NCBI GenBank assembly: GCA_003963305.1
Contig: RXJR01000001.1
Span: forward strand, 372,001-436,000
Origin: Candidatus Melainabacteria bacterium
GTDB taxonomy: Bacteria > Cyanobacteriota > Vampirovibrionia > Obscuribacterales > Obscuribacteraceae
Direction: 5' to 3'
Length of the DNA stretch: 64,000 nucleotides
Shown here one piece after another: positions 1 through 64,000 of the stretch. Below the pieces are notes generated by a model. That model was not told the DNA's origin. It was given only the letters and a program-made list of their open reading frames with translations, and ran no database searches. A program made the translations under genes and the position numbers. Each line of letters begins with the position of its first letter. Within the stretch, counting starts at the first letter, position 1.

Positions 1-1
1 G

Positions 2-634
2 AAGTTATACCAACAAGGCAAAGGCAGACGTTCCGAAGAAGCCTTTGCCGATTGCCTCGCTCACACCAAAGAACCGCTTACGATTGTGGCTACCGGGCCG
101 ATGACTGTGCTTGCCCCAATTCTGAAAAATTCAGACCTGCGCAAGAAGGTTGCCGAAGTCGTCGTCATGGGCGGAGCAATTCAGGTGCCGGGCAACGTCG
201 AGGAAGCCAACCATGACGGCAGCGCCGAGTGGAATGTCTATGCAGACCCTGTCGCGTTCAAACAGGTGCTCGAAACAGGCGTGCAAGTAAAAATGATCCC
301 GCTTGACGTCACCAATCAAGTGCCTGTCACCCGAGAGTTTTTGCAGCGATTAGAAGAACAGAGTGCCAAATACAAAGCATCCCTGCTGGCGGCAAAACTC
401 TGGTCACTGGTGAAAGGATTCACCTACTACTTCTGGGACACGATTACTGCAGCAGCAGCTATAAGGCCGGAGCTTTTTACGTTCAAAGACATGCGTATAG
501 AAGTAGTCACGCAAGGCAAAAGCATGGGCAAGACATCCAGCGTCATGTTCGGTGGCAAAAAAATTCAGGTCGCGACCGGCATGGACAAAGCCGGTTTCGA
601 GGATCTGCTGCTCGAGATTTTCAGAGCACGATAA
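2..634 (+). CDS. Nucleoside hydrolase (IUNH family), 5' end outside window
   Basis: The reading frame is open from the window edge, so about 210 C-terminal residues are visible. The family hydrolyses the N-glycosidic bond of nucleosides in base salvage. Visible family blocks, in order, are ATGPMTVLA, VVMGGAIQVPGNV, EWNVYADPVAF, IPLDVTNQVP and WDTITAAAAIRPELF. A GTG at 86 would give an internal start, but the residues upstream of it (EPLTIVATGPMT) already match the family, so the gene is truncated by the window rather than starting there. In characterised enzymes a catalytic His precedes the Asp of the last block; here the residue is Trp. Substrate preference cannot be read. The next gene follows after 60 bases on the same strand. 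Confidence 0.85.
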   Translation, partial: KLYQQGKGRRSEEAFADCLAHTKEPLTIVATGPMTVLAPILKNSDLRKKVAEVVVMGGAIQVPGNVEEANHDGSAEWNVYADPVAFKQVLETGVQVKMIPLDVTNQVPVTREFLQRLEEQSAKYKASLLAAKLWSLVKGFTYYFWDTITAAAAIRPELFTFKDMRIEVVTQGKSMGKTSSVMFGGKKIQVATGMDKAGFEDLLLEIFRAR

Positions 635-694
635 TTGGTCGCATCAGCGCACATGCTTCGTGCCGGGCCGATCTAAATTGATGAGGAATAGAAA

Positions 695-1732
695 ATGGAA
701 TACAGGAAACTCGGAAACTCTGGACTAAAAGTGCCGGTGCTCAGCTTCGGTACAGGCACCTTCGGCGGTGGCAATGAATTTTTTAAAGCGTGGGGAGCAA
801 GCGATGTCAAAGAAGCAACGCGCCTTGTAGACGTCTGCCTCGATGCCGATCTAAATTTCTTCGATACCGCTGACATTTATTCAAATGGAATGTCGGAAGA
901 AATATTGGGAGAGGCAATTAAAAAGCGACGCGACAAAGTTTTGATCTCGACGAAGGCCACATTCAAAATGGGCAAAGGTCCGAACGATTTAGGCTCGTCC
1001 CGACACCATCTGATCAAAGCATGCGAAGACAGTCTGCGACGGCTGGGAACGGACTACATAGACATCTACCATATGCATGGCATGGATGCATCCACGCCGA
1101 TCGAGGAAACGCTGAGCACGCTCAACACTCTGGTCACAAGCGGCAAAGTACGCTATATCGGTTGCTCCAACTTCTCAGGATGGCACCTGCAAAAGTCACT
1201 GGACATTTCAGAAAAATATGGCTGGGCTCGCTACGTCTCGCATCAAGCCTACTACTCACTGATAGGTCGTGAGTTCGAATGGGAATTGATGCCGCTCGGG
1301 CTATCGGAAAAAGTGGGCACGACCGTATGGAGCCCGCTCGGCTGGGGACGGCTGACCGGCAAAATCCGCCGCAACGCACCACTGCCGGCAGAAAGCAGAT
1401 TGCACAAGACTGCAGACCTGGGTCCGCCAGTCAACGACGATTACCTGTACGATGTGGTCGATGCACTGGACGAAATAGCGAAGGAAACCGGAAAGAGCAT
1501 CCCTCAGATCGCACTCAACTGGCTCGCTCATCGCCCGACAGTTTCCAGCATCATTATCGGTGCGCGAAATGAAGAGCAGCTAAAGCAGAATCTGCAGGCT
1601 GTCGACTTCAATCTGACGGAAGAGCAGATAAAGAAACTGGACATCGCCAGCGAGATCACCCCGATCTACCCTTACTGGCATCAGTGGCAATTCAAGGATC
1701 GTACACCACTAGCGGTACCATCGTACAAGTAG
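695..1732 (+). CDS. Aldo/keto reductase
   Basis: This 345-residue protein starts at an ATG preceded by AGGAAT. It is an NADPH-dependent TIM-barrel oxidoreductase that reduces carbonyl compounds in the cytoplasm. The AKR catalytic tetrad is complete: Asp57 and Tyr62 in FDTADIYSNG, Lys87 in LISTKATF, and His128 in YHMHGMD. The C-terminal cofactor segment IIIGARNEEQLKQNLQAV is also intact. The sequence resembles the bacterial YajO/MocA-like subgroup, whose physiological substrates are mostly unknown. The length is typical and nothing is odd in the sequence. The gene probably stands alone with the preceding hydrolase on the same strand, and a hairpin follows its stop. Confidence 0.93.
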   Translation: MEYRKLGNSGLKVPVLSFGTGTFGGGNEFFKAWGASDVKEATRLVDVCLDADLNFFDTADIYSNGMSEEILGEAIKKRRDKVLISTKATFKMGKGPNDLGSSRHHLIKACEDSLRRLGTDYIDIYHMHGMDASTPIEETLSTLNTLVTSGKVRYIGCSNFSGWHLQKSLDISEKYGWARYVSHQAYYSLIGREFEWELMPLGLSEKVGTTVWSPLGWGRLTGKIRRNAPLPAESRLHKTADLGPPVNDDYLYDVVDALDEIAKETGKSIPQIALNWLAHRPTVSSIIIGARNEEQLKQNLQAVDFNLTEEQIKKLDIASEITPIYPYWHQWQFKDRTPLAVPSYK

Positions 1733-1746
1733 AGCACAACACATGG

Positions 1747-1777
1747 GTGCGCTTTTCACTATGTTTGGGAAGCGCAC
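1747..1777 (+). terminator. Hairpin after the aldo/keto reductase
   Basis: The 8-bp arms GTGCGCTT and AAGCGCAC are separated by a 15-nt loop and lie 15 bases after the stop codon. No U-tract follows, so this is a candidate weak terminator or mRNA 3' stabiliser rather than a classical intrinsic terminator. Confidence 0.45.
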
Positions 1778-1794
1778 TCTAATCTCAATGCATA

Positions 1795-4224
1795 ATGTCA
1801 ATTAAGGACCAGCCAAAACTTCTGCTTGCCATTTATGCTTTGCTGGGTCTGCTGGCACTGATTTTTGCCGCACTCCTGTACATTAACCCGCTCAATCTAG
1901 ACGCGACACCTGCTGCAACGCGCATCTCCACTCTTCTGACTCAAGCGGAATTGCTGCGCAACAAAAAACAATCGGCAGATGCCGAAAAACTTTGCCTGGA
2001 CGCGCTGAAAATATCAGATTCATCTACCGATGATATGCAGAAAGCGCAGGTTTATCATGCTCTCGGTTTAACTTACTTCCAGAGCCAAAAGCTAGACGAA
2101 GCAGATAGTTGCTATCGAAAAGCACTTTCGTACCTGGACCAACAGATAGATCAAGAGGGTAAAAACCGCCTCACACTCGAGAATCTGAGACGTGCTCAAA
2201 ACCTGCATGCACAAATCGAAGGCGACCTGGCTGACCTGCTGGCGTCAGAATCCAAATACGAAGAAGCAGAGGCGCGGTACCGTTCTGCAATAGAACGAAA
2301 CGATCAATACCTGGGTAGCCTGGAGTTGCAGCGCAATTTCTCGAACAAACTTGCCTCTGTGCTGGTGAAAGCCGGTAAAAACGGACAAGCAGACCCACTA
2401 CAGGTGGAAGCATATGCCAGCGACTATGCCACTAAAGATTTGATGGCTGAAACAAAACTGATTCAAGAAGAATTCGATGAAGGCAAGATCGATGCCACCA
2501 AACGTCGATTACAGTTGAAAGCAATTGTCCTGGCCTCACAGAGAAAAAAGCGGGCCGTAGAGTACGTTGATGCACAAACAGATCTAGCAAAGGCACTGCT
2601 CGAAGAAGGTCAACCGAAAGAAGCCCAGAAGGAATTGGCGGTTGTCTTTGACTTTGTCAAAAACGGCCAATTCGATCACGAATCAGAATCAATCTGGCTT
2701 GGACGAGCGCGCGTCATTCAAGCCGCCATATACCTGGCTTTGCACGAAGATAAAGAAGCTCAACGTGTGATGGATCAAGCCGGAAAAGCCAATCCGAAAC
2801 TGGTGCTCATGTCACTGCTCATGCATATGAAGACAGCCAATTCACGAGATGTGGGGCTAAAGAACTACGCTGATCTAATGACCAATTTGGCGGCAATGGC
2901 TCATCTGGAAAAATTCCATAAGGCATCGTTGAGCCAGGAAGATCTAACCAACTTGACTATGGTCGCCTACCAAACCGGCGTGGACTATTCAAGAATGGGA
3001 AAGACCACTCAAGCAAAACGCTTCCTCAAGCTCGCGCTCGATCTGGCGCAAGGAACCAACGCCTGGATGCAAGCCGAGATTACTACCCATCTCGGGCGAG
3101 ATGAGGCAACTCAAGGGCAATACGCGGAGGCAGAGAAGGATTACCAACGTGCTTTGAGTATCTTACCGAACGTCAAACCGTTAAATAACCTGGTCTATCT
3201 GTCGCTCAGCGCCAATTATTACGAGCTTGGTGATTTGTACAGCAAAATGCACAATGAAACCAAAGCAAAGGAATACTTCAAGAAAGCCTACAACAACGAT
3301 ATCAAACATAAAAACTGGACGGGAATTCTTGCATACGCGCAGTATCTGAACAGCCACGGAGATTACAAAGCAGCTCGTCCAATTTACGAGCAAGCACTGG
3401 CAAACCTGAAGGCACAAGCCAATCCATCAAAAAAATACATTCAGTTGATGGAAAGCAAATTACAGCGATTCCCTGTCTTTGCCAGTGACAAAAAAGTAGA
3501 AGCTCTAATTGCGGAAGGGAACAAGTTCCTCACCGATAAAAACAAAACAGCCGCACGCAACTCATTTCAAAATGCAGGAACGGCTGCTGTAGAAAAATTC
3601 GGAAAGGAAAGCTTCTCGACCGCTCAAGCATACAGAGACATTGCCGACAAGTTTATGGAAGTATCCGACTTTGAAGACGCCAGACCTTACTACCAATTGG
3701 CGCTAGAAATCTTCGAACGCGACAAAAAAATCCTTCTTCCGAGGGCTAACTACGTCAACTATTGCCGGTGCCTTAGTGAAGAAAAAGATGACTCACATAA
3801 GTCTGCGAACGCAGAGAAGATTACTTCAATGCTCCTGCCCATAACTGCGGAAATAGAGGCAGATCCAGATAGCGCAGACAGACCAATTTTGTGCCTGGCA
3901 CAATCGCTGCTCGGCGAAGCTTACAGTAATCAGAAAATGTATAAGCAAGCACAGGATTATTACAATCGCAGCGTTGTCTCTGCCGAAGAACACCTGAGAA
4001 TTGATCCTCGCGAAGGAACTAGAGCCCAATTGGCAGAGTCCTTGCGAAATCAGGCGGTGAACTACACGAAATTGAAGAAATTTGACGTGGCAATAGACAG
4101 CTACAAGCGGGCAATTGCAATCTGGGAAAAGCTGAAGCAGACACCAGATGTGGTTAAGAAATTGAACGACGCACGGGTACTTTTGAAAGAAGCAATTTCG
4201 CAAAAGGACAAACCAAATACCTAG
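1795..4224 (+). CDS. Membrane-anchored TPR-repeat protein
   Basis: The protein has 809 residues. An N-terminal hydrophobic segment (about residues 8-32, LLLAIYALLGLLALIFAALL) should anchor it in the cytoplasmic membrane, with the rest probably outside the cytoplasm. The body is made almost entirely of helical TPR units. Clear examples contain AQVYHALGLTYFQSQKLDEA near residue 85, EITTHLGRDEATQGQYAEAE near 430, and a last pair near 740-780. TPR arrays bind peptides or assemble complexes; no catalytic domain is visible and the partner is unknown. It is one of five TPR proteins in the window. The start follows an AT-rich stretch without a clear Shine-Dalgarno site. Degenerate tandem repeats begin at its stop codon. 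Confidence 0.85.
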   Translation: MSIKDQPKLLLAIYALLGLLALIFAALLYINPLNLDATPAATRISTLLTQAELLRNKKQSADAEKLCLDALKISDSSTDDMQKAQVYHALGLTYFQSQKLDEADSCYRKALSYLDQQIDQEGKNRLTLENLRRAQNLHAQIEGDLADLLASESKYEEAEARYRSAIERNDQYLGSLELQRNFSNKLASVLVKAGKNGQADPLQVEAYASDYATKDLMAETKLIQEEFDEGKIDATKRRLQLKAIVLASQRKKRAVEYVDAQTDLAKALLEEGQPKEAQKELAVVFDFVKNGQFDHESESIWLGRARVIQAAIYLALHEDKEAQRVMDQAGKANPKLVLMSLLMHMKTANSRDVGLKNYADLMTNLAAMAHLEKFHKASLSQEDLTNLTMVAYQTGVDYSRMGKTTQAKRFLKLALDLAQGTNAWMQAEITTHLGRDEATQGQYAEAEKDYQRALSILPNVKPLNNLVYLSLSANYYELGDLYSKMHNETKAKEYFKKAYNNDIKHKNWTGILAYAQYLNSHGDYKAARPIYEQALANLKAQANPSKKYIQLMESKLQRFPVFASDKKVEALIAEGNKFLTDKNKTAARNSFQNAGTAAVEKFGKESFSTAQAYRDIADKFMEVSDFEDARPYYQLALEIFERDKKILLPRANYVNYCRCLSEEKDDSHKSANAEKITSMLLPITAEIEADPDSADRPILCLAQSLLGEAYSNQKMYKQAQDYYNRSVVSAEEHLRIDPREGTRAQLAESLRNQAVNYTKLKKFDVAIDSYKRAIAIWEKLKQTPDVVKKLNDARVLLKEAISQKDKPNT

Positions 4225-4294
4225 GTGCATCAGCCAGCTCGGTGCATCAACCAGCCCTCAGTGAATCAACCGGCTCTCAGTGCATAAATCACCC
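4224..4294. repeat. Degenerate ~19-bp tandem repeat at the TPR gene stop
   Basis: Three to four imperfect units built on GTGCATCAACCAGCTCTCA follow one another at 4224, 4241, 4261 and 4280, filling the gap between two convergent genes. The first unit starts at the last base of the stop codon. Similar arrays with other unit sequences follow several other genes in this window. Confidence 0.6.
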
Positions 4295-4301
4295 ATGCGC
4301 A

Positions 4302-5360
4302 TCAATCGCCTGGGCGCTCGCAGTGTAGCCAGTATTTTCTATAGGTATCCCATTCCACATCGTCGGTGGTGTAGTCAGCGAACAAAGCAACGCCGCCAAT
4401 AACATCACCAACAGTTTCGGCTGAACTCAATCCTTGATTTAATCCACGCAAAGAATTAGCCAGACTTTCACAACGAGCGCGATGCGCCAGTGTCGCGTCT
4501 TCATAAGTGGGCAGCCCGAAGATCGCTTCGCAATGAGCCATTCCACTCTTGTTTGCGGCTGCTACAGCCTGACTGACATGAACGACCTGCTGCGACATCA
4601 ACCATGCGTAAGCACGCGGCAAATAAAGATAAGAGTCATAGCACATCACGCAGAGCTGATCGCACCTGGCTGCTACTTCACGGAAATACTGATCATTCCA
4701 GCCCCACAATGTGTTCGGATACCACATAGGAGTGTCAACACCAAGTAGTTGAGTAGGCTTCAGGACTGCTCGCGTTTCATCAAGAAGCGCAAGCAATCCG
4801 CGATCGCCGTTTGAACAAAACTCGTAGTCCCACTGAATGCCATCAAAACCACAATCGTTAACCAGCCAGAGCGCTTCTTGAATAAGTTTCTTTCGGACAT
4901 CGGGCTTGGATAAATCAAGCCCATCGCGCTGCGGAGCAGCACCAACATAAACCCAGGCAATCGCTTTTGTGCCCGGTACTCGCTCATGAACAGCGTTAGT
5001 AATCTTAATTGCCCCTGCCTGACGGCGCATTTTCAGACTGCCATCAGACTTCGTTGTCAGCACATGGAAGTATGCATACTTAATTTGATTGACGCGCAAC
5101 CGTTCGAGCATATCATCCCACTCTTTCTGCGACTGATGCTTGCCTGCGTACCAGTAGTAGCGCAGCCAGAGACCATTAGCAGCTTTGTTGGCACAAACGG
5201 AATGGAGCGGATTTTGCTGCTCGAAAAGATTTGCATCAATCATTCCCCAGACCACACAACCGACAAGGACCGCGATGCCGAGAAACAAAATTTTCCAAAC
5301 TGACAACGACGGATTATAGGCTTTCAATAAATTCGTCTCGAATACGCATGAGAATGACAC
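4302..5360 (-). CDS. GH18-like (chitinase-fold) membrane-anchored protein
   Basis: The product has up to 352 residues. A single hydrophobic segment near residues 22-42 (WKILFLGIAVLVGCVVWGM) suggests a membrane anchor with the domain outside. The motif FDGIQWDYE matches the GH18 beta4 signature DGxDxDxE with Gln in place of the middle Asp, and CVMCYDSYL matches the beta6 MxYD block, so a TIM barrel related to glycoside hydrolase family 18 is likely. The final Glu, the acid catalyst in GH18, is present. Substrate and activity are unknown. The GTG start at 5360 overlaps the end of the NADAR gene by 47 bases and lacks a strong ribosome site; a TTG about 11 codons further in is possible. The two genes are probably co-transcribed. 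Confidence 0.6.
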   Translation of the reverse strand: MSFSCVFETNLLKAYNPSLSVWKILFLGIAVLVGCVVWGMIDANLFEQQNPLHSVCANKAANGLWLRYYWYAGKHQSQKEWDDMLERLRVNQIKYAYFHVLTTKSDGSLKMRRQAGAIKITNAVHERVPGTKAIAWVYVGAAPQRDGLDLSKPDVRKKLIQEALWLVNDCGFDGIQWDYEFCSNGDRGLLALLDETRAVLKPTQLLGVDTPMWYPNTLWGWNDQYFREVAARCDQLCVMCYDSYLYLPRAYAWLMSQQVVHVSQAVAAANKSGMAHCEAIFGLPTYEDATLAHRARCESLANSLRGLNQGLSSAETVGDVIGGVALFADYTTDDVEWDTYRKYWLHCERPGD

Positions 5361-5778
5361 CTAACATATTCTTGCCGGTTCCATCGCCGCCGTCGCCCCA
5401 GAATTTGTCTCCCTTCGTGTGTTCCACAAGCGTCGCCGTCCCCGTAGATAGAAGGATCTTACGCAAACCTTCATGTTGAGTAAACTTGGCACGCACAGCC
5501 TCGACCATCAAATCGATTTTCACACTCTCCCAATCGGCGCGTAATGGTTTCTTTCGATCACGCCCCATCCGCGCCGCCACCATTGGTGACTTAGTTTCCC
5601 TGATGCGTTCCTGAATTTCCAGGTCAAGAAACTTCTGTGCTTGAAAGTAGTGTTCGACGGTCGGCCAAACACGCTCATCGATGGAAAGAGGCGAAGCATA
5701 GAAGTTCGAAAAACAACCATAGTCTTCACTTACACGATAAAACCGAATTACCTGTTCACTGTCGATCATGGTCATCAT
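5314..5778 (-). CDS. NADAR family protein (YbiA-like)
   Basis: The NADAR fold is plain: FYRVSEDYGCFSNFYASPL at the start, then WPTVEHYFQAQKF, a central MVAARMGRDRKKPLRADWE, and KFWGDGGDGTGKNMLGVILM at the end. Family members are N-glycosidases linked to ADP-ribose or to release of reactive riboflavin intermediates; which applies here cannot be told from sequence. The length (about 154 residues) fits stand-alone YbiA proteins. I start the gene at the ATG at 5778 because GGAGAG lies just upstream. The longer frame to 5853 adds 25 residues without family similarity or a ribosome site. The 3' end overlaps the GH18-like gene. Confidence 0.82.
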   Translation of the reverse strand: MMTMIDSEQVIRFYRVSEDYGCFSNFYASPLSIDERVWPTVEHYFQAQKFLDLEIQERIRETKSPMVAARMGRDRKKPLRADWESVKIDLMVEAVRAKFTQHEGLRKILLSTGTATLVEHTKGDKFWGDGGDGTGKNMLGVILMRIRDEFIESL

Positions 5779-5853
5779 TCTCTCCATAAAGCGTTCATGG
5801 CAGTATTTAATGGTCGTATTCGAACTGATCAACCATTCTACGTCAACTCTCAT

Positions 5854-6134
5854 TCATGCGCTTGCCTGGACCGGGAAACGTGAGATCTAGCCAAAAAACA
5901 CACCGAATACAGGCAATGTTGAATTACAAATGAATGCCATTCCCGCAAAATAAATGCGAAGTTTCCGATCTACCGGCACCGCGCTTAAAAGACAACAGCA
6001 CTAAATACAGTGCCATGCGCCCTACAATAAAAAGCAAATTGCCTCAACAACCTTGTAACACAAACTGTAACTTCTAACGTTCCACCGCAAAAGCTTGTGT
6101 ATAATCAAACCGTGAACTCGAATCTAGTTAGAGC
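5854..6134. other. Intergenic region upstream of the Cys-rich mini-ORF
   Basis: This gap between the divergent NADAR gene and the SDR leader holds no supported gene. A TATAAT at 6100-6105 is the only clear promoter-like element; no matching -35 hexamer lies 16-18 bases upstream. Confidence 0.5.
6100..6105 (+). promoter_or_regulatory. Candidate -10 box for the mini-ORF/SDR transcript
   Basis: The hexamer is a perfect TATAAT, 29 bases before the ATG of the mini-ORF. The -35 position has no good match, so this is only a candidate. Confidence 0.35.
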
Positions 6135-6233
6135 ATGCGTAATCAAACCAACTCAGCGATGACCACCCCAGCGAGCCCGGCAGCGGCTCCAGAGTTCCAC
6201 GTCTGCATGTGCTGCTGCATGAACTGTCCCTAG
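6135..6233 (+). CDS. Cys/Met-rich 32-residue mini-ORF (leader peptide candidate)
   Basis: The frame runs from ATG to TAG and encodes 32 residues ending in EFHVCMCCCMNCP, five Cys in eight positions. It is too short for routine gene calling. The stop codon lies in the loop of a perfect hairpin at 6225-6240 (TGTCCC-TAGC-GGGACA), and two more inverted repeats follow before the SDR gene 173 bases downstream. A Cys-codon cluster next to stem-loops is the pattern expected of a leader peptide sensing charged tRNA-Cys, but a metal-binding microprotein is also possible. The ribosome site is weak (GTTAGAG). Whether it is translated is unknown. Confidence 0.4.
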   Translation: MRNQTNSAMTTPASPAAAPEFHVCMCCCMNCP

Positions 6234-6315
6234 CGGGACATTAAGACACGATCCTCAGGATCTAAAACACCTTTATTGTATTGCACAGGAACATCAGGCA
6301 TTTGATGCCCTGTTC
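6225..6315 (+). promoter_or_regulatory. Three consecutive stem-loops in the SDR 5' leader
   Basis: The inverted repeats are TGTCCC/GGGACA at 6225-6240, GATCC/GGATC with a TCA loop at 6250-6262, and a two-part hairpin at 6289-6315 (GAACA/TGTTC outside, GGCAT/ATGCC inside). None is followed by a U-run, so they look like a structured leader rather than terminators. Confidence 0.5.
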
Positions 6316-6405
6316 AGACATTGAAAAAAACAAGTGATAGCTAACCGTTCAACACTACATACGGTGGCGCATGACGGCGCGCCGTTGATTCAGGAGTAAA
6401 CTCAA

Positions 6406-7299
6406 ATGGCAAAAGTATTTTTGACAAACGCAACAGGTTACATCGGCAAAGCAGTCGCCTTAGCGGCACTGAACAAAGGGCACTCAGTATCAGCACTGGC
6501 TCGCTCACCAGAAGCCACACAAAAGCTGGAGAAGATCGGCGTAAAACCTGTATCGGGCGACTTAAAAAAACCAGAACAATACACTGACACCCTCAATCAA
6601 TATGACGTGGTAATACACACAGCCGCGACCAATGACGAAGATTTTGGCAAGTATGACACTCTGACAGTGAACAGCATTATCGAAACGCTGAAAGGAACAA
6701 ACAAAACCTTCATCTATACAAGCGGCACCTGGGTGCTCGGAAACACAGGCGACATCATTGCCGACGAACAGACACCTTATGAACCTCTGCCATTTGTTGC
6801 CTGGCGTGCGGAGAACGAACAACAAGTCGTAAAAGCGGCTCAGAACGGAATCAAGGCAATCGTGCTGCGCCCTGTAATTGTCTACGGTGGAGAGGAAGGA
6901 ATTATTGCCAATCTGATTCAGCAAGCTGAAAAGACCAAGACGGTGCCTTACATCACGACAGGACAGAACTACTGGTCACTCGTGCACGTCGAAGACCTTG
7001 CCGACTTGTATTTGCTAGCCATTGAAAAGGCCGAGGCAGGATCTCTGTACAATGCAAGCAGCGATTACTTACCGGCGAAACAAATCGCCGAATTAGTGGC
7101 TGGCGCCGCTCAGGCTCAGGCAAAATCTATTCCGTTAGAAGAAGCAAGAAAGACGCTTTCAATCTTTGCTGACGCCTTCGCACTCGATCAAAAAATCGGC
7201 GCAGTGAAAGCAAAGCAAGAGCTCGGGTGGCAGCCTAAAGCTCCGAAATTAGCCAACGCCATCGAAAAAACAAAACAATTGGCAGCCGGTCGCGCGTAA
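6406..7299 (+). CDS. NAD(P)-dependent epimerase/dehydratase-like SDR
   Basis: This 297-residue protein has a Rossmann fold of the extended/atypical SDR or NmrA-like type. The nucleotide loop at residues 5-14 is FLTNATGYIG, a variant of TGATGxIG with Asn replacing the first Gly. ARSPE after beta2 would favour NADP. The block IYTSGTWVLG carries the Ser region, but the usual YxxxK is absent, with AWRAENEQQ at that position, as in many atypical SDRs. Substrate is unknown. The ATG follows a clear CAGGAG site. A long leader with hairpins and a Cys-rich mini-ORF precedes it and an intrinsic terminator follows, so it appears to be its own transcription unit. Confidence 0.85.
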   Translation: MAKVFLTNATGYIGKAVALAALNKGHSVSALARSPEATQKLEKIGVKPVSGDLKKPEQYTDTLNQYDVVIHTAATNDEDFGKYDTLTVNSIIETLKGTNKTFIYTSGTWVLGNTGDIIADEQTPYEPLPFVAWRAENEQQVVKAAQNGIKAIVLRPVIVYGGEEGIIANLIQQAEKTKTVPYITTGQNYWSLVHVEDLADLYLLAIEKAEAGSLYNASSDYLPAKQIAELVAGAAQAQAKSIPLEEARKTLSIFADAFALDQKIGAVKAKQELGWQPKAPKLANAIEKTKQLAAGRA

Positions 7300-7319
7300 G
7301 GGCGATTGATGCACAATCG

Positions 7320-7354
7320 AAAAAGCTCTCGGCACTGGGGTCCGAGAGCTTTTT
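7320..7354 (+). terminator. Intrinsic terminator after the SDR gene
   Basis: A perfect 12-bp stem (AAAAGCTCTCGG paired with CCGAGAGCTTTT) has a 9-nt loop and ends in a U-run, 21 bases after the stop codon. Confidence 0.92.
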
Positions 7355-7463
7355 CATGTACACGTTTCGAATTTAATCCGGCAAGGAACAATAATCCAGA
7401 CTCCGATCGGTGACATGGCGACCTATGATGAATATTGTCGACGCGATTTATTGAGAGGTTGTT

Positions 7464-7775
7464 ATGGCTGCACAATATCGACAGGGCGATGTGTTGCTCA
7501 TGCAAGTGAGTGAACTTCCAGTTGAGGCAAAAGAAGAGGCACCTTCAGACAAAATAGTTCTTGCCTACGGAGAAGTCACCGGTCACTCGCACAGCGTGCG
7601 CACCGAAGATGCGAAGCTCTTCCGCAACAATGAAGACAGCTACCTTGTAGTTGAGACAAAAGCGAATTTAGTTCACGAGGAACATGATTCGATTCCGCTT
7701 CCTGCAGGTGTTTACAAAGTTATCAGGCAACGTGAATACAACCCACGCACTGTGACCAACTACGTGAGCGATTAG
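7464..7775 (+). CDS. Small conserved protein paired with a DUF6745 gene
   Basis: This 103-residue soluble protein has GDVLLMQV near the start, GEVTGHSHSV in the middle and HEEHDSIPLPAGVYKVIRQREY near the end. These blocks recur in small proteins that I recall being encoded beside DUF6745 proteins, as here. The spacing suggests a small beta-barrel. The His-rich GHSH and HEEH motifs could bind a metal. No function is established to my knowledge. GAGAGG precedes the ATG, the start is clear, and the partner gene begins 38 bases later, so the two are likely one operon. Confidence 0.75.
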   Translation: MAAQYRQGDVLLMQVSELPVEAKEEAPSDKIVLAYGEVTGHSHSVRTEDAKLFRNNEDSYLVVETKANLVHEEHDSIPLPAGVYKVIRQREYNPRTVTNYVSD

Positions 7776-7813
7776 TGCGCCTCAGTGGTCCTGCGATCTG
7801 AACGGGCGGCAAA

Positions 7814-9643
7814 ATGCACAACGGCGACGTGCTTTTCAAAAGACTCGAACATTCCGCGGCAGAGTCTGCTCGCGCCGAAAGTTGGTTTAACAACGCTCGC
7901 GTTATTGTCGCATGCGGAAACATAGTTCGTTTGCGCATGACAGCCAGCTTTTTGCGCGATAAGGACGACCGGCTCTATGTAAAATTTGAAAGAATTACGA
8001 ATCCAGAGCCTGAGATTCTGACATTGTCAGACAATGTCTATCTGCAGACAAGCGCAGGAGCAGCACTGAAAGGACTAAACCAATCCAATCTGAAACCGGG
8101 AATTCATGAAATCCACAGCATCATTCGCATGTGTCGAACGAAAAATCTGCAAGACACCTCACAAGAGGTCTGGGCAACCCGAAGAAGCGTATTGCGTGGC
8201 TTAGCTGATTTACACAATGCCTTTGATGAAGGGCTCTATGAGGCAAGCGCCAAAGATTTCAACATCTCGACAGCGGACCGCAGTGACACTACATCCGCGA
8301 AATCAGTGATTCGCATTGACGAAATGAAACTTCAGGCATTTATCAATGAGTGGGTCGCTCGAGCTCGACGAACTAAACCGATCGACAAAAAGAAACTAGA
8401 GACATCCATCAATGAGTTGTATCAACAGATAGGACTGCCGTCCCCCAGATTGGTATATGCCTCTAATCCGCTAATATTTGTAATAGCTGCGTCGTTTGCT
8501 GCTGCACTTGCGGCGCGAAATTCCGATTCGATAAATCCATTGAATCCAGTAGCAGCCGATCGGCAGGTCAATGTTGGCACTGACATATACAGATTGACTG
8601 TGCAAAAGGCGTTTACATGTCGCGACATTTATTATGATCGCGAACGTCAAGCTGCCTTCGACAAAAGATTGGACGAATTTCAAATCAATCAATTTAGAAC
8701 ATTTCCAAATGGCATCGCAGGTGATGCCGTTCGCTGCGCCATGTCAGACGCCATCCAAGCCATCCAATCAGACTCAGGCGGAATTCTCAACACAAAAGAT
8801 TTCGCAGACTTTACGTTAGAGACGAAAATGGCGCGAGAAATATTTAAATGCACAGTCAACGCGGTCAACTGGTCGAGAGCGGACGGCGGGCAAGACCTGG
8901 CATCAGGAGCAGCAGATACAACGCTTTTCGATCAGCTTACTCAGACTCTGACTGGTGGGTCAGCCTGGCAAAATAAAGCGCTGACCGAAGCGGTCATGTC
9001 CTGTCGCTCGATTCTCAGGCACTGTAATACTCAAGAATATGACGAATTTCAAGTGTGCGCGTTGTCCAAAATCTTCACTACAAATCCGCCAAATCAAGAC
9101 CTCCATGAAGCAATGCAAAAGGTCTGGAACGAATGTGGATTGATATTTATGCATCGCGACTTTTGCATTGTTAGCGAATACCCTCATGAGTTCCACGTGA
9201 ACGAAAATGGTGCGCTACATAACGAGGAGGGACCATCGCTCCGCTGGCGCGACGGCTGGCAGCTTTACCATCTCGATGGCATCAGAGTGAACAAGCAACT
9301 CGTCGAAGCGCCTGAAACTATCACCGTGGATGATATCGAGAATGAAGAGAACATAGAAATCCGCAGACTGATGCTCGACCGATACGGAATAAAAGAATAT
9401 CTGGTCGAAGTGGGAGCAAAAGAGATCGATCGCGATCAATACGGGGTGCTCTACAGGCATGTCGTTCATGATGCAATCGAGCCGCTGCTCATGGTTGAAG
9501 TCACTAATTCCACACCGGAAGCGGACGGCACTTTCAAAAAATACTTTCTAAGAGTGCCTCCACACATCAACACAGCAAAAGCCGCCGTTGCCTGGACCTT
9601 CAACATGAACGACGATGAATATGCTCCAGTTTTACAGACGTAA
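7814..9643 (+). CDS. DUF6745-domain protein
   Basis: The product has 609 residues. The C-terminal third carries the pattern I associate with DUF6745: FHVNENGALHNEEGPSLRW, WQLYHLDGIRV, then a predicted helix EIRRLMLDRYGIKEYL and a long beta-rich end. The N-terminal two thirds are less conserved. The first residues (MHNGDVLFKRL) echo the GDVLL start of the small protein just upstream, which hints at a shared ancestral module. No enzyme motif or membrane segment is visible except a short hydrophobic patch near residues 218-236. Function is unknown. The ribosome site is weak, so the exact start is uncertain. Confidence 0.65.
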   Translation: MHNGDVLFKRLEHSAAESARAESWFNNARVIVACGNIVRLRMTASFLRDKDDRLYVKFERITNPEPEILTLSDNVYLQTSAGAALKGLNQSNLKPGIHEIHSIIRMCRTKNLQDTSQEVWATRRSVLRGLADLHNAFDEGLYEASAKDFNISTADRSDTTSAKSVIRIDEMKLQAFINEWVARARRTKPIDKKKLETSINELYQQIGLPSPRLVYASNPLIFVIAASFAAALAARNSDSINPLNPVAADRQVNVGTDIYRLTVQKAFTCRDIYYDRERQAAFDKRLDEFQINQFRTFPNGIAGDAVRCAMSDAIQAIQSDSGGILNTKDFADFTLETKMAREIFKCTVNAVNWSRADGGQDLASGAADTTLFDQLTQTLTGGSAWQNKALTEAVMSCRSILRHCNTQEYDEFQVCALSKIFTTNPPNQDLHEAMQKVWNECGLIFMHRDFCIVSEYPHEFHVNENGALHNEEGPSLRWRDGWQLYHLDGIRVNKQLVEAPETITVDDIENEENIEIRRLMLDRYGIKEYLVEVGAKEIDRDQYGVLYRHVVHDAIEPLLMVEVTNSTPEADGTFKKYFLRVPPHINTAKAAVAWTFNMNDDEYAPVLQT

Positions 9644-9825
9644 TACCGTAGGACGTTGCGGACAAAAGTCAACAAGAACAATTATCAGAACCGGGCTTGA
9701 GCAGCCTGACAAGCCGGTCGCCAGAGGGTATACCTCACTCTCGGTATGGCGCATCGCGTTGGACACCGTTAGAATAATGGTGGCATGTCTGGGTTAAAAG
9801 TGGCATGCCGGAAGGGAGTCAGATT

Positions 9826-10266
9826 TTGTCGAGGCCAAAGATCCTAATCGTCGAAGACTATCACCCACAACAGTTCGTGTTCGAGCAGCTGTGTGAGCGG
9901 TTTGGCTACGATGCGTACATTGTCGGTACCGGCGAAGCGGCCCTTGGAGCACTTGGCATAGCGCAATACGCGGCAGTGATCATGGACATCAATCTGCCAG
10001 GGATGGACGGAATCGAAACTGTCCGTAAATTTAGAATGACGGAAAAAGGAACCGGCCGACATACCCCTGTCGTGGCACTTACAGCGAGCGGCATTGCAGG
10101 GCTGCGCGAAGAATGCCTGCACGCAGGAATGGATGACTTCATGAGCAAACCTTTCTCAGTTGAGGCGTTCCGAAAGATTTTGCTGCGATGGACCTACGAC
10201 TCGCGGCGTCCGAACATGAGTTTGATTACCTCGTCTGAAGGCGACGACCAGTTGCTGTTCGGTTAG
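9826..10266 (+). CDS. Single-domain response regulator (CheY-like receiver)
   Basis: The protein is essentially one receiver domain. It has acidic residues in IVEDYHP, the phospho-acceptor Asp54 in MDINLPGMDG, the switch Thr in ALTASG and the conserved Lys in MSKPFS. No output domain follows, so it must act by protein contact, as CheY or Spo0F do. I place the start at the TTG at 9826 because GGAAGGGAG lies 7 bases upstream; an in-frame ATG at 9805 would add seven residues but has no ribosome site. No kinase gene is adjacent; the nearest histidine kinase is about 9 kb away. A 16-bp tandem repeat follows. Confidence 0.85.
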   Translation: MSRPKILIVEDYHPQQFVFEQLCERFGYDAYIVGTGEAALGALGIAQYAAVIMDINLPGMDGIETVRKFRMTEKGTGRHTPVVALTASGIAGLREECLHAGMDDFMSKPFSVEAFRKILLRWTYDSRRPNMSLITSSEGDDQLLFG

Positions 10267-10289
10267 CTACGAAAACAACCTGACCTGGT

Positions 10290-10353
10290 GAACTCGTCCA
10301 GAGGAGAACGCCCCCAGAGGATAACTCATCCAGACAAGAACTCTTCCAGGGAA
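10290..10353. repeat. Four 16-bp tandem repeats after the receiver gene
   Basis: Four consecutive units start at 10290, 10306, 10322 and 10338 and share the pattern GAACTC-TCCAGAGGA with substitutions. The array begins 24 bases after the stop codon. It matches no coding frame I can support. Confidence 0.65.
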
Positions 10354-10491
10354 AAACCTATATCCGGGGCACGGCATTTCTCTTACTATTGAAAAGATGC
10401 TGCCTTTGCAACATTTCCACAAGATTACTAAGTTCGACAACCTGTCATTTTCAATGCACCACCAGTGCTACCATCAGACTAGACTATTAAC

Positions 10492-11829
10492 ATGCTCAAA
10501 TCCAACAATGATGACAATGCAATCACTCGCGTGCGGCAGTGGCAGCAAGCTTTTCAAACCAGAGTACTTTCCAATCCCAAGTTCAAATGGTATCAGAGAG
10601 GCACCTGGCTGGTATCACTTTCCTGGGCTGCGGTTCTGATGATTCAATCCGTACCGTACTACAGCGCCATTGGCATCGGAGAAAGCGCTTACAAACAAGG
10701 CGACCTCGAAACAGCGGAGGCTAAATTCAAAGAAGCTTTGAAAGAAGCTCAGAATTACTCACAAAACGATCCTCGCCGTGCCAAGGCATACAACAATCTT
10801 GCTGAACTCTACAGAACACGTTTTCAATTCTCCGAAGCGGAACCCTATTACAACAAATCTGTTGAAATAGCTCGCCAACTTGGTAAGAATCGTCCAGAGC
10901 TACCGATGAGCCTAAATAATCTCGCGACGCTTTACAGAGATGAGGGGCGATATAACGAGTCCGAACAAACATTTCGAGAAGCACTCAAAATATGGGATGA
11001 GCGAATCAAGAAAGACGATACGAATCGCGCAGCGATTTTAAACGGCACAGGAAAAGTCCTCCGCGACCAGGGACGCTATGCTGAAGCCGAAACGTATTAT
11101 CTGCAATCATTAGCAATCAAGGAAAAACTGCTGGGTAAAAATGATGCAGACAACGCAGTCATTCTAGCCAATCTCGGCGGAGTGTATCGAGATCAGGGTC
11201 AGTTTGCTAAGTCTGAGAAATACTACTTGCAAGCGCTCGCAATCGATTCAAGCGCTGTGGGAAAGGAACACAGTTATACGGCGACCGACTTGAACAACTT
11301 AGCCGGACTCTATCGTGATGAGAATCGGCTTGACGAAGCTGCAACACTATACAAAGAAGCACTGAGAATCAGAGAAAAACTACTGGGAGAAAATCATCCA
11401 CTGGTGGCAAAGACTTTATCAGGTATAGCTGAACTGCAAGCGAAGCATCAAAATTTCAGCGGAGCCAAAATACTTCTGGAAAGAGTGCTGGCTATACAGA
11501 TCAGGTTTTTGGGAGACAGTCATCCAGACGTTGCCACGACATACAATCTGCTCGGCAGTGTTTTGCTCGCGAAACACCAGGTGCAAGCAGCCCTGGAAAT
11601 GCAGAACAAGTGCTTAGCAATTCGCGAAAAAAAGCTCAGTCCACAGCATCCGGATCTCGGCGTAGCTTTGATCGATCGAGCCCGTGCTGAAAGTTTCAAC
11701 CATGAGTCATCCCAGGCTCAAAAGGATCTGGAACGGGGCACAAAAATTCTAACTGACGCACTCGGGTCCAATCATCCCGTTACGATACGTTCTTTAGTGA
11801 GCATGCATCCGACAACACCAAGGACCTAG
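10492..11829 (+). CDS. Kinesin-light-chain-type TPR protein with membrane anchor
   Basis: The protein has 445 residues. A hydrophobic stretch at about residues 41-57 (LVSLSWAAVLMIQSV) probably anchors it, after a cytoplasmic N-terminal tail. The rest is a run of about eight 42-residue TPR units of the kinesin light chain type, with repeated NNLAELYR, NNLATLYRDEGRY, LANLGGVYRDQGQF and LNNLAGLYRDENRL. Such arrays bind peptides. No catalytic part is visible. Nearly the same repeat type occurs in the orthocaspase at 50.6-53.4 kb. The start lacks a good ribosome site. The gene precedes a secreted protein on the same strand, 36 bases apart, so they may be co-transcribed. Confidence 0.83.
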   Translation: MLKSNNDDNAITRVRQWQQAFQTRVLSNPKFKWYQRGTWLVSLSWAAVLMIQSVPYYSAIGIGESAYKQGDLETAEAKFKEALKEAQNYSQNDPRRAKAYNNLAELYRTRFQFSEAEPYYNKSVEIARQLGKNRPELPMSLNNLATLYRDEGRYNESEQTFREALKIWDERIKKDDTNRAAILNGTGKVLRDQGRYAEAETYYLQSLAIKEKLLGKNDADNAVILANLGGVYRDQGQFAKSEKYYLQALAIDSSAVGKEHSYTATDLNNLAGLYRDENRLDEAATLYKEALRIREKLLGENHPLVAKTLSGIAELQAKHQNFSGAKILLERVLAIQIRFLGDSHPDVATTYNLLGSVLLAKHQVQAALEMQNKCLAIREKKLSPQHPDLGVALIDRARAESFNHESSQAQKDLERGTKILTDALGSNHPVTIRSLVSMHPTTPRT

Positions 11830-11865
11830 GGCTCGCCTGGTCTAGATCATGTACAGGACTATCAG

Positions 11866-12321
11866 ATGAATTCCCATCCTCCAGAACCACTAGGCCCCGC
11901 GATTCTTCAGGCTGTCTGGCGATTGTCCACAACAATACTTGTTTGCACTTTTTCGACAACCGGTTCGACCATCGCGCTTCAACAGCCAGCTTCAGCCGCT
12001 CCCGCGCACTCTGAGTCACGCCAAGTTTCCCCGCAAAAACCAAAGAGACCGCCTGTGTCCAATTCAAAACTTACACTGGAAAATTTCAGCCGATTAAAGA
12101 AAGGTGCTGATATGCAGTCAGTACTCAAAGAATTTGGAGCGCCCGCCAGAGATATCGGTAGCGGCATACACATCTACGAGTACGAATTAGCTGATGGATC
12201 GAAAGTATGGGTTGGCGGCGTTGAAAGACTGTTCTATGTCGACCACATTCAGGGCAAAAAGCATGTTCGACTCGTCGGTGAACCTGTTCCGGCAGGCGGC
12301 AACTTACCTGCGCAACCTTGA
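11866..12321 (+). CDS. Secreted BLIP/SmpA-like small protein
   Basis: This 151-residue protein has a long signal-like N-terminus (hydrophobic stretch about residues 17-35, cleavage plausible near PASAAPA). The C-terminal half, LTLENFSRLKKGADMQSVLK followed by EFGAPARD and IYEYELADGSKVWVG, resembles the alpha-beta fold of SmpA/OmlA and BLIP-like domains: a helix with a KKGxxxxxV pattern, FGxP, then strands. These domains act in envelope assembly or inhibitor binding; no role can be assigned here. It lies directly after a TPR membrane protein and before mrp. Confidence 0.55.
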   Translation: MNSHPPEPLGPAILQAVWRLSTTILVCTFSTTGSTIALQQPASAAPAHSESRQVSPQKPKRPPVSNSKLTLENFSRLKKGADMQSVLKEFGAPARDIGSGIHIYEYELADGSKVWVGGVERLFYVDHIQGKKHVRLVGEPVPAGGNLPAQP

Positions 12322-12371
12322 TTCAACACACTTCTACAAGCAACACATAGCTCAAGCACAGCAACAATTGC

Positions 12372-12400
12372 CTGAAAGCGCCCAAACACGCTTATATAAT
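12372..12400 (+). promoter_or_regulatory. Candidate sigma70-type promoter of mrp
   Basis: CTGAAA (four of six matches to TTGACA) and a perfect TATAAT are separated by 17 bases, ending 109 bases before the mrp start. Confidence 0.5.
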
Positions 12401-12509
12401 CCTTACGGACGCATTATTCACGCCACCGACAGGCTATCATGACCATCGGAAGCCAGGCGCAGCAGCCTGCGTCCTCAATGCCGGTTGTCAAACTCGTCAG
12501 GAATAGCAA

Positions 12510-13586
12510 ATGTTTGGGACTAAAAAAGAAGAGAAGTTAACTCCAGATCAGGTCAAAGGCGCCTTGTCAAAGGTCATGGATCCGGATCTCCACACTGACA
12601 TTGTCACACTCGGAATGATTTCAGAAATCAAAATTGAGGGTGACAAAGTCGCATTCAAACTGACCTTGACGACTCCGGCATGCCCTGTCAAAGAAAAAAT
12701 CGAAAGCGATGCCAAAGAAGAAGTTCTGAAACTTCCGGGCGTTAAAGAAGTCGAAATCGAAATGGGCGCAAGCGTTGCCGGCACAAGAAAAATACCGGGC
12801 AAAGAACCGGTGCCAGGCATCCGACAGGTGATCGCGGTCACGTCAGGTAAAGGCGGTGTAGGCAAAACCACAGTAGCAGTCAACCTGGCTTGTGCACTGG
12901 CCAGACTTGGAGCTAAAGTCGGCATTCTCGACGCCGATATCACAGGACCAAATGTGCCGCTGATGATGGGCGTAGACGACTATCAGCCGACAGCTAAAGA
13001 CGACAAAATCATTCCTCCGGAGAACTTCGGAGTGAAAGTGATTTCGATGGCCTTTTTCGTATCGAGAGACACACCGGTAATCTGGCGCGGTCCGATGCTC
13101 GATAAAGCAATCAAACAGTTCTTACGCGACGTAAACTGGGGCGAACTCGATTACCTCGTTGTCGATATGCCCCCGGGCACTGGCGATGCGCAGTTGAGCT
13201 TGATTCAAGCGACCCAAGTTTCCGGCGGAATAATCGTCACAACGCCACAAGACGTGGCTCTGCTCGACGGTCGAAAGGGATTGGCAATGTTCAAACAGAT
13301 GGACGTGCCAGTATTCGGCTTTGTCGAAAACATGAGCTACTTCCAACCACCTGGCACGACTGAACGCTATGAAATTTTTGGACATGGCGGCGGTAAAAAA
13401 TTAGCCGAAGAAATGCAGGTTCCATTCCTTGGTGAAGTGCCACTGGAAACAGCTATACGGCAGGGCGGAGATGTCGGCAAACCAATCGTCGTTGCCGAAC
13501 CAAATAGCGGCACTTCAGAAGCTTTCATCGGTATCGCAAAGCAAGTGGCAGCACAGATAAGCATCCACGCTCTGACACCAGCCTGA
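12510..13586 (+). CDS. mrp: Mrp/ApbC-type P-loop ATPase (iron-sulfur carrier family)
   Basis: The protein has 358 residues. An N-terminal DUF59/MIP18 domain (about residues 8-90, with MDPDLHTDIVTLGMI and TTPACPV) is fused to a ParA-like ATPase whose deviant Walker A is SGKGGVGKTT (about 111-120); DMPPGTGDAQLS follows as the switch region. Bacterial Mrp/ApbC proteins carry and transfer Fe-S clusters. Most have a C-terminal CxxC that binds the cluster between subunits, but here the segment after ENMSYF reads QPPGTTERYEIFGHGGG with no Cys. As I recall, cyanobacterial Mrp proteins have a similar PP form. AGGAAT precedes the ATG. Three 11-bp repeats run through the stop codon. Confidence 0.92.
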   Translation: MFGTKKEEKLTPDQVKGALSKVMDPDLHTDIVTLGMISEIKIEGDKVAFKLTLTTPACPVKEKIESDAKEEVLKLPGVKEVEIEMGASVAGTRKIPGKEPVPGIRQVIAVTSGKGGVGKTTVAVNLACALARLGAKVGILDADITGPNVPLMMGVDDYQPTAKDDKIIPPENFGVKVISMAFFVSRDTPVIWRGPMLDKAIKQFLRDVNWGELDYLVVDMPPGTGDAQLSLIQATQVSGGIIVTTPQDVALLDGRKGLAMFKQMDVPVFGFVENMSYFQPPGTTERYEIFGHGGGKKLAEEMQVPFLGEVPLETAIRQGGDVGKPIVVAEPNSGTSEAFIGIAKQVAAQISIHALTPA

Positions 13587-13605
13587 CACCAGCCTGACAG
13601 CAGCC
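13573..13605. repeat. Three 11-bp tandem repeats spanning the mrp stop codon
   Basis: Units of TGACACCAGCC start at 13573, 13584 and 13595 (the third has one or two changes). The TGA that opens the second unit is the mrp stop codon, so the array covers the last codons and the start of the 3' UTR. Confidence 0.7.
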
Positions 13606-13705
13606 TGAAACAAACCAAAGCGATGAGAAACACGTTTTCTACGCCTGTGCTGACGCGCAGCGGATTGCAATTTGCTTCGGGGCTACCACGGTTTAGCAAG
13701 TACTG

Positions 13706-14116
13706 CTATTTAGAGCAAGGCACCATGGTGCCGGCAAAATTATCATCATCGCCGAACTGAACGATATTGCGCTTTATGCAGTCGTCGATTCGTTCCAGTA
13801 TCGGCTCAGAAAACTCGCCAATCTTTGCGACCAACAATGTTTTGGGTATGGTGGCAATGACAGTGCAATCGATCACAGAATCAAGTCTCAATCCTGCAGC
13901 ACGACCTTCGTCACTGTCAGTCCGTACACAGACACAAAAATCATCAGCATCTCGAGAAGGACTGGAAGTCAGTGGTATCAAAAGGACATCGTCGAGCCTG
14001 GCGTTGTTGTAGTCGTTTGAAACAATCACACCTGGTCTGCGTTTATTACGCGTGACACCATCTACCATCGTCGGATAGGAAACGAGAACAACGTCGCCCT
14101 TTTTGTAAGACTGCAT
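13706..14116 (-). CDS. MazF/PemK-family endoribonuclease toxin, no adjacent antitoxin
   Basis: The protein has 136 residues. The start KKGDVVLVSYP, the RRPGVIVSNDYNN block and the VLLIPLTSS strand are the standard MazF/PemK features, and VIDCTVIATIPKTLL gives the later strand with a conserved Asp. Family members cut single-stranded mRNA and are held by a small antitoxin, usually encoded just upstream. Here the 139 bases upstream to the divergent TadG-like gene hold no antitoxin frame, and downstream lies the 3' end of mrp. It may be a solitary toxin, have a distant antitoxin, or be a tolerated variant. AAGGGA lies upstream of the ATG. Confidence 0.85.
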   Translation of the reverse strand: MQSYKKGDVVLVSYPTMVDGVTRNKRRPGVIVSNDYNNARLDDVLLIPLTSSPSRDADDFCVCVRTDSDEGRAAGLRLDSVIDCTVIATIPKTLLVAKIGEFSEPILERIDDCIKRNIVQFGDDDNFAGTMVPCSK

Positions 14117-14267
14117 GAAATTGTCGTCCCTTTGTACACGTCTATATTACACTCAGACGGTTTCGATTCACTGACTTTACGCCGTTAAAGGCGCTTTATC
14201 GGTTTGCTCGAAAATGGGTAAATAGTAGGTTCACGAATCCTTCACCGGGATAAGATTGAATATAGCA

Positions 14268-15884
14268 ATGAGCCAATCACCTCAACGAAGATCAAGCCGG
14301 AGGAGCGCGAAAGGCGCGTCGATCATACTCGTCGCTCTCTGCGCCATCGGTTTAATAGCTCTGATCTGGATTGCCTTTCAATTGATGCTCGTCATGGGTG
14401 GTTCGCGGGAAGTTCGCAACGCAGTCGATACAGCAGTTTTGAACGTCGGCAAGCATGCCATCGACGTGGAGATGCCGGCGAGCGGAAACTTTGCCGACGT
14501 CGCAAACAGCGACGGCTCTGTCAGCATCAGCAATCTCTGTCGCGTCTGGGGAAAGGCTTTCATCATTAATGCTAATGCGGCCGACATGATAAGCGAAGGT
14601 ACCGCAAACAGCGATACACAAACCAGTGCGCAGAACGCTTACTTAGAAGCGCAATCGATGAACAATGGATTGTCGGCCATGCTGCAAGACAAAAACACAT
14701 TCAAAAATCATTTCAACTCCATCGCACAAAGCGCTCCAGCGAAATTGCTGGGACAAAATGCCGTTGTCCAGGATGCGCCTTCTATTTCGACGTGGTCGAC
14801 AGCAATGATGGATAAAGGCTCCGAAAGCAATTTGTATTTCAATCCGACTCAGCTGCCACCAGGTGCAGGAGCCAATTTCAGCAACATCGACAAAGGCGGC
14901 AGATCCTATTTCCGCGGATACACCGCGATGACAGTGAACGGCAAAGACTTCTATCTACCTTCCTTCCGGCTCGGGGAAATGCCGCATCTCGTTTCTGCCA
15001 AAACGTTCAAACAGAATCTGACCAGTCAATTAGGTTCAGCCGCTCCAATTCCAAATGCATTTGAGGAATCGGGCATCATTTCGGAAGGAAGCACGACACT
15101 GACAGCCAACGCCTGTGCTCAAGCCAACCCGCAACGGCAATGGGGACTGGCTATTCCACACTCATTCGTTTGTATTGTATTCAGCAATCTTTCCCGGTGG
15201 TATCTGGACAAAAATCCAAACGATGGACAGTGGATGCTCAGGAAAGAAATCCCATATGGAACCCAACCCGGGCAGACTGTCTGGGGTCTCAAACAAGTGC
15301 GGCTTCGACCGCCACCCCCTGCGCCCGGTCCAAATGGCATCGGCGGTAAGATGGACGGTTACGCCTCACTGGGTAATGAATACAAAAATGCGGACGCCTG
15401 GGATGTTTTCAACGCGTTGCCTGGAGATCACCAGGCGCCTCTAAACAGACTCGTACAGAGGGTTAAGGAAATAGACCCTAACTTCACCCTTCAGAAGATG
15501 CAGAGTCTCATGCAAAGCGTCACCATACCTGTAACCGACAGGCCTTCGACGCGGCTCATTATCTATCCCAAATACAACGGGCCAAACTGTACCGAGCCCA
15601 CCATGCAGATTGCCGTAGTGGGCTCGGGTGAGCTACCGGGCTGGATTCAAATGCCAATCTATTTCGACGGACAACAAAAAACAGTTTTGACTGAAAATCC
15701 GATGCAAGATGCGCCCAATACATGCTGGGATAACGTGGTCGGCGGAACCAGCCCCAGTTGTTACCATCACACCGAATACACAGGCAACGTGATCTGGGCA
15801 CCAGGTACAGGCTTATATCAGTGCCTGGGCGAACTGAGAGTCGCTCGCGTCACCAACATCTATTTCACCAGCGACGCTGGTTAG
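14268..15884 (+). CDS. TadG-like pseudopilin/secreted protein
   Basis: The product has about 538 residues. The N-terminus is basic (PQRRSSRRSAKG) and followed by a hydrophobic helix ASIILVALCAIGLIALIWIA and the REVRNAVDTAVLNVGKHA segment typical of TadG (Flp pilus assembly) proteins, where it forms the membrane-inserted N-terminal helix. The remaining 450 residues are extracytoplasmic with scattered Cys and no recognised domain. The family role is in tight-adherence pili. No tad ATPase or platform gene is in the window, but a TadE-like protein lies 3 kb downstream. I use the ATG at 14268; a TTG at 14256 would add four residues, and neither has a strong ribosome site. Confidence 0.6.
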   Translation: MSQSPQRRSSRRSAKGASIILVALCAIGLIALIWIAFQLMLVMGGSREVRNAVDTAVLNVGKHAIDVEMPASGNFADVANSDGSVSISNLCRVWGKAFIINANAADMISEGTANSDTQTSAQNAYLEAQSMNNGLSAMLQDKNTFKNHFNSIAQSAPAKLLGQNAVVQDAPSISTWSTAMMDKGSESNLYFNPTQLPPGAGANFSNIDKGGRSYFRGYTAMTVNGKDFYLPSFRLGEMPHLVSAKTFKQNLTSQLGSAAPIPNAFEESGIISEGSTTLTANACAQANPQRQWGLAIPHSFVCIVFSNLSRWYLDKNPNDGQWMLRKEIPYGTQPGQTVWGLKQVRLRPPPPAPGPNGIGGKMDGYASLGNEYKNADAWDVFNALPGDHQAPLNRLVQRVKEIDPNFTLQKMQSLMQSVTIPVTDRPSTRLIIYPKYNGPNCTEPTMQIAVVGSGELPGWIQMPIYFDGQQKTVLTENPMQDAPNTCWDNVVGGTSPSCYHHTEYTGNVIWAPGTGLYQCLGELRVARVTNIYFTSDAG

Positions 15885-16093
15885 TCAGATTCCGACTGGG
15901 AAGAACAGTCTCAGATCACTCCGGGCTTCGGATGACGAAAAGCGGTCATTCACGGTAACAGAGTTGCTTCAAATTGTCCGCAAAACAAGCGCTCCAAATT
16001 ATTCTAAAGTGCAAAATTCCTTTCCTGCGCTATGATAAACGCGGGTTTGGACACTCGATATATACGATTGGGGCATGACCCCAAATATGGTGA

Positions 16094-17782
16094 ATGCTCG
16101 AAAGTTTAGATATACGCGAATTCGCGCTCATAGAGAACGTCAGGGTGGAATGGACTCCTGGCTTGAACATTCTCACCGGTGAAACCGGCGCGGGAAAATC
16201 GATCATCATCGATGCACTGAATGCGGTGCTAGGGGGAAAAGCGGGAGCGAGCTTTATTCGCACCGGCGCAGAGAAAGCCTCGATTGAGGCATCTTTCAAA
16301 ACTAATCCGCTCATTGCAGCCTGGCTGAAAAAGCAAGAGTTAATCGACGAAGAGCTGTCTACACTTGTCGTCAGCCGCGAAATTACAAAGTCCGGCTCCC
16401 GCATACGCATCAACGGAACACTCGTCAACAGCGCGATAGTGCAAGAATTATCACAGTTACTTTTGACAATTCATGCGCAGCACGAAGCACGCACATTAAT
16501 GTCTCCACAGTCACAGCTGGAGATGCTCGACAGCCTGGGCGATCAACCGCACCGAAAATTGTTGGAAAAAGTGCGCACCCTCTGGTCGAGACGCAAAGAG
16601 CTGGTTGCGCAAATAAAAGAACTTGACACGACTGAAGATGAACGATTGCGCCGATTGGATTTCATCCGCTTTCAACTGACTGAGTTGAACGAAGCACAGT
16701 TAACTGATGCCGACGAAGATGAGGAGCTGAGCAAGCAAAAGAAAGTGCTGGCCAACGTAGCACAGCTCTCCAGCGCCGCCGCTCTCGCTTACGAAGTTTT
16801 GATGGGTGGCGAAAGTTCCGACAGCTCAACAATTGATATGTTGCAAACCTCTCTGGCTGAAGTTGAACGAGGCGCCCGTCTGGATCAGGAGCTGAATGAA
16901 CCGGCCGATCTGCTCAAGCAAAGCCTGGCAAACATTGAAGAAGCGGCTCGCCACCTGCGCCGCTACGGTGCGGGGCTCGACACCGACCCCGAAGCACTTT
17001 CCAATGTAGAAGCCAGGCTGGCTGTGCTCGCTTCAATAAAGAGAAAGTATGGTCCTGAACTGACAGACGCAATCGCCAATCAAGCCAGATTAGCGGAAGA
17101 AGTAGACAAACTGGAAAACGCTCAGACCGCTACGGAAGGCTTGCAGGAAGAGCTGGCAGCTCTGGATGCAGCCTTAAACGAGAGCGCCTCAGAACTCTCC
17201 AACAAACGTCAGAAGCTGGGCAAAAAACTGAGCGAACAGGTGCTTTCCGAACTGATTGACCTGGGCATGGAACGATGCAAATTTGAAATCAAGTTCGACG
17301 CGACACCCGAAGTAACCTCGACAGGCGCAGATCGCGCCGAATTTCTGATTGCCCCCAACCCCGGTCAGCCCCTTCTGCCATTAGCAAAAATCGCCTCGGG
17401 TGGAGAACTGTCACGGGTTATGCTGGCGGTCAAATCTATTTTTGCCAGTGCTGACGGCGTTTCAACCGTTATCTTCGATGAAATCGACACCGGGCTGAGC
17501 GGACGAGTGCTGCAAGCGATGCGGGATAAGCTAGCCAGGCTGGCAAAATCTCACCAGATTCTGTGCATCACCCATCAACCGATCATCGCCTCAGTGGCCG
17601 ACAACCATATAGAAGTCCAGAAGGAACATTCTAAAGATCTGACGAAGGTTTACGCGCGGCAACTCGACGCGGACCAGAGATTGCGATCGCTCGCATCCAT
17701 GGCCAGTGGGCAAGAAGACGCAGAAGTGGCTTTAAATTTCGCGCGCTCTCTAATGGAACAAGCCAACCACCTGCGCGCCTGA
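16094..17782 (+). CDS. recN: DNA repair protein RecN
   Basis: The protein has 562 residues, the usual length. It is an SMC-like ATPase that acts early at double-strand breaks. The start LESLDIREFALIENVRVEW and the Walker A GETGAGKS (about residues 29-36) form the N-terminal half of the ABC head. Coiled coil fills the middle (about 150-360). The C-terminal half has the signature KIASGGELSRVMLA and Walker B STVIFDEIDTGLSG, then CITHQP. All motifs are intact. A short perfect palindrome (ACTTCGTAACGAAGT at 17812-17826) follows the stop. tRNA-Gln and rplY are downstream on the same strand. Confidence 0.96.
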   Translation: MLESLDIREFALIENVRVEWTPGLNILTGETGAGKSIIIDALNAVLGGKAGASFIRTGAEKASIEASFKTNPLIAAWLKKQELIDEELSTLVVSREITKSGSRIRINGTLVNSAIVQELSQLLLTIHAQHEARTLMSPQSQLEMLDSLGDQPHRKLLEKVRTLWSRRKELVAQIKELDTTEDERLRRLDFIRFQLTELNEAQLTDADEDEELSKQKKVLANVAQLSSAAALAYEVLMGGESSDSSTIDMLQTSLAEVERGARLDQELNEPADLLKQSLANIEEAARHLRRYGAGLDTDPEALSNVEARLAVLASIKRKYGPELTDAIANQARLAEEVDKLENAQTATEGLQEELAALDAALNESASELSNKRQKLGKKLSEQVLSELIDLGMERCKFEIKFDATPEVTSTGADRAEFLIAPNPGQPLLPLAKIASGGELSRVMLAVKSIFASADGVSTVIFDEIDTGLSGRVLQAMRDKLARLAKSHQILCITHQPIIASVADNHIEVQKEHSKDLTKVYARQLDADQRLRSLASMASGQEDAEVALNFARSLMEQANHLRA

Positions 17783-17895
17783 CAACTACCGCAAATTGGC
17801 GCCTGATGGGCACTTCGTAACGAAGTTTAAGCTCAAAGCTGCGCCCGAAAAGTCTGTGCAAGCCCGCATGCTAACATTTTAGTTTGCCAACACGG

Positions 17896-17967
17896 TGGGG
17901 CGTCGCCAAGTGGTAAGGCACCTGGTTTTGATCCAGGCATCCATAGGTTCGAATCCTGTCGCCCCAG
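17896..17967 (+). tRNA. tRNA-Gln (anticodon TTG)
   Basis: The 72-nt cloverleaf has acceptor arms TGGGGCG/CGCCCCA with discriminator G, a D-arm with AAGTGGTAAGGC, an anticodon stem CCTGG/CCAGG around the loop TTTTGAT (anticodon TTG), and a T-arm with GGTTCGAATCC. The 3' CCA is not encoded (GCGC follows). It sits between recN and rplY. Confidence 0.95.
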
Positions 17968-18025
17968 CGCATGTTTGCCGCTAAAAGAAGTCAGTATCTA
18001 CACAGTTCCAGAAGGTTATTGAATC

Positions 18026-18649
18026 ATGGAGAAAATCAGGTTAGCCGTTCAAGCTCGCGAAGACAAAACCCCGCGCGCACTCCGACGTGACGGCCTCGTC
18101 CCAGCGACCTTGTATGGACCCGGACAAGATTCTGAAAGCGTACAGGTCGATGCCAAAGAATTCAGCCGCCTGCCGGCAGCTGCTTACAGCCACATGATCG
18201 AACTTGATTTCGGTACCAAGCAGAAAGTCAACGCAGTTATCAGACACGTACAACGTCGCAATATCAATCACAATTTGATGCATGTCGAGTTCTACAGAGT
18301 CAGACTGGACCGCAAACTGACTTTGAGCGTTCCTCTCAAATTTGTGGGCACATCTCAAGCTGTGATCAAAGGCGGACAACTGCAAGAAAACTTCCAGGAA
18401 GCCGAAATCGAATCATTGCCTGGCGACATTCCTGATTTCCTGGAAGTAGATCTTTCAATGATCACCGAAATCGAAGGTGCCATCCACTTCTCAGACCTCA
18501 AGGTCGCCGACACCATCAAAATCTTGAATCCAGCCGATGAAATTATCGCTAAAGTTGTTGCACCGCGCGCGGTAGCAGAAGGCGGAGCACCTGCAGCAGG
18601 AGCCGAAGCGGCACCAGCAGCAGCGGAAGCTCCTGCTCAAGCAGAATAG
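18026..18649 (+). CDS. rplY: 50S ribosomal protein L25 (Ctc/TL5 type)
   Basis: The protein has 207 residues with two domains: an N-terminal 5S rRNA-binding domain (about 1-92; RALRRDGLVPATLYGPG, NHNLMHVEFYRV) and the C-terminal beta domain of the Ctc/TL5 form (FVGTSQAVIKGGQLQENFQE, SLPGDIPDFLEVDLS). The last 30 residues are an Ala/Glu/Pro tail, common in this family. L25 binds 5S rRNA in the large subunit; the Ctc form is linked to general stress in Bacillus. The gene usually neighbours pth, which is not seen here. It directly follows tRNA-Gln. Confidence 0.95.
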   Translation: MEKIRLAVQAREDKTPRALRRDGLVPATLYGPGQDSESVQVDAKEFSRLPAAAYSHMIELDFGTKQKVNAVIRHVQRRNINHNLMHVEFYRVRLDRKLTLSVPLKFVGTSQAVIKGGQLQENFQEAEIESLPGDIPDFLEVDLSMITEIEGAIHFSDLKVADTIKILNPADEIIAKVVAPRAVAEGGAPAAGAEAAPAAAEAPAQAE

Positions 18650-18674
18650 TCAACAACGGCTGCAAGTTTCTCTG

Positions 18675-18712
18675 CCATGATTTGTACTTGTCAGTTGATC
18701 TGCAAATCATGG
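18675..18712 (+). terminator. Hairpin after rplY
   Basis: The arms CCATGATTTG and CAAATCATGG pair perfectly over 10 bp around an 18-nt loop, 26 bases after the stop. Only TGCTTTAG follows, so termination strength is unclear. Confidence 0.6.
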
Positions 18713-18814
18713 TGCTTTAGTCTGGCACGTCACAACATTTAAGCATGCACGTATATGCAGGCGCCCGTCTGCATGGTATGACATAGGTAGGCCTGTCGCT
18801 CGCAGGAGATCTCG

Positions 18815-19426
18815 GTGTCGTATCAAACTCGTTCGCTCAACTTCAGAAAGAGACGTCGCCAGTCAGGCTCCTCCCTGGCCGAATTCGCTCCGGTACTCTT
18901 TGTCTTTCTCTTCTTTGCTCTATTCCCACTACTTGACTTGATGGCAGTAGCTGTGGGAACAGCTTCAATTTCTCTGGCAGCTCGGCAGGGCGCGGCGGCA
19001 GCTGCAGCCTCGGCTGATTATGGGTCCGGGCTGACAGCCATGGAACGCGATGTCAACCAAGTGCGCAATTCCGGGTTCGGTCACTTCCTCAACCTCAGAC
19101 CAATTGCAGGGTCAAATGGTTGTGGAGCTGATCTCTGGATCGAAAAAACAGATGTAAGTAGCCCAACATCAATTCAGTTTTGTGGACCAAACAGCAAAGC
19201 TCCGCCGCCAATCGACTCAAATGCATTCATCTACGAATACTCTTGCGTCGCCAGCTTTCAGGTAGGACCACTGTGCAACTTGAGCGCAGTGCCCTTTATC
19301 GGCAGCGTTCCCGGGCTTGGACCGCCTGCTTCGATCAGATACACAGCCATGGCTGCTGTTGAATATCCAAATGGACTTTCTTCGGGCGCACCGGCGACAG
19401 GTTCGTGGGGCGGCCCACCTCCTTAA
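18815..19426 (+). CDS. TadE-like pseudopilin
   Basis: The product has 203 residues and starts at a GTG after CAGGAGATCTCG. A basic head (FRKRRRQSG) is followed by SSLAEFAPVLFVFLFFALFP, which matches the TadE signature, with Glu five residues into the hydrophobic helix as in type IV-like prepilins. The helix is followed by ISLAARQGAAAAAASADYG, also usual for TadE/TadG. The remaining 140 residues are extracytoplasmic, Pro/Gly-rich, with several Cys. Minor pseudopilins of this type act in tight-adherence pili. It is separated from the TadG-like gene by recN, tRNA-Gln and rplY; no other tad gene is visible. Confidence 0.7.
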   Translation: MSYQTRSLNFRKRRRQSGSSLAEFAPVLFVFLFFALFPLLDLMAVAVGTASISLAARQGAAAAAASADYGSGLTAMERDVNQVRNSGFGHFLNLRPIAGSNGCGADLWIEKTDVSSPTSIQFCGPNSKAPPPIDSNAFIYEYSCVASFQVGPLCNLSAVPFIGSVPGLGPPASIRYTAMAAVEYPNGLSSGAPATGSWGGPPP

Positions 19427-19443
19427 CCGCCTCTATCAGCTTT

Positions 19444-20637
19444 CTATTTGACACCGTCTGCGGTGCCTGTTAGTTGACTGCCTGGCTCAGGAGTGCGCAT
19501 AGGCTCACCCGACGCCATCTCTTTCGCTCTCTCTGAGATAGCTGGATTGCCGCCGGTTGTTGCCGGTTGCTGCAATTTTTCGCTCTTCTCACCGATCGGC
19601 AAACGCACAGTGAAAGTTGAACCCTTGTTCAATTCACTCTCAAGCTCTATCGTTCCTTTATGGGCTTTGATAATGGTCAGGGCAATGGCCAGTCCCAACC
19701 CGGTACCTCCGCCATACAAGCGGCTTCTGGTGCGCGATCTTTCGACGCGGTAAAAGCGATTGAAAATGCGCTGCTGATCAGCGGGAGCGATACCAATACC
19801 GGTATCAATGACACGAATGATGGCCTGTCCGTTCGTTGACCGCAGAGTCACAGTCACTTTGCCGCCGGCCTGCGTTGCTTTAATAGCGTTGTTAGTCAAG
19901 TTCAAGAACACCTGCTTGAGCTTGTCACCATCTGCAAATACGTAAATTGGCGACTGTGACAGAATGAATTGAACCTCAATCTGCTCGGGCGCAATCACAG
20001 TAACAGTATCTTCGACACTGCCAAGCACATCGCGCATATCGACGATTTCTTGCTGATTGATGACAGCCTGTCCGGCATCGGCTCGAGCCAACTGCAACAG
20101 GTCTGAGACAAGTCGAATCAGTCTTCCAGACTCGTCCGAGATGGTTTGCAGAGCCTCTCCGAGCAAGTTGGCGTCGATATTCGATCCTCGGCGCAAAAGC
20201 AGCTTGGTGTAGCCCTGAATCGATGTAAGGGGAGTTCTCAGCTCATGACTGGCATCTGCAACGAACTGACACTGAATGTTCAAACTCTCTTCCAGTCGGT
20301 TTAACAGACGATTGAAAGACTTGCGCAGCTCGGATGTCTCAGTCGGTTCGTTCGGGTCTGTATCCAGACGCTGACGAATATCCATGTTGACGAGCTTTTC
20401 AGTGGCCTGCAAGAGCTGATTGATAGGCTGAAGCATCACTCCAGCCAGAAGCCAGTTGACGAGAAAGAGGACAGGTAGGAGCGGAATGTAAAAGAACGCC
20501 TCGAAGATATTGCCAGACATGCCGCCCAGGGCGTTGGCAACGATAATGTGACAAATAGCGATAGGGATAATGCCGGAAATCGACATAACAAGCGCCATTC
20601 GCGCTCTCATCGACTTCCACCACTCGTGCTTACCCAT
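19444..20637 (-). CDS. Membrane sensor histidine kinase, orphan
   Basis: The protein has 397 residues. Two hydrophobic segments (about 13-38 and 48-68) are joined by a very short loop, so there is almost no periplasmic sensor. A HAMP-like linker (MLQPINQLLQATEKLVNMD) leads to the HisKA domain with His131 in FVADASHELRTPLTS and to the HATPase domain with NLTNNAIKAT (N box), DTGIGI (G1) and YGGGTGLGLAIA (G2). All catalytic motifs are intact. The last 50 residues are low-complexity. No response regulator gene is next to it; the lone receiver at 9.8 kb is one possible partner, without direct evidence. Confidence 0.9.
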   Translation of the reverse strand: MGKHEWWKSMRARMALVMSISGIIPIAICHIIVANALGGMSGNIFEAFFYIPLLPVLFLVNWLLAGVMLQPINQLLQATEKLVNMDIRQRLDTDPNEPTETSELRKSFNRLLNRLEESLNIQCQFVADASHELRTPLTSIQGYTKLLLRRGSNIDANLLGEALQTISDESGRLIRLVSDLLQLARADAGQAVINQQEIVDMRDVLGSVEDTVTVIAPEQIEVQFILSQSPIYVFADGDKLKQVFLNLTNNAIKATQAGGKVTVTLRSTNGQAIIRVIDTGIGIAPADQQRIFNRFYRVERSRTRSRLYGGGTGLGLAIALTIIKAHKGTIELESELNKGSTFTVRLPIGEKSEKLQQPATTGGNPAISERAKEMASGEPMRTPEPGSQLTGTADGVK

Positions 20638-20783
20638 TGTTCCTACCGAACCTTCAATCGGAATGCCAGCTCGCGCTTCAGCGGCCAGGTATATCCGCTG
20701 GACCGCCAGTTTAGCAATAAGAGTAGTATTTTACATCTGAAAACCCGCTTTTCGACGCTTTTCAAGAAGAAGGGCAGAATTTT

Positions 20784-20893
20784 AATTGGCACCACGAAGT
20801 TCCAGATCATCTGGTCCGGGCAATTGGCACCACGACGTGCCCGATCAATGGCTCCACTTAATTGGCACCACCAACGGTGCGCGTGGCATCGGC
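20784..20893. repeat. 38-bp tandem repeat directly after the IMPase stop
   Basis: AATTGGCACCACGA recurs at 20784, 20822 and 20860 with an exact 38-base period; the rest of each unit diverges. Read in the direction of the upstream IMPase gene, the array starts at its stop codon and each unit ends in GTGGTGCCAATT. It lies 150-260 bases upstream of the histidine kinase start. Confidence 0.75.
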
Positions 20894-21706
20894 TTACTTG
20901 CTTAATAGCGTGGAAAGCCAGGCATCATGATTCTTTCCATTAGTGACGATACAACTGCCAGTGTAAATTGATTGACCGCCGCTGAGATCGGAATACTTTC
21001 CGCCACACTCCTCAATGAGGATCTTCATCGGCGCAAGATCCCAGGGTTTCACACCAATTTCGACGTGCGCTTCTGCCTTGCCCTCGAATACATAGGCGAA
21101 TCCAAGGTAGTCACCAAAGCCTCGCTGGCGAGCCGTACTCTCGATCAATTTTGTAAACCCTGGCCAATAACCTTCAGCGAGAATGCGATTAGCGCCGCCG
21201 AAAGAAAATTGCGATTGAGCAAACTCTTTGTTGTCCGAAACTTTCAGACGCATACCGTTTTTGAAGGCGCCGCGCCCCTTTTCTGCCCAGTACATGTCGT
21301 TCATACCGGGTGCCGATACGACACCAAGAACCACCTCTCCATCAATTTCAAGAGCAAGTAGCGTGGCAAAAAAGGGGATGCCGCGGGCAAACCCATAAGT
21401 GCCGTCAATAGGATCAACAATCCATTTACGTTTTTTACCATCGGTCGGTGCACCCGCCGACTCCCCCTCTTCTTCACCAAGAATGGCGTCATTGGGAAAC
21501 CTTGATGCAATCGCCTGGCGGATGATGCGCTCGCACTCCTTGTCAGCCGCCGTTACAGGACTGCCGTCATCCTTTTCGGTAGTAGCGATACCTTCGATGA
21601 AGCATGGCAGAGCGACCCGAGAAGCCTGCTCGCATATGTCAAGCGCAAAAACCAGCTCGGCGCTGAAGGCGTCAAGCAGCGGCAACGGGCCACTTTCTCT
21701 TTCCAT
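20894..21706 (-). CDS. Inositol-monophosphatase family protein (HisN-like)
   Basis: The protein has 270 residues. The Mg-dependent phosphatase motifs are present: Glu79 in LGEEEGE, WIVDPIDGT with Asp98 and Asp101, and WDLAPMKILIEECGG near the C-terminus. Family members dephosphorylate inositol phosphate, histidinol phosphate or PAP. The YGFARGIPFFA block and the KPWDLAP context look more like the HisN histidinol-phosphatase branch, but this is inference and no his gene is adjacent. AAGGATG precedes the ATG. A 38-bp tandem repeat begins at its stop. Confidence 0.87.
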   Translation of the reverse strand: MERESGPLPLLDAFSAELVFALDICEQASRVALPCFIEGIATTEKDDGSPVTAADKECERIIRQAIASRFPNDAILGEEEGESAGAPTDGKKRKWIVDPIDGTYGFARGIPFFATLLALEIDGEVVLGVVSAPGMNDMYWAEKGRGAFKNGMRLKVSDNKEFAQSQFSFGGANRILAEGYWPGFTKLIESTARQRGFGDYLGFAYVFEGKAEAHVEIGVKPWDLAPMKILIEECGGKYSDLSGGQSIYTGSCIVTNGKNHDAWLSTLLSK

Positions 21707-21753
21707 TTTTCACATCCTTACATGCAAATGTGGTTGTTCCGAATTCATGACGC

Positions 21754-21789
21754 AAAAGGAACTCCCGCGACAGATGTCTCGGGAGCTCC
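21754..21789 (-). terminator. Intrinsic terminator of the SLH gene
   Basis: On the minus strand the arms GGAGCTCCCG and CGGGAGTTCC pair with one G-U, around a 12-nt loop, followed by TTTT. It lies 52 bases after the SLH gene stop. Confidence 0.85.
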
Positions 21790-21841
21790 TAAGTAGATCA
21801 TGGTCATCAGAATAGAGCCAGTGAAGGCGACTACTTGTTGT

Positions 21842-22405
21842 TTAGAACAAGTACTCGTAAATGCCGCGGAGACCGCGTCCAACACCAACCACAATGTCTC
21901 TACCGTCAATAAATGTGCCCTTGACCAAACGCTCATAAAGGAAACCTTTCTGGCGTTCAGCATAAGCGAGGCGCATGTCTTGTTCGATGTTTTTATCTTC
22001 GACCAACTTCATGCGTGCTTCGAGTGAATCGACGCGCGCTTTGAGCGCATTCAATTCGCCTCTGAACTCATCCAACAAAGCTGCGAACTTTTCCAAGTCT
22101 GCTTTATCTGCTTTGGTAGCGAGTCTTTCAGTAATACACTGCTCGTATTTGTATAGAGCAGCTGCTAGTTCAAAACGTGTTGCGGATTTTTGTCCGCGGA
22201 ATGTTCTGTCCGGATAACCCACGAGAACGTGGCACGGATTGTTTACAAGCTCCTTGAGAGCATTGTAGGCCCATTCGTTTCCTACAACGTCTGTCAACTC
22301 ACTCACGTTGGTAGCGCCTTGTGCGCTAGCCGGAGCTACGTTGATCAAGGTGCTAGCACTTACGGCAACTAGTCCAGTAAGTAACGCTGCAAACCCCTTT
22401 TTCAT
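21842..22405 (-). CDS. Secreted SLH-domain and coiled-coil protein
   Basis: The product has 187 residues. A signal peptide (KKGFAALLTGLVAVSASTL, cleavage plausible after APASA) is followed by one S-layer homology domain (about residues 34-75; VVGNEWAYNALKELVNN, VGYPDRTFRGQKSATRFELA) and a coiled coil (about 85-135, ALLDEFRGELNALKARVDSL). In cyanobacteria the same SLH plus coiled-coil head is joined to an outer-membrane porin and ties it to the cell wall; here the barrel is missing and only about 45 residues follow. It may be a short wall-binding protein. I start at the ATG at 22405, with GGGAG 11 bases upstream; the longer frame adds a non-signal N-terminus. Confidence 0.85.
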   Translation of the reverse strand: MKKGFAALLTGLVAVSASTLINVAPASAQGATNVSELTDVVGNEWAYNALKELVNNPCHVLVGYPDRTFRGQKSATRFELAAALYKYEQCITERLATKADKADLEKFAALLDEFRGELNALKARVDSLEARMKLVEDKNIEQDMRLAYAERQKGFLYERLVKGTFIDGRDIVVGVGRGLRGIYEYLF

Positions 22406-23029
22406 CTTAGTAATCACTCCCTTGCAATGACCCGATCTAACGTCCGCCATCATAGCCTAAATGTTCCATAGCAACGTAGACTTAAAACCCCCATTTTTGT
22501 TCCGACAAAAAACAAGTCACTAAAAGGCGCATGTACAGCTGCAAAACGGATTCTTAAATAACGTTAACATTTTAACATTTGGTCGCCCAAAATATATCTT
22601 TTGTCGATCCCCGAAAGACCGTTCCCTACTCGCTTCATGGCAACCGGCTTATCAAGAACTCAGCCCCGCGAGTGACATGTGTAATTATCAGACGTGTGAC
22701 GAATAGTCTAAATTGAGTGCGTCAAATTCAAGCCACCAAAAGTAGTGCAGTTGCCTGCATAACGCCGTTCAAAGGTATCGAATATGGTGCCCAAGAGGAG
22801 CGCTTCAAACCGCCTCATGACAACATCGACTACAGATACATTTCCTCAACCTGTCTTATGTAAATCCGCAAAATGCAGCAAGGTACAGCCACACACAGGC
22901 AATTTCCTGGCAACGAGAGATGTAAAACCGGAATGTGCCCAGAAGCAACCCGGCAGACTGACCAGGAACCTACAACCAGTCAAGTTGGCTCTTTGCATGC
23001 GACAATGAGTACAACGAGGAAGGAAATAT
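22406..23029. other. Long intergenic region between SLH gene and gatD
   Basis: These 620 bases separate divergent genes. The stretch 22550-22600 is AT-rich with repeated TTAACATTT. A 74-codon frame at 22784-23008 ending just before gatD has a weak AAAGG site but no recognisable protein features, so I do not call it. No RNA gene was recognised. Confidence 0.5.
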
Positions 23030-23746
23030 ATGGATCTAAGAATCGCTCATCTTTACGCTCATTTTCTGAATATCTACGGTGATCGTGGAAATATCATCAC
23101 GATGGTCCAGAGGGCGAGATGGCGTGGCATTAACGCCACAGTTCAGCCAATCGGGCTGGGTGAAAAAATCGACCCTGATTATTTCGATTTCTATTTCATC
23201 GGCGGCGGACAAGACAAACAACAACAGACCATAGCCGAAGACCTTGTACAGCGCTCTGCCGAACTTCACAAAGCTGTAGAGTCCGGCGCAGTGATTCTAT
23301 CTATATGCGGGGGTTACCAACTTCTGGGCCATTATTATCAGCCCCACGAAGGTCCGCAACTGAAAGGCATCTCGCTGCTGGATGCTCACACCGTTGCTGG
23401 CAATCGACGCATGATAGGCAATGTTGTCGTCAAGCGCGAAGATGGCTCAACTCTAGTCGGTTTCGAAAATCATAGCGGCAAAACTTTTTTGGGATCGGAC
23501 TTGAAACCGTTAGGCAAAGCCACGACAGGCAATGGCAACAATGGCGATGATCTGTACGAAGGTGCCGCCCACGGCACTGTATATGGTACCTACTTGCATG
23601 GTTCAATTTTGCCGAAAAATCCACATTTTGCTGACGAGCTTTTGACTAAAGCTCTTGCAAGAAGACATGGTGCCGTGGCACTCAGCCCGCTCAATGACGC
23701 TACTGAAGATGCTGCTCACAAACGTGCACTGACCCTGCCGGCTTAA
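23030..23746 (+). CDS. gatD: Lipid II isoglutaminyl synthase glutaminase subunit GatD-like
   Basis: The protein has 238 residues and is a class I glutamine amidotransferase of the CobB/CobQ-like type. The nucleophile Cys93 is in ILSICGGYQLLGHYY and the catalytic His190 in YGTYLHGSILPKNP. FENHSGKT near 146-152 is typical of GatD. GatD supplies ammonia from glutamine to MurT, which amidates D-glutamate in lipid II. In known loci murT sits next to gatD; here the upstream 600 bases are empty and the downstream gene is an unrelated oxidoreductase on the other strand, so MurT must lie elsewhere or be absent. AGGAAGG precedes the ATG. Confidence 0.85.
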   Translation: MDLRIAHLYAHFLNIYGDRGNIITMVQRARWRGINATVQPIGLGEKIDPDYFDFYFIGGGQDKQQQTIAEDLVQRSAELHKAVESGAVILSICGGYQLLGHYYQPHEGPQLKGISLLDAHTVAGNRRMIGNVVVKREDGSTLVGFENHSGKTFLGSDLKPLGKATTGNGNNGDDLYEGAAHGTVYGTYLHGSILPKNPHFADELLTKALARRHGAVALSPLNDATEDAAHKRALTLPA

Positions 23747-23759
23747 TCACCCAGGTTGT

Positions 23760-25373
23760 CTAGGAGGCTTTCTTCTCCGAATCTTTTTTAGCTGAATCGT
23801 TTTTCTGTGTAAATGAAGGCGACTCCGCCCCTCCACTTTCCAAATGGAAAGCCGGCTCGCCCAGATCTTCGTTAGCTGGACCATCTATTACCTTTCCATT
23901 CATATCAAAACGCGAACCGTGAACAGGGCAATCCCAGCTCTTTTCAAGAGAATTCCAGGAAACAATACCGCCCATATGCGGACAAACTGCAGATCGCTCG
24001 CAGAGGTTGCCATGCTCATCGCGGCAGACTGCCACTCTCTGTCCGTTACGAGTAATCACCGCCCCTTCACCAGGATGAATCTGAGTCACCGAAGTGACAT
24101 CAGACTTAGTCAGGTAATCAATAAATTGAACAGCAGCATTGATATTTTCTCTGATCGTCTCGATCGGGCTGCTAAGCGGAACTCGGCCGGGGCTGAATAT
24201 TTCGGCAGCAGAATTTTCTCGACCACAAATTTCATCAGTCAAAAGAATTCCGGCAAGTCCTGCAAAACTCATGCCCACGCCCGAGGCTCCGGTGGCGATG
24301 TAAATGCTTCTGGAACCTGGTTGCTTACCAACAAAACCAATGCCGTCGAACGGTTCATACACTTGGCCTGACCATTTATAGTCTATTGATCTGAAATTCC
24401 CGCACCAGGTCCTGGTCCATTCCTCCAGTCGCGCAAAACGCTCAGCGCCGTCATCGGCTTGCCCGGTCTTATGGTCTTCTCCGCCAACGATGAGGAGTTC
24501 GTATTCGAGATCATCTTCGATTGGTTGAGTACGTACATAGTGATAAGGATCGGCTGTGTCCCAGAAGAGTCCTTTAGGAATAGCTCCAAGCGGCACCCTA
24601 CCTGCGATTGCGTAAGTTCTATAAGCAGCTTGTTTGAGATTGATGCCAAGCCCGAGAATCGGCGAATTGGTAGCAATTATCACAGCATCTGCCGTAACTG
24701 CAACGTTTTCATGATTTGTTCTCTTGACGATAACCCTGTCACCGTCGTCAATACCACCAATATGAGTGTTGGCGTAAATTTCTACATTGCGATCGAGACA
24801 CGCATCAATAAGTCCATCCAAAAATTTCAGCACATGAAATCGGTACTGATTGGGAAAACACAACGCAGGCGTCTTTTCTTTGCGTGATAGTGGACAATCA
24901 ACCAACTGCACATTGGCAAATCCAACCTCAGAAACAGCACGCAGTTCCTGCTCCAGTTCAGACAGACGACTATCGGGAGAAAGAAACAGATAACCATCGA
25001 GCTTTTCAAAATCGCAGTCAATTTTTTCTTGCCTGATGATGCCGGCAATCTGATCGAGCCCGGCGCGAAAGGCGTGAAATACAGACTTTGCACCCTCCAC
25101 CCCGTGCTTAGAAATGATTTCGTGATACCTCGTGTCAAGCACATCTGTCACGTGCGCTGAAGTGCGATTTGTTTCACCAGCGCCAGGCGGCCCGTCATCG
25201 ACGACGATAACGCGCTTCCCTTCGGATGCCAACAAATAGGCGGACATGAAACCGGTGATGCCGCCCCCGACAATGCAAACATCGCAGGTTTTGGCCTCGG
25301 TCAAAGTCGGGAATTTCGGCAATTCGACTTGATCTGACCACAGGGATGAAGTGTGCTCCGTCTCTTGATTCAT
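23760..25373 (-). CDS. FAD-dependent oxidoreductase with C-terminal Rieske domain
   Basis: The protein has 537 residues. The N-terminal DAO-type FAD domain begins with DVCIVGGGITGFMSAYLLAS (about residues 28-48) and runs to about residue 390. A Rieske [2Fe-2S] domain follows, with the ligands in CPHMGG and CPVHGSRFD, 15 residues apart (about 475-500). The arrangement equals that of Bacillus YhfW-type proteins, whose substrates are unknown; the Rieske part may pass electrons to or from the flavin. No signal peptide is visible. The last 20 residues are Lys/Ser-rich. GAAGGAG lies upstream of the ATG. It converges with gatD. Confidence 0.92.
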   Translation of the reverse strand: MNQETEHTSSLWSDQVELPKFPTLTEAKTCDVCIVGGGITGFMSAYLLASEGKRVIVVDDGPPGAGETNRTSAHVTDVLDTRYHEIISKHGVEGAKSVFHAFRAGLDQIAGIIRQEKIDCDFEKLDGYLFLSPDSRLSELEQELRAVSEVGFANVQLVDCPLSRKEKTPALCFPNQYRFHVLKFLDGLIDACLDRNVEIYANTHIGGIDDGDRVIVKRTNHENVAVTADAVIIATNSPILGLGINLKQAAYRTYAIAGRVPLGAIPKGLFWDTADPYHYVRTQPIEDDLEYELLIVGGEDHKTGQADDGAERFARLEEWTRTWCGNFRSIDYKWSGQVYEPFDGIGFVGKQPGSRSIYIATGASGVGMSFAGLAGILLTDEICGRENSAAEIFSPGRVPLSSPIETIRENINAAVQFIDYLTKSDVTSVTQIHPGEGAVITRNGQRVAVCRDEHGNLCERSAVCPHMGGIVSWNSLEKSWDCPVHGSRFDMNGKVIDGPANEDLGEPAFHLESGGAESPSFTQKNDSAKKDSEKKAS

Positions 25374-25481
25374 GCCGTTTCTCCTTCTTTGCCTTGAGAT
25401 CAGTCAGTCAGCTCGGCTGCAAACTATCCTCGGATTAGATGGATACTGGGCTTCTTTAGTTCCGCTGCCGTTGTATTTTTA

Positions 25482-25510
25482 TTTGCAAAATCTTGACAAC
25501 ATGCTATAGT
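25482..25510 (+). promoter_or_regulatory. Candidate promoter of the secreted Gly/Gln-rich gene
   Basis: TTTGCA (four of six matches to the -35 consensus) and TATAGT (five of six) are 17 bases apart, about 100 bases before the start codon. A TTGACA at 25493 is only 6 bases from TATAGT and cannot pair with it. Confidence 0.45.
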
Positions 25511-25610
25511 TTGGGCACTTACTAGATTAATCACCTGACGCTTCTTGCCCAATTGTTCACCCTCTCGACTACAATCGAAGTAGAGTGAATGTTCAGGATA
25601 AGCAAACTGT

Positions 25611-26192
25611 ATGAAAAAACTGGCTTTTGCATCAACACTTGGTTGCCTGATGAGCTTTTGCGCTTCAGGTGTGCTCGCTCAAACTTATAACGCCAATGGC
25701 GTCGACTCCCGCATCATTTACGGCGGCAACGGGCTGGCAGCCCCTTCCGGCTCTTACATAGGGGGCGGCACGATGAGCGCCTCCGCTCGCGGACTGAGCC
25801 AGAACGGACCGCAAGCCAACCCCGGTCTGCCAAGAGTGCCCTGGGGAGCCAATATCGGCACCGCCGGCGACAATCAATATACAGAAAACAGGATCGGTGC
25901 CCAGCAGCCGGTGCAGCAGCAAAGACGGGGAGGCGGTGGAGGCAATTTCACAGCCCCAAGCCTGCCCAGTTCGAAATGGGGCGCCAATATCGGAACGGCT
26001 GGGGACGGCATCCGCAGCGACATGAACCCCGGATACTACAGAAACAATCAAAACAACCAGCAATTCATTCAAAATCAAATTCAATTGCAGCAGCGTTATC
26101 AACCACCGTCTCAAATTCAGCAAATCATTCAGAGCAGCGGCGGCGGACCGTTGCGGTATGAAGGCGCCGGTTCCGGACACGTAAATTACTGA
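25611..26192 (+). CDS. Secreted Gly/Asn/Gln-rich protein with WGANIGTAGD repeat
   Basis: The product has 193 residues with a clear signal peptide (KKLAFASTLGCLMSFCASG, cleavage after VLA). The mature part is low-complexity, rich in Gly, Asn, Gln and Pro, with a QQRRGGGGGN linker. The decapeptide WGANIGTAGD occurs twice, near residues 78 and 123, in otherwise different surroundings, which suggests a short functional or binding motif. I recognise no domain. The 3' part (NNQNNQQFIQNQIQLQQ) may be disordered. Function is unknown. Confidence 0.7.
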   Translation: MKKLAFASTLGCLMSFCASGVLAQTYNANGVDSRIIYGGNGLAAPSGSYIGGGTMSASARGLSQNGPQANPGLPRVPWGANIGTAGDNQYTENRIGAQQPVQQQRRGGGGGNFTAPSLPSSKWGANIGTAGDGIRSDMNPGYYRNNQNNQQFIQNQIQLQQRYQPPSQIQQIIQSSGGGPLRYEGAGSGHVNY

Positions 26193-26208
26193 TCGTGACT
26201 CGTTAGTG

Positions 26209-26316
26209 CTAAGGACTTTCCGACCAGGGAAGAACTTTAAGCTGCAGATAGCGTGCACCATAGGCAATGGCATCATCAATTTTCTCGCTCGAAGTGATTT
26301 GGCGAACGATAGGCAC
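26209..26316 (-). other. Coding-like fragment or small ORF (35 codons)
   Basis: From a GTG at 26316 to a TAG at 26209 the minus strand reads PIVRQITSSEKIDDAIAYGA and then RYLQLKVLPWSESP, which looks like real protein rather than noise. A stop codon lies in frame shortly upstream. It may be the remnant of a lost gene or a small protein; the evidence is composition only. Confidence 0.25.
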
Positions 26317-26399
26317 AGGACTTCTGCATGAACGGATGCTAAACTAGCAGGTCAGTCAGGCTACGCCCGCGCGGGGCGATTCACAAAGAGGACGACGTC

Positions 26400-27572
26400 T
26401 TGAAAAAGATTGTGGTATTAGGCGGCGCTGGCGCCATGGGGCAAATTATCGTTCGAGATCTCGCGGAATCAACAGATGTTGACAGCGTCGTCATCGCAGA
26501 CTTTAACCTGAACGCAGCCGAAAAACTCAAGTCAGAAGTGGGCAGCCCAAAGGTCAGCGCCGTATTCGCCGATTTGACAAAGCACAACGATCTCGTCACT
26601 CTCTTGACTGGCTCAACTGTGGTGATCAACTCGACACCGTATTACTTCAACACCGCAGTGATGGAAGCAGCTGCCCAGGCAGGCTGCAACTACATGGATC
26701 TGGGTGGATTGTTCCATGTGAGCAAAGAACAACAACAACTGAACGATAAATTCAAACAGCTGAATTTACTGGCAATACTGGGAATGGGCGCAGCTCCCGG
26801 CATGACCAATGTGATGGCCGCGGAAGGCGCAGAGGAGCTTGATCGCGTTGATTCGATAGACATCTACGTCGGATGCGTAGATTTTGTCAAAACGGATCAT
26901 CCGCTCGCGCCTCCCTATGCGCTCGACACGATTCTCGACGAATACACGAAACAACCAATGGTCTTCGAGGCGGGCGAGTATCGAGCCATGCCACCAATGT
27001 CGGGAGAAGTTACGATTGACTTCCCGCATCCAGTTGGAAAGTCAAAAGCGATTCTGACACTACATTCAGAAGTTCTGACACTGCCGCAAACCTATGCGCC
27101 CAAGCAAATAAAGTCCGTCACGTTCAGGCTTGGCTTGCCTACTGAATTTCACGAAAAACTAAAACTGCTTGTTGATTTAGGATTGGGCAGTACGGAAGCA
27201 GTGGAAGTGCAAGGCAATCAAATCATTCCACGAAAAGTGCTGGCAAAAATGATTGAGAAATTCCCAGCGCCCTCCCAAACTCCAGACGACTGCGAAGTGG
27301 TAAGAGTAGACGTGAAAGGCGCAAGCAAAGGCGTCGATAAGCTGGTTCGGCTGGAAAGTATTATTTACGCGGACAAAAAATGGAAAGTATCTTGCGGAGC
27401 ATTGGATACGGGAGTACCACCATCCATAGTGGCACAGATGATTGCTCGCGGAGAGATCAAAGAGCACGGGGTATTGGCACCAGAGGTGTGCATCCCTCGC
27501 CAGCGATTCTTTGACGAGCTGGCCAAACGCAATATAGTGATTAAGAAAACAATCGCCAACGCAGTTTGCTAA
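26400..27572 (+). CDS. Saccharopine dehydrogenase-like oxidoreductase
   Basis: The protein has 390 residues and starts at TTG with GAGG about 9 bases upstream. The N-terminal Rossmann fold has IVVLGGAGAMGQIIVRDLA (GxGxxG) and IADFN after beta2, favouring NAD. NSTPYYFNTAVMEAAAQAGC and YMDLGG are typical of the saccharopine dehydrogenase NADP-binding family, and APGMTNVMAAEGAEEL opens the catalytic domain. Bacterial relatives act on lysine-type or carboxynorspermidine-type substrates; this one cannot be assigned. It is not in an operon with lysine genes. Three 17-bp repeats run from its last codons into the 3' region. Confidence 0.88.
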   Translation: MKKIVVLGGAGAMGQIIVRDLAESTDVDSVVIADFNLNAAEKLKSEVGSPKVSAVFADLTKHNDLVTLLTGSTVVINSTPYYFNTAVMEAAAQAGCNYMDLGGLFHVSKEQQQLNDKFKQLNLLAILGMGAAPGMTNVMAAEGAEELDRVDSIDIYVGCVDFVKTDHPLAPPYALDTILDEYTKQPMVFEAGEYRAMPPMSGEVTIDFPHPVGKSKAILTLHSEVLTLPQTYAPKQIKSVTFRLGLPTEFHEKLKLLVDLGLGSTEAVEVQGNQIIPRKVLAKMIEKFPAPSQTPDDCEVVRVDVKGASKGVDKLVRLESIIYADKKWKVSCGALDTGVPPSIVAQMIARGEIKEHGVLAPEVCIPRQRFFDELAKRNIVIKKTIANAVC

Positions 27573-27608
27573 CGAACGCAGTTTGCTAACAAACGCAGTT
27601 TGCTGAGC
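27558..27608. repeat. Three 17-bp tandem repeats spanning a stop codon
   Basis: Units based on AACGCAGTTTGCTAACG start at 27558, 27575 and 27592; the first two differ at one base. The TAA inside the first unit is the stop codon of the saccharopine dehydrogenase-like gene, so the last codons were duplicated together with the stop. Confidence 0.8.
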
Positions 27609-27618
27609 GAAAGTTTTG

Positions 27619-28584
27619 CTAGACGAGAGCGTGCTTCAATTCTTCTATTGTCTTATTGAGACTGGCTGCATCTGAAACATTGAACAGCTTGGCGCTGCGA
27701 TCTATTTTCTTGACCGTACCGACAAGCACTTTGCCGGGTCCTATCTCTATGAAAGTATCGACGCCTTGACTCAGCATATATTCAACCGTCGGGCACCAGC
27801 GCACGGCACTTTCCATCTGCCTGCTCAGTTTCTCTTTAATGGCCGCGGCATCTTTTGATGGTTGTGCGTCGAAGTTTTGCACAACATCACAGCTTGCATT
27901 TTTGAACTGCACGGCATTGATTTCGCTGGCGAAGTCAATTGAAGCTGCTGCCATCAAAGGTGAATGGAAGGCACCGCCGACCGGCAGTGGTATCACTTTG
28001 CCTCCAGCCGCTTTAGCTTTCTCACCGGCTTTCGCGACTGCATCTGGATTACCTGAGATGACGAGCTGATCGCGCGTGTTGAAGTTAGCAACAATCACGA
28101 CCGCTTCAGTATCTTTTGCGCCCTCACTTTTCAATTCACTATGAGCCTCATGGCAGCATTTTTCGAGAACGTCTGCAGCAACGCCAAGAACTGCTGACAT
28201 AGCTCCTTTCGGGCACTCTTCCATAAAACGTGCTCGCTTCTCGACCAGTGTCACCGCTTCATCGACTGTCAGCACATCGGCTGCCACCAGAGCAGTGAAC
28301 TCGCCCAGACTGTGCCCGGCAACAAAATCAGGCTTGGGTCCGCCCAGACTTTGATAACACTTCCATGCCGCAAGAGAAGCGCTCAAAATAGTCGGCTGCG
28401 TATTGATGGTGCGCTTGAGCTCGTCTTCCGGTCCGTCAAAGCATAACTTGCTCAAGGAACGGCCGGACACTTCATCGACTTTATGGAAAAGCTGTCTCGC
28501 TTCCTCGAACTGATTCGAAAGATCGAGGCCCATGCCGACACTCTGCGATCCCTGACCAGGAAACAGGCAAGCAATTTTTCCCAC
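27619..28584 (-). CDS. fabD: Malonyl-CoA:ACP transacylase
   Basis: The protein has 321 residues, normal for FabD. It moves malonyl from CoA to ACP to feed fatty acid synthesis. The FPGQGSQSVGMG start, the active-site Ser92 in VAGHSLGEF and the catalytic His in GGAFHSPLM (about residue 205) are all present, as is the FIEIGPGKVL end. It is the last gene of the yceD-rpmF-plsX-fabH-fabD run on the minus strand, 53 bases after fabH. Confidence 0.96.
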   Translation of the reverse strand: MGKIACLFPGQGSQSVGMGLDLSNQFEEARQLFHKVDEVSGRSLSKLCFDGPEDELKRTINTQPTILSASLAAWKCYQSLGGPKPDFVAGHSLGEFTALVAADVLTVDEAVTLVEKRARFMEECPKGAMSAVLGVAADVLEKCCHEAHSELKSEGAKDTEAVVIVANFNTRDQLVISGNPDAVAKAGEKAKAAGGKVIPLPVGGAFHSPLMAAASIDFASEINAVQFKNASCDVVQNFDAQPSKDAAAIKEKLSRQMESAVRWCPTVEYMLSQGVDTFIEIGPGKVLVGTVKKIDRSAKLFNVSDAASLNKTIEELKHALV

Positions 28585-28637
28585 TTCATCTCTCCTTCTG
28601 TCTCAACGCCAACTAACCAACCTGTCACAACTAATTA

Positions 28638-29699
28638 CTACGAATCTTTCGCATCACCTGATGTGTCCGAATTCTCCAGCTTGATCTCTTCACGCTTGTC
28701 TTTTGCAGTCCATTTGACGATCGCCGCGCCCCACGTCAGTCCACCGCCAAAGCCGACGAGGCAGCAAGTGGCAGGCGACTGCACCTGGTTGCGCCGAATC
28801 GCTTGCCAGAGTGCCAGTGGAATCGATGCCGCAGACGTGTTGCCCAGCTCGTCGACATTGCTTACAATCTGATCTTTCCGCATATTCAGTCGTTCGGCAG
28901 CAGAGTTGATAATGCGCCGATTAGCCTGGTGAGGCACCAGGAAGTCGATGTCTTCGACTCTGATACCAGCTTTGGCAGCTGTTGCCCGCACAGCTTCGGG
29001 CACTGCATGAACAGCAAATTCGTAGATCGCCCTGCCGTTCATTTGCAAAAATCTGTCCATCGCTCTGGGTGGAGTTGTTCCAGCATGCGGATATGCTGTT
29101 CCAGTATTAGGGATATGCAACAGATGAGAGCCTGTGCCGTCGGCTCGCAGATAAGTAGCCAGCACTTCATTTTCATCGTCTGACGCCTGCATCAGGAACG
29201 CGCCGGCACCATCACCAAATAAGATGCACGTGTTGCGGTCTTCCCAATTCAGAAAGCGAGAGTGAACATCCACGCCAATGACAAGCACAGTTTTGAAAGT
29301 GCCGGAACCAACAAATTGATGTGCCACTGCAAGAGCATAAATGATGCCTGTACATGCGGCTTCCAGGTCGAAAGCTGCGGCGCGGGGCGCGCCGATTGCC
29401 GCTTGAACCACGCAAGCTGTTGACGGATAGAGATTATCTGGCGTCGAAGTGGCCACGATAATCAAATCAATAATGCTGGGATCAATCTGAGCGTAAGCAA
29501 TAGCGTCTTTGGCAGCCATGATGGCAAGCGATGAAGTCGACTCTTCGCCAGAGGCGATGCGACGCTCGCGAATGCCTGTGCGACTGGCGATCCACTCGTC
29601 TGAAGTCTCGATGAACTTCTCCAGATCGGCGTTAGTAACCACAGCGCTCGGGATGCCGGCACCGACGCCTATCAATTTTGCGCCAACCGGCATGCTCAC
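28638..29699 (-). CDS. fabH: 3-oxoacyl-ACP synthase III
   Basis: FabH starts fatty acid chains by condensing acetyl-CoA with malonyl-ACP. The triad is visible: Cys in DLEAACTGIIYALAVA, His in FLVPHQANRRI and Asn in DELGNTSAASIP. The GGGLTWGAAIVKW end is typical, but about 25 further residues, mostly acidic and Ser-rich, form a tail not usual in the family. I place the start at the GTG at 29699, which overlaps the plsX stop as GTGA, suggesting coupling; an ATG two codons later and a TTG three codons earlier are also possible. Confidence 0.95.
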   Translation of the reverse strand: MSMPVGAKLIGVGAGIPSAVVTNADLEKFIETSDEWIASRTGIRERRIASGEESTSSLAIMAAKDAIAYAQIDPSIIDLIIVATSTPDNLYPSTACVVQAAIGAPRAAAFDLEAACTGIIYALAVAHQFVGSGTFKTVLVIGVDVHSRFLNWEDRNTCILFGDGAGAFLMQASDDENEVLATYLRADGTGSHLLHIPNTGTAYPHAGTTPPRAMDRFLQMNGRAIYEFAVHAVPEAVRATAAKAGIRVEDIDFLVPHQANRRIINSAAERLNMRKDQIVSNVDELGNTSAASIPLALWQAIRRNQVQSPATCCLVGFGGGLTWGAAIVKWTAKDKREEIKLENSDTSGDAKDS

Positions 29700-30748
29700 G
29701 TTATGCAACCCAGGCTAATGGCAAGACAAGCCGCGCTCAACGCAGAGACTGTCGTTACGTTTAGCGTTGTTTCGATCTTGCGCACCACATCTGCCACCAC
29801 CATGTCTTTGGCGACACGAATAGCGTTTTTGATGGCAACCGATCGGGAGCCACCATGAGCAATGACACAAACACCTTTGACGCCGACCAGCAAAGCGCCA
29901 CCGGCTTCGTTGTAGTCGATGCGTTGCTTCAAAGCGATAAGGGCAGGTTTTGCCATAACCGAAGCCAATCTTCCCGGTACGGTGCGCAACAATTCATGGC
30001 GCAGCATAACAGTAATCATTTTCGAGATGCCTTCAGCGGTCTTCAAAGCAACGTTTCCGGTGAAACCATCGGTGACGACGACGTTGCATTTCCCCATTGG
30101 GAAGTCTCGACCTTCAACGAAGCCAATGAAATTGATATTGGCGTGTTCTTTTAAAAGCTTGTAAGCATCCTGAACTAACTGATTGCCCTTGGTCTCTTCC
30201 GTGCCGATATTGAGCAATCCGACAGTAGGCTTGTCAATATTCATCAAGCCTTTTGCGAGAATGGAGCCCATCAAACCAAACTGTAAAAGCTGATTGGGAT
30301 CGCATTCGACATTCGCGCCCACATCGATGACGATGCAACGATTGGGAGTGCACGTCGGCATCAAGCAAGCGATCGCCGACCGATCTACATTTTTTATGCG
30401 CCCCAGCCCGATTTGAGCGGCAACTGCAGCTGCTCCAGTTGAACCCGCCGCAACCATGCCGTCGGCCAGCCCTTCGGCGACTTGCTTGGTAGTGACGACT
30501 ATGGATGAATCCTTCTTGCGAGTAACCGCTCTGCTGGGCTTTTCATCCATTGCCACGATTTCTGTCGCCGGCACAATGGAGATTTCCAGACCGGCGGTCG
30601 AATGCCTCTTCAGTTCAGACTGAATCGCTTCTGGTACGCCGACGAGTTGAATCGCGACACCATATTCTCTTGCAGCAAGCACCGCGCCATGAACTACCTC
30701 GCGCGGTGCGTAGTCGCCACCCATGGCGTCCACTGCTATACGAATCAT
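29696..30748 (-). CDS. plsX: Phosphate acyltransferase PlsX
   Basis: The protein has 350 residues. PlsX converts acyl-ACP to acyl-phosphate for membrane lipid synthesis. The start IRIAVDAMGGDYAPREVVHG, the AAGSTGAAAVAAQIGLGRI loop and PTVGLLNIGTEETKGN are diagnostic. The end (GGALLVGVKGVCVIAHGGS) is intact. AGTCAGGA lies directly before the ATG. Its TGA overlaps the next start. The order rpmF-plsX-fabH-fabD is the classical bacterial arrangement. Confidence 0.96.
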   Translation of the reverse strand: MIRIAVDAMGGDYAPREVVHGAVLAAREYGVAIQLVGVPEAIQSELKRHSTAGLEISIVPATEIVAMDEKPSRAVTRKKDSSIVVTTKQVAEGLADGMVAAGSTGAAAVAAQIGLGRIKNVDRSAIACLMPTCTPNRCIVIDVGANVECDPNQLLQFGLMGSILAKGLMNIDKPTVGLLNIGTEETKGNQLVQDAYKLLKEHANINFIGFVEGRDFPMGKCNVVVTDGFTGNVALKTAEGISKMITVMLRHELLRTVPGRLASVMAKPALIALKQRIDYNEAGGALLVGVKGVCVIAHGGSRSVAIKNAIRVAKDMVVADVVRKIETTLNVTTVSALSAACLAISLGCIT

Positions 30749-30794
30749 TCCTGACTCCCAAGTGCTGCCAAGCGCCGAGCGCTCAGCTCAATGA

Positions 30795-30986
30795 TTATGT
30801 GCCTTGAACTCTTTCTTCACGACGGGCTGGACGACCGGAATAATATCCGCAAGAAGTGCAGACATGATGCGGACGGCAAGTAACACCGCAGTTCGTGCAG
30901 TTAGTCAAGGTGGTCAATTCAGCTTTCCAGTGCGCTCTGCGCTGGTGCTGCTTCTGATGTGATGTCTTTTTCTTAGGCTGAGCCAT
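30795..30986 (-). CDS. rpmF: 50S ribosomal protein L32
   Basis: The protein has 63 residues. A basic start (AQPKKKTSHQKQHQRRAHWK) is followed by a zinc ribbon with Cys pairs in CTNCGV and CTSCGYY, and by YSGRP. L32 is part of the large subunit. The zinc-binding Cys4 form is kept. It lies between yceD and plsX, as in many bacteria, so ribosome and lipid synthesis are linked in one operon. Confidence 0.96.
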   Translation of the reverse strand: MAQPKKKTSHQKQHQRRAHWKAELTTLTNCTNCGVTCRPHHVCTSCGYYSGRPARREERVQGT

Positions 30987-31027
30987 GAGTAGCTGGAATC
31001 CTCCATCGGTCCGGAACTGATTATTAT

Positions 31028-31600
31028 CTACGAATTTTCTTTGGAATCTTCATTTGGAAACAGAGTCTTTAAGTTCTTCCAGCGCGGATCTATCGGACGG
31101 TCGTCTGTTTTCGACGTCCCGGCGCCAGATTTAGCCGCCGCTTTACCGCCAGAAGCGCCGCCAGTGGCGGGTCCTGGGGTGCCCGGGCACTGCTCACCGC
31201 AAAGGCAGTAAGTGGGTGTTGCCAACGTTACAGCTTGATACACAACGTCTGTGATGTCAAGCAGCCCATCGTCAGGGATCGGCTCGACAAAATCGTCATG
31301 GAGCAGCTCGCCGTCGTGCTTTTCGTTCTTTTCGAAGTCTCGCCCGAGAAAAGTCGTCTGAACGAAGCGCTCATCAATGTCGATACTCAAACTTTGAAAA
31401 TATGGATTCAGGCAACGATCACAATTCAATTTGAGAAGCGTCGTGATTTGCCCCTCGACCCGCACGCCAGATGGGCTCCAGATGGCAGAAAGTTCACCCA
31501 CCGCCGGTTTAATCGCTTGAGTCTCACGCAAATCTTCGCGAAAAACAAAATCGAGCCTGTGGTGCGGCATCCCTTTTAAATCGTCAATCTGGACTTTCAC
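31028..31600 (-). CDS. YceD/DUF177 family protein
   Basis: The protein has 190 residues. DUF177 (YceD, plant DUF177A) is needed for 23S rRNA accumulation in some organisms and is normally encoded just before rpmF, as here. The Cys pair in LLKLNCDRCLNPYFQSLSID and the late CLCGEQCPGTPG block match the family. A linker rich in Gly, Ala and Lys (about 145-165) precedes the PIDPRWKNLKTLF end, which is conserved. It is the first gene of the fatty acid operon. Confidence 0.9.
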   Translation of the reverse strand: MKVQIDDLKGMPHHRLDFVFREDLRETQAIKPAVGELSAIWSPSGVRVEGQITTLLKLNCDRCLNPYFQSLSIDIDERFVQTTFLGRDFEKNEKHDGELLHDDFVEPIPDDGLLDITDVVYQAVTLATPTYCLCGEQCPGTPGPATGGASGGKAAAKSGAGTSKTDDRPIDPRWKNLKTLFPNEDSKENS

Positions 31601-31813
31601 AAAAGCACCTTGGAATCGCCGAAAACGACATTAGAGGCGAATAACGCCTCCCCGCTCAGACAGACCGGTCCTCGCTTCAAACAGGCTGGCAATATCGACT
31701 GCGACAGCCGTGCTGCGTGACGATTGCATTACCCGCTGAACTGCACGCTTGACGATGGATAATATACAACACAAGTGCCCATTCGCGCTTGCCAACGATA
31801 TTTAGAGGAATCA

Positions 31814-33211
31814 ATGCCGCCTGACCCGAGCGACTGTCGCATAATTTCCGCTCGCTGGGTCCTGCCTGTGTCGGGACCGCCTCTCAAAGACGCGGCAGTC
31901 GTCATTGAAGGAGACACTATTGTTGACGTGCTGTTCAAAGAAGAACTGAGCTACAAATATCCGCCCCAGTTCCTCGAACAACTCCCTGAAGAGCCGCATG
32001 ATTACGGCGATGCCATCATATTGCCGGGATTTATCAATCTGCATACGCATCTCGATTATTCCGCGCTGCGCTGCTCAGATGTCGAATCGGGCATGTTCGA
32101 CTGGATTTGCGGGCTGGTCGAAAGATCTTCCAGGTGGAGCCCGGAGCAATGGCGCAGTTCAGCCGCTTACGGCGCCAGGGAAGCAGCCCTTTCCGGAACT
32201 ACTTGCATAGTCGACAGTTCATTCAGCGGTCTGTCTGTTCATGCCCTGGCTGACACCGGGTTGCGGGCAGTGGTCGGGCTCGAGCTGTTCGGACTGCGCG
32301 ATGATGAAGCGAACGCCGTCTGGGGGCACTGGCTGAACCGATACGACACACTCAAAAACACCACAGAATCGCGCTCTCGCGTTGCCACAGCGACAGGAAA
32401 AATCAAACTGACAGTCGCCCCACACGCACCATATACGGTGTGCCCGACCTTATGGCTGAAAGCAGCGACCTGGGCGCAAGAAAAGGGTCTGCCGCTTCTG
32501 GCGCACCTTTCGGAGTCGCGCCATGAATGTGAATGGATTAAGTCCGAGAACAGGCGGGTCGACGAATATCTGACATTTGTCAAAAGGCTATTCAATCCCG
32601 CTCTGCCCTTAAACGACAAAGGCATCCTGGAGGAGTTGAGTCAGATACGCTGGAAGGGTCGAGGTCTCTCGCCAACAAAACATTTGAAAAATTATGGATT
32701 GCTGGACAACAACCTCATTGCCGCCCATGCCGTTCACTTAGACGAAGACGATGTCAAATTACTGACTCAGTGCCAGGTGAAAGTGGCGCATTGCCCGCGC
32801 AGCAACGCTAAATTGCGAAACGGGCGCGCCGCCATCGAAAAACTGCAGGCAGCTGAGATCGAATTTGCCCTTGGCACTGACGGACTGGCGTCGAACGACG
32901 ATTTGAACATGCTCAACGAAGCTCGCTTTGCAGTTGATCTTCACCGGGCCGCTAATCCCGAATTGCAGTGGACCTCCGAAAGAATTATTGGAAGCATGAC
33001 TCGTGATGCAGCCCGAATACTCAACCTCAATCATGAAATCGGCACCATAGAGCCTGACAAGCTGGCCGACATAGCTGTTTTCAAACTTGAGCACAGGACG
33101 CATGGAACAGAGAATCCTTACGACCTGCTTGTGCACGGTAAGTCCCGGCTGCAAGATCTGTTCGTGGACGGACGAGCTGTGGTGGTCGGAGGCGAACTGG
33201 TCGAAGAATAG
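31814..33211 (+). CDS. Amidohydrolase of the chlorohydrolase/deaminase group
   Basis: The product has 465 residues from the ATG at 31814, which has TTTAGAGGAA upstream; the 13 residues before it are not family-like. Metal ligands are visible: HTHLDY at the first barrel strand, APHAPYTVCP, LLAHLSES with a later His, and GTDGLASNDD near the end. The layout matches the TrzN/SAH-MTA deaminase group, which hydrolyse or deaminate N-heterocycles using one Zn or Fe. GFINLHTHLDYSALR is close to hydrolases of unknown substrate in cyanobacterial-type genomes. A degenerate GGDEF gene follows on the same strand. Confidence 0.88.
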   Translation: MPPDPSDCRIISARWVLPVSGPPLKDAAVVIEGDTIVDVLFKEELSYKYPPQFLEQLPEEPHDYGDAIILPGFINLHTHLDYSALRCSDVESGMFDWICGLVERSSRWSPEQWRSSAAYGAREAALSGTTCIVDSSFSGLSVHALADTGLRAVVGLELFGLRDDEANAVWGHWLNRYDTLKNTTESRSRVATATGKIKLTVAPHAPYTVCPTLWLKAATWAQEKGLPLLAHLSESRHECEWIKSENRRVDEYLTFVKRLFNPALPLNDKGILEELSQIRWKGRGLSPTKHLKNYGLLDNNLIAAHAVHLDEDDVKLLTQCQVKVAHCPRSNAKLRNGRAAIEKLQAAEIEFALGTDGLASNDDLNMLNEARFAVDLHRAANPELQWTSERIIGSMTRDAARILNLNHEIGTIEPDKLADIAVFKLEHRTHGTENPYDLLVHGKSRLQDLFVDGRAVVVGGELVEE

Positions 33212-33421
33212 GGCTCATAAGAGGCGTTAGAGGTCAGATGAGTGATAAAGTCGCTGCCTCTGCCTCTGCCTCTGCCACGGACCTGCCCCCTGTCAACTGG
33301 GGCACCCGTATGGTTGCAGCCCTTAAATTCCTCTATACTGTGGTCTGGGGTTTCAGGCTGTCGGCCCCCGGGAAAGTAGCGAATAGCTATATCTCTGCGA
33401 AATTAGGAAGGTTAGATTCAA

Positions 33422-34120
33422 ATGGTGGGGCGCAACGATCATATTTGTAGTGGAAGAACCTGCATGTTTTGTCGGGTTCTAGAAAATTCACCGCACAAAG
33501 CCGCACTTGGCAGCAAAGCTTTTATGGACCAGCAAGTTATCGAGCGCGTCAAGGAACTTGAGCAACGCTCTTTGCTCACCAGCACAGAGACGCGCATGTC
33601 AAACGTGAAAGGCGAAGAGATTGAAAGACTGGCTTTGCTTGACACTCTAACCGATCTCTACAATTCGCGAACTTTCATCAAAGAAATGAAGGATGAGCTG
33701 AAGCGCGCCAAACGCTACAAGCGTCCAGTGGCACTGTGTATGGTGACCATCGACGGATTCAAAGAACTGAGCAGACAGTATGGAGCACTGACCGCCGATG
33801 CTGTTTTGAAGGCGATTGGAGGGGTGTTGCGAGGCGCTATCAGAGACGTCGACATTCCAGCTCGATACAGCGCAGATCAATTCGCTATTATATTTCCGGA
33901 AACGAACGCCTCGGGCGCCTCTATCGTGGCTGAAAGAATTCGCCAGCGCATCGGCACGCAAACAATCACGCACAACTGGTCCAATGTCAAAGTCACAGCT
34001 AGCGTTGGTCTGGCTGCTTTCCCGGCTCATGCTCGCGAACATGATGAACTGCTGATGAGAGGTCTGGAAGCCATGGAAATGGCGGAAAATCGCGGCGGTG
34101 ACCGCGTCTGCACGGTATAG
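33422..34120 (+). CDS. GGDEF-domain protein with degenerate active site
   Basis: The protein has 232 residues. A short N-terminal part holds three Cys (HICSGRTCMFCRVLE) and a helix (about 36-75) before the GGDEF domain (LDTLTDLYNSRTF to the end). The catalytic signature GG(D/E)EF reads SADQF in RYSADQFAIIFPE, so cyclase activity is unlikely. The inhibitory-site motif RxxD (RDVD) is kept exactly five residues before it, so it may bind c-di-GMP as a receptor. The start (ATG, GGAAGG about 10 bases upstream) could also be further in. A second degenerate GGDEF gene lies at 41 kb. Confidence 0.8.
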   Translation: MVGRNDHICSGRTCMFCRVLENSPHKAALGSKAFMDQQVIERVKELEQRSLLTSTETRMSNVKGEEIERLALLDTLTDLYNSRTFIKEMKDELKRAKRYKRPVALCMVTIDGFKELSRQYGALTADAVLKAIGGVLRGAIRDVDIPARYSADQFAIIFPETNASGASIVAERIRQRIGTQTITHNWSNVKVTASVGLAAFPAHAREHDELLMRGLEAMEMAENRGGDRVCTV

Positions 34121-34144
34121 CACGCAGGGCGGAAAGCGACCCAG

Positions 34145-34900
34145 CTAGCTAAACATCGCGTAATTCGTCTCAGGGCCATCAGTCACATCGATGCGTTCAG
34201 CGCGTTTGACATACTCGGCCAGCATTGCGCTGACAGGCAGCATGACCGCCTCGTAAGCAATCTTCACCAGATAAATGCAGATCATTGTCTTGCCCAGTTC
34301 GGATAAAGGCACCACTCCAATAAATCCGATCACATAGAAGAGCAACGTATCCCAAAATTCTCCCACCGTAGTGCAAGAAAGGAAACGCAGATATTGCGCC
34401 CCTCCTGACTTTCCGCGCTGGGCGAATTTCATTTTCGAAACGCCCACAGCCGTTATGTATTCGCCGACCAGGTAAGCAAAAACTGTGGCCAGCACAATGC
34501 GAGGACCCTGTCCAAGAATCTGATCGTAAGCACCCTGGTTGTGCCAGAAGTCCGCTCCGGGAAGAACTCCCAAGCCCCAGTAAACCAAGGCCGTGAAAAT
34601 CTGCGCAGCAAGCCCGGCCCAGATAATGCGCCTGGACCGCCTGTATCCGTAAACGTCGGTGAAGATATTACTAAGCACAAATGTAAGCGGCCATATCGTC
34701 GTGCGACCACATATGGTGAATGGTCCCATGGCTATGAACTTGGACGAGGCACTGATCGAAAGCACGATCACGCAAATGTATGCAGCAACGATAAAGGTAT
34801 AAAGCGAGCTAATCGATTCTCTGGCGGGCAAGCAACCATCAGCATCATTGCGACGATTCGCCTGAATGGAACGCTCATCTTTAACTAGTAGGTTCGGCAT
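34145..34900 (-). CDS. Queuosine precursor transporter (YhhQ/VUT family)
   Basis: The protein is an integral membrane protein with six or more segments in the pattern of the YhhQ family, which imports queuine or preQ0/preQ1. Typical blocks are PLTFVLSNIFTDVYGYRRS, an AYLVGEYITAVGVSKMKF region and STTVGEFWDTLLFY-like CTTVGEFWDTLLF. The N-terminus has a long polar head (about 40 residues) before the first segment. I start at the ATG at 34900; the longer frame to 34927 adds nine polar residues. queG and queA lie 4-5 kb downstream, so the strain both imports precursor and finishes queuosine. Confidence 0.87.
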   Translation of the reverse strand: MPNLLVKDERSIQANRRNDADGCLPARESISSLYTFIVAAYICVIVLSISASSKFIAMGPFTICGRTTIWPLTFVLSNIFTDVYGYRRSRRIIWAGLAAQIFTALVYWGLGVLPGADFWHNQGAYDQILGQGPRIVLATVFAYLVGEYITAVGVSKMKFAQRGKSGGAQYLRFLSCTTVGEFWDTLLFYVIGFIGVVPLSELGKTMICIYLVKIAYEAVMLPVSAMLAEYVKRAERIDVTDGPETNYAMFS

Positions 34901-35165
34901 TGTCAGGTCGCGATCGTGATACTGCACTTATAAATCAACGTTAGCGCATCCCCAGCTCCGGCAGCGCCGCGGACTATAAAGCTTAGTTCACATCACGACC
35001 GGACCTTCCCGCACCAGAATCTGCAAACTGTTAACGACAGCAGCAATGGGCATCGGAAGAGTGATCCAGCCAGTGCCAACACCTTATGAGATTGTTTCAC
35101 CTTGGCAGGGAGCCGGCAGGGCTGCGATAGAATGAAGGCGTTGTTTGTACGGAATTTACTAACCA

Positions 35166-36701
35166 ATGGCAAAAAATCGCTCCGGTCCACTCATCAAAGA
35201 TTGGAAGCCAATCGCAGTCATCATCGCGCTGGGCTGGTCGCTCGTGACGTTGTTTCACGTCGAACCGGAAAAGACGGTCAACGACTGGATCGCACTGGGC
35301 AATCTTCCTTCCAATGAGCTGAGAGCAGAAGTTGACAAGCGAATTCAGGCATTGCCGAACTTCGCGAAAATGAACGAATACGAGAAAGAAGACGCGCAGA
35401 AGCGCTTGCTGGATGAGGCACAACTTGCCAACAACATTCAGATTCTTCACAAAGTCAATGGTTATGTTCTTTTCACGAGCCTCAAGCTCGGTCTCGACTT
35501 GCGCGGAGGCAGCCAGCTAGTTCTGCAAGCATTGCCGTCGCAGGCAGTGACAGAAATCACGCCCGAAGTGATGAGAGGAGTCGAGACTGTCATCAACAAC
35601 CGCATCAACAGCCTCGGTGTGTCTGAGACCCTGGTGCAGCGCTCCGGAAAAGATCGACTGATCGTCGAACTTCCCGGCATCAAAGATCCCCAACAAGCAA
35701 AAGACAGAATCGGCACCACCGCCCTGCTCGAATTTAAAGAGCTGGAAGTACTGCCGAACGGCTTGATGACCTGGAAAGATGTAGGTCTCACCGGTGCCGA
35801 TTTCAAACATGCGCAGGCTTCACCGATGGTATCAGGTGGTTTGTGGCGAGTATCTTTCGAGTTCAAACCCGATGGTGCAAAAAAATTCGGCGAGTTGACT
35901 TCGCGCCTTGTCGGAAAGCAAATCGGTATCTTCCTCGATGGAGAGCCGACTGATCGTGGTCAAGACGGTAGACCCGTTCCAATCACTGAGTATCGTGGTG
36001 TGACGGTGCGTGAACCGATTCTTGGTGGCACCGGCGAAATCACAGGTAACTTCAACAAAGATCAGGCCGTCGACCTTTCAGTGAAATTGAATGCCGGTGC
36101 ACTGCCTGTACCCGTCAAAATTCTGGAAGAACGTACAGTGGGCGCTACTCTCGGTCAGGACTCGATTCATAAGAGTCTGGTTGCCGGTGGTGTTGGTATC
36201 GCCTGCGTCATGGTCTTCATGATCGCTGTCTACGGAGTACCGGGGTTCATTGCCGACACGGCCTTGATTCTCTACACGATTGCCACTCTGGCTATTTTCC
36301 AGGCCATCCCCGTCACTCTCACATTGGCTGGTATAGCCGGTTTCATTCTCTCAATCGGGATGGCGGTAGACGCAAACATTCTCATTTTCGAACGAACAAA
36401 AGAAGAATTGCGAGCCGGCAAGTCTCTATACGGAGCCATTGAAAACGGCTTCGGAAGAGCATTCAGCTCGATTTTCGACAGTAACGTCAACAGTATGATC
36501 GCCTGCGGTGTGATGATGATGTTCGGCACATCAATCGTGAAAGGATTCGCCGTGACACTTGCAATCGGGGTCGCGGTCTCGATGTTCACAGCCATTACCG
36601 CAACGAGAGCATTGCTCCACCTGGTACCAAAACAGTGGGGAATGTTCGGTACGAAATTCGATCAGAAGAAAAGCAACGTGAAGGCCAAGGAGGCAGTGTG
36701 A
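35166..36701 (+). CDS. secD: Protein translocase subunit SecD
   Basis: The protein has 511 residues. SecD and SecF form a membrane complex that uses the proton gradient to pull proteins out of SecYEG. LGLDLRGGSQLVLQAL is the SecD signature; the P1 head (VETVINNRINSLGVSE) follows, and the C-terminal six-helix region has GFILSIGMAVDANILIFERT with the conserved Asp/Asn pair. A single N-terminal membrane helix is present. It overlaps secF by GTGA, so translation is coupled. Confidence 0.96.
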   Translation: MAKNRSGPLIKDWKPIAVIIALGWSLVTLFHVEPEKTVNDWIALGNLPSNELRAEVDKRIQALPNFAKMNEYEKEDAQKRLLDEAQLANNIQILHKVNGYVLFTSLKLGLDLRGGSQLVLQALPSQAVTEITPEVMRGVETVINNRINSLGVSETLVQRSGKDRLIVELPGIKDPQQAKDRIGTTALLEFKELEVLPNGLMTWKDVGLTGADFKHAQASPMVSGGLWRVSFEFKPDGAKKFGELTSRLVGKQIGIFLDGEPTDRGQDGRPVPITEYRGVTVREPILGGTGEITGNFNKDQAVDLSVKLNAGALPVPVKILEERTVGATLGQDSIHKSLVAGGVGIACVMVFMIAVYGVPGFIADTALILYTIATLAIFQAIPVTLTLAGIAGFILSIGMAVDANILIFERTKEELRAGKSLYGAIENGFGRAFSSIFDSNVNSMIACGVMMMFGTSIVKGFAVTLAIGVAVSMFTAITATRALLHLVPKQWGMFGTKFDQKKSNVKAKEAV

Positions 36702-37654
36702 AAAAGGGCATCGTAGATTTAGTCAAATACAGATGGATCTGGTTTGGCATCTCCGGAGCGATTTTGCTTCCCGGACTGATTGGCATCGTCATGTGCCTGC
36801 AGCAGTTCCATGCTCCTCTGAAGCTGGGCATCGACTTTACCGGCGGTTCCATCCTGCAATATCAATTTGAGAAACCAGCCCCTCTCGAAACGGTTCGCAG
36901 TGTGCTTGAGAGCTCAGATCTGGCAGGCTCACAGGTGCAACAAGCAGAAATAGGCGGCAAAGAAGTAGTCGTCATGCGTACACGTGCCCTCGACGATGAA
37001 GCAGAAAAACGAAAACTTGACGAAAACTTGAGATCGAAGCTTGGCGACTTCAAGGTGCTTTCAGTCGACAAGGTGAGCGCCACTATTGGACCTGAACTGT
37101 TGCAGAGCGGTCTGGTAGCGATGTTGATTACCTTTGGCATGATGGTGGCCTACATTTCATACCGATTTAAATTCGATTACGCCATCTGCGCCATTGTTGC
37201 GCTCGTGCACGACGTTCTCGCCCTCTGCGGCATCTTTGCAATTCTCGGCTTGGCCATCGGCACTGAAGTCGACAGCCTCTTTATAAGCGCCATTCTCACC
37301 GTCATCGGTTTCTCTGTACATGACACTATCGTTGTCTTCGACCGTATACGAGAGAATGCAAAATATGTCGGCAGCAAAGCAACAGACCCGGTGCGTGGCG
37401 ACTACAAGAAGACTTTCGGTGATGTCGCCAACGATAGCGTCAACCAGACCCTGGCACGATCCATCTACACGTCTCTGACAGTAATCATCACTCTCACTGC
37501 CCTGTACCTGCTAGGCGGCGTCACCACCCGCGATTTCGTGCTGGCGATGCTGATTGGAGTCATCTCGGGAACTTACTCGTCCATTTTCAACGCCAGCTGC
37601 CTACTTGTCGTCTGGCGCGAGATGAAGCAAGGACGCAAAGTCAAGACAGCCTGA
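36698..37654 (+). CDS. secF: Protein translocase subunit SecF
   Basis: The protein has 318 residues when started at the GTG at 36698, which overlaps the secD stop and has AAGGAGG four bases upstream. The longer frame inside secD is spurious. LGIDFTGGSILQYQF near the N-terminus and TVIGFSVHDTIVVFDRIREN in the membrane region are diagnostic. It works with SecD in export. Confidence 0.97.
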   Translation: MKKGIVDLVKYRWIWFGISGAILLPGLIGIVMCLQQFHAPLKLGIDFTGGSILQYQFEKPAPLETVRSVLESSDLAGSQVQQAEIGGKEVVVMRTRALDDEAEKRKLDENLRSKLGDFKVLSVDKVSATIGPELLQSGLVAMLITFGMMVAYISYRFKFDYAICAIVALVHDVLALCGIFAILGLAIGTEVDSLFISAILTVIGFSVHDTIVVFDRIRENAKYVGSKATDPVRGDYKKTFGDVANDSVNQTLARSIYTSLTVIITLTALYLLGGVTTRDFVLAMLIGVISGTYSSIFNASCLLVVWREMKQGRKVKTA

Positions 37655-37793
37655 AATTACTCACACAAACTGACCTTCAAACACCTGTTTCTTTTCCCGT
37701 AGTTGTTCTATCCTCTATGTGGGAATATTCAGAGAAGGCGTTTTATCAGCCGGAAGGGATCCCCTTGTAAAGGTAAGCCGACGGATTAAGCAG

Positions 37794-38090
37794 ATGGACG
37801 ACCAAGAAAAGCACCACACGCCAATCTCAGATGAAGATAAATGGGAGCTTCTCACCCGCCCAGAGAAATTGGGCGAGCTGCTTCTTAAGCACGGCATGAT
37901 TACCCTGGCTCAGCTCGAAGAATTAATCAAAGAGCAAGAGTCGAGCGGCATGCCCTTCGGCGAGCTGGTGCTCTCCAAAGGCATCATGTCCCGTCAAGAT
38001 TTACTGACAGCACTGGATTGGCAGCATAAGAGCGACCAGGTGATTATCGACTCGCTTACAGAGCTGATCAACAAACACAAGCGCGACTAA
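37794..38090 (+). CDS. MshEN/GspE N-terminal-like domain protein
   Basis: The product has 98 residues from the ATG at 37794. The central LGELLLKHGMITLAQLEELI followed by PFGELVLSKGIMSRQDLLTAL is the repeated LGxxLLxxGxI pattern of the N-terminal domain of type II secretion and type IV pilus ATPases, which in some members binds c-di-GMP. Here it stands alone without an ATPase, so it may be a regulator. The full frame from 37719 adds 25 residues with no clear family match; no strong ribosome site is seen at either start. Confidence 0.6.
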   Translation: MDDQEKHHTPISDEDKWELLTRPEKLGELLLKHGMITLAQLEELIKEQESSGMPFGELVLSKGIMSRQDLLTALDWQHKSDQVIIDSLTELINKHKRD

Positions 38091-38104
38091 ACGATCCCGA
38101 GTCG

Positions 38105-38138
38105 ATGCGATGCAAGTCAACGCGATGCAAGCGATTTT
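38105..38138. repeat. Short 15-bp tandem repeat after the MshEN-like gene
   Basis: GCGATGCAAGTCAAC and GCGATGCAAGCGATT lie in tandem with a partial GTCGATGC copy before, starting about 15 bases after the stop codon. Confidence 0.5.
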
Positions 38139-38177
38139 CGTTGTCGCTCCAGGTAACTTAGCTAAGCAGAGCTGATC

Positions 38178-38585
38178 CTATTTTGCTTTACGCTTCGCAG
38201 ATGACTTTGCGGCCTTAGCGGCGGGTTTCGCAGCGGGCTTAGCGGCCATACGAGTAGGTTTCGCTGGAGCTGCTGCTTTCTTTTTCTTGAGTTTGTATGG
38301 ACCATCAACAGACATGCGCTTTTCCGCCATAGCCATAACTTTTGAAGCCGGCACCTCCAGGGCTGACGACAGGCGACTCAAGTTTTTTACCGAGATGTTT
38401 CGCGAACCACGTTCGAGATCGCCGATGTAAGAGCGATGCAATCCGCTCTTCCTGGCAAGATCACTCTGAGAAATTTCGAGAAACTCGCGTCTCTCTCGAA
38501 GAATTAAAGACAAAGCAAATACCAATTGATCGTGCACGGGATGCCCCCCTATAGCCAATTTCGCCACTTCTATCTTTTCACCCAA
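38178..38585 (-). CDS. XRE-family regulator with histone-H1-like tail
   Basis: The protein has up to 135 residues. Residues about 20-85 form a Cro/C1-type helix-turn-helix: ILRERREFLEISQSDLARKS and GLHRSYIGDLERGSRNIS. The last 45 residues are Lys/Ala/Pro repeats (AKPTRMAAKPAAKPAAKAAK) like eukaryotic histone H1 or bacterial H1-like proteins, which bind DNA non-specifically. The join is in one frame. The TTG start at 38585 is doubtful; a GTG at 38537 with GGGGGG upstream would remove 16 residues. The gene follows queG. Confidence 0.75.
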   Translation of the reverse strand: MGEKIEVAKLAIGGHPVHDQLVFALSLILRERREFLEISQSDLARKSGLHRSYIGDLERGSRNISVKNLSRLSSALEVPASKVMAMAEKRMSVDGPYKLKKKKAAAPAKPTRMAAKPAAKPAAKAAKSSAKRKAK

Positions 38586-38668
38586 ACAAAATTGTCCCTG
38601 TCACCCAACAGGGTGATCTTCTATCCGCAGAATAGTGACTACAAAATCCAGCACACCGGATAAAAGTA

Positions 38669-39820
38669 TCAGAGCATGTATTCACAAAGCTTGCCGCGGA
38701 TCGCGGGGTCGACCATCTTATCCAACAATGGTCTGAGAAGCGTTGCCCCGTGAGCACTCCGGGAGAGAGCCCAGAGTGCATGTTCCAGCAAAAGGGGATT
38801 TTGTTCGCGCTCGACAAAAGCCGACAATTCATTCTCAATCGTTCGCGCACTATTCTCATCGCCTTCCACGACACAACGCTGCAAGCTGTTTCCCAGCACG
38901 ACAAGCGCATTGCGAACCAGTCCCAAACGTTTCGGTCGGCGCAAGGGACTGGTTGCACCAAAACGCACGGTAAACTCGTTGTCGTCATGTATGCGAAGAA
39001 TCTGACGGAGATCCAGATAATGCCCACTTCCCGAACCAGGCTGAAACTCTGACCATGGCGCTTCCGGCGGTGATTGATTGTAAGGGCACACGTCCTGGCA
39101 AATGTCACATCCAAAAACCCAGCGTCCGAGCGCTGAGCGTAGATGAACGGGAATCTCTCCTTTATTCTCGATTGTCAGATAGGAAATACACAAATTTGCA
39201 TCGATCTGACCCGCCTCAACAATGGCCCTGGTTGGGCAGGCTTCGCCGCAGCGAAAGCAAGCGCCGCAGGTACCTCTATATGGCTCATCTGCATCAAGTT
39301 CGAGATCTGTGAACAGCTCAGCGATGAAATAGTATGAACCGGATAGCTTCGGCCCAATAATCATCGTGTTTTTGCCGGAGAACCCGAGCCCGTGCCGTGC
39401 TGCATATGCTTGTTCGTAGAGGGCAACATCATCGGTAAAGGGCTTTCCAATCAAAGGGCGCCCTATCTCAGCTTCGATTCGTGACTTCAGCTCTCGCAGA
39501 CGAGCCCTGATCACGGGATGGTAGTCAAGCCCGACTGCGTATCTGGCTACTCGTCCGTAACAGGGACCAGGGTCGGGCGGCAACTGTGTAAAGTAACTCA
39601 CCGAAACGATGATTGCGGAACGACTGTTTGGATAAAGAAGTTGCGGCGATGTTCTAAAATGAGGATTGCGTTTCAAGTACTCCATGCCGGCGGCATATCC
39701 CTGTGCAAGCCAATGCTCGTACTGCTTGCGTTCCGCATCCATCGGTTCAATCGAACCAATCACAGTGCGGTGAAAGCCTAACGATTGAGCGACTTCGAAA
39801 ATTTTCTGCTTCATACCCAT
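38669..39820 (-). CDS. queG: Epoxyqueuosine reductase QueG
   Basis: The protein has 383 residues. QueG reduces epoxyqueuosine to queuosine in tRNA with a cobalamin cofactor and two [4Fe-4S] clusters. The cluster ligands are in CGACFRCGEACPT and GCDICQDVCPYN. The N-terminal cobalamin-binding region (RVARYAVGLDYHPVIRARLR) and SGKNTMIIGPKLGS-like SGKNTMIIGPKLSGS fit. A HEAT-like end is present. It is divergent from queA, with only 34 bases between, so they share a control region. Confidence 0.94.
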   Translation of the reverse strand: MGMKQKIFEVAQSLGFHRTVIGSIEPMDAERKQYEHWLAQGYAAGMEYLKRNPHFRTSPQLLYPNSRSAIIVSVSYFTQLPPDPGPCYGRVARYAVGLDYHPVIRARLRELKSRIEAEIGRPLIGKPFTDDVALYEQAYAARHGLGFSGKNTMIIGPKLSGSYYFIAELFTDLELDADEPYRGTCGACFRCGEACPTRAIVEAGQIDANLCISYLTIENKGEIPVHLRSALGRWVFGCDICQDVCPYNQSPPEAPWSEFQPGSGSGHYLDLRQILRIHDDNEFTVRFGATSPLRRPKRLGLVRNALVVLGNSLQRCVVEGDENSARTIENELSAFVEREQNPLLLEHALWALSRSAHGATLLRPLLDKMVDPAIRGKLCEYML

Positions 39821-39854
39821 TCGCCCAGTTTAAACCAATCAGGAATGTTTCACG

Positions 39855-40979
39855 GTGTCTGATCTTTCAACCAAAGCAACTGAAGAATCCTTCCGCCTCG
39901 AAGACTTCGAATATGATTTGCCGTTCGAATTAATAGCCCAGGAACCGCTGCGCGAAAGAGCCAGTTCCCGGCTGCTTCACTTAAACAAGTCGACGGGCGA
40001 AACTGAACATAAGACGTTTGCCGACCTCAGCGATTTTCTGAAGGCTGGTGATGTGTTGATTTTGAACAACACTAAAGTTTTGCCTGCTCGCGTGATTGCG
40101 AAGCGCCAGAGTGGTGGCACAATTAAATTACTCTTGCTGAAACAATCGGGCAGCTCACCTCGCCAATGGGAAGCGATGGTCACCCCGATCAAACGCCTCA
40201 AACCGGGTGAGAAGCTTAGCGTTGCCAGCGACAAAGGCAAAGAGTTCCAAATCACAGTTGCCGATATCGACGTTGGATTCGACGGATTTAAGCGTCTGAT
40301 TGTAGATCTGGGTGAACCAGACAACGCCTGGCAGTTATTGAACCAAGCCGGATACGCGCCTCTGCCACCCTACATTCTGCGCAACTATGAAAAGGCAACG
40401 GCAGATCCAAACGAATCACATTCAAGAGAAACGGACTTGAATCGTTATCAAACCGTGTTCGCACAAGAACCAGGGGCGGTGGCAGCGCCGACTGCCGGAC
40501 TGCACTTCACAGAGGCGCTCCTGGAGCGACTTAAGAGCCAGGGAGTGCTGGTTCATTACTTGACTCTGCACGTCGGTGCGGGCACATTCAAACCGATCAA
40601 TAATTCACTGGAAGAACACAAAATAGAACCGGAACGATTCTCGATTTCGGCAGAAACGGCCGCTGCCATAAATCTGGCGAAGTCCGAGATGCGGCGCGTT
40701 ATCGCCGTCGGAACCACATCTCTGAGAGCCCTCGAAACAGCCGGTGCACACGGCACAATTGAACCTATAGAAGATGGCGTCACTCATTTATTTGTCAAAC
40801 CTGGGTACGAGTTCAAGATAGTCGATGCAATGATCACAAACTTCCACCTCAGCAAGTCCAGCTTGCTGGTTTTAGTGAGCGCCTTTGCCGGTCGCGATAA
40901 AATTCTCAAGGCATACAATGAAGCTATCGAACGGCGCTATCGCTTCTACAGTTACGGCGATGCGATGCTGATTCTCTAA
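39855..40979 (+). CDS. queA: S-adenosylmethionine:tRNA ribosyltransferase-isomerase QueA
   Basis: The protein has 374 residues. QueA adds the ribosyl part of SAM to preQ1 in tRNA to make epoxyqueuosine, the substrate of QueG. The motifs YDLPFELIAQEPL, LNNTKVLPAR, AAPTAGLHFT and HVGAGTFKPI are all present, as is the end YSYGDAMLI. The GTG start has AGGAA nine bases upstream. Confidence 0.96.
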   Translation: MSDLSTKATEESFRLEDFEYDLPFELIAQEPLRERASSRLLHLNKSTGETEHKTFADLSDFLKAGDVLILNNTKVLPARVIAKRQSGGTIKLLLLKQSGSSPRQWEAMVTPIKRLKPGEKLSVASDKGKEFQITVADIDVGFDGFKRLIVDLGEPDNAWQLLNQAGYAPLPPYILRNYEKATADPNESHSRETDLNRYQTVFAQEPGAVAAPTAGLHFTEALLERLKSQGVLVHYLTLHVGAGTFKPINNSLEEHKIEPERFSISAETAAAINLAKSEMRRVIAVGTTSLRALETAGAHGTIEPIEDGVTHLFVKPGYEFKIVDAMITNFHLSKSSLLVLVSAFAGRDKILKAYNEAIERRYRFYSYGDAMLIL

Positions 40980-40992
40980 GAAAATGACTGTT

Positions 40993-41697
40993 TCAGGTCG
41001 ACTCTGCCAGGATATCAACGCAGACGCCATTACCACCTTTAGCCATGACGATTTCGGCAGCGATTTCCGCCTGAGCGATGATTTCTTCCAGCCCCTGGGC
41101 ATCCGGAAATTGGCAAATGCCGATGCTCGCCGAAAGCTTGATTCTGTTCCATTGAGCCATAACGCTCTGGTCCTGAAACTTAGCGCGAATCCTCTCAGCC
41201 AGTATGCCGGCGCCCTCGATTGGGGTTTCAGGCAAAATCAGCAAGAAACGGTCCTCGCCGTAACGACCAACCATGTCTACGTCAGCCCGACAAGCCCGAA
41301 TCAATGTCTCAGCGGCGCTGTTAACAACGCTCTCGCGTGCCAGCACGCCGTACTGGTAAAAGATATCAGCATAGCCGTCTATGACGACGACACACACCGA
41401 AAGAGCGCGCTTATATCGGCGAGCGCGGGTCAGCTCGCGACGCAGAGAACGCAGCATATAGCGGAAGTTGAAGGTGGGGGTATCCTGATCGAAGAAAGCC
41501 CGGCGATCGATTTCCTCTTCGGTCAGATCTTCGTGTTGAACCTGCGGCTGGGAAAAAATATTCGGCTTTCCAGGATTACGAATCAAGTCGAGAGCTTCTG
41601 CTTCGTTGATGTTTAATCCGACCTTATTGCGTACATCCGACACTCGTCGATGAAATAAGTTGTCTCTGCCGACAAAATCTTCGTCGTCTTTTGGCAT
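40993..41697 (-). CDS. Second GGDEF-domain protein with degenerate active site
   Basis: The protein has 234 residues and is a paralogue of the GGDEF protein at 33.4 kb: both share RARRYKR-like basic blocks before the domain, YQYG/RQYG, AERIR and a similar end. The signature reads YGEDRFLLILPET, so GG(D/E)EF is broken, and the RxxD position reads ADVD, so the inhibitory site is lost too. It is likely inactive as a cyclase and may act by protein contact. It converges with queA (13 bases between). Confidence 0.8.
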   Translation of the reverse strand: MPKDDEDFVGRDNLFHRRVSDVRNKVGLNINEAEALDLIRNPGKPNIFSQPQVQHEDLTEEEIDRRAFFDQDTPTFNFRYMLRSLRRELTRARRYKRALSVCVVVIDGYADIFYQYGVLARESVVNSAAETLIRACRADVDMVGRYGEDRFLLILPETPIEGAGILAERIRAKFQDQSVMAQWNRIKLSASIGICQFPDAQGLEEIIAQAEIAAEIVMAKGGNGVCVDILAEST

Positions 41698-41794
41698 TTT
41701 TCTGCCCTACTCCAGTGCCGACCCGCCTTCGTCTGGTCGACTTCAATCAAGTCCCAGCGCCTAGCTTAAGCGATCTTCGCTAAAACTAAAAGCC

Positions 41795-43438
41795 TCAAGG
41801 CATCTTTTCTTCTAAATATGCACCAAGAAAATCGAGAAGTTCGGTCAAGTCGAGTTCTGACTCCTCGGCGTCATGCTCCGGATCGCCCGCCCTGGACGCC
41901 ACCGTGTGGGTTCCGGCGGCAGACTCCACAATTAATTTCCAGCTCACCAGATTGCCGGCTCGCTCCACAAATCCGTTACGAACTGAAAGGATGCCGCTCA
42001 GTTCGACCAGCTCGCGCAGCTTTTCCGCCTCGTCTCGGGGCATCTTATCGACATCCAATTCGCAGCCCTTGAACTGGGGCACGATGCCGCGCGTGATTTT
42101 CATAAAATAATTCAGCCTGAGAACATCTCCAACATGCTCATTCTCAAAAGACTGGGGATCGATCAGGTACAGTCGCACCATATTCAGTGCCTCACTGGCG
42201 GAGCGATAGCGCACTTCTTCCCGGCTGTATTTGCTGCTGAAACGAACTTCCTTGCAGGCGAGAAATCCTTTTGCTGCCAGCCCGAAATAAACTAAGCCGA
42301 CCGGCTTGTCATCTGTTCCACCATCTGGTCCGGCGATACCTGTGACGCTGACTCCGATGTCAGCCTGGGAGAACTTCATCACCCCGAGAGCCATGGCTTT
42401 GGCGCACTGAGGGCTGACTGCGCCGTACTCTTTCAATATCGATTCTGAGACGCCGAGAATTTTATGTTTGGCTTGATTTGAGTATGTGACGACGTTTAAG
42501 GTGGTGTACAGAGAGCTGCCTGGCACATCTGTCAGTCTCTTGCTTACATAGCCGCCAGTGCACGATTCGGCAGTCGACAGAGTCATCTCACGCTGCGTCA
42601 GGTACTTGCCGACGACTGATTCCAGAGTTTCTTTGTCTGTGCCATAACAAAGATTGCCACTGTTCTTCGTGATTTCCTCAATAACCGGAGCGGCAATTTT
42701 TTTGGCATCGTCTATGGTGGCAGCTTTGGCTGCAACCCGCAACCGACATTCTCCAAGACCAGCATAGGGTGCCACTGATGGATTGGCGTTACTAAGAAGA
42801 TGTGCATATTTTTCAGCCAGGGCTGATTCGCCGATACCGTAATGCTTCAACTCGCACGACCAGAGTGTGCCCTCAACAAAATTCGCCTGCAGATATGGGC
42901 GCGCCGTCTCAGCCCACATAGCCTTCATCTCGGAAGGCACACCCGGGAAAGTAAGAATTGTGCGTGGTCTGGAGGGATCGACTATTTCTGCTTTGCGCAA
43001 GTCAGACTCAGAGACCTTCCAGACAATTCCCGGTGCGGTTCCTCTCGGGTTGGGCAGCCAGTTCGCGCCCACAGGCAGAAGAGCCTGTTTGTTGTTTGAC
43101 TCAGGCATGGCAAAATTGCGCGCCGCAAAGAGCTTTTGAATATGTGCCAGCACCGCTTCGTCGAGCACCATCTCAGCGCCGAAAAAATCGGCTATTGATT
43201 CAGTGGTCAGATCATCAGGTGTTGGACCGAGTCCGCCAGTTGTAATGACTATATCGGCGCGGTTCAGCGCAGCGCGCAGAATTGAATGGATACGCTCCTT
43301 GTTGTCGCCAACAGTGGTGCGGAAAAAGCAGTTGATGCCAAGCTGAGCAAGCTCGATCGCGAGAAACTGGGCGTTCGTATCGAGTACGTCTCCAAGCAGG
43401 AGTTCCGTACCGATTGACAATGTTTCTGCTGTAGCCAT
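41795..43438 (-). CDS. cinA: CinA-like NMN deamidase with C-terminal emfourin-like extension
   Basis: The product has 547 residues, about 120 more than usual CinA. The N-terminal COG1058 domain (LSIGTELLLGDVLDTNAQFL, ITTGGLGPTPDDLT) and the C-terminal amide hydrolase domain (STAESCTGGYVSKRLTDVPG, VSVTGIAGPDGGTDDKPVG) are intact. CinA cleaves nicotinamide mononucleotide and ADP-ribose type compounds. Residues about 445-547 (MKITRGIVPQFKGCELDVDK, then KLRELVELSG and SWKLIVESAAGTHTV) follow the strand-helix-strand layout of emfourin-type protease-inhibitor domains. AGGA precedes the ATG. Confidence 0.9.
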   Translation of the reverse strand: MATAETLSIGTELLLGDVLDTNAQFLAIELAQLGINCFFRTTVGDNKERIHSILRAALNRADIVITTGGLGPTPDDLTTESIADFFGAEMVLDEAVLAHIQKLFAARNFAMPESNNKQALLPVGANWLPNPRGTAPGIVWKVSESDLRKAEIVDPSRPRTILTFPGVPSEMKAMWAETARPYLQANFVEGTLWSCELKHYGIGESALAEKYAHLLSNANPSVAPYAGLGECRLRVAAKAATIDDAKKIAAPVIEEITKNSGNLCYGTDKETLESVVGKYLTQREMTLSTAESCTGGYVSKRLTDVPGSSLYTTLNVVTYSNQAKHKILGVSESILKEYGAVSPQCAKAMALGVMKFSQADIGVSVTGIAGPDGGTDDKPVGLVYFGLAAKGFLACKEVRFSSKYSREEVRYRSASEALNMVRLYLIDPQSFENEHVGDVLRLNYFMKITRGIVPQFKGCELDVDKMPRDEAEKLRELVELSGILSVRNGFVERAGNLVSWKLIVESAAGTHTVASRAGDPEHDAEESELDLTELLDFLGAYLEEKMP

Positions 43439-43586
43439 AAAGTCCTAACTCAGTCGTTCAGCCTGATTGCTGCACAGACCGCCCTCGGAATCGTTTGTAC
43501 GTTGAATACCCAATCCGTTTGTGCGCCGATACACTTCTGCTCGTCATGACGCAAAGTCCGAACAGCGTGACGCACGGGGCGTCGAG

Positions 43587-43796
43587 CTAACTGATGAAAA
43601 TGGGAGCTGGATTCGGAATTTGCTCGGGCAAAATCATGCCGTGCCCATGTCCACCACCACCGGCTGGAGCGGTTGCGTCGTCAACCTTGTACGAGAAGCA
43701 GGCCCAGAGACCAATCATACCGACCGTGATTGTGAAGCAGACGAAAAAGAAGATCAGCCAGGTCTGGCTGGGATCCTTGTGGGTGGGTGCGCTCAT
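43587..43796 (-). CDS. Small single-pass membrane protein
   Basis: The protein has 69 residues. A membrane segment (TWLIFFFVCFTITVGMIGLW, about 12-31) follows a short polar head, and a Gly/His stretch (AGGGGHGHGM) lies after it. AAGGAG is eight bases before the ATG. The His-rich stretch could bind a metal. I do not recognise the family. A second membrane protein gene lies 40 bases upstream. Confidence 0.65.
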   Translation of the reverse strand: MSAPTHKDPSQTWLIFFFVCFTITVGMIGLWACFSYKVDDATAPAGGGGHGHGMILPEQIPNPAPIFIS

Positions 43797-43836
43797 GCGT
43801 CTAGCTCCTTATGACAACCTTACTCAATCAACCTGC

Positions 43837-44457
43837 TCAAAATCCTTTCAGAGAATTTAGCAGGTTCATCGTCACTTGTTGATTGTACGCGTGGTCCCGA
43901 ACTGGATATGAGTAAATAAGAATGTTTTTTGCGGCTTTGTTAAGGCCAATTGTGGCCACGAACCCATCACCCTTGTGGTTGGTTGACAAGTCAGTAAACT
44001 CACCCAGCAAATAGTTCATCTGTTGACCGAGCAGGGGTATGGTGCCATTTGATTTCACTTCATGAAACTTGGCAGCCAGATAAGTGGTGTTGATTCCTGC
44101 CTCAAAGGCCCGATCGAGAAAAATCTTGGAATCCTTATCGGTGGTTGGCCCGGGCAAGGAGTAAAAGGCAATTTGCTGCCCGCTCGGTTCGTGCTCGATC
44201 ACCATACATTGCATGATCTCGAAATTCGCAGCCATCAAGTACTTGTAACCTTCTGGCAACGGTTGCGGAAACTGGGCTATCTTCTGCGCTGTCGCCTGCA
44301 TTTTTTCAGGCACATTAACGTCGATGACAATCTGACGTGCCAACATCAACCATGAAAACGCCGTCGCGCTGACGGAGCCGATTGTCAATACGACAAAGAA
44401 TATGAGCAGGGCTGCCCACAGAGGCAATCGTTGTCTGGAGACGCGCTCACTTGCCAC
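43837..44457 (-). CDS. Single-pass membrane protein of unknown function
   Basis: The product has 206 residues. A basic head and one membrane segment (PLWAALLIFFVVLTIGSVSA, about 12-38) precede a soluble domain of about 165 residues outside the cytoplasm with no recognised motif. It starts at a GTG inside the end of folD, overlapping by 11 bases, which suggests translational coupling with folD. Confidence 0.65.
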   Translation of the reverse strand: MASERVSRQRLPLWAALLIFFVVLTIGSVSATAFSWLMLARQIVIDVNVPEKMQATAQKIAQFPQPLPEGYKYLMAANFEIMQCMVIEHEPSGQQIAFYSLPGPTTDKDSKIFLDRAFEAGINTTYLAAKFHEVKSNGTIPLLGQQMNYLLGEFTDLSTNHKGDGFVATIGLNKAAKNILIYSYPVRDHAYNQQVTMNLLNSLKGF

Positions 44458-45337
44458 CGGTTCGACGCTCGTATGCGGTAATCGTGTTGGCGAGGAGCAT
44501 CGCCACAGTCATCGGACCGACGCCGCCTGGAACGGGCGTGATGAATCGAGCAAGCTTCGCTGCGTCGGCATATTGCACATCACCTGAGACAATCGATTCG
44601 CCGTCTGGACCTTGAGTGTGGTGTATGCCAACATCGATAACGGTAGAACCCGGCTTTATCCAGGAGCCTTTTACGAACTCACGCTGACCAGCTGCAACCA
44701 CGAGAATATCCGCATTCTGGCAAATCTTATCCAGATCTTTTGTACGGCTGTGGCACATCGTCACGGTGGCATTTTTTTGCTGCAAGAGAATCGCGATAGG
44801 CTTACCGACCAAGTTTGAGCGACCAATTACGACCGCATTCTTGCCTTCAATTTCAACTTTATATCGGTCGAGCAAAGCCATGACACCAACAGGAGTGCAA
44901 GGTCGCAAGCCAGTCTTACCGGCAAACAATCGCCCCATGCTCTCCGTCGTCAAACCATCGACGTCTTTGTCGGGATCGAGAACTTCCAAAACCACATCTG
45001 CTGAAAGATGCTTCGGCAAAGGCAGTTGAACCAAAATTCCATCGACAACATCTGATTGATTCAAGCTTCTGATGCAAGCCAGAAGTGTTTCCATATCGGT
45101 GTTTGCCGGAAACGTATGCATAAAACTTTCGATGCCGACTTTCTTGCACGAAGAAGTTTTGTTCTTAACGTACAGGGCACTGGCTTTGTCATCGCCGACA
45201 AGAACGACGGCGAGCCCGGGGCGACGCTTGCCAGACTCCACGATTTTGGCGACCTTCTCTTTGAGTTCTTCGCGAACCGAAGCAGCAAGCGCCTTTCCGT
45301 CCATAACCTGTCCTACCGATTGTTCCTGCAAAACCAT
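44447..45337 (-). CDS. folD: Methylenetetrahydrofolate dehydrogenase/cyclohydrolase
   Basis: The protein has 296 residues. FolD interconverts methylene-, methenyl- and 10-formyl-tetrahydrofolate. The catalytic Lys is in ALYVKNKTSSCKKVGI, and GILVQLPLPKHL, VIGRSNLVGKPIAILL and ITPVPGGVGPMTVAMLL are diagnostic. AGAGGAG lies nine bases before the ATG. It follows thiL by 14 bases, so thiL, folD and the next membrane protein form an operon. Confidence 0.96.
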   Translation of the reverse strand: MVLQEQSVGQVMDGKALAASVREELKEKVAKIVESGKRRPGLAVVLVGDDKASALYVKNKTSSCKKVGIESFMHTFPANTDMETLLACIRSLNQSDVVDGILVQLPLPKHLSADVVLEVLDPDKDVDGLTTESMGRLFAGKTGLRPCTPVGVMALLDRYKVEIEGKNAVVIGRSNLVGKPIAILLQQKNATVTMCHSRTKDLDKICQNADILVVAAGQREFVKGSWIKPGSTVIDVGIHHTQGPDGESIVSGDVQYADAAKLARFITPVPGGVGPMTVAMLLANTITAYERRTGGK

Positions 45338-45351
45338 TGCTTCAGGCTCCT

Positions 45352-46320
45352 CTAAAATTCAATTTGCTCAAAACATTTGGAAAGGTCTAACTGCAACGCA
45401 GTCTTATCGCCAGACTTCAAATTTATTTCATCAGCGGCGGTTACAACACCAATCACTTTGAAGGGATTGTCTTCGACCCAGTCTTTCAACCGGCTTTCGG
45501 GTATGCAACCTACCAATTCATAATCTTCCCCACCGTACAGCGCCCAGTCTAACGGGTCAGCGCCCGCTATATGCGCAACTGAGAGAGTTTCAACGTCAAT
45601 CGGTAACTTTTCTAAATCTATATCCATACCGACATTGCTGGCGCGGCAAATCTGCGTCAGGGCATCAGCCAGACCGTCACTCGCATCCATGAGCGCTCCG
45701 CGGCTACCGGTGCGTCGAATCAAGGACCAGGACTCACAAAGCCGTGGCAGCGGATGCACATGAGCCGAGATGGAGTGCGGAAACTGACTGGAATTGTTTA
45801 GCTGATTCAATAAAACCCACAGCCCGGCGCGACTTGCACCAAAATCACCAGTGACCACGACAATGTCACCGCTCTGAGCACCAGAACGCAGTAAACAGCC
45901 GTTCTCATGCACTTTTCCCTGCACCGTTATGCTGAGCGTCAAAGCAGCGCCTTTGGTCAGGTCGCCGCCCACAATCTGAGCTCCGTAGGTCCTGGAGCAG
46001 TCGATCATGCCCTCATAGAGCTGCTGGAAAGCCGACTTATCCACGTGGGGCGGCACAGTGATGCCGACCAATATGTTGCGAGGTCGCCCAGCCATGGCCG
46101 CGATATCGCTTAAATTGACGGCAATGGATTTCCAGCCCAGATCGCGCATGGAAATCAAAGGCAGCAAAAAGTGCGTGCCTTCAACGAGCATGTCAGTCGT
46201 CAACAAATCTCCATCAGAAACGACAGCACAGTCATCACCGATAAACGGGCTTTCCGTCCATGACTTGATTGCTCCGACCAGTTCGTGCTCGCGTGTAAAA
46301 AAGCGTTTTTCTGCGGACAT
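45352..46320 (-). CDS. thiL: Thiamine-monophosphate kinase
   Basis: The protein has 322 residues. ThiL phosphorylates thiamine phosphate to thiamine diphosphate. Motifs are IGDDCAVV, TTDMLVEGTHF, WKSIAVNLSDIAAMAGRP, GGDLTKG and MDASDGLADALTQI, as in the AIR synthase-like fold. The sequence is complete. It starts a minus-strand operon and is divergent from yggT. No TPP riboswitch was recognised upstream. Confidence 0.94.
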   Translation of the reverse strand: MSAEKRFFTREHELVGAIKSWTESPFIGDDCAVVSDGDLLTTDMLVEGTHFLLPLISMRDLGWKSIAVNLSDIAAMAGRPRNILVGITVPPHVDKSAFQQLYEGMIDCSRTYGAQIVGGDLTKGAALTLSITVQGKVHENGCLLRSGAQSGDIVVVTGDFGASRAGLWVLLNQLNNSSQFPHSISAHVHPLPRLCESWSLIRRTGSRGALMDASDGLADALTQICRASNVGMDIDLEKLPIDVETLSVAHIAGADPLDWALYGGEDYELVGCIPESRLKDWVEDNPFKVIGVVTAADEINLKSGDKTALQLDLSKCFEQIEF

Positions 46321-46426
46321 TTAAAAGCCTTTGAACGGCGCGCTCGCCGTTGTTGGTGCTACAATCTGGCACATAGGGACGTTCAGAACGCGTAGAAAAC
46401 GGAATTATTCCAAAGTCAGGTGAATT

Positions 46427-46684
46427 GTGTCATCCATTGCACAAATAGTAATTGGCTTTCTCCAACTTGTTAATTTACTCGTTATAGTTTGGTGCTTGCT
46501 GAGTTGGTTTCCAAACATTCGCTGGTACGATCAACCATTCAAAGCGCTGGACCAATGCGTACAGCCAATCATTGCGCCGTTCCGCAAACTTATTCCGCCA
46601 ATCGGCAACATAGACTTATCTCCGATGATCGCGATATTTGTCTTGCAGGGCGTAGAAATGCTAGTGTCTCATCTTCTCCCCTGA
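46427..46684 (+). CDS. YggT/Ycf19 family membrane protein
   Basis: The protein has 85 residues with two membrane segments (about 5-25 and 65-82). The motif LLSWFPNIRWYDQPFKALDQ and IAPFRKLIPPIGNIDLSPMI are the YggT signature. In cyanobacteria and chloroplasts relatives (Ycf19/CCB3) help membrane protein or cytochrome assembly and cell division. It starts at a GTG with AGGTGA upstream. Confidence 0.92.
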   Translation: MSSIAQIVIGFLQLVNLLVIVWCLLSWFPNIRWYDQPFKALDQCVQPIIAPFRKLIPPIGNIDLSPMIAIFVLQGVEMLVSHLLP

Positions 46685-46703
46685 GCAGGTCAGAAATTCT
46701 TCA

Positions 46704-48719
46704 ATGCTTTCTCGCAGATCGTTCTTGTTAGGGAATCTAGCAGGACTGGCAACACTCGCCCCCGGATTCAATTGTGTCGCAGCGCTGGCTAAGAAAGCCA
46801 AAGTCGAACCAGTCAAGGCTGGACCGCATTCACTGGCCAGGCTGGACTGGCCTCCAGCAATTGTGCCTGACAGACTGGGAATGGCAGACAAGGGCTTCTG
46901 CTGCATCGCCGACGAATACGGACGCCTTGCCATAGTCGATTTGCGCAAGCCCAGCAATCCTAAAACGCCACCAAAAGTGATTGCAGAGCTTGGCGGACTG
47001 GGAAAGAAAATCGTCGATTTCAAAGTGTATCTAGGACGCGCCTACGCACTTGTATTGTCTGCGTCGGAAAACTCAGAAGCGCAGTACGCTCTCGTCACAG
47101 TCAATTTGACACCAATTACGGATCCATCGATTCTCACATCAGTTGCGCTCGACCGATTTTCTGAAGCAACTTGCATCGCCGCAAGCCTGGACCTCGTTTG
47201 CGTAGCCGGCACTTCAACAGCAGGCGAAAATCTGATTGCCGTTTATAACGCCGGCACTAAAGGTGCAAAGATGGATGCGACTCCGCTCTCAACCATCACA
47301 GCAGAGATGCCTGCAACATTGATGGATCTGCAAGATCGCAATCTGCTCGTTTTGGAAGGTGGAAGCAACTCGCAGCTTCAATATTTCGGATTGATCGATC
47401 CTCGAACTCCCACCACCAGAGCCACAGTAAAGCTTGAAGGTGACTTCAAGGCAATGGCAAGATTCAAAGATGCTGCCATCATCGCTGGTACCAGCTCAGC
47501 ACTGGGAGCATCGGGTGGTGCCTGTGTAGCAAAATCAATCGCGCTGGAGCCGCAACTGCGCATGGTGTCAGAAATGCCTCTTGACCCGATGCTGAATGTG
47601 TTCGACGCATCGGCACAGAAAGACCGTTTCATGATTTTTGGAGAGTCGAGCAACGACCGTATGCTGGCGTCGCTTCTCTTCAACAAAAACAAAACTCTCA
47701 CCAGGGAACAAGTTATCACCCTGGAAAAACAGAATGGCGGATACGGCTCTCACTCCAGCGTCTCGCTATTCGGCAAAAACGTCTATGTAGCTTCAGGTTG
47801 GGCTGGCGTGCAAATGCTCTCACAGGTCGGTACTAACTGGGCATTTGCATACAACTATTCAATTCCACGACTACCGGCATCCAGCCTCGCGACGTGGGGT
47901 GACTCCGTCGTCCTGGCAGGCGCCGACCTGAAACTGTACAACATCCAGCAACCGAGCCACCCGGCGCTCTCTTCCGTTGCCAGCTTAACGAGTTCCGTCA
48001 AGTCAGTAGTCGGTGCCGGCAGCTATGTCATTTGTCTGACAAAAGATTCGATTCTTTTGCGCAAGATGGACAAACTGAACGACACAATCGCTACGGTCAA
48101 AATCACAGGACAGCAATTGTGCTTCGATAAACAGCAACAACGGGCTTATGTACTCAAGGATGGAACAAAGAAGAACACCACTAGCTTGAACAAATTCCAG
48201 GTGTATTCAAATAGCCTGAGCGCTGAAAAGGTCTTTGAAGTACCCGGCGTCTTTGCTCGCGCCTCCGCCGGTGGTGGCGCAATTTTGCTTGGTGGAATCA
48301 ATGATGTTTCACTGTACAAATTAGGCGAAAAGGCGGAACTTGTTGGAAGCCGCCATTTCGAGAATCTTGGCGTGCGCGATGTCGTACTTCTCGATGACTT
48401 TATCGTCATCTCCGCCATCGATCAAACCTCAAAAGGATTTTGTCTGATCTTGTCCAAAGACGAAAAGGATCTGCACGTACTGGGTTCAGCCGATTTGCCG
48501 CATGACGGCGCGGCGCTGGCCGCGTACAATCGAACAGCAGTGGCCGTGGGTCGTACTCCGGACGGCAAGGACCTTGCCACGTTCATCGACTTCAAAAATC
48601 CGTCTGCACCGAAAGTAGTAACATCAGTGCAAACAATCGAGGCAGCATCCGCAGTGTCCATGAAGGACCAGGTTGTGATTGTGGCTGGACGCGGAATGGA
48701 TCTTCTGTCAGCCACCTGA
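46704..48719 (+). CDS. Tat-exported beta-propeller protein (LVIVD-like repeats)
   Basis: The product has 671 residues. The N-terminus LSRRSFLLGNLAGLATLAPG fits a twin-arginine signal (SRRSFLLG). The mature protein is a run of strands with repeated blocks such as FCCIADEYGRLAIVDLRKP, VYVASGWAGVQMLSQ and VVLAGADLKLYNIQQPSHPA, the pattern of LVIVD repeats and other propellers. No catalytic site is visible. Function is unknown. It begins 20 bases after yggT. A palindromic repeat pair follows its stop. Confidence 0.75.
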   Translation: MLSRRSFLLGNLAGLATLAPGFNCVAALAKKAKVEPVKAGPHSLARLDWPPAIVPDRLGMADKGFCCIADEYGRLAIVDLRKPSNPKTPPKVIAELGGLGKKIVDFKVYLGRAYALVLSASENSEAQYALVTVNLTPITDPSILTSVALDRFSEATCIAASLDLVCVAGTSTAGENLIAVYNAGTKGAKMDATPLSTITAEMPATLMDLQDRNLLVLEGGSNSQLQYFGLIDPRTPTTRATVKLEGDFKAMARFKDAAIIAGTSSALGASGGACVAKSIALEPQLRMVSEMPLDPMLNVFDASAQKDRFMIFGESSNDRMLASLLFNKNKTLTREQVITLEKQNGGYGSHSSVSLFGKNVYVASGWAGVQMLSQVGTNWAFAYNYSIPRLPASSLATWGDSVVLAGADLKLYNIQQPSHPALSSVASLTSSVKSVVGAGSYVICLTKDSILLRKMDKLNDTIATVKITGQQLCFDKQQQRAYVLKDGTKKNTTSLNKFQVYSNSLSAEKVFEVPGVFARASAGGGAILLGGINDVSLYKLGEKAELVGSRHFENLGVRDVVLLDDFIVISAIDQTSKGFCLILSKDEKDLHVLGSADLPHDGAALAAYNRTAVAVGRTPDGKDLATFIDFKNPSAPKVVTSVQTIEAASAVSMKDQVVIVAGRGMDLLSAT

Positions 48720-48723
48720 CCCC

Positions 48724-48791
48724 ATGGACCGCACGCGAGACGCGTGCACCTCGCACCCGTTCATGGAGCGCACGCGTCTCGCGTGCACCTC
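48724..48791. repeat. Two palindromic repeat units after the propeller gene
   Basis: Units of about 29 bases start at 48724 and 48763. Each holds CATGGA(C/G)C followed by a perfect 7-bp inverted repeat GCACGCG-N3-CGCGTGC (48731-48747 and 48770-48786) and ACCTC. The first unit starts five bases after the stop. The same core recurs at 50482-50545 after the orthocaspase gene, in the same orientation relative to the gene before it. Confidence 0.8.
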
Positions 48792-48801
48792 AGCGCAACT
48801 A

Positions 48802-49461
48802 TCAGCGCGATTGTGCGCTCTGCTGTGCGGCAAAAAGAACCATATCGATGAGCGAGTTGATCACTCGTTCGCGCGACATTGGCATCGTGTGCTTACCGCC
48901 CAGTACCTCCTGGGAAATAATGAAGTTGATCAACGCACCGTGCATAATGCGCGCAACTGCTTCTGGGTCACCAAAAGCAAGTTCATCGTTTTCTTTGATG
49001 TAGTGAGTAAGTTTTTGAATTCCCGGATTCACCAATCGAGTCAAATACACTTCCGAGAGTTGTGGAAATCTGCCTGATTCGCCTATAACCAGGCGAAGCA
49101 TGGAGACATACTCCCAGTCATCCATTTGCGAAAGCGTAATCTGTGCCAGTTTTCGCAAGAATGCTTGCGTTGGCAGTGAACGCAATTCCGGTTTCATTCC
49201 CGCATCTACAAAGTGTTCGAGAAGACGATCCATCAGAGCGGCGAACAGGTCTTCCTTATTGTTGAAGTAGCTGTACAAAGTCTGTTTAGCAACTCCAGCT
49301 TCGGCAGCAATTGCATCCATGCTCGCGGAGTATCCATAGCTCAGGAACGTTCTCAAGGCTCCTTGCATGATCTTTTCGCGCTTGTGCTTAGCGCGATCGG
49401 TTTCATCGTGCGCGACCGATAGTCCGTGCGGTTTGTTTGTTCTATTGATCGCTCTGGACAT
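48802..49461 (-). CDS. TetR-family transcriptional regulator
   Basis: The protein has 219 residues. The DNA-binding head (IMQGALRTFLSYGYSAS, MDAIAAEAGVAKQTLYSYFN, about 33-75) is a typical TetR helix-turn-helix, and the C-terminal ligand domain resembles the AcrR group. A 19-bp motif lies 37 bases upstream and recurs upstream of the small membrane protein gene at 50.3 kb, so it likely controls itself and that gene. The ligand is unknown. Confidence 0.92.
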   Translation of the reverse strand: MSRAINRTNKPHGLSVAHDETDRAKHKREKIMQGALRTFLSYGYSASMDAIAAEAGVAKQTLYSYFNNKEDLFAALMDRLLEHFVDAGMKPELRSLPTQAFLRKLAQITLSQMDDWEYVSMLRLVIGESGRFPQLSEVYLTRLVNPGIQKLTHYIKENDELAFGDPEAVARIMHGALINFIISQEVLGGKHTMPMSRERVINSLIDMVLFAAQQSAQSR

Positions 49462-49497
49462 AGCTTTAGTTCTGCCACTACCATACGTTTTTAGTGA

Positions 49498-49516
49498 ATC
49501 ATACTAATGAGTCTAA
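49498..49516. promoter_or_regulatory. Candidate TetR operator upstream of the TetR gene
   Basis: The 19-base motif ATCATACTAATGAGTCTAA differs by one base from the copy at 50334-50352. It is partly palindromic around CTAAT(G/T)AG and lies 37-55 bases before the TetR start codon. On the minus strand it contains TAGTATGAT, a possible -10 region. Confidence 0.65.
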
Positions 49517-49544
49517 CACGGTAACACATTGTTGGTGGACTCAG

Positions 49545-49778
49545 TTATCTCCGGTAAACCAGCACTTCCAAGCGGCGAGCACCATCGTATATCAAGGGAT
49601 TGCTGGCTCGTTCTGATTTTGTAGCAACACAATCTATTCCCAATTGTCCATAACGCGGCTCTTGCTCCGACTGGATAGCGCCGTATAAGACTCCTACAAA
49701 GACAGCCAACACCATCAGGGCGAATCCGGTGTTTGTAGTTCGCAAAGTCTTTTGAGGCGGACTAAGTGATGGTTCCAT
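49545..49778 (-). CDS. Small single-pass membrane protein
   Basis: The product has 77 residues from the ATG at 49778. One membrane segment (GFALMVLAVFVGVLYGAI) follows a short polar head, and about 40 residues follow outside. The frame to 49913 would add 45 unrelated residues. I do not recognise the family. It lies between the TetR gene and another small membrane protein, all on one strand, so the three may form a regulated unit. Confidence 0.5.
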   Translation of the reverse strand: MEPSLSPPQKTLRTTNTGFALMVLAVFVGVLYGAIQSEQEPRYGQLGIDCVATKSERASNPLIYDGARRLEVLVYRR

Positions 49779-49936
49779 TCGTCTAGCTCTGAGTATTTCC
49801 TGATTATAAAGAAAGTACTCTCGCTTAAGACCATGAGCAGGGTTAATTCGACAGCGAGAGCACTGGCCCGAAAGCGCTTGATGGTGATTCAAGCGCCGCG
49901 AGTTCTTGCCCATACCTTATTTGTTTCCAGTCCGCA

Positions 49937-50305
49937 CTATTTTCTGTGCTTGATAAATTTGCAAAATCGATACAACCCAAATGCTGTGCAGCCCGCAAGC
50001 ACTGCAGGAATCGTTGCAAGCGCACAATTCCCAGATTGAATCGCATCTGGTAAGTAAATTGCCGAAACAGTTGTGGCAGGAATAATGAATGACAAAGCAT
50101 ACATATGAGACCCGCCGCTGGATTTTGATTTCCGAGATTCCAATTTCCGCGAGTCCAACAATGGTCTAACTTCTGTGGATTCACGTCCTTCGGTAGCAAC
50201 TGGTTCGTCATCATAAGGAGGCCAGGGTCTTGATTGTTCAGTCATAGGGGATTTAATTGCCTTATTTGTCATTGCCTTGCTCGGCATCTCTGTTTGTCCA
50301 ATCAT
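49937..50305 (-). CDS. Small membrane protein under a TetR-type operator
   Basis: The protein has 122 residues from the ATG at 50305, which has GAGGTGG eight bases upstream. The longer frame starts inside the -35 box of a consensus promoter and cannot be right. A polar, charged N-terminal half (about 1-65) is followed by two membrane segments (MYALSFIIPATTVSAIYL and CALATIPAVLAGCTAFGLY). I do not recognise the family. The operator-like motif overlapping its promoter suggests control by the TetR protein nearby. Confidence 0.6.
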   Translation of the reverse strand: MIGQTEMPSKAMTNKAIKSPMTEQSRPWPPYDDEPVATEGRESTEVRPLLDSRKLESRKSKSSGGSHMYALSFIIPATTVSAIYLPDAIQSGNCALATIPAVLAGCTAFGLYRFCKFIKHRK

Positions 50306-50333
50306 TGAAGTATCCACCTCGTTAGCTTCTAAA

Positions 50334-50352
50334 ATCATACTAATTAGTCTAA
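50334..50352. promoter_or_regulatory. Second copy of the TetR operator motif
   Basis: ATCATACTAATTAGTCTAA contains the perfect palindrome ACTAATTAGT and matches the copy at 49498 in 18 of 19 bases. It overlaps the spacer and -10 region of the promoter at 50343-50365, as expected for repression. Confidence 0.7.
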
Positions 50353-50365
50353 TTTGATTTGTCAA
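50343..50365 (-). promoter_or_regulatory. Consensus -35 and spacer of the small membrane protein promoter
   Basis: On the minus strand TTGACA (50365-50360) is followed after 17 bases by TAGTAT (50342-50337), a -10 box with four of six consensus bases; TATGAT three bases further is an alternative at a 20-base spacing. The start codon at 50305 lies about 32 bases downstream. Confidence 0.65.
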
Positions 50366-50481
50366 GGGACGATAAGCCGCAGAAATCGCCCATACATTGT
50401 GAATATTGACTATAAATGGTAGTTTTCCTGACCAGTCTCTTCGGTATGAAATTGAACATTTTTACCGCACAACCCGTCGAT

Positions 50482-50591
50482 GGACGCGGGACGCGTGCGT
50501 TCCATGCACTCCGGATACCGTCCAGCCAGCACGCGGGACGCGTGCGGTCCATACACTCAGGATGCGGACAGCTCTGCACTCGTCGCGCGTG
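50482..50591. repeat. Palindromic tandem repeats after the orthocaspase gene
   Basis: Two units 47 bases apart hold the inverted repeats at 50482-50498 (one end mismatch) and 50529-50545 (perfect GCACGCG-GGA-CGCGTGC); a third, decayed unit lies near 50580. Read from the orthocaspase gene, the units start just after its stop codon, and the perfect one is preceded by TATGGACC, as in the array at 48.7 kb. Confidence 0.78.
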
Positions 50592-50595
50592 CGTG

Positions 50596-53388
50596 CTAAA
50601 TTTTTCCGGCGGGCGGGCGAACCGTCGCACCCTTTCCTTGCACTGGTGACGGCTTCTTAGGCGCCAAGCCCTTAGTACCGATTTGCACATCATTCGGAGA
50701 TTCAGTGCTAATTTCATTTGGATCAGGCGGCAAGCTCGGGCGAATTTCACTTGGAGGCGCGCCCATGACGAGGTCCTTTCCTTCCCAGTGACTGCGGATA
50801 ACTGGAACTTGCTGTTCCTTGCGATCGAAAGCTACTTCTTCGCGCACCTTATTCTTCATATACTCGTATGCGTCCCCAAGCGGCGTGTTCGGACCTTTCA
50901 GCTTCAAGCCTTCGATTAGATAGTGCGTGAAAACGCCGTTTGGATAACGTTCAGACTCCCATGAAACCTGGGACGGTTCGCTGGAGCAAATCACCAGTTG
51001 CCCGGTTCCTTGTGCCACCGATTCTGCATCCATATTGTGAATGCGAGTCAAACCTTTAGTAGCACTGGCGGCACCGCTATGACAAGCATCCATCACCATT
51101 ACGACACGTTCCGAGTTGACTCGGTCATGAACTAATCCCGCGAATTCTTTGAGATTGATGCCGGTACTGAAGAGGCTGTTTTTGTCAGTATTGTAAGCAA
51201 CGAGGTAATTAACACCCTTCTGGTCAAGCGTGGAAGGGCTGCCGTGTCCAGAAAAATAGATTACAACGAGGTCATCAGGACCGGTCACGCGCACCAACCA
51301 CTTGTCACCAATTTGCGACATGATGTTTTCGCGTGTAGCCTTCTCATTCAACAGAAGGCGGACGTGATCAGGGCGGAAGTGCGCGTCCTTGATCAGATAA
51401 TTGTAGAAGGCAAGAGCGTCCTTGTCTGAATAACGCAGATTCATCGAAGGGTCTTTGAACCGGCTAACACCTATGACAAGAGCCCACTTATCTTTGATCG
51501 GTTTGTTTGACTTCGGCTTCTCAACAATCAAACCTTTGAAAATTTGTGTATTGGCTTCGATCTTGTCAGTTTCCTGAGCAAAATTCTTGATCCGCGTCAG
51601 AGCCTCGTAGTCGTCAGGCAAAGCCGCCAATAAGTCTACGTTTTGCCCCAGGCTGACTTTACGAATTTCCTTAGCTGCGCTGTTAAAACTGCTGGCTTCT
51701 TCTGTCTTATCTTGCAAACGAGCAAGGTTCGATAAGCCATCCAATATGGTGGCAACATATGGATGCTCTTTGCCGAGTGCTTTCACGTCAATGACCAGCG
51801 CATTCTTGTAAAACTTTTCGGCAAGCGGATATTTGCCCTGCTTCTCGTAGAGAGAACCGATATTCTTGTTGACCTCGCCAACTTCCGGACTATCTGGACC
51901 AAATGCTTTCAAGCGAATCGCAAGAGCCTGATCCAAAAGCGGTCGAGCCTCACTGCCTCGGTCTTCAAGGATGTATAAGTAGGCAAGATTGTTGAGAGTT
52001 TCGCCGACCTCGGCAGAACTAGCACCGAGAACTTTCGTACGCAATTCACGGGCTTTTAAGAAGTAGCGCTCGGCGTCATCGAATGTTGTCTTTGTATCAG
52101 TCGAAATGCCCTTCCCGCCGGCATCACGGCGAGCCATATGCAGGTTCAAGAGACCCAGGGAATTTTCGGTCACAGCTACATCTGGCGAATCTGGTGCTAC
52201 TTTATTTTGAATTCTCAAAGCGCGTTCGAGCTTCGGCTGAGCCTCCGCATACTTGCCCTGGTCTGTGCTGACACGCGCTAAATCAATAAGAGTTGTGGCA
52301 AGACGAAGATCACCTTCACCAAATTTCTCAGCCTCCTCGAGAGCAGCATTCAACAACTCTTCCGCTTCGACATAATCGCCCTTCTCGAAAGCACGCTCAC
52401 CGACTTGAACGCAGGTTTCCCAGTTGGAAGCCCCCGGCAATCCAGGTACTTTCAGTTTCGGATCATCGCTCAAGTTCAAAGTCAGATCGATAGCTGAAAA
52501 AATTGCTGTGCTGGCAGTCTCTATCTCTTTTTTCTTCTTTTGATCCTTAACGACGACCATGCCGCCAGCGCCAAATTCAAATGAGTCGCCAAACTTCTTC
52601 TTTGTTTTATCGGGGTCCCGCTTGTATTCAGCACCTAATGTTTTTAAGTACTGTTCAGCAAAAGTGTTCTCATCGACTTTATCGTTCGGATTTTGCGACT
52701 TCCGTCCCAATTTGGTCCATACGGCAAACTGCGCGATGGTGCCTCTGACATCACTGAGGTGGATATTATCGAATTTTCCTTGCCTGCTTAACTGGTCAGC
52801 AGCAGCGTTGATGGCGGCAAAAGATTTCCACTCACCGGCGTCAGGATAATTCCCAACTGAATAGTTAACACCCGATGGTGGCGGTGGCGGCACGCTTCTC
52901 GGCGAAACGCACAACGTCGGCAAATCAGTGGAAACAGTGGTATTAGGCGGAATCAAGACGAGGCGATCGCGTGCCGACATCATCGTCTGAGAAGCAGGGC
53001 TATTTGGGTTGAAAATTTCGTTAGCGGGAATGACAACGCGCAACGGCTTATTTGTAGTATTGGTCAATGACAGCTGCACGGTTTTAGTGAGCACACCGTC
53101 GCCATGCATTGTAAAAGTGAGCTGCTTGCTTCCCACCGCATTTCTGAACGAAGTCACCTGTTGAAGAGGCTTAGCAGGCACAGGAGGCTTTACGATGCCA
53201 CTTCCAACCGGCACAGTCTGCGCGATTTTAGAGTTAGAAGTCATGCCAGTCTTCGCACCCTGCAAATCCGAAGCCATGCCGGGATGCGGATCGCCAGTCA
53301 CCAGAATCATGGCGCCCGCCAGTGTTAACACTCGCCGCAACCGTTGACACTTTGCCGATCTACTCGCCGAAGTAATTGCGCTAATCAT
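50596..53388 (-). CDS. Secreted TPR-orthocaspase (C14 peptidase)
   Basis: The product has 930 residues from the ATG at 53388, which has GGAG upstream; 14 residues of the longer frame lack signal features. A basic head and hydrophobic stretch (RRVLTLAGAMILVTG) form a likely signal. An N-terminal beta-rich region and a unique segment are followed by about seven kinesin-light-chain-type TPRs (about 325-600). The caspase p20 domain starts at KWALVIGVSRFKD; the dyad is His715 in VIYFSGHGSP and Cys769 in VMVMDACHSGAA. Orthocaspases cut after Arg or Lys. The last 60 residues are Pro/Ser-rich. Substrate and role are unknown. Confidence 0.88.
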   Translation of the reverse strand: MISAITSASRSAKCQRLRRVLTLAGAMILVTGDPHPGMASDLQGAKTGMTSNSKIAQTVPVGSGIVKPPVPAKPLQQVTSFRNAVGSKQLTFTMHGDGVLTKTVQLSLTNTTNKPLRVVIPANEIFNPNSPASQTMMSARDRLVLIPPNTTVSTDLPTLCVSPRSVPPPPPSGVNYSVGNYPDAGEWKSFAAINAAADQLSRQGKFDNIHLSDVRGTIAQFAVWTKLGRKSQNPNDKVDENTFAEQYLKTLGAEYKRDPDKTKKKFGDSFEFGAGGMVVVKDQKKKKEIETASTAIFSAIDLTLNLSDDPKLKVPGLPGASNWETCVQVGERAFEKGDYVEAEELLNAALEEAEKFGEGDLRLATTLIDLARVSTDQGKYAEAQPKLERALRIQNKVAPDSPDVAVTENSLGLLNLHMARRDAGGKGISTDTKTTFDDAERYFLKARELRTKVLGASSAEVGETLNNLAYLYILEDRGSEARPLLDQALAIRLKAFGPDSPEVGEVNKNIGSLYEKQGKYPLAEKFYKNALVIDVKALGKEHPYVATILDGLSNLARLQDKTEEASSFNSAAKEIRKVSLGQNVDLLAALPDDYEALTRIKNFAQETDKIEANTQIFKGLIVEKPKSNKPIKDKWALVIGVSRFKDPSMNLRYSDKDALAFYNYLIKDAHFRPDHVRLLLNEKATRENIMSQIGDKWLVRVTGPDDLVVIYFSGHGSPSTLDQKGVNYLVAYNTDKNSLFSTGINLKEFAGLVHDRVNSERVVMVMDACHSGAASATKGLTRIHNMDAESVAQGTGQLVICSSEPSQVSWESERYPNGVFTHYLIEGLKLKGPNTPLGDAYEYMKNKVREEVAFDRKEQQVPVIRSHWEGKDLVMGAPPSEIRPSLPPDPNEISTESPNDVQIGTKGLAPKKPSPVQGKGATVRPPAGKI

Positions 53389-53475
53389 TCGTTTTACTTC
53401 TCCAGACATGTCGATTTTTTTCAAAATCATTATTTATCAAAACTCACTTATCGCCAGTTTTAGGAGCAAAACTGC

Positions 53476-53682
53476 ATGCTTTTTTACGACATAAGAAATA
53501 TTAATCTGAATGTCGACTGCATTATCGCCGATTTCGGAGCCTCACAGGTTGCCCTCTTAGCCGCATTGGTGGTTACGCATAAGTGCCATCATCGCACATT
53601 CATCCTGACATCGTCATTGACCCGCCGCTTAGAACCACGAATACTGCTCTCTGACGAGCCCGCAATGCTTGTCAACCAATAG
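53476..53682 (+). CDS. Possible small protein before the poly-proline gene
   Basis: A 68-codon frame begins at an ATG with TTTTAGGAG about ten bases upstream and ends where the ribosome site of the next gene starts. The translation has no recognised motif and no membrane segment beyond a weak VALLAALVV. The region would otherwise be 310 bases of empty sequence. Support is only the ribosome site and position. Confidence 0.25.
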   Translation: MLFYDIRNINLNVDCIIADFGASQVALLAALVVTHKCHHRTFILTSSLTRRLEPRILLSDEPAMLVNQ

Positions 53683-53698
53683 ATCCTGGAGGGTTTTT

Positions 53699-54574
53699 GT
53701 GAAAGTAGTGGCATCGATTCTCAGCATTCTGCTTTTACTGCAGCTGCTGTTACCGATTCACGTGTTCGCCGAAGCGGGAGACGGTCTCACACTACAGGGC
53801 AAAGCCCCTGTAAACAAGGTGGGTGCGCTGCTCCTCGTAGAGGGATTCGCGTCAATCAGTGGAAGCACTATAACAATTTCTGGAAAAGCGCAGCTTTCGG
53901 CGCAAACCCAGGACTTGTTGCAAGGAATTCTTGTCAAACCAACAACAACGATTTCAAACGGAAGAGCGCACACCGAAGTGACTTCGTGGTTCAACGACGG
54001 ACCTGGTCTGGGGACTTTAACAAGCGAAAATTGCCCTGAAAGTGTCGATTTACTCGACGGCAAGACCATCAAAGGTGCAATATCGGAACTTACACAAGAT
54101 CATGTCTCAATCGCGGGACAAACCATTCAAATGAGTGCAGTGAGAACAATTCACTCACCGCGTGCTTACAAAACTCTGATCGATTCAACGCAGGCACAAG
54201 TCAAGAAACTGACGCTTTCTCCTACTTGTGTGAAGATGGGTGCCGTTAAACCCGATCGCAAGACGCTCACAAAGATTGCGGTGATCGTTGCTATCGGTGC
54301 TGTAATCGCAACAGCGATCGCAGTGCCTGTCGCCCTGACCGCCGGACACCATCACAACAACCCGCAACCTGTAATTTTCCCAACTCAACAGAACCCACCG
54401 CCCACGCAACCAGTGGTGCATCCGGGACACGGAGGCTATTACCCACCGCCGCCTCCTCCTCCTCCTCCTCCTCCTCCTCCACCACCACCTCCGCCCCCGC
54501 CTCCACCACCGCCACCGCCTCCACCCCCACCACCTCCACCGCCGCCTCCGCCACCGATTCCGGCGTCGCTGTAA
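53699..54574 (+). CDS. Secreted protein with 38-residue poly-proline tail
   Basis: The product has 291 residues. I start at the GTG at 53699 because TGGAGGG lies upstream; translation from there gives a clean signal peptide (VVASILSILLLLQLLLPIHV, cleavage after FAEA). A beta-rich domain (about 30-170) has no family I recognise. A membrane-like segment (IAVIVAIGAVIATAIAVPVA) at about 190-215 is followed by a His/Gln/Pro linker and an unbroken run of 38 Pro codons (54443-54556), then IPASL. Such runs need EF-P for translation and form rigid rods. A bidirectional terminator follows. Confidence 0.8.
   Translation: MKVVASILSILLLLQLLLPIHVFAEAGDGLTLQGKAPVNKVGALLLVEGFASISGSTITISGKAQLSAQTQDLLQGILVKPTTTISNGRAHTEVTSWFNDGPGLGTLTSENCPESVDLLDGKTIKGAISELTQDHVSIAGQTIQMSAVRTIHSPRAYKTLIDSTQAQVKKLTLSPTCVKMGAVKPDRKTLTKIAVIVAIGAVIATAIAVPVALTAGHHHNNPQPVIFPTQQNPPPTQPVVHPGHGGYYPPPPPPPPPPPPPPPPPPPPPPPPPPPPPPPPPPPPPPIPASL
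54443..54556 (+). repeat. Poly-proline codon tract (38 codons)
   Basis: 114 bases of CCN codons. The first third is nearly pure CCT repeats and the rest mixes CCA, CCG and CCC, so part of it may have expanded by slippage. Confidence 0.9.
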
Positions 54575-54583
54575 AAAAGACCA

Positions 54584-54616
54584 AAGAGCCAGCCGACCGG
54601 CTGGCTCTTACTTTTT
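54584..54616. terminator. Bidirectional intrinsic terminator
   Basis: AAGAGCCAGCCG and CGGCTGGCTCTT pair perfectly over 12 bp with a two-base gap between the arms; ACTTTTT follows on the plus strand and TTGGTCTTTTTT on the minus strand. It serves the poly-proline gene and the convergent amidohydrolase. Confidence 0.93.
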
Positions 54617-54630
54617 AGCTGCACGCTCAA

Positions 54631-55890
54631 TCAATGCTTGGGGACAAGTGAAGAGCGATCTATGAGATTTCCATGATGAACAACACCGTTAATCTTCATC
54701 GTATTAGCGATGTCTTGAATTGGATTAGCATCCAAAATTACCAGCTCGGCTACATCACCATCTCTGATACCAGAAGGTCGTCCTAAGAAGTCCGCAGCTC
54801 GCGTAGTCGCTGACGCCAACGCATCCCAAGCAGGATAGCCGGCATCCTGCATAATTTTGATCTCCCGGTGGAGCGAAAAACCTTGAATTGTCCCCAGATT
54901 ACCCGTATCCGAGCCGGCAAGAATAGGCACATGCGCGTCAGCCAACTTTTTAAGACTCTTCATGTTATTAGAGCGATCTTCCTTTTGCCACTTCAATGTC
55001 TCTAAAGCTTTCTTGGTGAACTTATCTTCGTGGAGAAAAGAAGAGAGGCGCGACGAAGGCTCTAACCCATTTAAAATGGGATTCTTCAGAAGGACTGGCT
55101 TTGCTGTCAGATTGGCAAGATCGCACTGTGCCGCCATTGTTGGTATTGAAATTGTCTTAGCTTTAGCCCACGCTCGCAGAACAGTCGGCGGGATTACTTC
55201 ATCATCAAAGAAATGTGTAACGGCGGTGGCGCCACCTTCAATGGCATCCTGTGCATGTTCCCAGGAGCCGATATGCACAACTGTCTTTACCTTTTTACTG
55301 TTTGCCCCCTTAATAGCTTTGAGCAAATTGGCTTTGTCCAGTCCCTCACGTCCGTAGATCAACTTGATTACATCAGGCTTCCATCGATCGATATAAGACA
55401 CTACAGCGGCTTGCGGATCTTTGGTCAGATTCCAATTTCCCCATCCTGTTCCAGCGCAATAGATATCTGCTTCCTGATGGTGCTGACTGGGTTCGGTCTG
55501 TTGCAATTTCCGCGACCTGAAAATTTGCGCAAAATCTCCATAGAAAAGATCGAGATACGCAACCACGCCAGAAAAAAGCATCGCTCTCGCAGTCAACTCG
55601 GGACTCAAATCTTCGTGCTCCCCATCGGGAAAAGGATTGCCACTGCAATGCACATGCAAATCAATCAAGCCCGGAATAATGTACTTGCCGCTCATATTCA
55701 TGGTGCGATAAGTCTTGGGCAATTTCGGATTGGGTGTCTTAATACGTCCATCAAGAATCAAGACATCACGCTTTTGAATCGTTCTACTTTTAGGGTCAAC
55801 GACATTGGCATTCTGCAACAAAAGAGAATCGGCGAAAGCAGGTGCGGCAGTCACCATCGACAACAAAGCTGACAGCAAGAATTTACGCAT
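54631..55890 (-). CDS. Secreted amidohydrolase (imidazolonepropionase-like)
   Basis: The product has 419 residues from the ATG at 55890, with GGAGTCAAA directly before it. A signal peptide (RKFLLSALLSMVTAAPAFA) precedes the barrel. Metal ligands are in LIDLHVHCSG, TVVHIGSWEHA, AVTHFFDD and LAGSDTGNLG. The group includes prolidase-like and imidazolonepropionase-like enzymes; substrate cannot be told. The FLHEDKFTKKALE insert is usual in secreted members. Confidence 0.87.
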   Translation of the reverse strand: MRKFLLSALLSMVTAAPAFADSLLLQNANVVDPKSRTIQKRDVLILDGRIKTPNPKLPKTYRTMNMSGKYIIPGLIDLHVHCSGNPFPDGEHEDLSPELTARAMLFSGVVAYLDLFYGDFAQIFRSRKLQQTEPSQHHQEADIYCAGTGWGNWNLTKDPQAAVVSYIDRWKPDVIKLIYGREGLDKANLLKAIKGANSKKVKTVVHIGSWEHAQDAIEGGATAVTHFFDDEVIPPTVLRAWAKAKTISIPTMAAQCDLANLTAKPVLLKNPILNGLEPSSRLSSFLHEDKFTKKALETLKWQKEDRSNNMKSLKKLADAHVPILAGSDTGNLGTIQGFSLHREIKIMQDAGYPAWDALASATTRAADFLGRPSGIRDGDVAELVILDANPIQDIANTMKINGVVHHGNLIDRSSLVPKH

Positions 55891-56261
55891 TTTGACTCCG
55901 TGCATGACTTCGTGAACTGGCGGAATGAATGGATCTCGGGAGGTAGTAACTTGTGAACGTCATTTGATTCGGCTTGATCTAATCAATTTGCATGGAAGTG
56001 TATAACACCGTGCAGCAGTCGCGCTAGCTGCACCATTAGCGGTGCACATCAATCGAAACAATAAAAACTAACAAAAAACGAAGTTATTACAAACTGACCG
56101 TGTTTTAACTCAACATGTTAGTAGAGCACAGGGTTAACCCCAGAATTTTAACGGCGCAAAGGCTCTTTTACATAAGAATTACGTACATCACAATGGTTTC
56201 AGGGTAGAAAGGAAGAAGATAGCCTTAACCCGTTAGAGCGATCGCAGATACTGGAGGAGCA
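55891..56261. other. Intergenic region before the M48 protease gene
   Basis: These 370 bases hold no frame I can support. An inverted repeat GTGCAGC/GCTGCAC lies near 56011-56035. The stretch 56040-56110 is AT-rich and may hold the promoters of both divergent genes. Confidence 0.5.
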
Positions 56262-57200
56262 ATGACATCCGCAGAACCTAAAACCAGACGTCGGTTCCCA
56301 CATTTGACGTCAAGCGCATTTGAGCACCCTGCGGACCGCGCGGCTCTCGATGCGATGAAAAAGATTCCGCTATTCGACGTCGTACTTACCAAGTTCCTGG
56401 AACTGGGACTGGAGCGAATCTATCGTATTAATCTGATGGGTAGTGCCATACATGTGACTCCAAAACAGTGCTCGAAGGTCTACAAACTGTTCAAAGAAGC
56501 AGCAGACATTCTCGATATGCACGAGCCTGATCTTTTCCTGGCAGGCAGTCCAATCCGCAACGCATTCACATTTGGTGTAGAACGACCGTTTATCGTCATT
56601 CAATCTGGATTGGTCGACCTGCTTACAGAAGAAGAGCTTCTGGGAGTTCTTGGTCACGAACTCGGGCACATCAAAGCCGGCCATGTCCTTTATCGCAGTA
56701 TGGCTATGATTCTAGCCGAGCTAGCTCGTCAATTCCTGGGACTGGGCGGCATGGCATCTTTAGGTCTTCGTATAGCCATGTACGATTGGTCGCGCAAAGC
56801 CGAGTTGACTGCAGACAGGGCAGAATTACTCGTAACTCAAGACGTCGAAACTTGCATCAGAATCAACATGAAGCTGGCAGGTGGCTCGAACGCCGTTTAC
56901 GCACAAACAGACCACGACGAATTTCTGCGCCAGGCAGATCACTACGAAGAAATCGACCACACAACATTGAACAAGATCTACAAACTCATGAATGAAGTGT
57001 GGCTGACGCATCCAGTGCCAGTCTACAGAGCAAAGGAAATCAAACTCTGGTCTGAAACCAAACAGTACAAAGAAATTATGGCTGGTCGTTACCCAACGCA
57101 AGAGCCTAGCGAAGGGTTGAGAAGATGCCCGCACTGTGACTCGAAGATCAGTCCATCATTCTTCTTCTGTCCAGATTGCGGAAAGAACGCTCGCATCTGA
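56262..57200 (+). CDS. M48-family metalloprotease with C-terminal zinc ribbon
   Basis: The protein has 312 residues. The zinc site HELGH is at 132-136 (GVLGHELGHIKAGHVL), with the third ligand Glu in WSRKAELTADRAELL. Hydrophobic stretches after the site are short, so it may be soluble or loosely bound, unlike HtpX. A zinc ribbon ends the protein (RRCPHCDSKIS and FFCPDCGKNARI). HtpX-type proteases act in membrane protein quality control; the ribbon suggests a different partner. GGAGGAG is directly before the ATG. Confidence 0.9.
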   Translation: MTSAEPKTRRRFPHLTSSAFEHPADRAALDAMKKIPLFDVVLTKFLELGLERIYRINLMGSAIHVTPKQCSKVYKLFKEAADILDMHEPDLFLAGSPIRNAFTFGVERPFIVIQSGLVDLLTEEELLGVLGHELGHIKAGHVLYRSMAMILAELARQFLGLGGMASLGLRIAMYDWSRKAELTADRAELLVTQDVETCIRINMKLAGGSNAVYAQTDHDEFLRQADHYEEIDHTTLNKIYKLMNEVWLTHPVPVYRAKEIKLWSETKQYKEIMAGRYPTQEPSEGLRRCPHCDSKISPSFFFCPDCGKNARI

Positions 57201-57226
57201 CGAGTTCGACGTCGCAAGCTACTGAC

Positions 57227-57261
57227 GAATGCGCTGTGTCCCACGGGGATACGGCGCATTC
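57227..57261. repeat. 8-bp inverted repeat after the M48 gene
   Basis: GAATGCGC and GCGCATTC are 19 bases apart, 26 bases after the stop. No U-run follows. Confidence 0.4.
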
Positions 57262-57467
57262 TCGATCTTTGAAAATGGCACACCGTACACGTCCATGACG
57301 CCAAAGAAACACGCGACCGCACCATCACGCATTTCATGAGGGACGAGACGAAGACCTGCATCCTGCGCGCTTCAACAGAAAGCGCCTCAGCACAATTCGC
57401 TCTTCATTTGTCCGTAAACGCAACGACCGAGACTGATTCGGAACGATGAATAGTCTCCGGTGCTCAC

Positions 57468-57950
57468 CTAGTTATTTTCGATGTTCGGCTCAACATCGAC
57501 AACGTCGTCACCACCACGTTTCAGCGACTCACCACAGACCGCGCAAAATGACTTTTCGCGATTGGCAGGCGCAGAGCAACGTGGGCACTCGAATCCTGGT
57601 GTTGCGGTATATCCAGCTTTCGCTTCAGATCTCTTAGACGAAGGCGCATCTGGATCAGCAGAGGCAGCAGCCTTCAAGCTATCAATTTCAGCTTGCAACA
57701 AGCCTATTTCGTGCTCATAACCAGCAATTTCGTTTGTCTTATCTTTCAATAAATCTTCTGGGACATCAGCTGAGCGCTGATATTTATCACACACCAAACG
57801 TCCGATTTCGAGCAACTTAGCGGTGCGTTTGCGTTCCAAATCTTTGACCTGATTGACTAGATTGTACGACTGAAGCATTTCTTGCGAACGCGTCTGTACT
57901 TTCGAAACTTCTTTTGTGATACCTTGCACTAAATCATCGAATATCGTCAT
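57468..57950 (-). CDS. Coiled-coil zinc-ribbon protein
   Basis: The protein has 160 residues. The first 95 are a long coiled coil (VNQVKDLERKRTAKLLEIGR, HEIGLLQAEIDSLKAAAS). A flexible linker leads to a Cys4 zinc ribbon (FECPRCSAP, FCAVCGESL). The layout resembles phage-shock-like or tail-anchoring adaptors, but no function can be named. It converges with the M48 gene, whose product also has a zinc ribbon. Confidence 0.75.
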   Translation of the reverse strand: MTIFDDLVQGITKEVSKVQTRSQEMLQSYNLVNQVKDLERKRTAKLLEIGRLVCDKYQRSADVPEDLLKDKTNEIAGYEHEIGLLQAEIDSLKAAASADPDAPSSKRSEAKAGYTATPGFECPRCSAPANREKSFCAVCGESLKRGGDDVVDVEPNIENN

Positions 57951-58081
57951 TTGGCATCTCCTGCGGCTCTTTCTTCTTTATACCTTCTGGATGTTGATAA
58001 CTCTCCAGTGTTAACACTATATTCGTCTCGTGGTGAAAACTCAGATTTGACTCAACCCGGTTAGTTAATTTCGAGCACTAT

Positions 58082-59803
58082 CTACTTAATATCGAGCACC
58101 GTCGACTCTTTGCTGGGGTTTTGTTTGTTCTCGCCATTAACTTCGGTCGCTTTAGCTTCTTCTGCGATCTGAGGAGTTGCTTTCATGTCAAAACCATCAG
58201 GAGCAGGCGAAGATATTTTCACCTGATTTCTACCGCCCTGTTTCGCCGCGTATAAAGCTTCGTCAGCGCGCTGGAAGAGAGTTTCCTCATTGTCGGCGTG
58301 CATCGGATAGCAAGCGACCCCCAGGCTCGCCGAAATATGTCCAGGACCTTCAATTGGTTCATCATTGATCAATCGCCTCAAGCGATCGGCCAGCTGTTCA
58401 GCCATCTCAACTTCTGTGTTCGGCAAAAGCAAACAGAATTCTTCACCGCCATATCGCGCCGCCGAATCGATCGAACGGCAAGACTCACGAAGCAGCCGAC
58501 CGATAGTCTTGATTGCCTCATCGCCAGCCTGATGACCATAAGTATCATTGATTTTTTTCAGGTAATCGAGATCAATCAACACCAGTGAAAGTGATTCACC
58601 GTAGCGTCGAGCGCGCTCAAATTCACGAGTAAATGTTTCATTGAAACTGCGGCGATTAGCCACACCGGTCAATCCGTCTGTGACAGCCTGCCGCTCGCGC
58701 TCCTGATGCAAGTCTGCATTTTCAATAGCCACCGAGAGGTTGTCTGCGAGCGATCCAATCATTGAAACATCATCAATAGTCCATTCTCGCGGATGAACAC
58801 AATCTTGCAAGAACAGAACTCCAAGCACATTGTCACGCAAAACGAGGGGCACAATCAGCCCTGAGCGAATACCAAACTTGCGTAAAAACTCTTTGTCATA
58901 TTTGCACTGCGTATCAAGCTCGGGATCGACAAGGTCTTGCGGGGTGGGCGTGCTTAAGGCGGCCTGCGCGAACTCAAAGCCCTCGTCAGAATGAAACATA
59001 TGTTTGACTGATTGAATGTTGTCTTGATGCCACTCAAATACGACCAGTCGATCGGAGGTATCAACAGCGCGCAAAGCAAGACAACGACTGACACCAATAG
59101 TGGTACCAATCTTTTCCACCGTCATATCAAGAACTTCCTGAATGTGCAGCGAGCTTCTAATGGCATTGCTAATCCAGTAGACCAGGCGTTCACGGTCCAC
59201 CTGTCTTGTACGCAAGTGATCACGAGAAGTGAGGTCACGAATCAGATTTCTTGTCTGTTCTTCCATTTGCTCAACGCGACGCCGCGTCTGCAATTCCATG
59301 TCTTCATACTGGCTGCGCAAACGATCGTTTTCCAGTTGCAGTTCCGAAAATTCCCAGGAATGGTAGAGAGCGGTCGCAAACGGGTATTCTTCAAGCTCAG
59401 CCAAAAGCTTGTCCGACTCGAACTCTTCGTCGACACCAACCAAAAGGATGCAAGCAATCAACCGCCCATTATTAACGACCTGATAACACCACACGGGGTC
59501 GAGTGAGGCTGGCAGATTGACGCCGAGATCTTCTAAATCGACCTCGGAAATCTTGTTTTTTCCATCTATCTCAGGCTCTTCCTCGCAGAAAGCATCAACC
59601 AGCTTGGCTATGTCCTTCTTTTTCTCTCCAAATGAGACTTTGTTACCGAAATGTTCGAGGTCCTCATCCCACATGAGAACTGCTACGGCTTTCGGATTGC
59701 ATATTTCCGTCACAATATCGGCGACAACGGACTGTACCTCTTGAAGCTCCATTGTGGATAAGAGGCGTACTTTGCGGTTAGAAATGTCCAGAGCGGATTG
59801 CAT
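58082..59803 (-). CDS. GAF-GGDEF diguanylate cyclase
   Basis: The protein has 573 residues. An N-terminal region of about 150 residues, probably a divergent GAF, leads through a coiled coil (about 160-205) to a GAF domain (about 215-370; LVVFEWHQDN, FGIRSGLIVPLVLRDNVLGV). The GGDEF domain follows (DGLTGVANRRSFNE) with an intact GGEEF in RYGGEEFCLLLPN and an RxxD inhibitory site (RSID) five residues before it. It should make c-di-GMP with feedback control. It is the only cyclase in the window with an intact active site. Confidence 0.93.
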   Translation of the reverse strand: MQSALDISNRKVRLLSTMELQEVQSVVADIVTEICNPKAVAVLMWDEDLEHFGNKVSFGEKKKDIAKLVDAFCEEEPEIDGKNKISEVDLEDLGVNLPASLDPVWCYQVVNNGRLIACILLVGVDEEFESDKLLAELEEYPFATALYHSWEFSELQLENDRLRSQYEDMELQTRRRVEQMEEQTRNLIRDLTSRDHLRTRQVDRERLVYWISNAIRSSLHIQEVLDMTVEKIGTTIGVSRCLALRAVDTSDRLVVFEWHQDNIQSVKHMFHSDEGFEFAQAALSTPTPQDLVDPELDTQCKYDKEFLRKFGIRSGLIVPLVLRDNVLGVLFLQDCVHPREWTIDDVSMIGSLADNLSVAIENADLHQERERQAVTDGLTGVANRRSFNETFTREFERARRYGESLSLVLIDLDYLKKINDTYGHQAGDEAIKTIGRLLRESCRSIDSAARYGGEEFCLLLPNTEVEMAEQLADRLRRLINDEPIEGPGHISASLGVACYPMHADNEETLFQRADEALYAAKQGGRNQVKISSPAPDGFDMKATPQIAEEAKATEVNGENKQNPSKESTVLDIK

Positions 59804-59942
59804 ATCAGCTATTAATGTGCCACGCCATGGTAATCGCCAATCTCTAATAGCTTTTCTCAGCCGAAACTCACTCTACCAGTTAAAATGGATTTCTGAACGC
59901 TTTCCCAGTCAACTTGCATGACAAAAGCTCCGAGGAACCAAT

Positions 59943-60344
59943 ATGCCATCGTTTAGTCAAAAAAATCCAGTTGCGGTTGAAAGAACTGTCGCTGGGCTTT
60001 GCTATCTCAGCGGCGGTCTTATCGGACTTCTGTACATAATCATCTCTCGCAGCCGCTCGCAGTCGATGTTCTTTCGCTTTCACTTTCTCCAGTCGATGAT
60101 TCTAGTTGCACTTGGAATCCTGATCAACCTGACAGTCGGTATCATGCAAAACATTGTCGGCGGAATGCTTGGTTTGCTGAATCTGGGCAGTCCGGGTGTT
60201 GTTTTGAGCTACATAACGCTTGGAATCCAACTTATAGTCAACGCCGGGTTTCTGCTGATGATTTACGGAATGATTATGGCGTTCCTCGGGAAATACGCCG
60301 AAATTCCAGTTATATCGCCCCTGGTCAGGCAAAACATGCGGTAG
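59943..60344 (+). CDS. Tic20/DUF4870-like membrane protein
   Basis: The protein has 133 residues with three to four membrane segments. The head AVERTVAGLCYLSGGLIGLL and RFHFLQSMILVALGIL resemble the Tic20/DUF4870 group, in which short loops follow each segment. Function in bacteria is not known. GAGGAA precedes the ATG. The next gene starts four bases after its stop. Confidence 0.6.
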   Translation: MPSFSQKNPVAVERTVAGLCYLSGGLIGLLYIIISRSRSQSMFFRFHFLQSMILVALGILINLTVGIMQNIVGGMLGLLNLGSPGVVLSYITLGIQLIVNAGFLLMIYGMIMAFLGKYAEIPVISPLVRQNMR

Positions 60345-60348
60345 TGGC

Positions 60349-61215
60349 ATGACAGGCTCGCGAAACAGTTCAGTCAGGCAAGCTGCTAAAGGATTCTCGG
60401 GCTCGTCGGGTTTCTCTGGTTTTAATACCTACCGGGCCTGGTGCAGGGCCGGGCTGTACGCTTGTTTGATCAGCTTACTCACCCTGCAAACCTGTGCGCC
60501 ACAAGCAATCGCCCAAGATTCGAGTTCATCAAGTTCATCAAGGACATCGAACAGCAACAACGCCAGCAATGTACAAATAATTCCACCCGCGCCCGATGCA
60601 ATCGGCGGTGGTAATCCATTTCAGGGTCTAGGTCGCTCCGATGAATCCGAACCTTCCCGGCGGTCGCAATTCGAATCGGCAGGTTCGTCTTACTCCCCTT
60701 CATCGAATTCATCAGCTTCCTCGTATTCGTCATCAACTTCATCGCCCTCATCGTATGCTCCGGCGTCGTCCTCGTCGGGTTCATCAAATCCAATACCGGG
60801 ATCAGTCAATCCCAATGTACCGCCTGATCTTCCCCCTCCTCCAACAGCACCCGATTCAATCGAAGCGCAGAGAGAGCGAGAAGAAAAGGAGCGGGAAATA
60901 GAAGCACAGAAGAAAGCAGAGGAACGGGAAAAACCGAAAGCAGAACGATCGCCCAGCGCCGCAGTTGACACGCCGCTGAAGAGAGCGCTGCTGGAGCTGC
61001 AGCTGCGCAACTACGACAAGAGCCTGTCCCAATTAGATGACATCATCGCCGCTAATCCCGGCAATGCCGAGGCTCACTACTTGAGAGCGATCATTTACGT
61101 TCTGACACGAAAATACGACGCGGCAGCAACTGAGTACAGAGCTGTTCTGAAAAATGATCCTTCACCGACGCTCTCAAGAAAGGCTCATACGGGCTTAGCA
61201 AAACTAGCTCGCTGA
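60349..61215 (+). CDS. Secreted Ser-rich TPR protein
   Basis: The protein has 288 residues. A signal segment (AGLYACLISLLTLQTCAPQA, about 33-52) is followed by a Ser-rich linker (about 55-150), a charged helix (QREREEKEREIEAQKKAEER, about 170-190) and two TPR units (about 205-285, LLELQLRNYDKSLSQLDDII). It is exported or anchored and may bind wall or partner proteins. It begins right after the Tic20-like gene, so the two are likely one operon. Confidence 0.75.
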   Translation: MTGSRNSSVRQAAKGFSGSSGFSGFNTYRAWCRAGLYACLISLLTLQTCAPQAIAQDSSSSSSSRTSNSNNASNVQIIPPAPDAIGGGNPFQGLGRSDESEPSRRSQFESAGSSYSPSSNSSASSYSSSTSSPSSYAPASSSSGSSNPIPGSVNPNVPPDLPPPPTAPDSIEAQREREEKEREIEAQKKAEEREKPKAERSPSAAVDTPLKRALLELQLRNYDKSLSQLDDIIAANPGNAEAHYLRAIIYVLTRKYDAAATEYRAVLKNDPSPTLSRKAHTGLAKLAR

Positions 61216-61233
61216 GCAAAACTGGCTCGCAGA
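61198..61233. repeat. Two 18-bp tandem repeats spanning a stop codon
   Basis: GCAAAACTAGCTCGCTGA (61198-61215) is followed by GCAAAACTGGCTCGCAGA, 16 of 18 bases equal. The TGA of the first unit is the stop codon of the TPR gene. Confidence 0.7.
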
Positions 61234-61282
61234 GCGACATTGTTATTTTGAACAGCTCTATCAGTATCTTCGATGAGTCTAA

Positions 61283-62035
61283 TCAAAATTTGATTACGTC
61301 AACTTGCAAAGCTCGTTCGATCAGCTGTTTCAATCCGGCAGGATCGTCGGTGATAATGGCGTCCAGGTTGAATTTAGCAGCATTGATCCAGTCACGTTGC
61401 TCATTCATTGTCCAGGCATTAACTTCAAGATTAGCAGCGTGAGCGTCTTCTATAGCCGCTTCGGTAAGCGATCCCCAGCAAGGATGCCAACACTTTGCAC
61501 CCAGCTTGGCGGCGTACTCACCAAGGTCAACCAATATGCCGTCAGCCAGAACCGCGAGTTTCAATCCGGTTTGCAACTTATGCAAGCGAAGCATAAAGTT
61601 GTGATCAAAAGAGCTGATAATTAGCCGATCTTTGTGCTCATAGCCATCAAGCACGGCAAGCAAATCATGCTCGATTCCATCATAAGAAACCGGAGCATTT
61701 TTGATTTCAATATTGATCACAAGTCGTCCAGCAACTAATTCCAAAACCTCTTCAAGTGTCGGAATGCGCTCAGAAGAGAATTCCTTGTCATACCAGGCAC
61801 CAGCACTCAATCGCTTCAGTTCAGGGAGCGTTGCATCCTTAATCAGTCCGATACCATTAGTGGTGCGACTGAGATCATCATCGTGTATAACGACTAGCTC
61901 GCCGGATGCGCATCGCTGAACATCCAGCTCAATACCATCGCATCCAAGTTCGAGCGACTTCTGAAAAGCAATCAAAGTGTTCTCAGGCGCCCACCTGCGA
62001 CCACCTCGATGCGCAAAAACTTTTGGCCACTTCAT
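61283..62035 (-). CDS. Glycerophosphodiester phosphodiesterase
   Basis: The protein has 250 residues. The GDPD barrel motifs are present: FAHRGGRRWAPENTL with catalytic His and Arg, DGIELDVQRC, VVIHDDDLSRTTNG with the second His, and VNAWTMNE near the end. It releases glycerol 3-phosphate from deacylated phospholipids; no signal peptide is visible, so it acts in the cytoplasm as UgpQ does. It directly follows the next gene on the minus strand. Confidence 0.94.
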   Translation of the reverse strand: MKWPKVFAHRGGRRWAPENTLIAFQKSLELGCDGIELDVQRCASGELVVIHDDDLSRTTNGIGLIKDATLPELKRLSAGAWYDKEFSSERIPTLEEVLELVAGRLVINIEIKNAPVSYDGIEHDLLAVLDGYEHKDRLIISSFDHNFMLRLHKLQTGLKLAVLADGILVDLGEYAAKLGAKCWHPCWGSLTEAAIEDAHAANLEVNAWTMNEQRDWINAAKFNLDAIITDDPAGLKQLIERALQVDVIKF

Positions 62036-62566
62036 TTAAATGTCGACAACTCGTTGCGGATGAAGCAATCCCATTCTGACCGTGACAATAAGCTTTGGCG
62101 GTTCGACAAGAATTTTCTCGAGCGGCAGTTCGATGCCGTGCTCTACGCCGACCAATCCCTGGATATTCTTCAGCGCCATCAGCCCGCGCTCGCGACCGAT
62201 TTCAAACTTGATGCGTTCCTTCTGTTTGATAACAAAAGTGCCCCATTTCTCAGCGCTCGCATGCTCGTTAATAATGTCGATAACGTTGGCGTGACGGCAA
62301 ATTTCTTTGACATGACTGGATAAAATGCGAATCAAGCCCGGAATGTCTTCCTGACTGCCGAAACAATCTAACAAAATGCCGTTGATGAGGTAGCCCGGCA
62401 TGGACGTGTGGTCTGGGCGCTCATGCAAGAAATTGATTACACCAGAAAAGGGATCACTTGCGGTCTTCAAAAAGCGCTTGGCGACATCCACCAATTCAGT
62501 TTCGACGGTTTTTAGTTTCTGCATAAATTGCCCGTTATGGTCCTTTCCGCAACAACAACAGTTCAC
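62036..62566 (-). CDS. Protein of unknown function with N-terminal CCCC motif
   Basis: The product has 176 residues from the GTG at 62566, with GAGGTG five bases upstream. It begins MNCCCCGKDHNGQF, four Cys in a row near the N-terminus, then helices. The rest has an alpha-beta look (IPGLIRILSSHVKEICRHAN, FEIGRERGLMALKNIQGLVG) without a family I recognise. The frame to 62644 adds 26 residues without support. It lies directly before the GDPD gene and is likely co-transcribed. Confidence 0.6.
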   Translation of the reverse strand: MNCCCCGKDHNGQFMQKLKTVETELVDVAKRFLKTASDPFSGVINFLHERPDHTSMPGYLINGILLDCFGSQEDIPGLIRILSSHVKEICRHANVIDIINEHASAEKWGTFVIKQKERIKFEIGRERGLMALKNIQGLVGVEHGIELPLEKILVEPPKLIVTVRMGLLHPQRVVDI

Positions 62567-62975
62567 AGGAGCACCTCGTCGTTTGGTAATAGCAGGTGTC
62601 CTAACATCCCCAACTGACGGAAGAGAACATTTTAGGGGTCCCACTTATAAGAATATTACCGAAAACTTAAGATCTGACAAGCATCCCTGACTGGGAAGCC
62701 CTTTCGGCTATTTAATTGGGGCTTTTTTCGGAATAACGGTCGGCTTTATGGTTTTATATTAAATCCGAATCAGCTCCCTCGAGACAGGGGCGGGCGCACT
62801 CGTTGCAGACATCCAAGTCATATACGGCAACTCGAGAATGGCTTCAAAGTGAAAGTTTAGAGCAGATAGCATACAATCTGAATTGTGCGTCCAGTGGTGA
62901 GATTGAGCACGGCAGCGGACCGAGCCGGCTGCCTTCAACCCGAAACCACCACCCCTCGGAAACGAATTCGAAGAG
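62567..62975. other. Intergenic region with a plus-strand terminator
   Basis: No gene is supported in these 400 bases. A plus-strand hairpin with a U-run lies at 62696-62728 although no plus-strand gene ends before it. A TACAAT at 62872-62877 may be the -10 box of the next gene. Confidence 0.5.
62696..62728 (+). terminator. Plus-strand terminator without an upstream gene
   Basis: AAGCCC and GGGCTT pair around a 17-nt loop and TTTTTT follows. The sequence upstream on this strand is antisense to the unknown gene at 62036-62566, so it may end an antisense or small RNA. Confidence 0.45.
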
Positions 62976-63806
62976 ATGAAAATGAATACAAAATTCGCGA
63001 CAACACTTACGACACTACTGGCTTTATCAGCAATATCGCCGGTGGCGCCGTCACTGGCAGGAAACAGAATCGATTCCAGATTGCCGCGTTACGCTCCGGC
63101 CTATGTTCCAGACCAAAATTCAGCTCGTTCAATCGAACCCAAAAATCTGCCCGACTTCGCCAATGGTGGCGGCAATGGTGCACAAGTAGATCTCGGATCG
63201 AGCAGTTCGAGTTCTGACGGAACAGCATTGAAGGCTGGCGCCGCATCGACTACTCTGCCGGTAACAACGAGATTGACGCTTGTCTTAGAAAGTCCTGTGG
63301 ATGCAAAAGTAAGCAGACCGGGTGACCTGTTCGAAGCGCATGTGCGCGATGATCTATTTCTTGGCAGCAGCCTGCTTTTGCCAAAAGGCAGCCTCGTTAG
63401 AGGTCGCGTCTATGAGGTAACGAAACCAAAATGGATTAGCCGCGCCGCCAAAATTGGCTTGAAGTTAGAGCAAATCGATACACCCGCTGGAGAAGTAATT
63501 CCTCTAGACGCAGCACTGGAATTCCATAAAGGTCAAACAAACGCTAAAGGACAACTCGACCCCGGCACGAACTTTGGTACGCGGGTTGGTGGTGGCGTGA
63601 AAGCAGTCACAGGCGGAACTTCGAAGGGCGCAGCTAAAGGCGCTTTGATCGCAGCCAACGTTGCCACGCTCGGTGCGCCTGCCGTTGCCACCGTAATTGG
63701 TGGCTCTGCCGTCGCTCTGTTCAAAACGGGCGACAATGTTCAATTAGCACCAGGTCAAGAACTGGAAGTGCTGCTGACAAATGATCTTGGAGTGCAGATC
63801 GATTAA
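62976..63806 (+). CDS. Secreted protein with glycine-rich C-terminal segment
   Basis: The protein has 276 residues. A signal peptide (NTKFATTLTTLLALSAISPV, cleavage after SLA) is followed by a Ser-rich linker (about 75-90). A beta domain (about 95-180) has RLTLVLESPVDAKVSRPGDL, LFLGSSLLLPKGSLVRGRV and LKLEQIDTPAGEVIPLDA, a layout like the beta-barrel of VirB10/TrbI-type envelope proteins. A Gly/Ala-rich stretch (GGVKAVTGGTSKGAAKGALI) resembles a glycine zipper. Function is unknown. Confidence 0.72.
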   Translation: MKMNTKFATTLTTLLALSAISPVAPSLAGNRIDSRLPRYAPAYVPDQNSARSIEPKNLPDFANGGGNGAQVDLGSSSSSSDGTALKAGAASTTLPVTTRLTLVLESPVDAKVSRPGDLFEAHVRDDLFLGSSLLLPKGSLVRGRVYEVTKPKWISRAAKIGLKLEQIDTPAGEVIPLDAALEFHKGQTNAKGQLDPGTNFGTRVGGGVKAVTGGTSKGAAKGALIAANVATLGAPAVATVIGGSAVALFKTGDNVQLAPGQELEVLLTNDLGVQID

Positions 63807-64000
63807 GCCTTCACGGGCTTTTTCTTCAGATATTGCCGAATCGCCGAAAGGTTGTTCTCGAATGTTTTATTGGCAGGCTCGAGATTGAGTGCCTTCAAAT
63901 ATTCCTCTTCGGCTTCCTCATAATATTCGCGCTGTTGGAAAACAACGCCGAGATTATTGTGCACCCAGGCGTTGGTCGGCGCCAATTTTACGCACACACG
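63803..64000 (-). CDS. TPR protein, 5' end outside window
   Basis: The C-terminal 65 residues are visible and the frame is open to the window edge. One full TPR (NAWVHNNLGVVFQQREYYEE followed by AEEEYLKALNLEPANK) and a short helix with a KKKPVKA end can be seen. It converges with the secreted protein gene, overlapping its stop codon. The start and full domain layout are outside the window. Confidence 0.7.
   Translation of the reverse strand, partial: RVCVKLAPTNAWVHNNLGVVFQQREYYEEAEEEYLKALNLEPANKTFENNLSAIRQYLKKKPVKA

Follow-up and report, generated by a model that had tools for sequence, protein, structure and literature searches.

Does a 32-codon, cysteine-rich mini-ORF, ending within an RNA hairpin upstream of an SDR gene, act as a leader for that gene, and what would such a leader sense? 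The ORF lies in the window (the whole 64-kb stretch of DNA analyzed), which is part of a 7.5-Mb genome (G000) of a Melainabacteria-type relative of cyanobacteria. It encodes the peptide MRNQTNSAMTTPASPAAAPEFHVCMCCCMNCP, and both the C-terminal end VCMCCCMNCP and the TAG in the loop of a TGTCCC/GGGACA stem are present as originally predicted (Table 1). Comparison with related genomes argues strongly that the ORF and the hairpin together are a functional leader. The main reading, to which we assign a probability of about one half, is that the leader is translated and acts in cis, with the progress of the ribosome over the Cys codons being read out by hairpins.

Table 1. Features of the leader and its target gene, in window coordinates.
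Feature	Position	Strand	Basis or remark
Extended -10 promoter element TGTGTATAAT	6096..6105	+	predicted
Leader ORF, 32 codons, stop TAG	6135..6233	+	sequence; counterpart ORFs in 11 other genomes
Cys cluster CMCCCMNCP, last conserved codons Cys-Pro	6204..6230	+	Cys counts, 12 genomes
Hairpin 1, TGTCCC-TAGC-GGGACA, perfect 6-bp stem	6225..6240	+	5' arm formed by the Cys-Pro codons
Hairpin 2, GATCC-TCA-GGATC	6250..6262	+	equivalent position, changed sequence in relatives
Stem-loop 3, GAACATCAGGC...GCCCTGTTC	6289..6315	+	sequence
Imperfect palindrome CACTACATACGGTG between leader and SDR, repeated family	6353..6366	.	conserved in relatives
SDR Shine-Dalgarno AGGAG	6392..6396	+	sequence; AAGGAGT in congeners
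Target gene, extended-SDR/epimerase-fold protein, 297 aa	6406..7299	+	Pfam Epimerase 1.5e-25

Transcription is predicted to start near 6112, 5' of the leader ORF, because a good extended -10 element lies just upstream. The element reads TGTGTATAAT or TGTGTATACT in three congeners, TGTATACT in five genomes of genus g37, TGTGTATAAT in G052 and TGTATAAT in G009. The predicted 5' UTR of the leader ORF is approximately 23 nt, and the leader is not leaderless. The mini-ORF has a weak ribosome-binding site, which counts against the main reading; its start region, AGAGCATGCGTAA, is unchanged throughout the window genus. The peptide has no match in Pfam, DUF2946 included, and inspection of the leader peptides (32–47 aa) revealed no hydrophobic signal sequence. 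In all three congeners the same frame stays open for approximately 23–37 codons past the TAG (window 6234-6311; L040; L041), beginning RDIK. A product of TAG readthrough in the window genus is possible but unsupported. In the other genera the leader ORF ends 4–9 codons past the Cys-Pro codons.

Could such an arrangement have arisen from a chance ORF beside a chance hairpin? Cys-ended small ORFs do arise by chance, and within the 64-kb window 2 of 790 small ORFs are Cys-ended, which makes this ending rare, not unique. Folding of 6108-6410 is likewise unremarkable by itself when compared with shuffled sequences (z = -1.4). It is conservation, rather than the folding or the ORF taken alone, that lifts the leader above chance. 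In the window genus, the SDR orthologues of two congeners, 78% and 70% identical to the window SDR, are preceded by the same arrangement; their leader peptides are MRKQTISTLIPRTGAPGASEFSMFICCCHIDCP and MRNRTVSTVNNQSGKEVALKSLLSMCYCAPMCCRTYCP, with TGTCCCTAGCGGGACATTAA identical in each. Beyond the genus, nine further genomes, spread over five other genera of the same family, carry a Cys-rich mini-ORF. In congeners and other genera alike, the Cys-Pro codons form the 5' arm of a hairpin, and the leader always lies 169–450 nt 5' of the orthologous SDR. In total the leader occurs in 12 genomes of six genera (g1, g8, g11, g12, g14 and g37). This conservation, together with a reversed-pattern control that returned nothing, refutes the chance explanation, whose remaining probability is negligible.

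The control belongs to a search of 382 genomes of the class for the pattern TGYTGC-N(3-12)-TGTCCC-N(3-6)-GGGACA, with the reversed pattern as control. Eight genomes matched, all of them upstream of the SDR and two of them (G055 and G058) in another genus, as compared to zero for the reversed pattern. The more distant SDR loci of G009, G012 and G015 show the same element, and an SDR search over 50 family genomes added G052, G057, G059 and G060 as carriers. Extending the pattern search to the phylum (386 genomes) yielded further matches only in two genomes of another family. A search of 40 relatives with the 32-aa peptide returned weak matches only (best non-self E 0.015), and the true homologue in G001, at E 0.14, was identified from its position ahead of the SDR alone. 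A leader covariance model (R1), run against the 50 family genomes, gave credible matches at the SDR locus only, the other matches examined having either no Cys frame or no matching hairpin; under strict filters this model missed G009 and G059. The leader thus occurs once per genome, with no credible copy elsewhere.

In a maximum-likelihood tree, the leader-bearing SDRs group with those of G013 and G049 and are separated from the remaining paralogues, whose side of the split has a support of 99/98. G013 and G049 have no leader; it is present in 12 of the 14 genomes, and in six of the seven genera, of this SDR clade, and is kept even between SDRs of only ~34–39% identity. Because the tree places leaderless and leader-bearing SDRs together, the leader was probably ancestral to the orthologue group and lost in two genomes.

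What selection holds in the leader was assessed from the last 32 codons up to Cys-Pro in the 12 genomes (384 codons). In-frame stops were absent from these codons, whereas the two alternative frames contain 14 and 15. Cys accounts for 54 of the 144 final codons (12 per genome), as compared to 6 and 20 in the other frames and to a background of ~1.3% in the long ORFs of the window. All indels up to the Cys-Pro codons are multiples of three. A 1-nt indel is confined to the C-run after the last conserved TGT and gives a different tail (PPLGT as against PHWGQ) with no apparent harm. Cys-Pro occurs at the equivalent place in 12 of 12 leaders and Met-Cys-Pro in eight, from four genera. The peptide body is free to drift: codon positions 1, 2 and 3 differ 90, 76 and 95 times in g37 and 35, 31 and 35 times in g1 (the window genus), with no excess of third-position change. 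The exact positions of the Cys codons also shift while their content stays, as would be expected if the codons, and not a fixed arrest sequence, were what matters. The conservation of Met-Cys-Pro in four genera exceeds the need of pure codon sensing. These comparisons demonstrate, at the level of sequence, that selection keeps an open frame up to Cys-Pro, a dense set of Cys codons, hairpin 1 and mostly hairpin 2, ahead of the SDR. A gene too short for routine callers is shown in this way to be under clear selection. Conservation of the frame and the Cys codons in relatives, on which the original prediction had been made to depend beforehand, was found, hairpin included, in the genus and in five others.

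The same data bear on the suggestion that the product is a stand-alone Cys-rich microprotein, or an RNA gene beside the SDR, with the peptide binding metals or thiols in trans and the SDR transcribed from its own promoter. A conserved frame with a Cys/Met-rich end would be expected of such a protein, as would the variable spacer to the SDR, across which no structural coupling was detected. However, the peptide body evolves without third-position excess and there is no fixed CxxC spacing. The linkage to one SDR is obligatory over six genera, and no sigma-70-like promoter was found between the leader and the SDR. The case for a metal- or thiol-reactive microprotein, proposed earlier as the alternative, is made weaker by an unconserved peptide body and a drifting Cys spacing; this microprotein is retained as an improbable rival.

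At the position of hairpin 1, each of the 12 leader genomes forms a stem of at least five pairs, its arms being TGTCC(C)/(G)GGAC. The exact 16-mer is a single-copy sequence in each of the three congeners and is absent from the 47 other family genomes. In the window genus the 3' arm of hairpin 1 lies past the stop, and within g37 it falls in two different frames; coding therefore cannot explain why it is retained. The placement of the stop codon within the hairpin loop (TAG at 6231-6233, in the TAGC loop), a central feature of the original prediction, is limited to the window genus; in other genera the stop falls a few codons past Cys-Pro, after the hairpin. Hairpin 2 sits 9–11 nt 3' of hairpin 1 in most members, and its pairing is kept while its arms change (GATCC/GGATC, GGTC/GACC, TGGTC/GACCA, CTGGTC/GACCAG and GGTTG/CAACC). 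Individually it is weak (shuffle p mostly 0.02–0.2); its position and the co-change of its arms recur. In the case of G015 the stem is placed differently, and G052 has no hairpin 2. Both additional stem-loops of the original prediction are real in the window, but alignment of the congeners shows stem-loop 3 in neither of the other two. Rfam covariance models gave two chance-level matches only, far below the gathering score.

Hairpin 1 could also be read at the level of DNA, with TGTCCCnnnnGGGACA as an inverted-repeat transcription factor site and the ORF as incidental. The repeat is perfect, and its sequence is conserved as well as its pairing. However, TGTCCC-N(3-6)-GGGACA is not enriched in the ten leader genomes searched (0–3 sites each, approximately the control level, and in the window genome at this locus only), which argues against a transcription factor regulon. 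Moreover, the predicted transcript would begin more than 100 nt before the site, and the open Cys-rich frame goes unexplained by an operator. This reading was rejected on the lack of enrichment and is very unlikely.

Many Cys codons, a drifting peptide and a fixed hairpin immediately after them form the pattern predicted by a codon-sensing leader. On the main reading, a ribosome would translate the 32-codon ORF of a transcript begun near the predicted start, and when it occupies the Cys codons, hairpin 1 would lie 3–9 nt ahead. With ample Cys-tRNA, the ribosome would run through, melt hairpin 1 and terminate within it or immediately beyond, so that hairpin 2 stays free. In a shortage of Cys-tRNA, it would stall on the Cys codons and hairpin 1 would persist. 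The difference between the stalled and the run-through state would then alter SDR expression. The sensed signal would most likely be cysteine supply; free cysteine would fall under stress from electrophiles or thiol depletion, and such a leader could read the drop. That the leader senses cysteine is a proposal of moderate strength, and two observations count against it, namely that the target is an SDR rather than a Cys gene and that there is a single copy per genome. The original idea of an amino-acid-sensing leader therefore stands well as to the leader and plausibly as to cysteine, but its target has an SDR fold and is not a cysteine gene.

Clusters of Cys and Met are natural ligands of Cu(I) or electrophiles. 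The leader might be a nascent-peptide sensor, in which C-x-M-C-P occupies the exit tunnel, Pro sits close to or at the point of termination, the hairpin lies ahead, and a stall triggered by a metal (e.g., copper), an electrophile or the redox state controls the SDR in a manner resembling CutF or CruR. The fixed place of Cys-Pro in every leader and the recurrence of Met-Cys-Pro are in its favor. There are precedents in CutF (PMC9973294) and CruR (PMC9426467), which pair a Cys motif with a C-terminal Pro motif, in the case of CutF also with an mRNA hairpin. However, the Cys spacing drifts, the tail past Cys-Pro is read in different frames, and the hairpin alone might account for the constancy of TGTCCC. 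There is also no Rho for a CruR-type output, and the SDR has no known metal role. We consider this reading possible but doubtful.

How the leader would act on the SDR was approached through the usual mechanisms. A search for Rho (TIGR00767) found it in none of the 50 family genomes but in the expected control genomes, and Rho is known to be missing in cyanobacteria (PMC13289151). Rho-dependent termination is ruled out by this absence, and the output of the leader must be a non-Rho transcript ending, mRNA stability or translation. No intrinsic terminator (stem plus U-run) was found between the leader and the SDR in the window genome or two congeners, and the candidates in other leader genomes are scattered and non-homologous. 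With neither Rho nor a conserved intrinsic terminator, classical attenuation is not supported. The alternative RNA structures of the original prediction were not borne out, as no terminator/antiterminator pair was found. In simple folding that leaves out long-range and kinetic effects, modeled access to the SDR ribosome-binding site was unchanged with a ribosome at the stop or at the Cys codons.

Classical attenuators of the trp/his type place hairpins after a codon-rich leader peptide, as is seen here; this locus differs from them in having no U-run terminator, no conserved antiterminator and a target outside an amino acid pathway. Closer in kind are the Cys-codon leaders of actinobacteria; a 2005 description has them as short ORFs whose Cys-codon runs lie near the stop and which have no obvious terminators (PMC1262725). 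According to the account in PMC9031893, mycobacterial polycysteine uORF attenuators respond to cysteine (Canestrari et al. 2020). The present leader shares with the actinobacterial ones a short translated ORF, a Cys run near the stop, a place ahead of the controlled gene and the lack of an obvious terminator hairpin. The parallel, which had been drawn in the original prediction, holds for the kind of leader but not for the host, which is not an actinobacterium; in addition, the target has an SDR fold instead of being a cys or cbs gene, the last Cys codon is part of a conserved hairpin, Rho is missing and the leader is not leaderless. Cys-codon leaders are already known, and what is new is the other phylum and the unexpected SDR target. 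CutF-type sensors (PMC9973294) have a Cys motif, a C-terminal Pro and an mRNA stem-loop in common with the leader. CutF, however, carries a signal peptide and is exported, and the stem-loop just before the next gene masks the ribosome-binding site of that gene. The present leader peptide lacks a signal peptide, its hairpin and the SDR are 169–450 nt apart, and masking was not found. The CruR/DUF2946 copper uORFs (PMC9426467) likewise yield a product with Cys and a C-terminal Pro motif that controls downstream genes, but for the present leader there is no match to DUF2946 and neither a fixed CXXC nor a fixed RAPP, and Rho, on which CruR depends, is missing.

The target itself is atypical. None of the NCBIfam equivalogs matched the SDR above its cut-off. 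Where an SDR would usually carry its catalytic YxxxK pair, the window protein has W-R-x-x-N and its orthologues have W-R-x-x-N/V/L, or P-L-A-x in G012 and G015. Because the catalytic Tyr-x-x-x-Lys is missing, the SDR is perhaps not an ordinary oxidoreductase and is possibly a non-enzymatic NAD(P)-binding protein. A more speculative proposal, which we hold only tentatively, is a new type of leader in a Rho-less lineage, in which either a Cys/Met-Cys-Pro nascent end or stalling at Cys codons, set against the embedded hairpin, would control a catalytically degenerate SDR through non-canonical transcript ending or mRNA stability and so link it to thiol/redox status. If so, the SDR may be an NAD(P)-binding sensor. 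If the main reading is true, control by leader peptides would extend to non-photosynthetic cyanobacteria, which lack Rho and in which termination is poorly understood, and the leader would give the first clue to the signal answered by this atypical SDR. In one cyanobacterium, most transcript ends fit no known mechanism (PMC13289151).

Several other features surround the leader. A canonical-looking intrinsic terminator (AAAAAGCTCTCGG...CCGAGAGCTTTTT) at 7320-7354, 3' of the SDR, indicates that intrinsic terminators do exist in the window genome. The g37 spacers between leader and SDR (L129 1830-1925, L134 and L133) contain one to three copies of CCGTCCCTGAACAAGACGA, with inverted arms CGTC...GACG. 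Divergent from the leader, at 5314-5853 on the minus strand, is a NADAR-domain protein that matches the riboflavin-intermediate N-glycosidase equivalog TIGR02464 above cut-off and, more weakly, an anti-phage NADAR family. The palindrome between leader and SDR reads CACCACATATAGTG in congeners and is similar in other genera. The related palindrome GCACYnnATnnRGTGC occurs in five copies with at most one mismatch in the 64 kb (5998-6013, 16214-16229, 23574-23589, 32426-32441 and 42175-42190), as compared to 0.54 expected and to 0 of 100 shuffles reaching five. Copies of the palindrome, with the one in the spacer, flank the leader, and the motif loosely resembles NrdR boxes or a repeated palindromic element.
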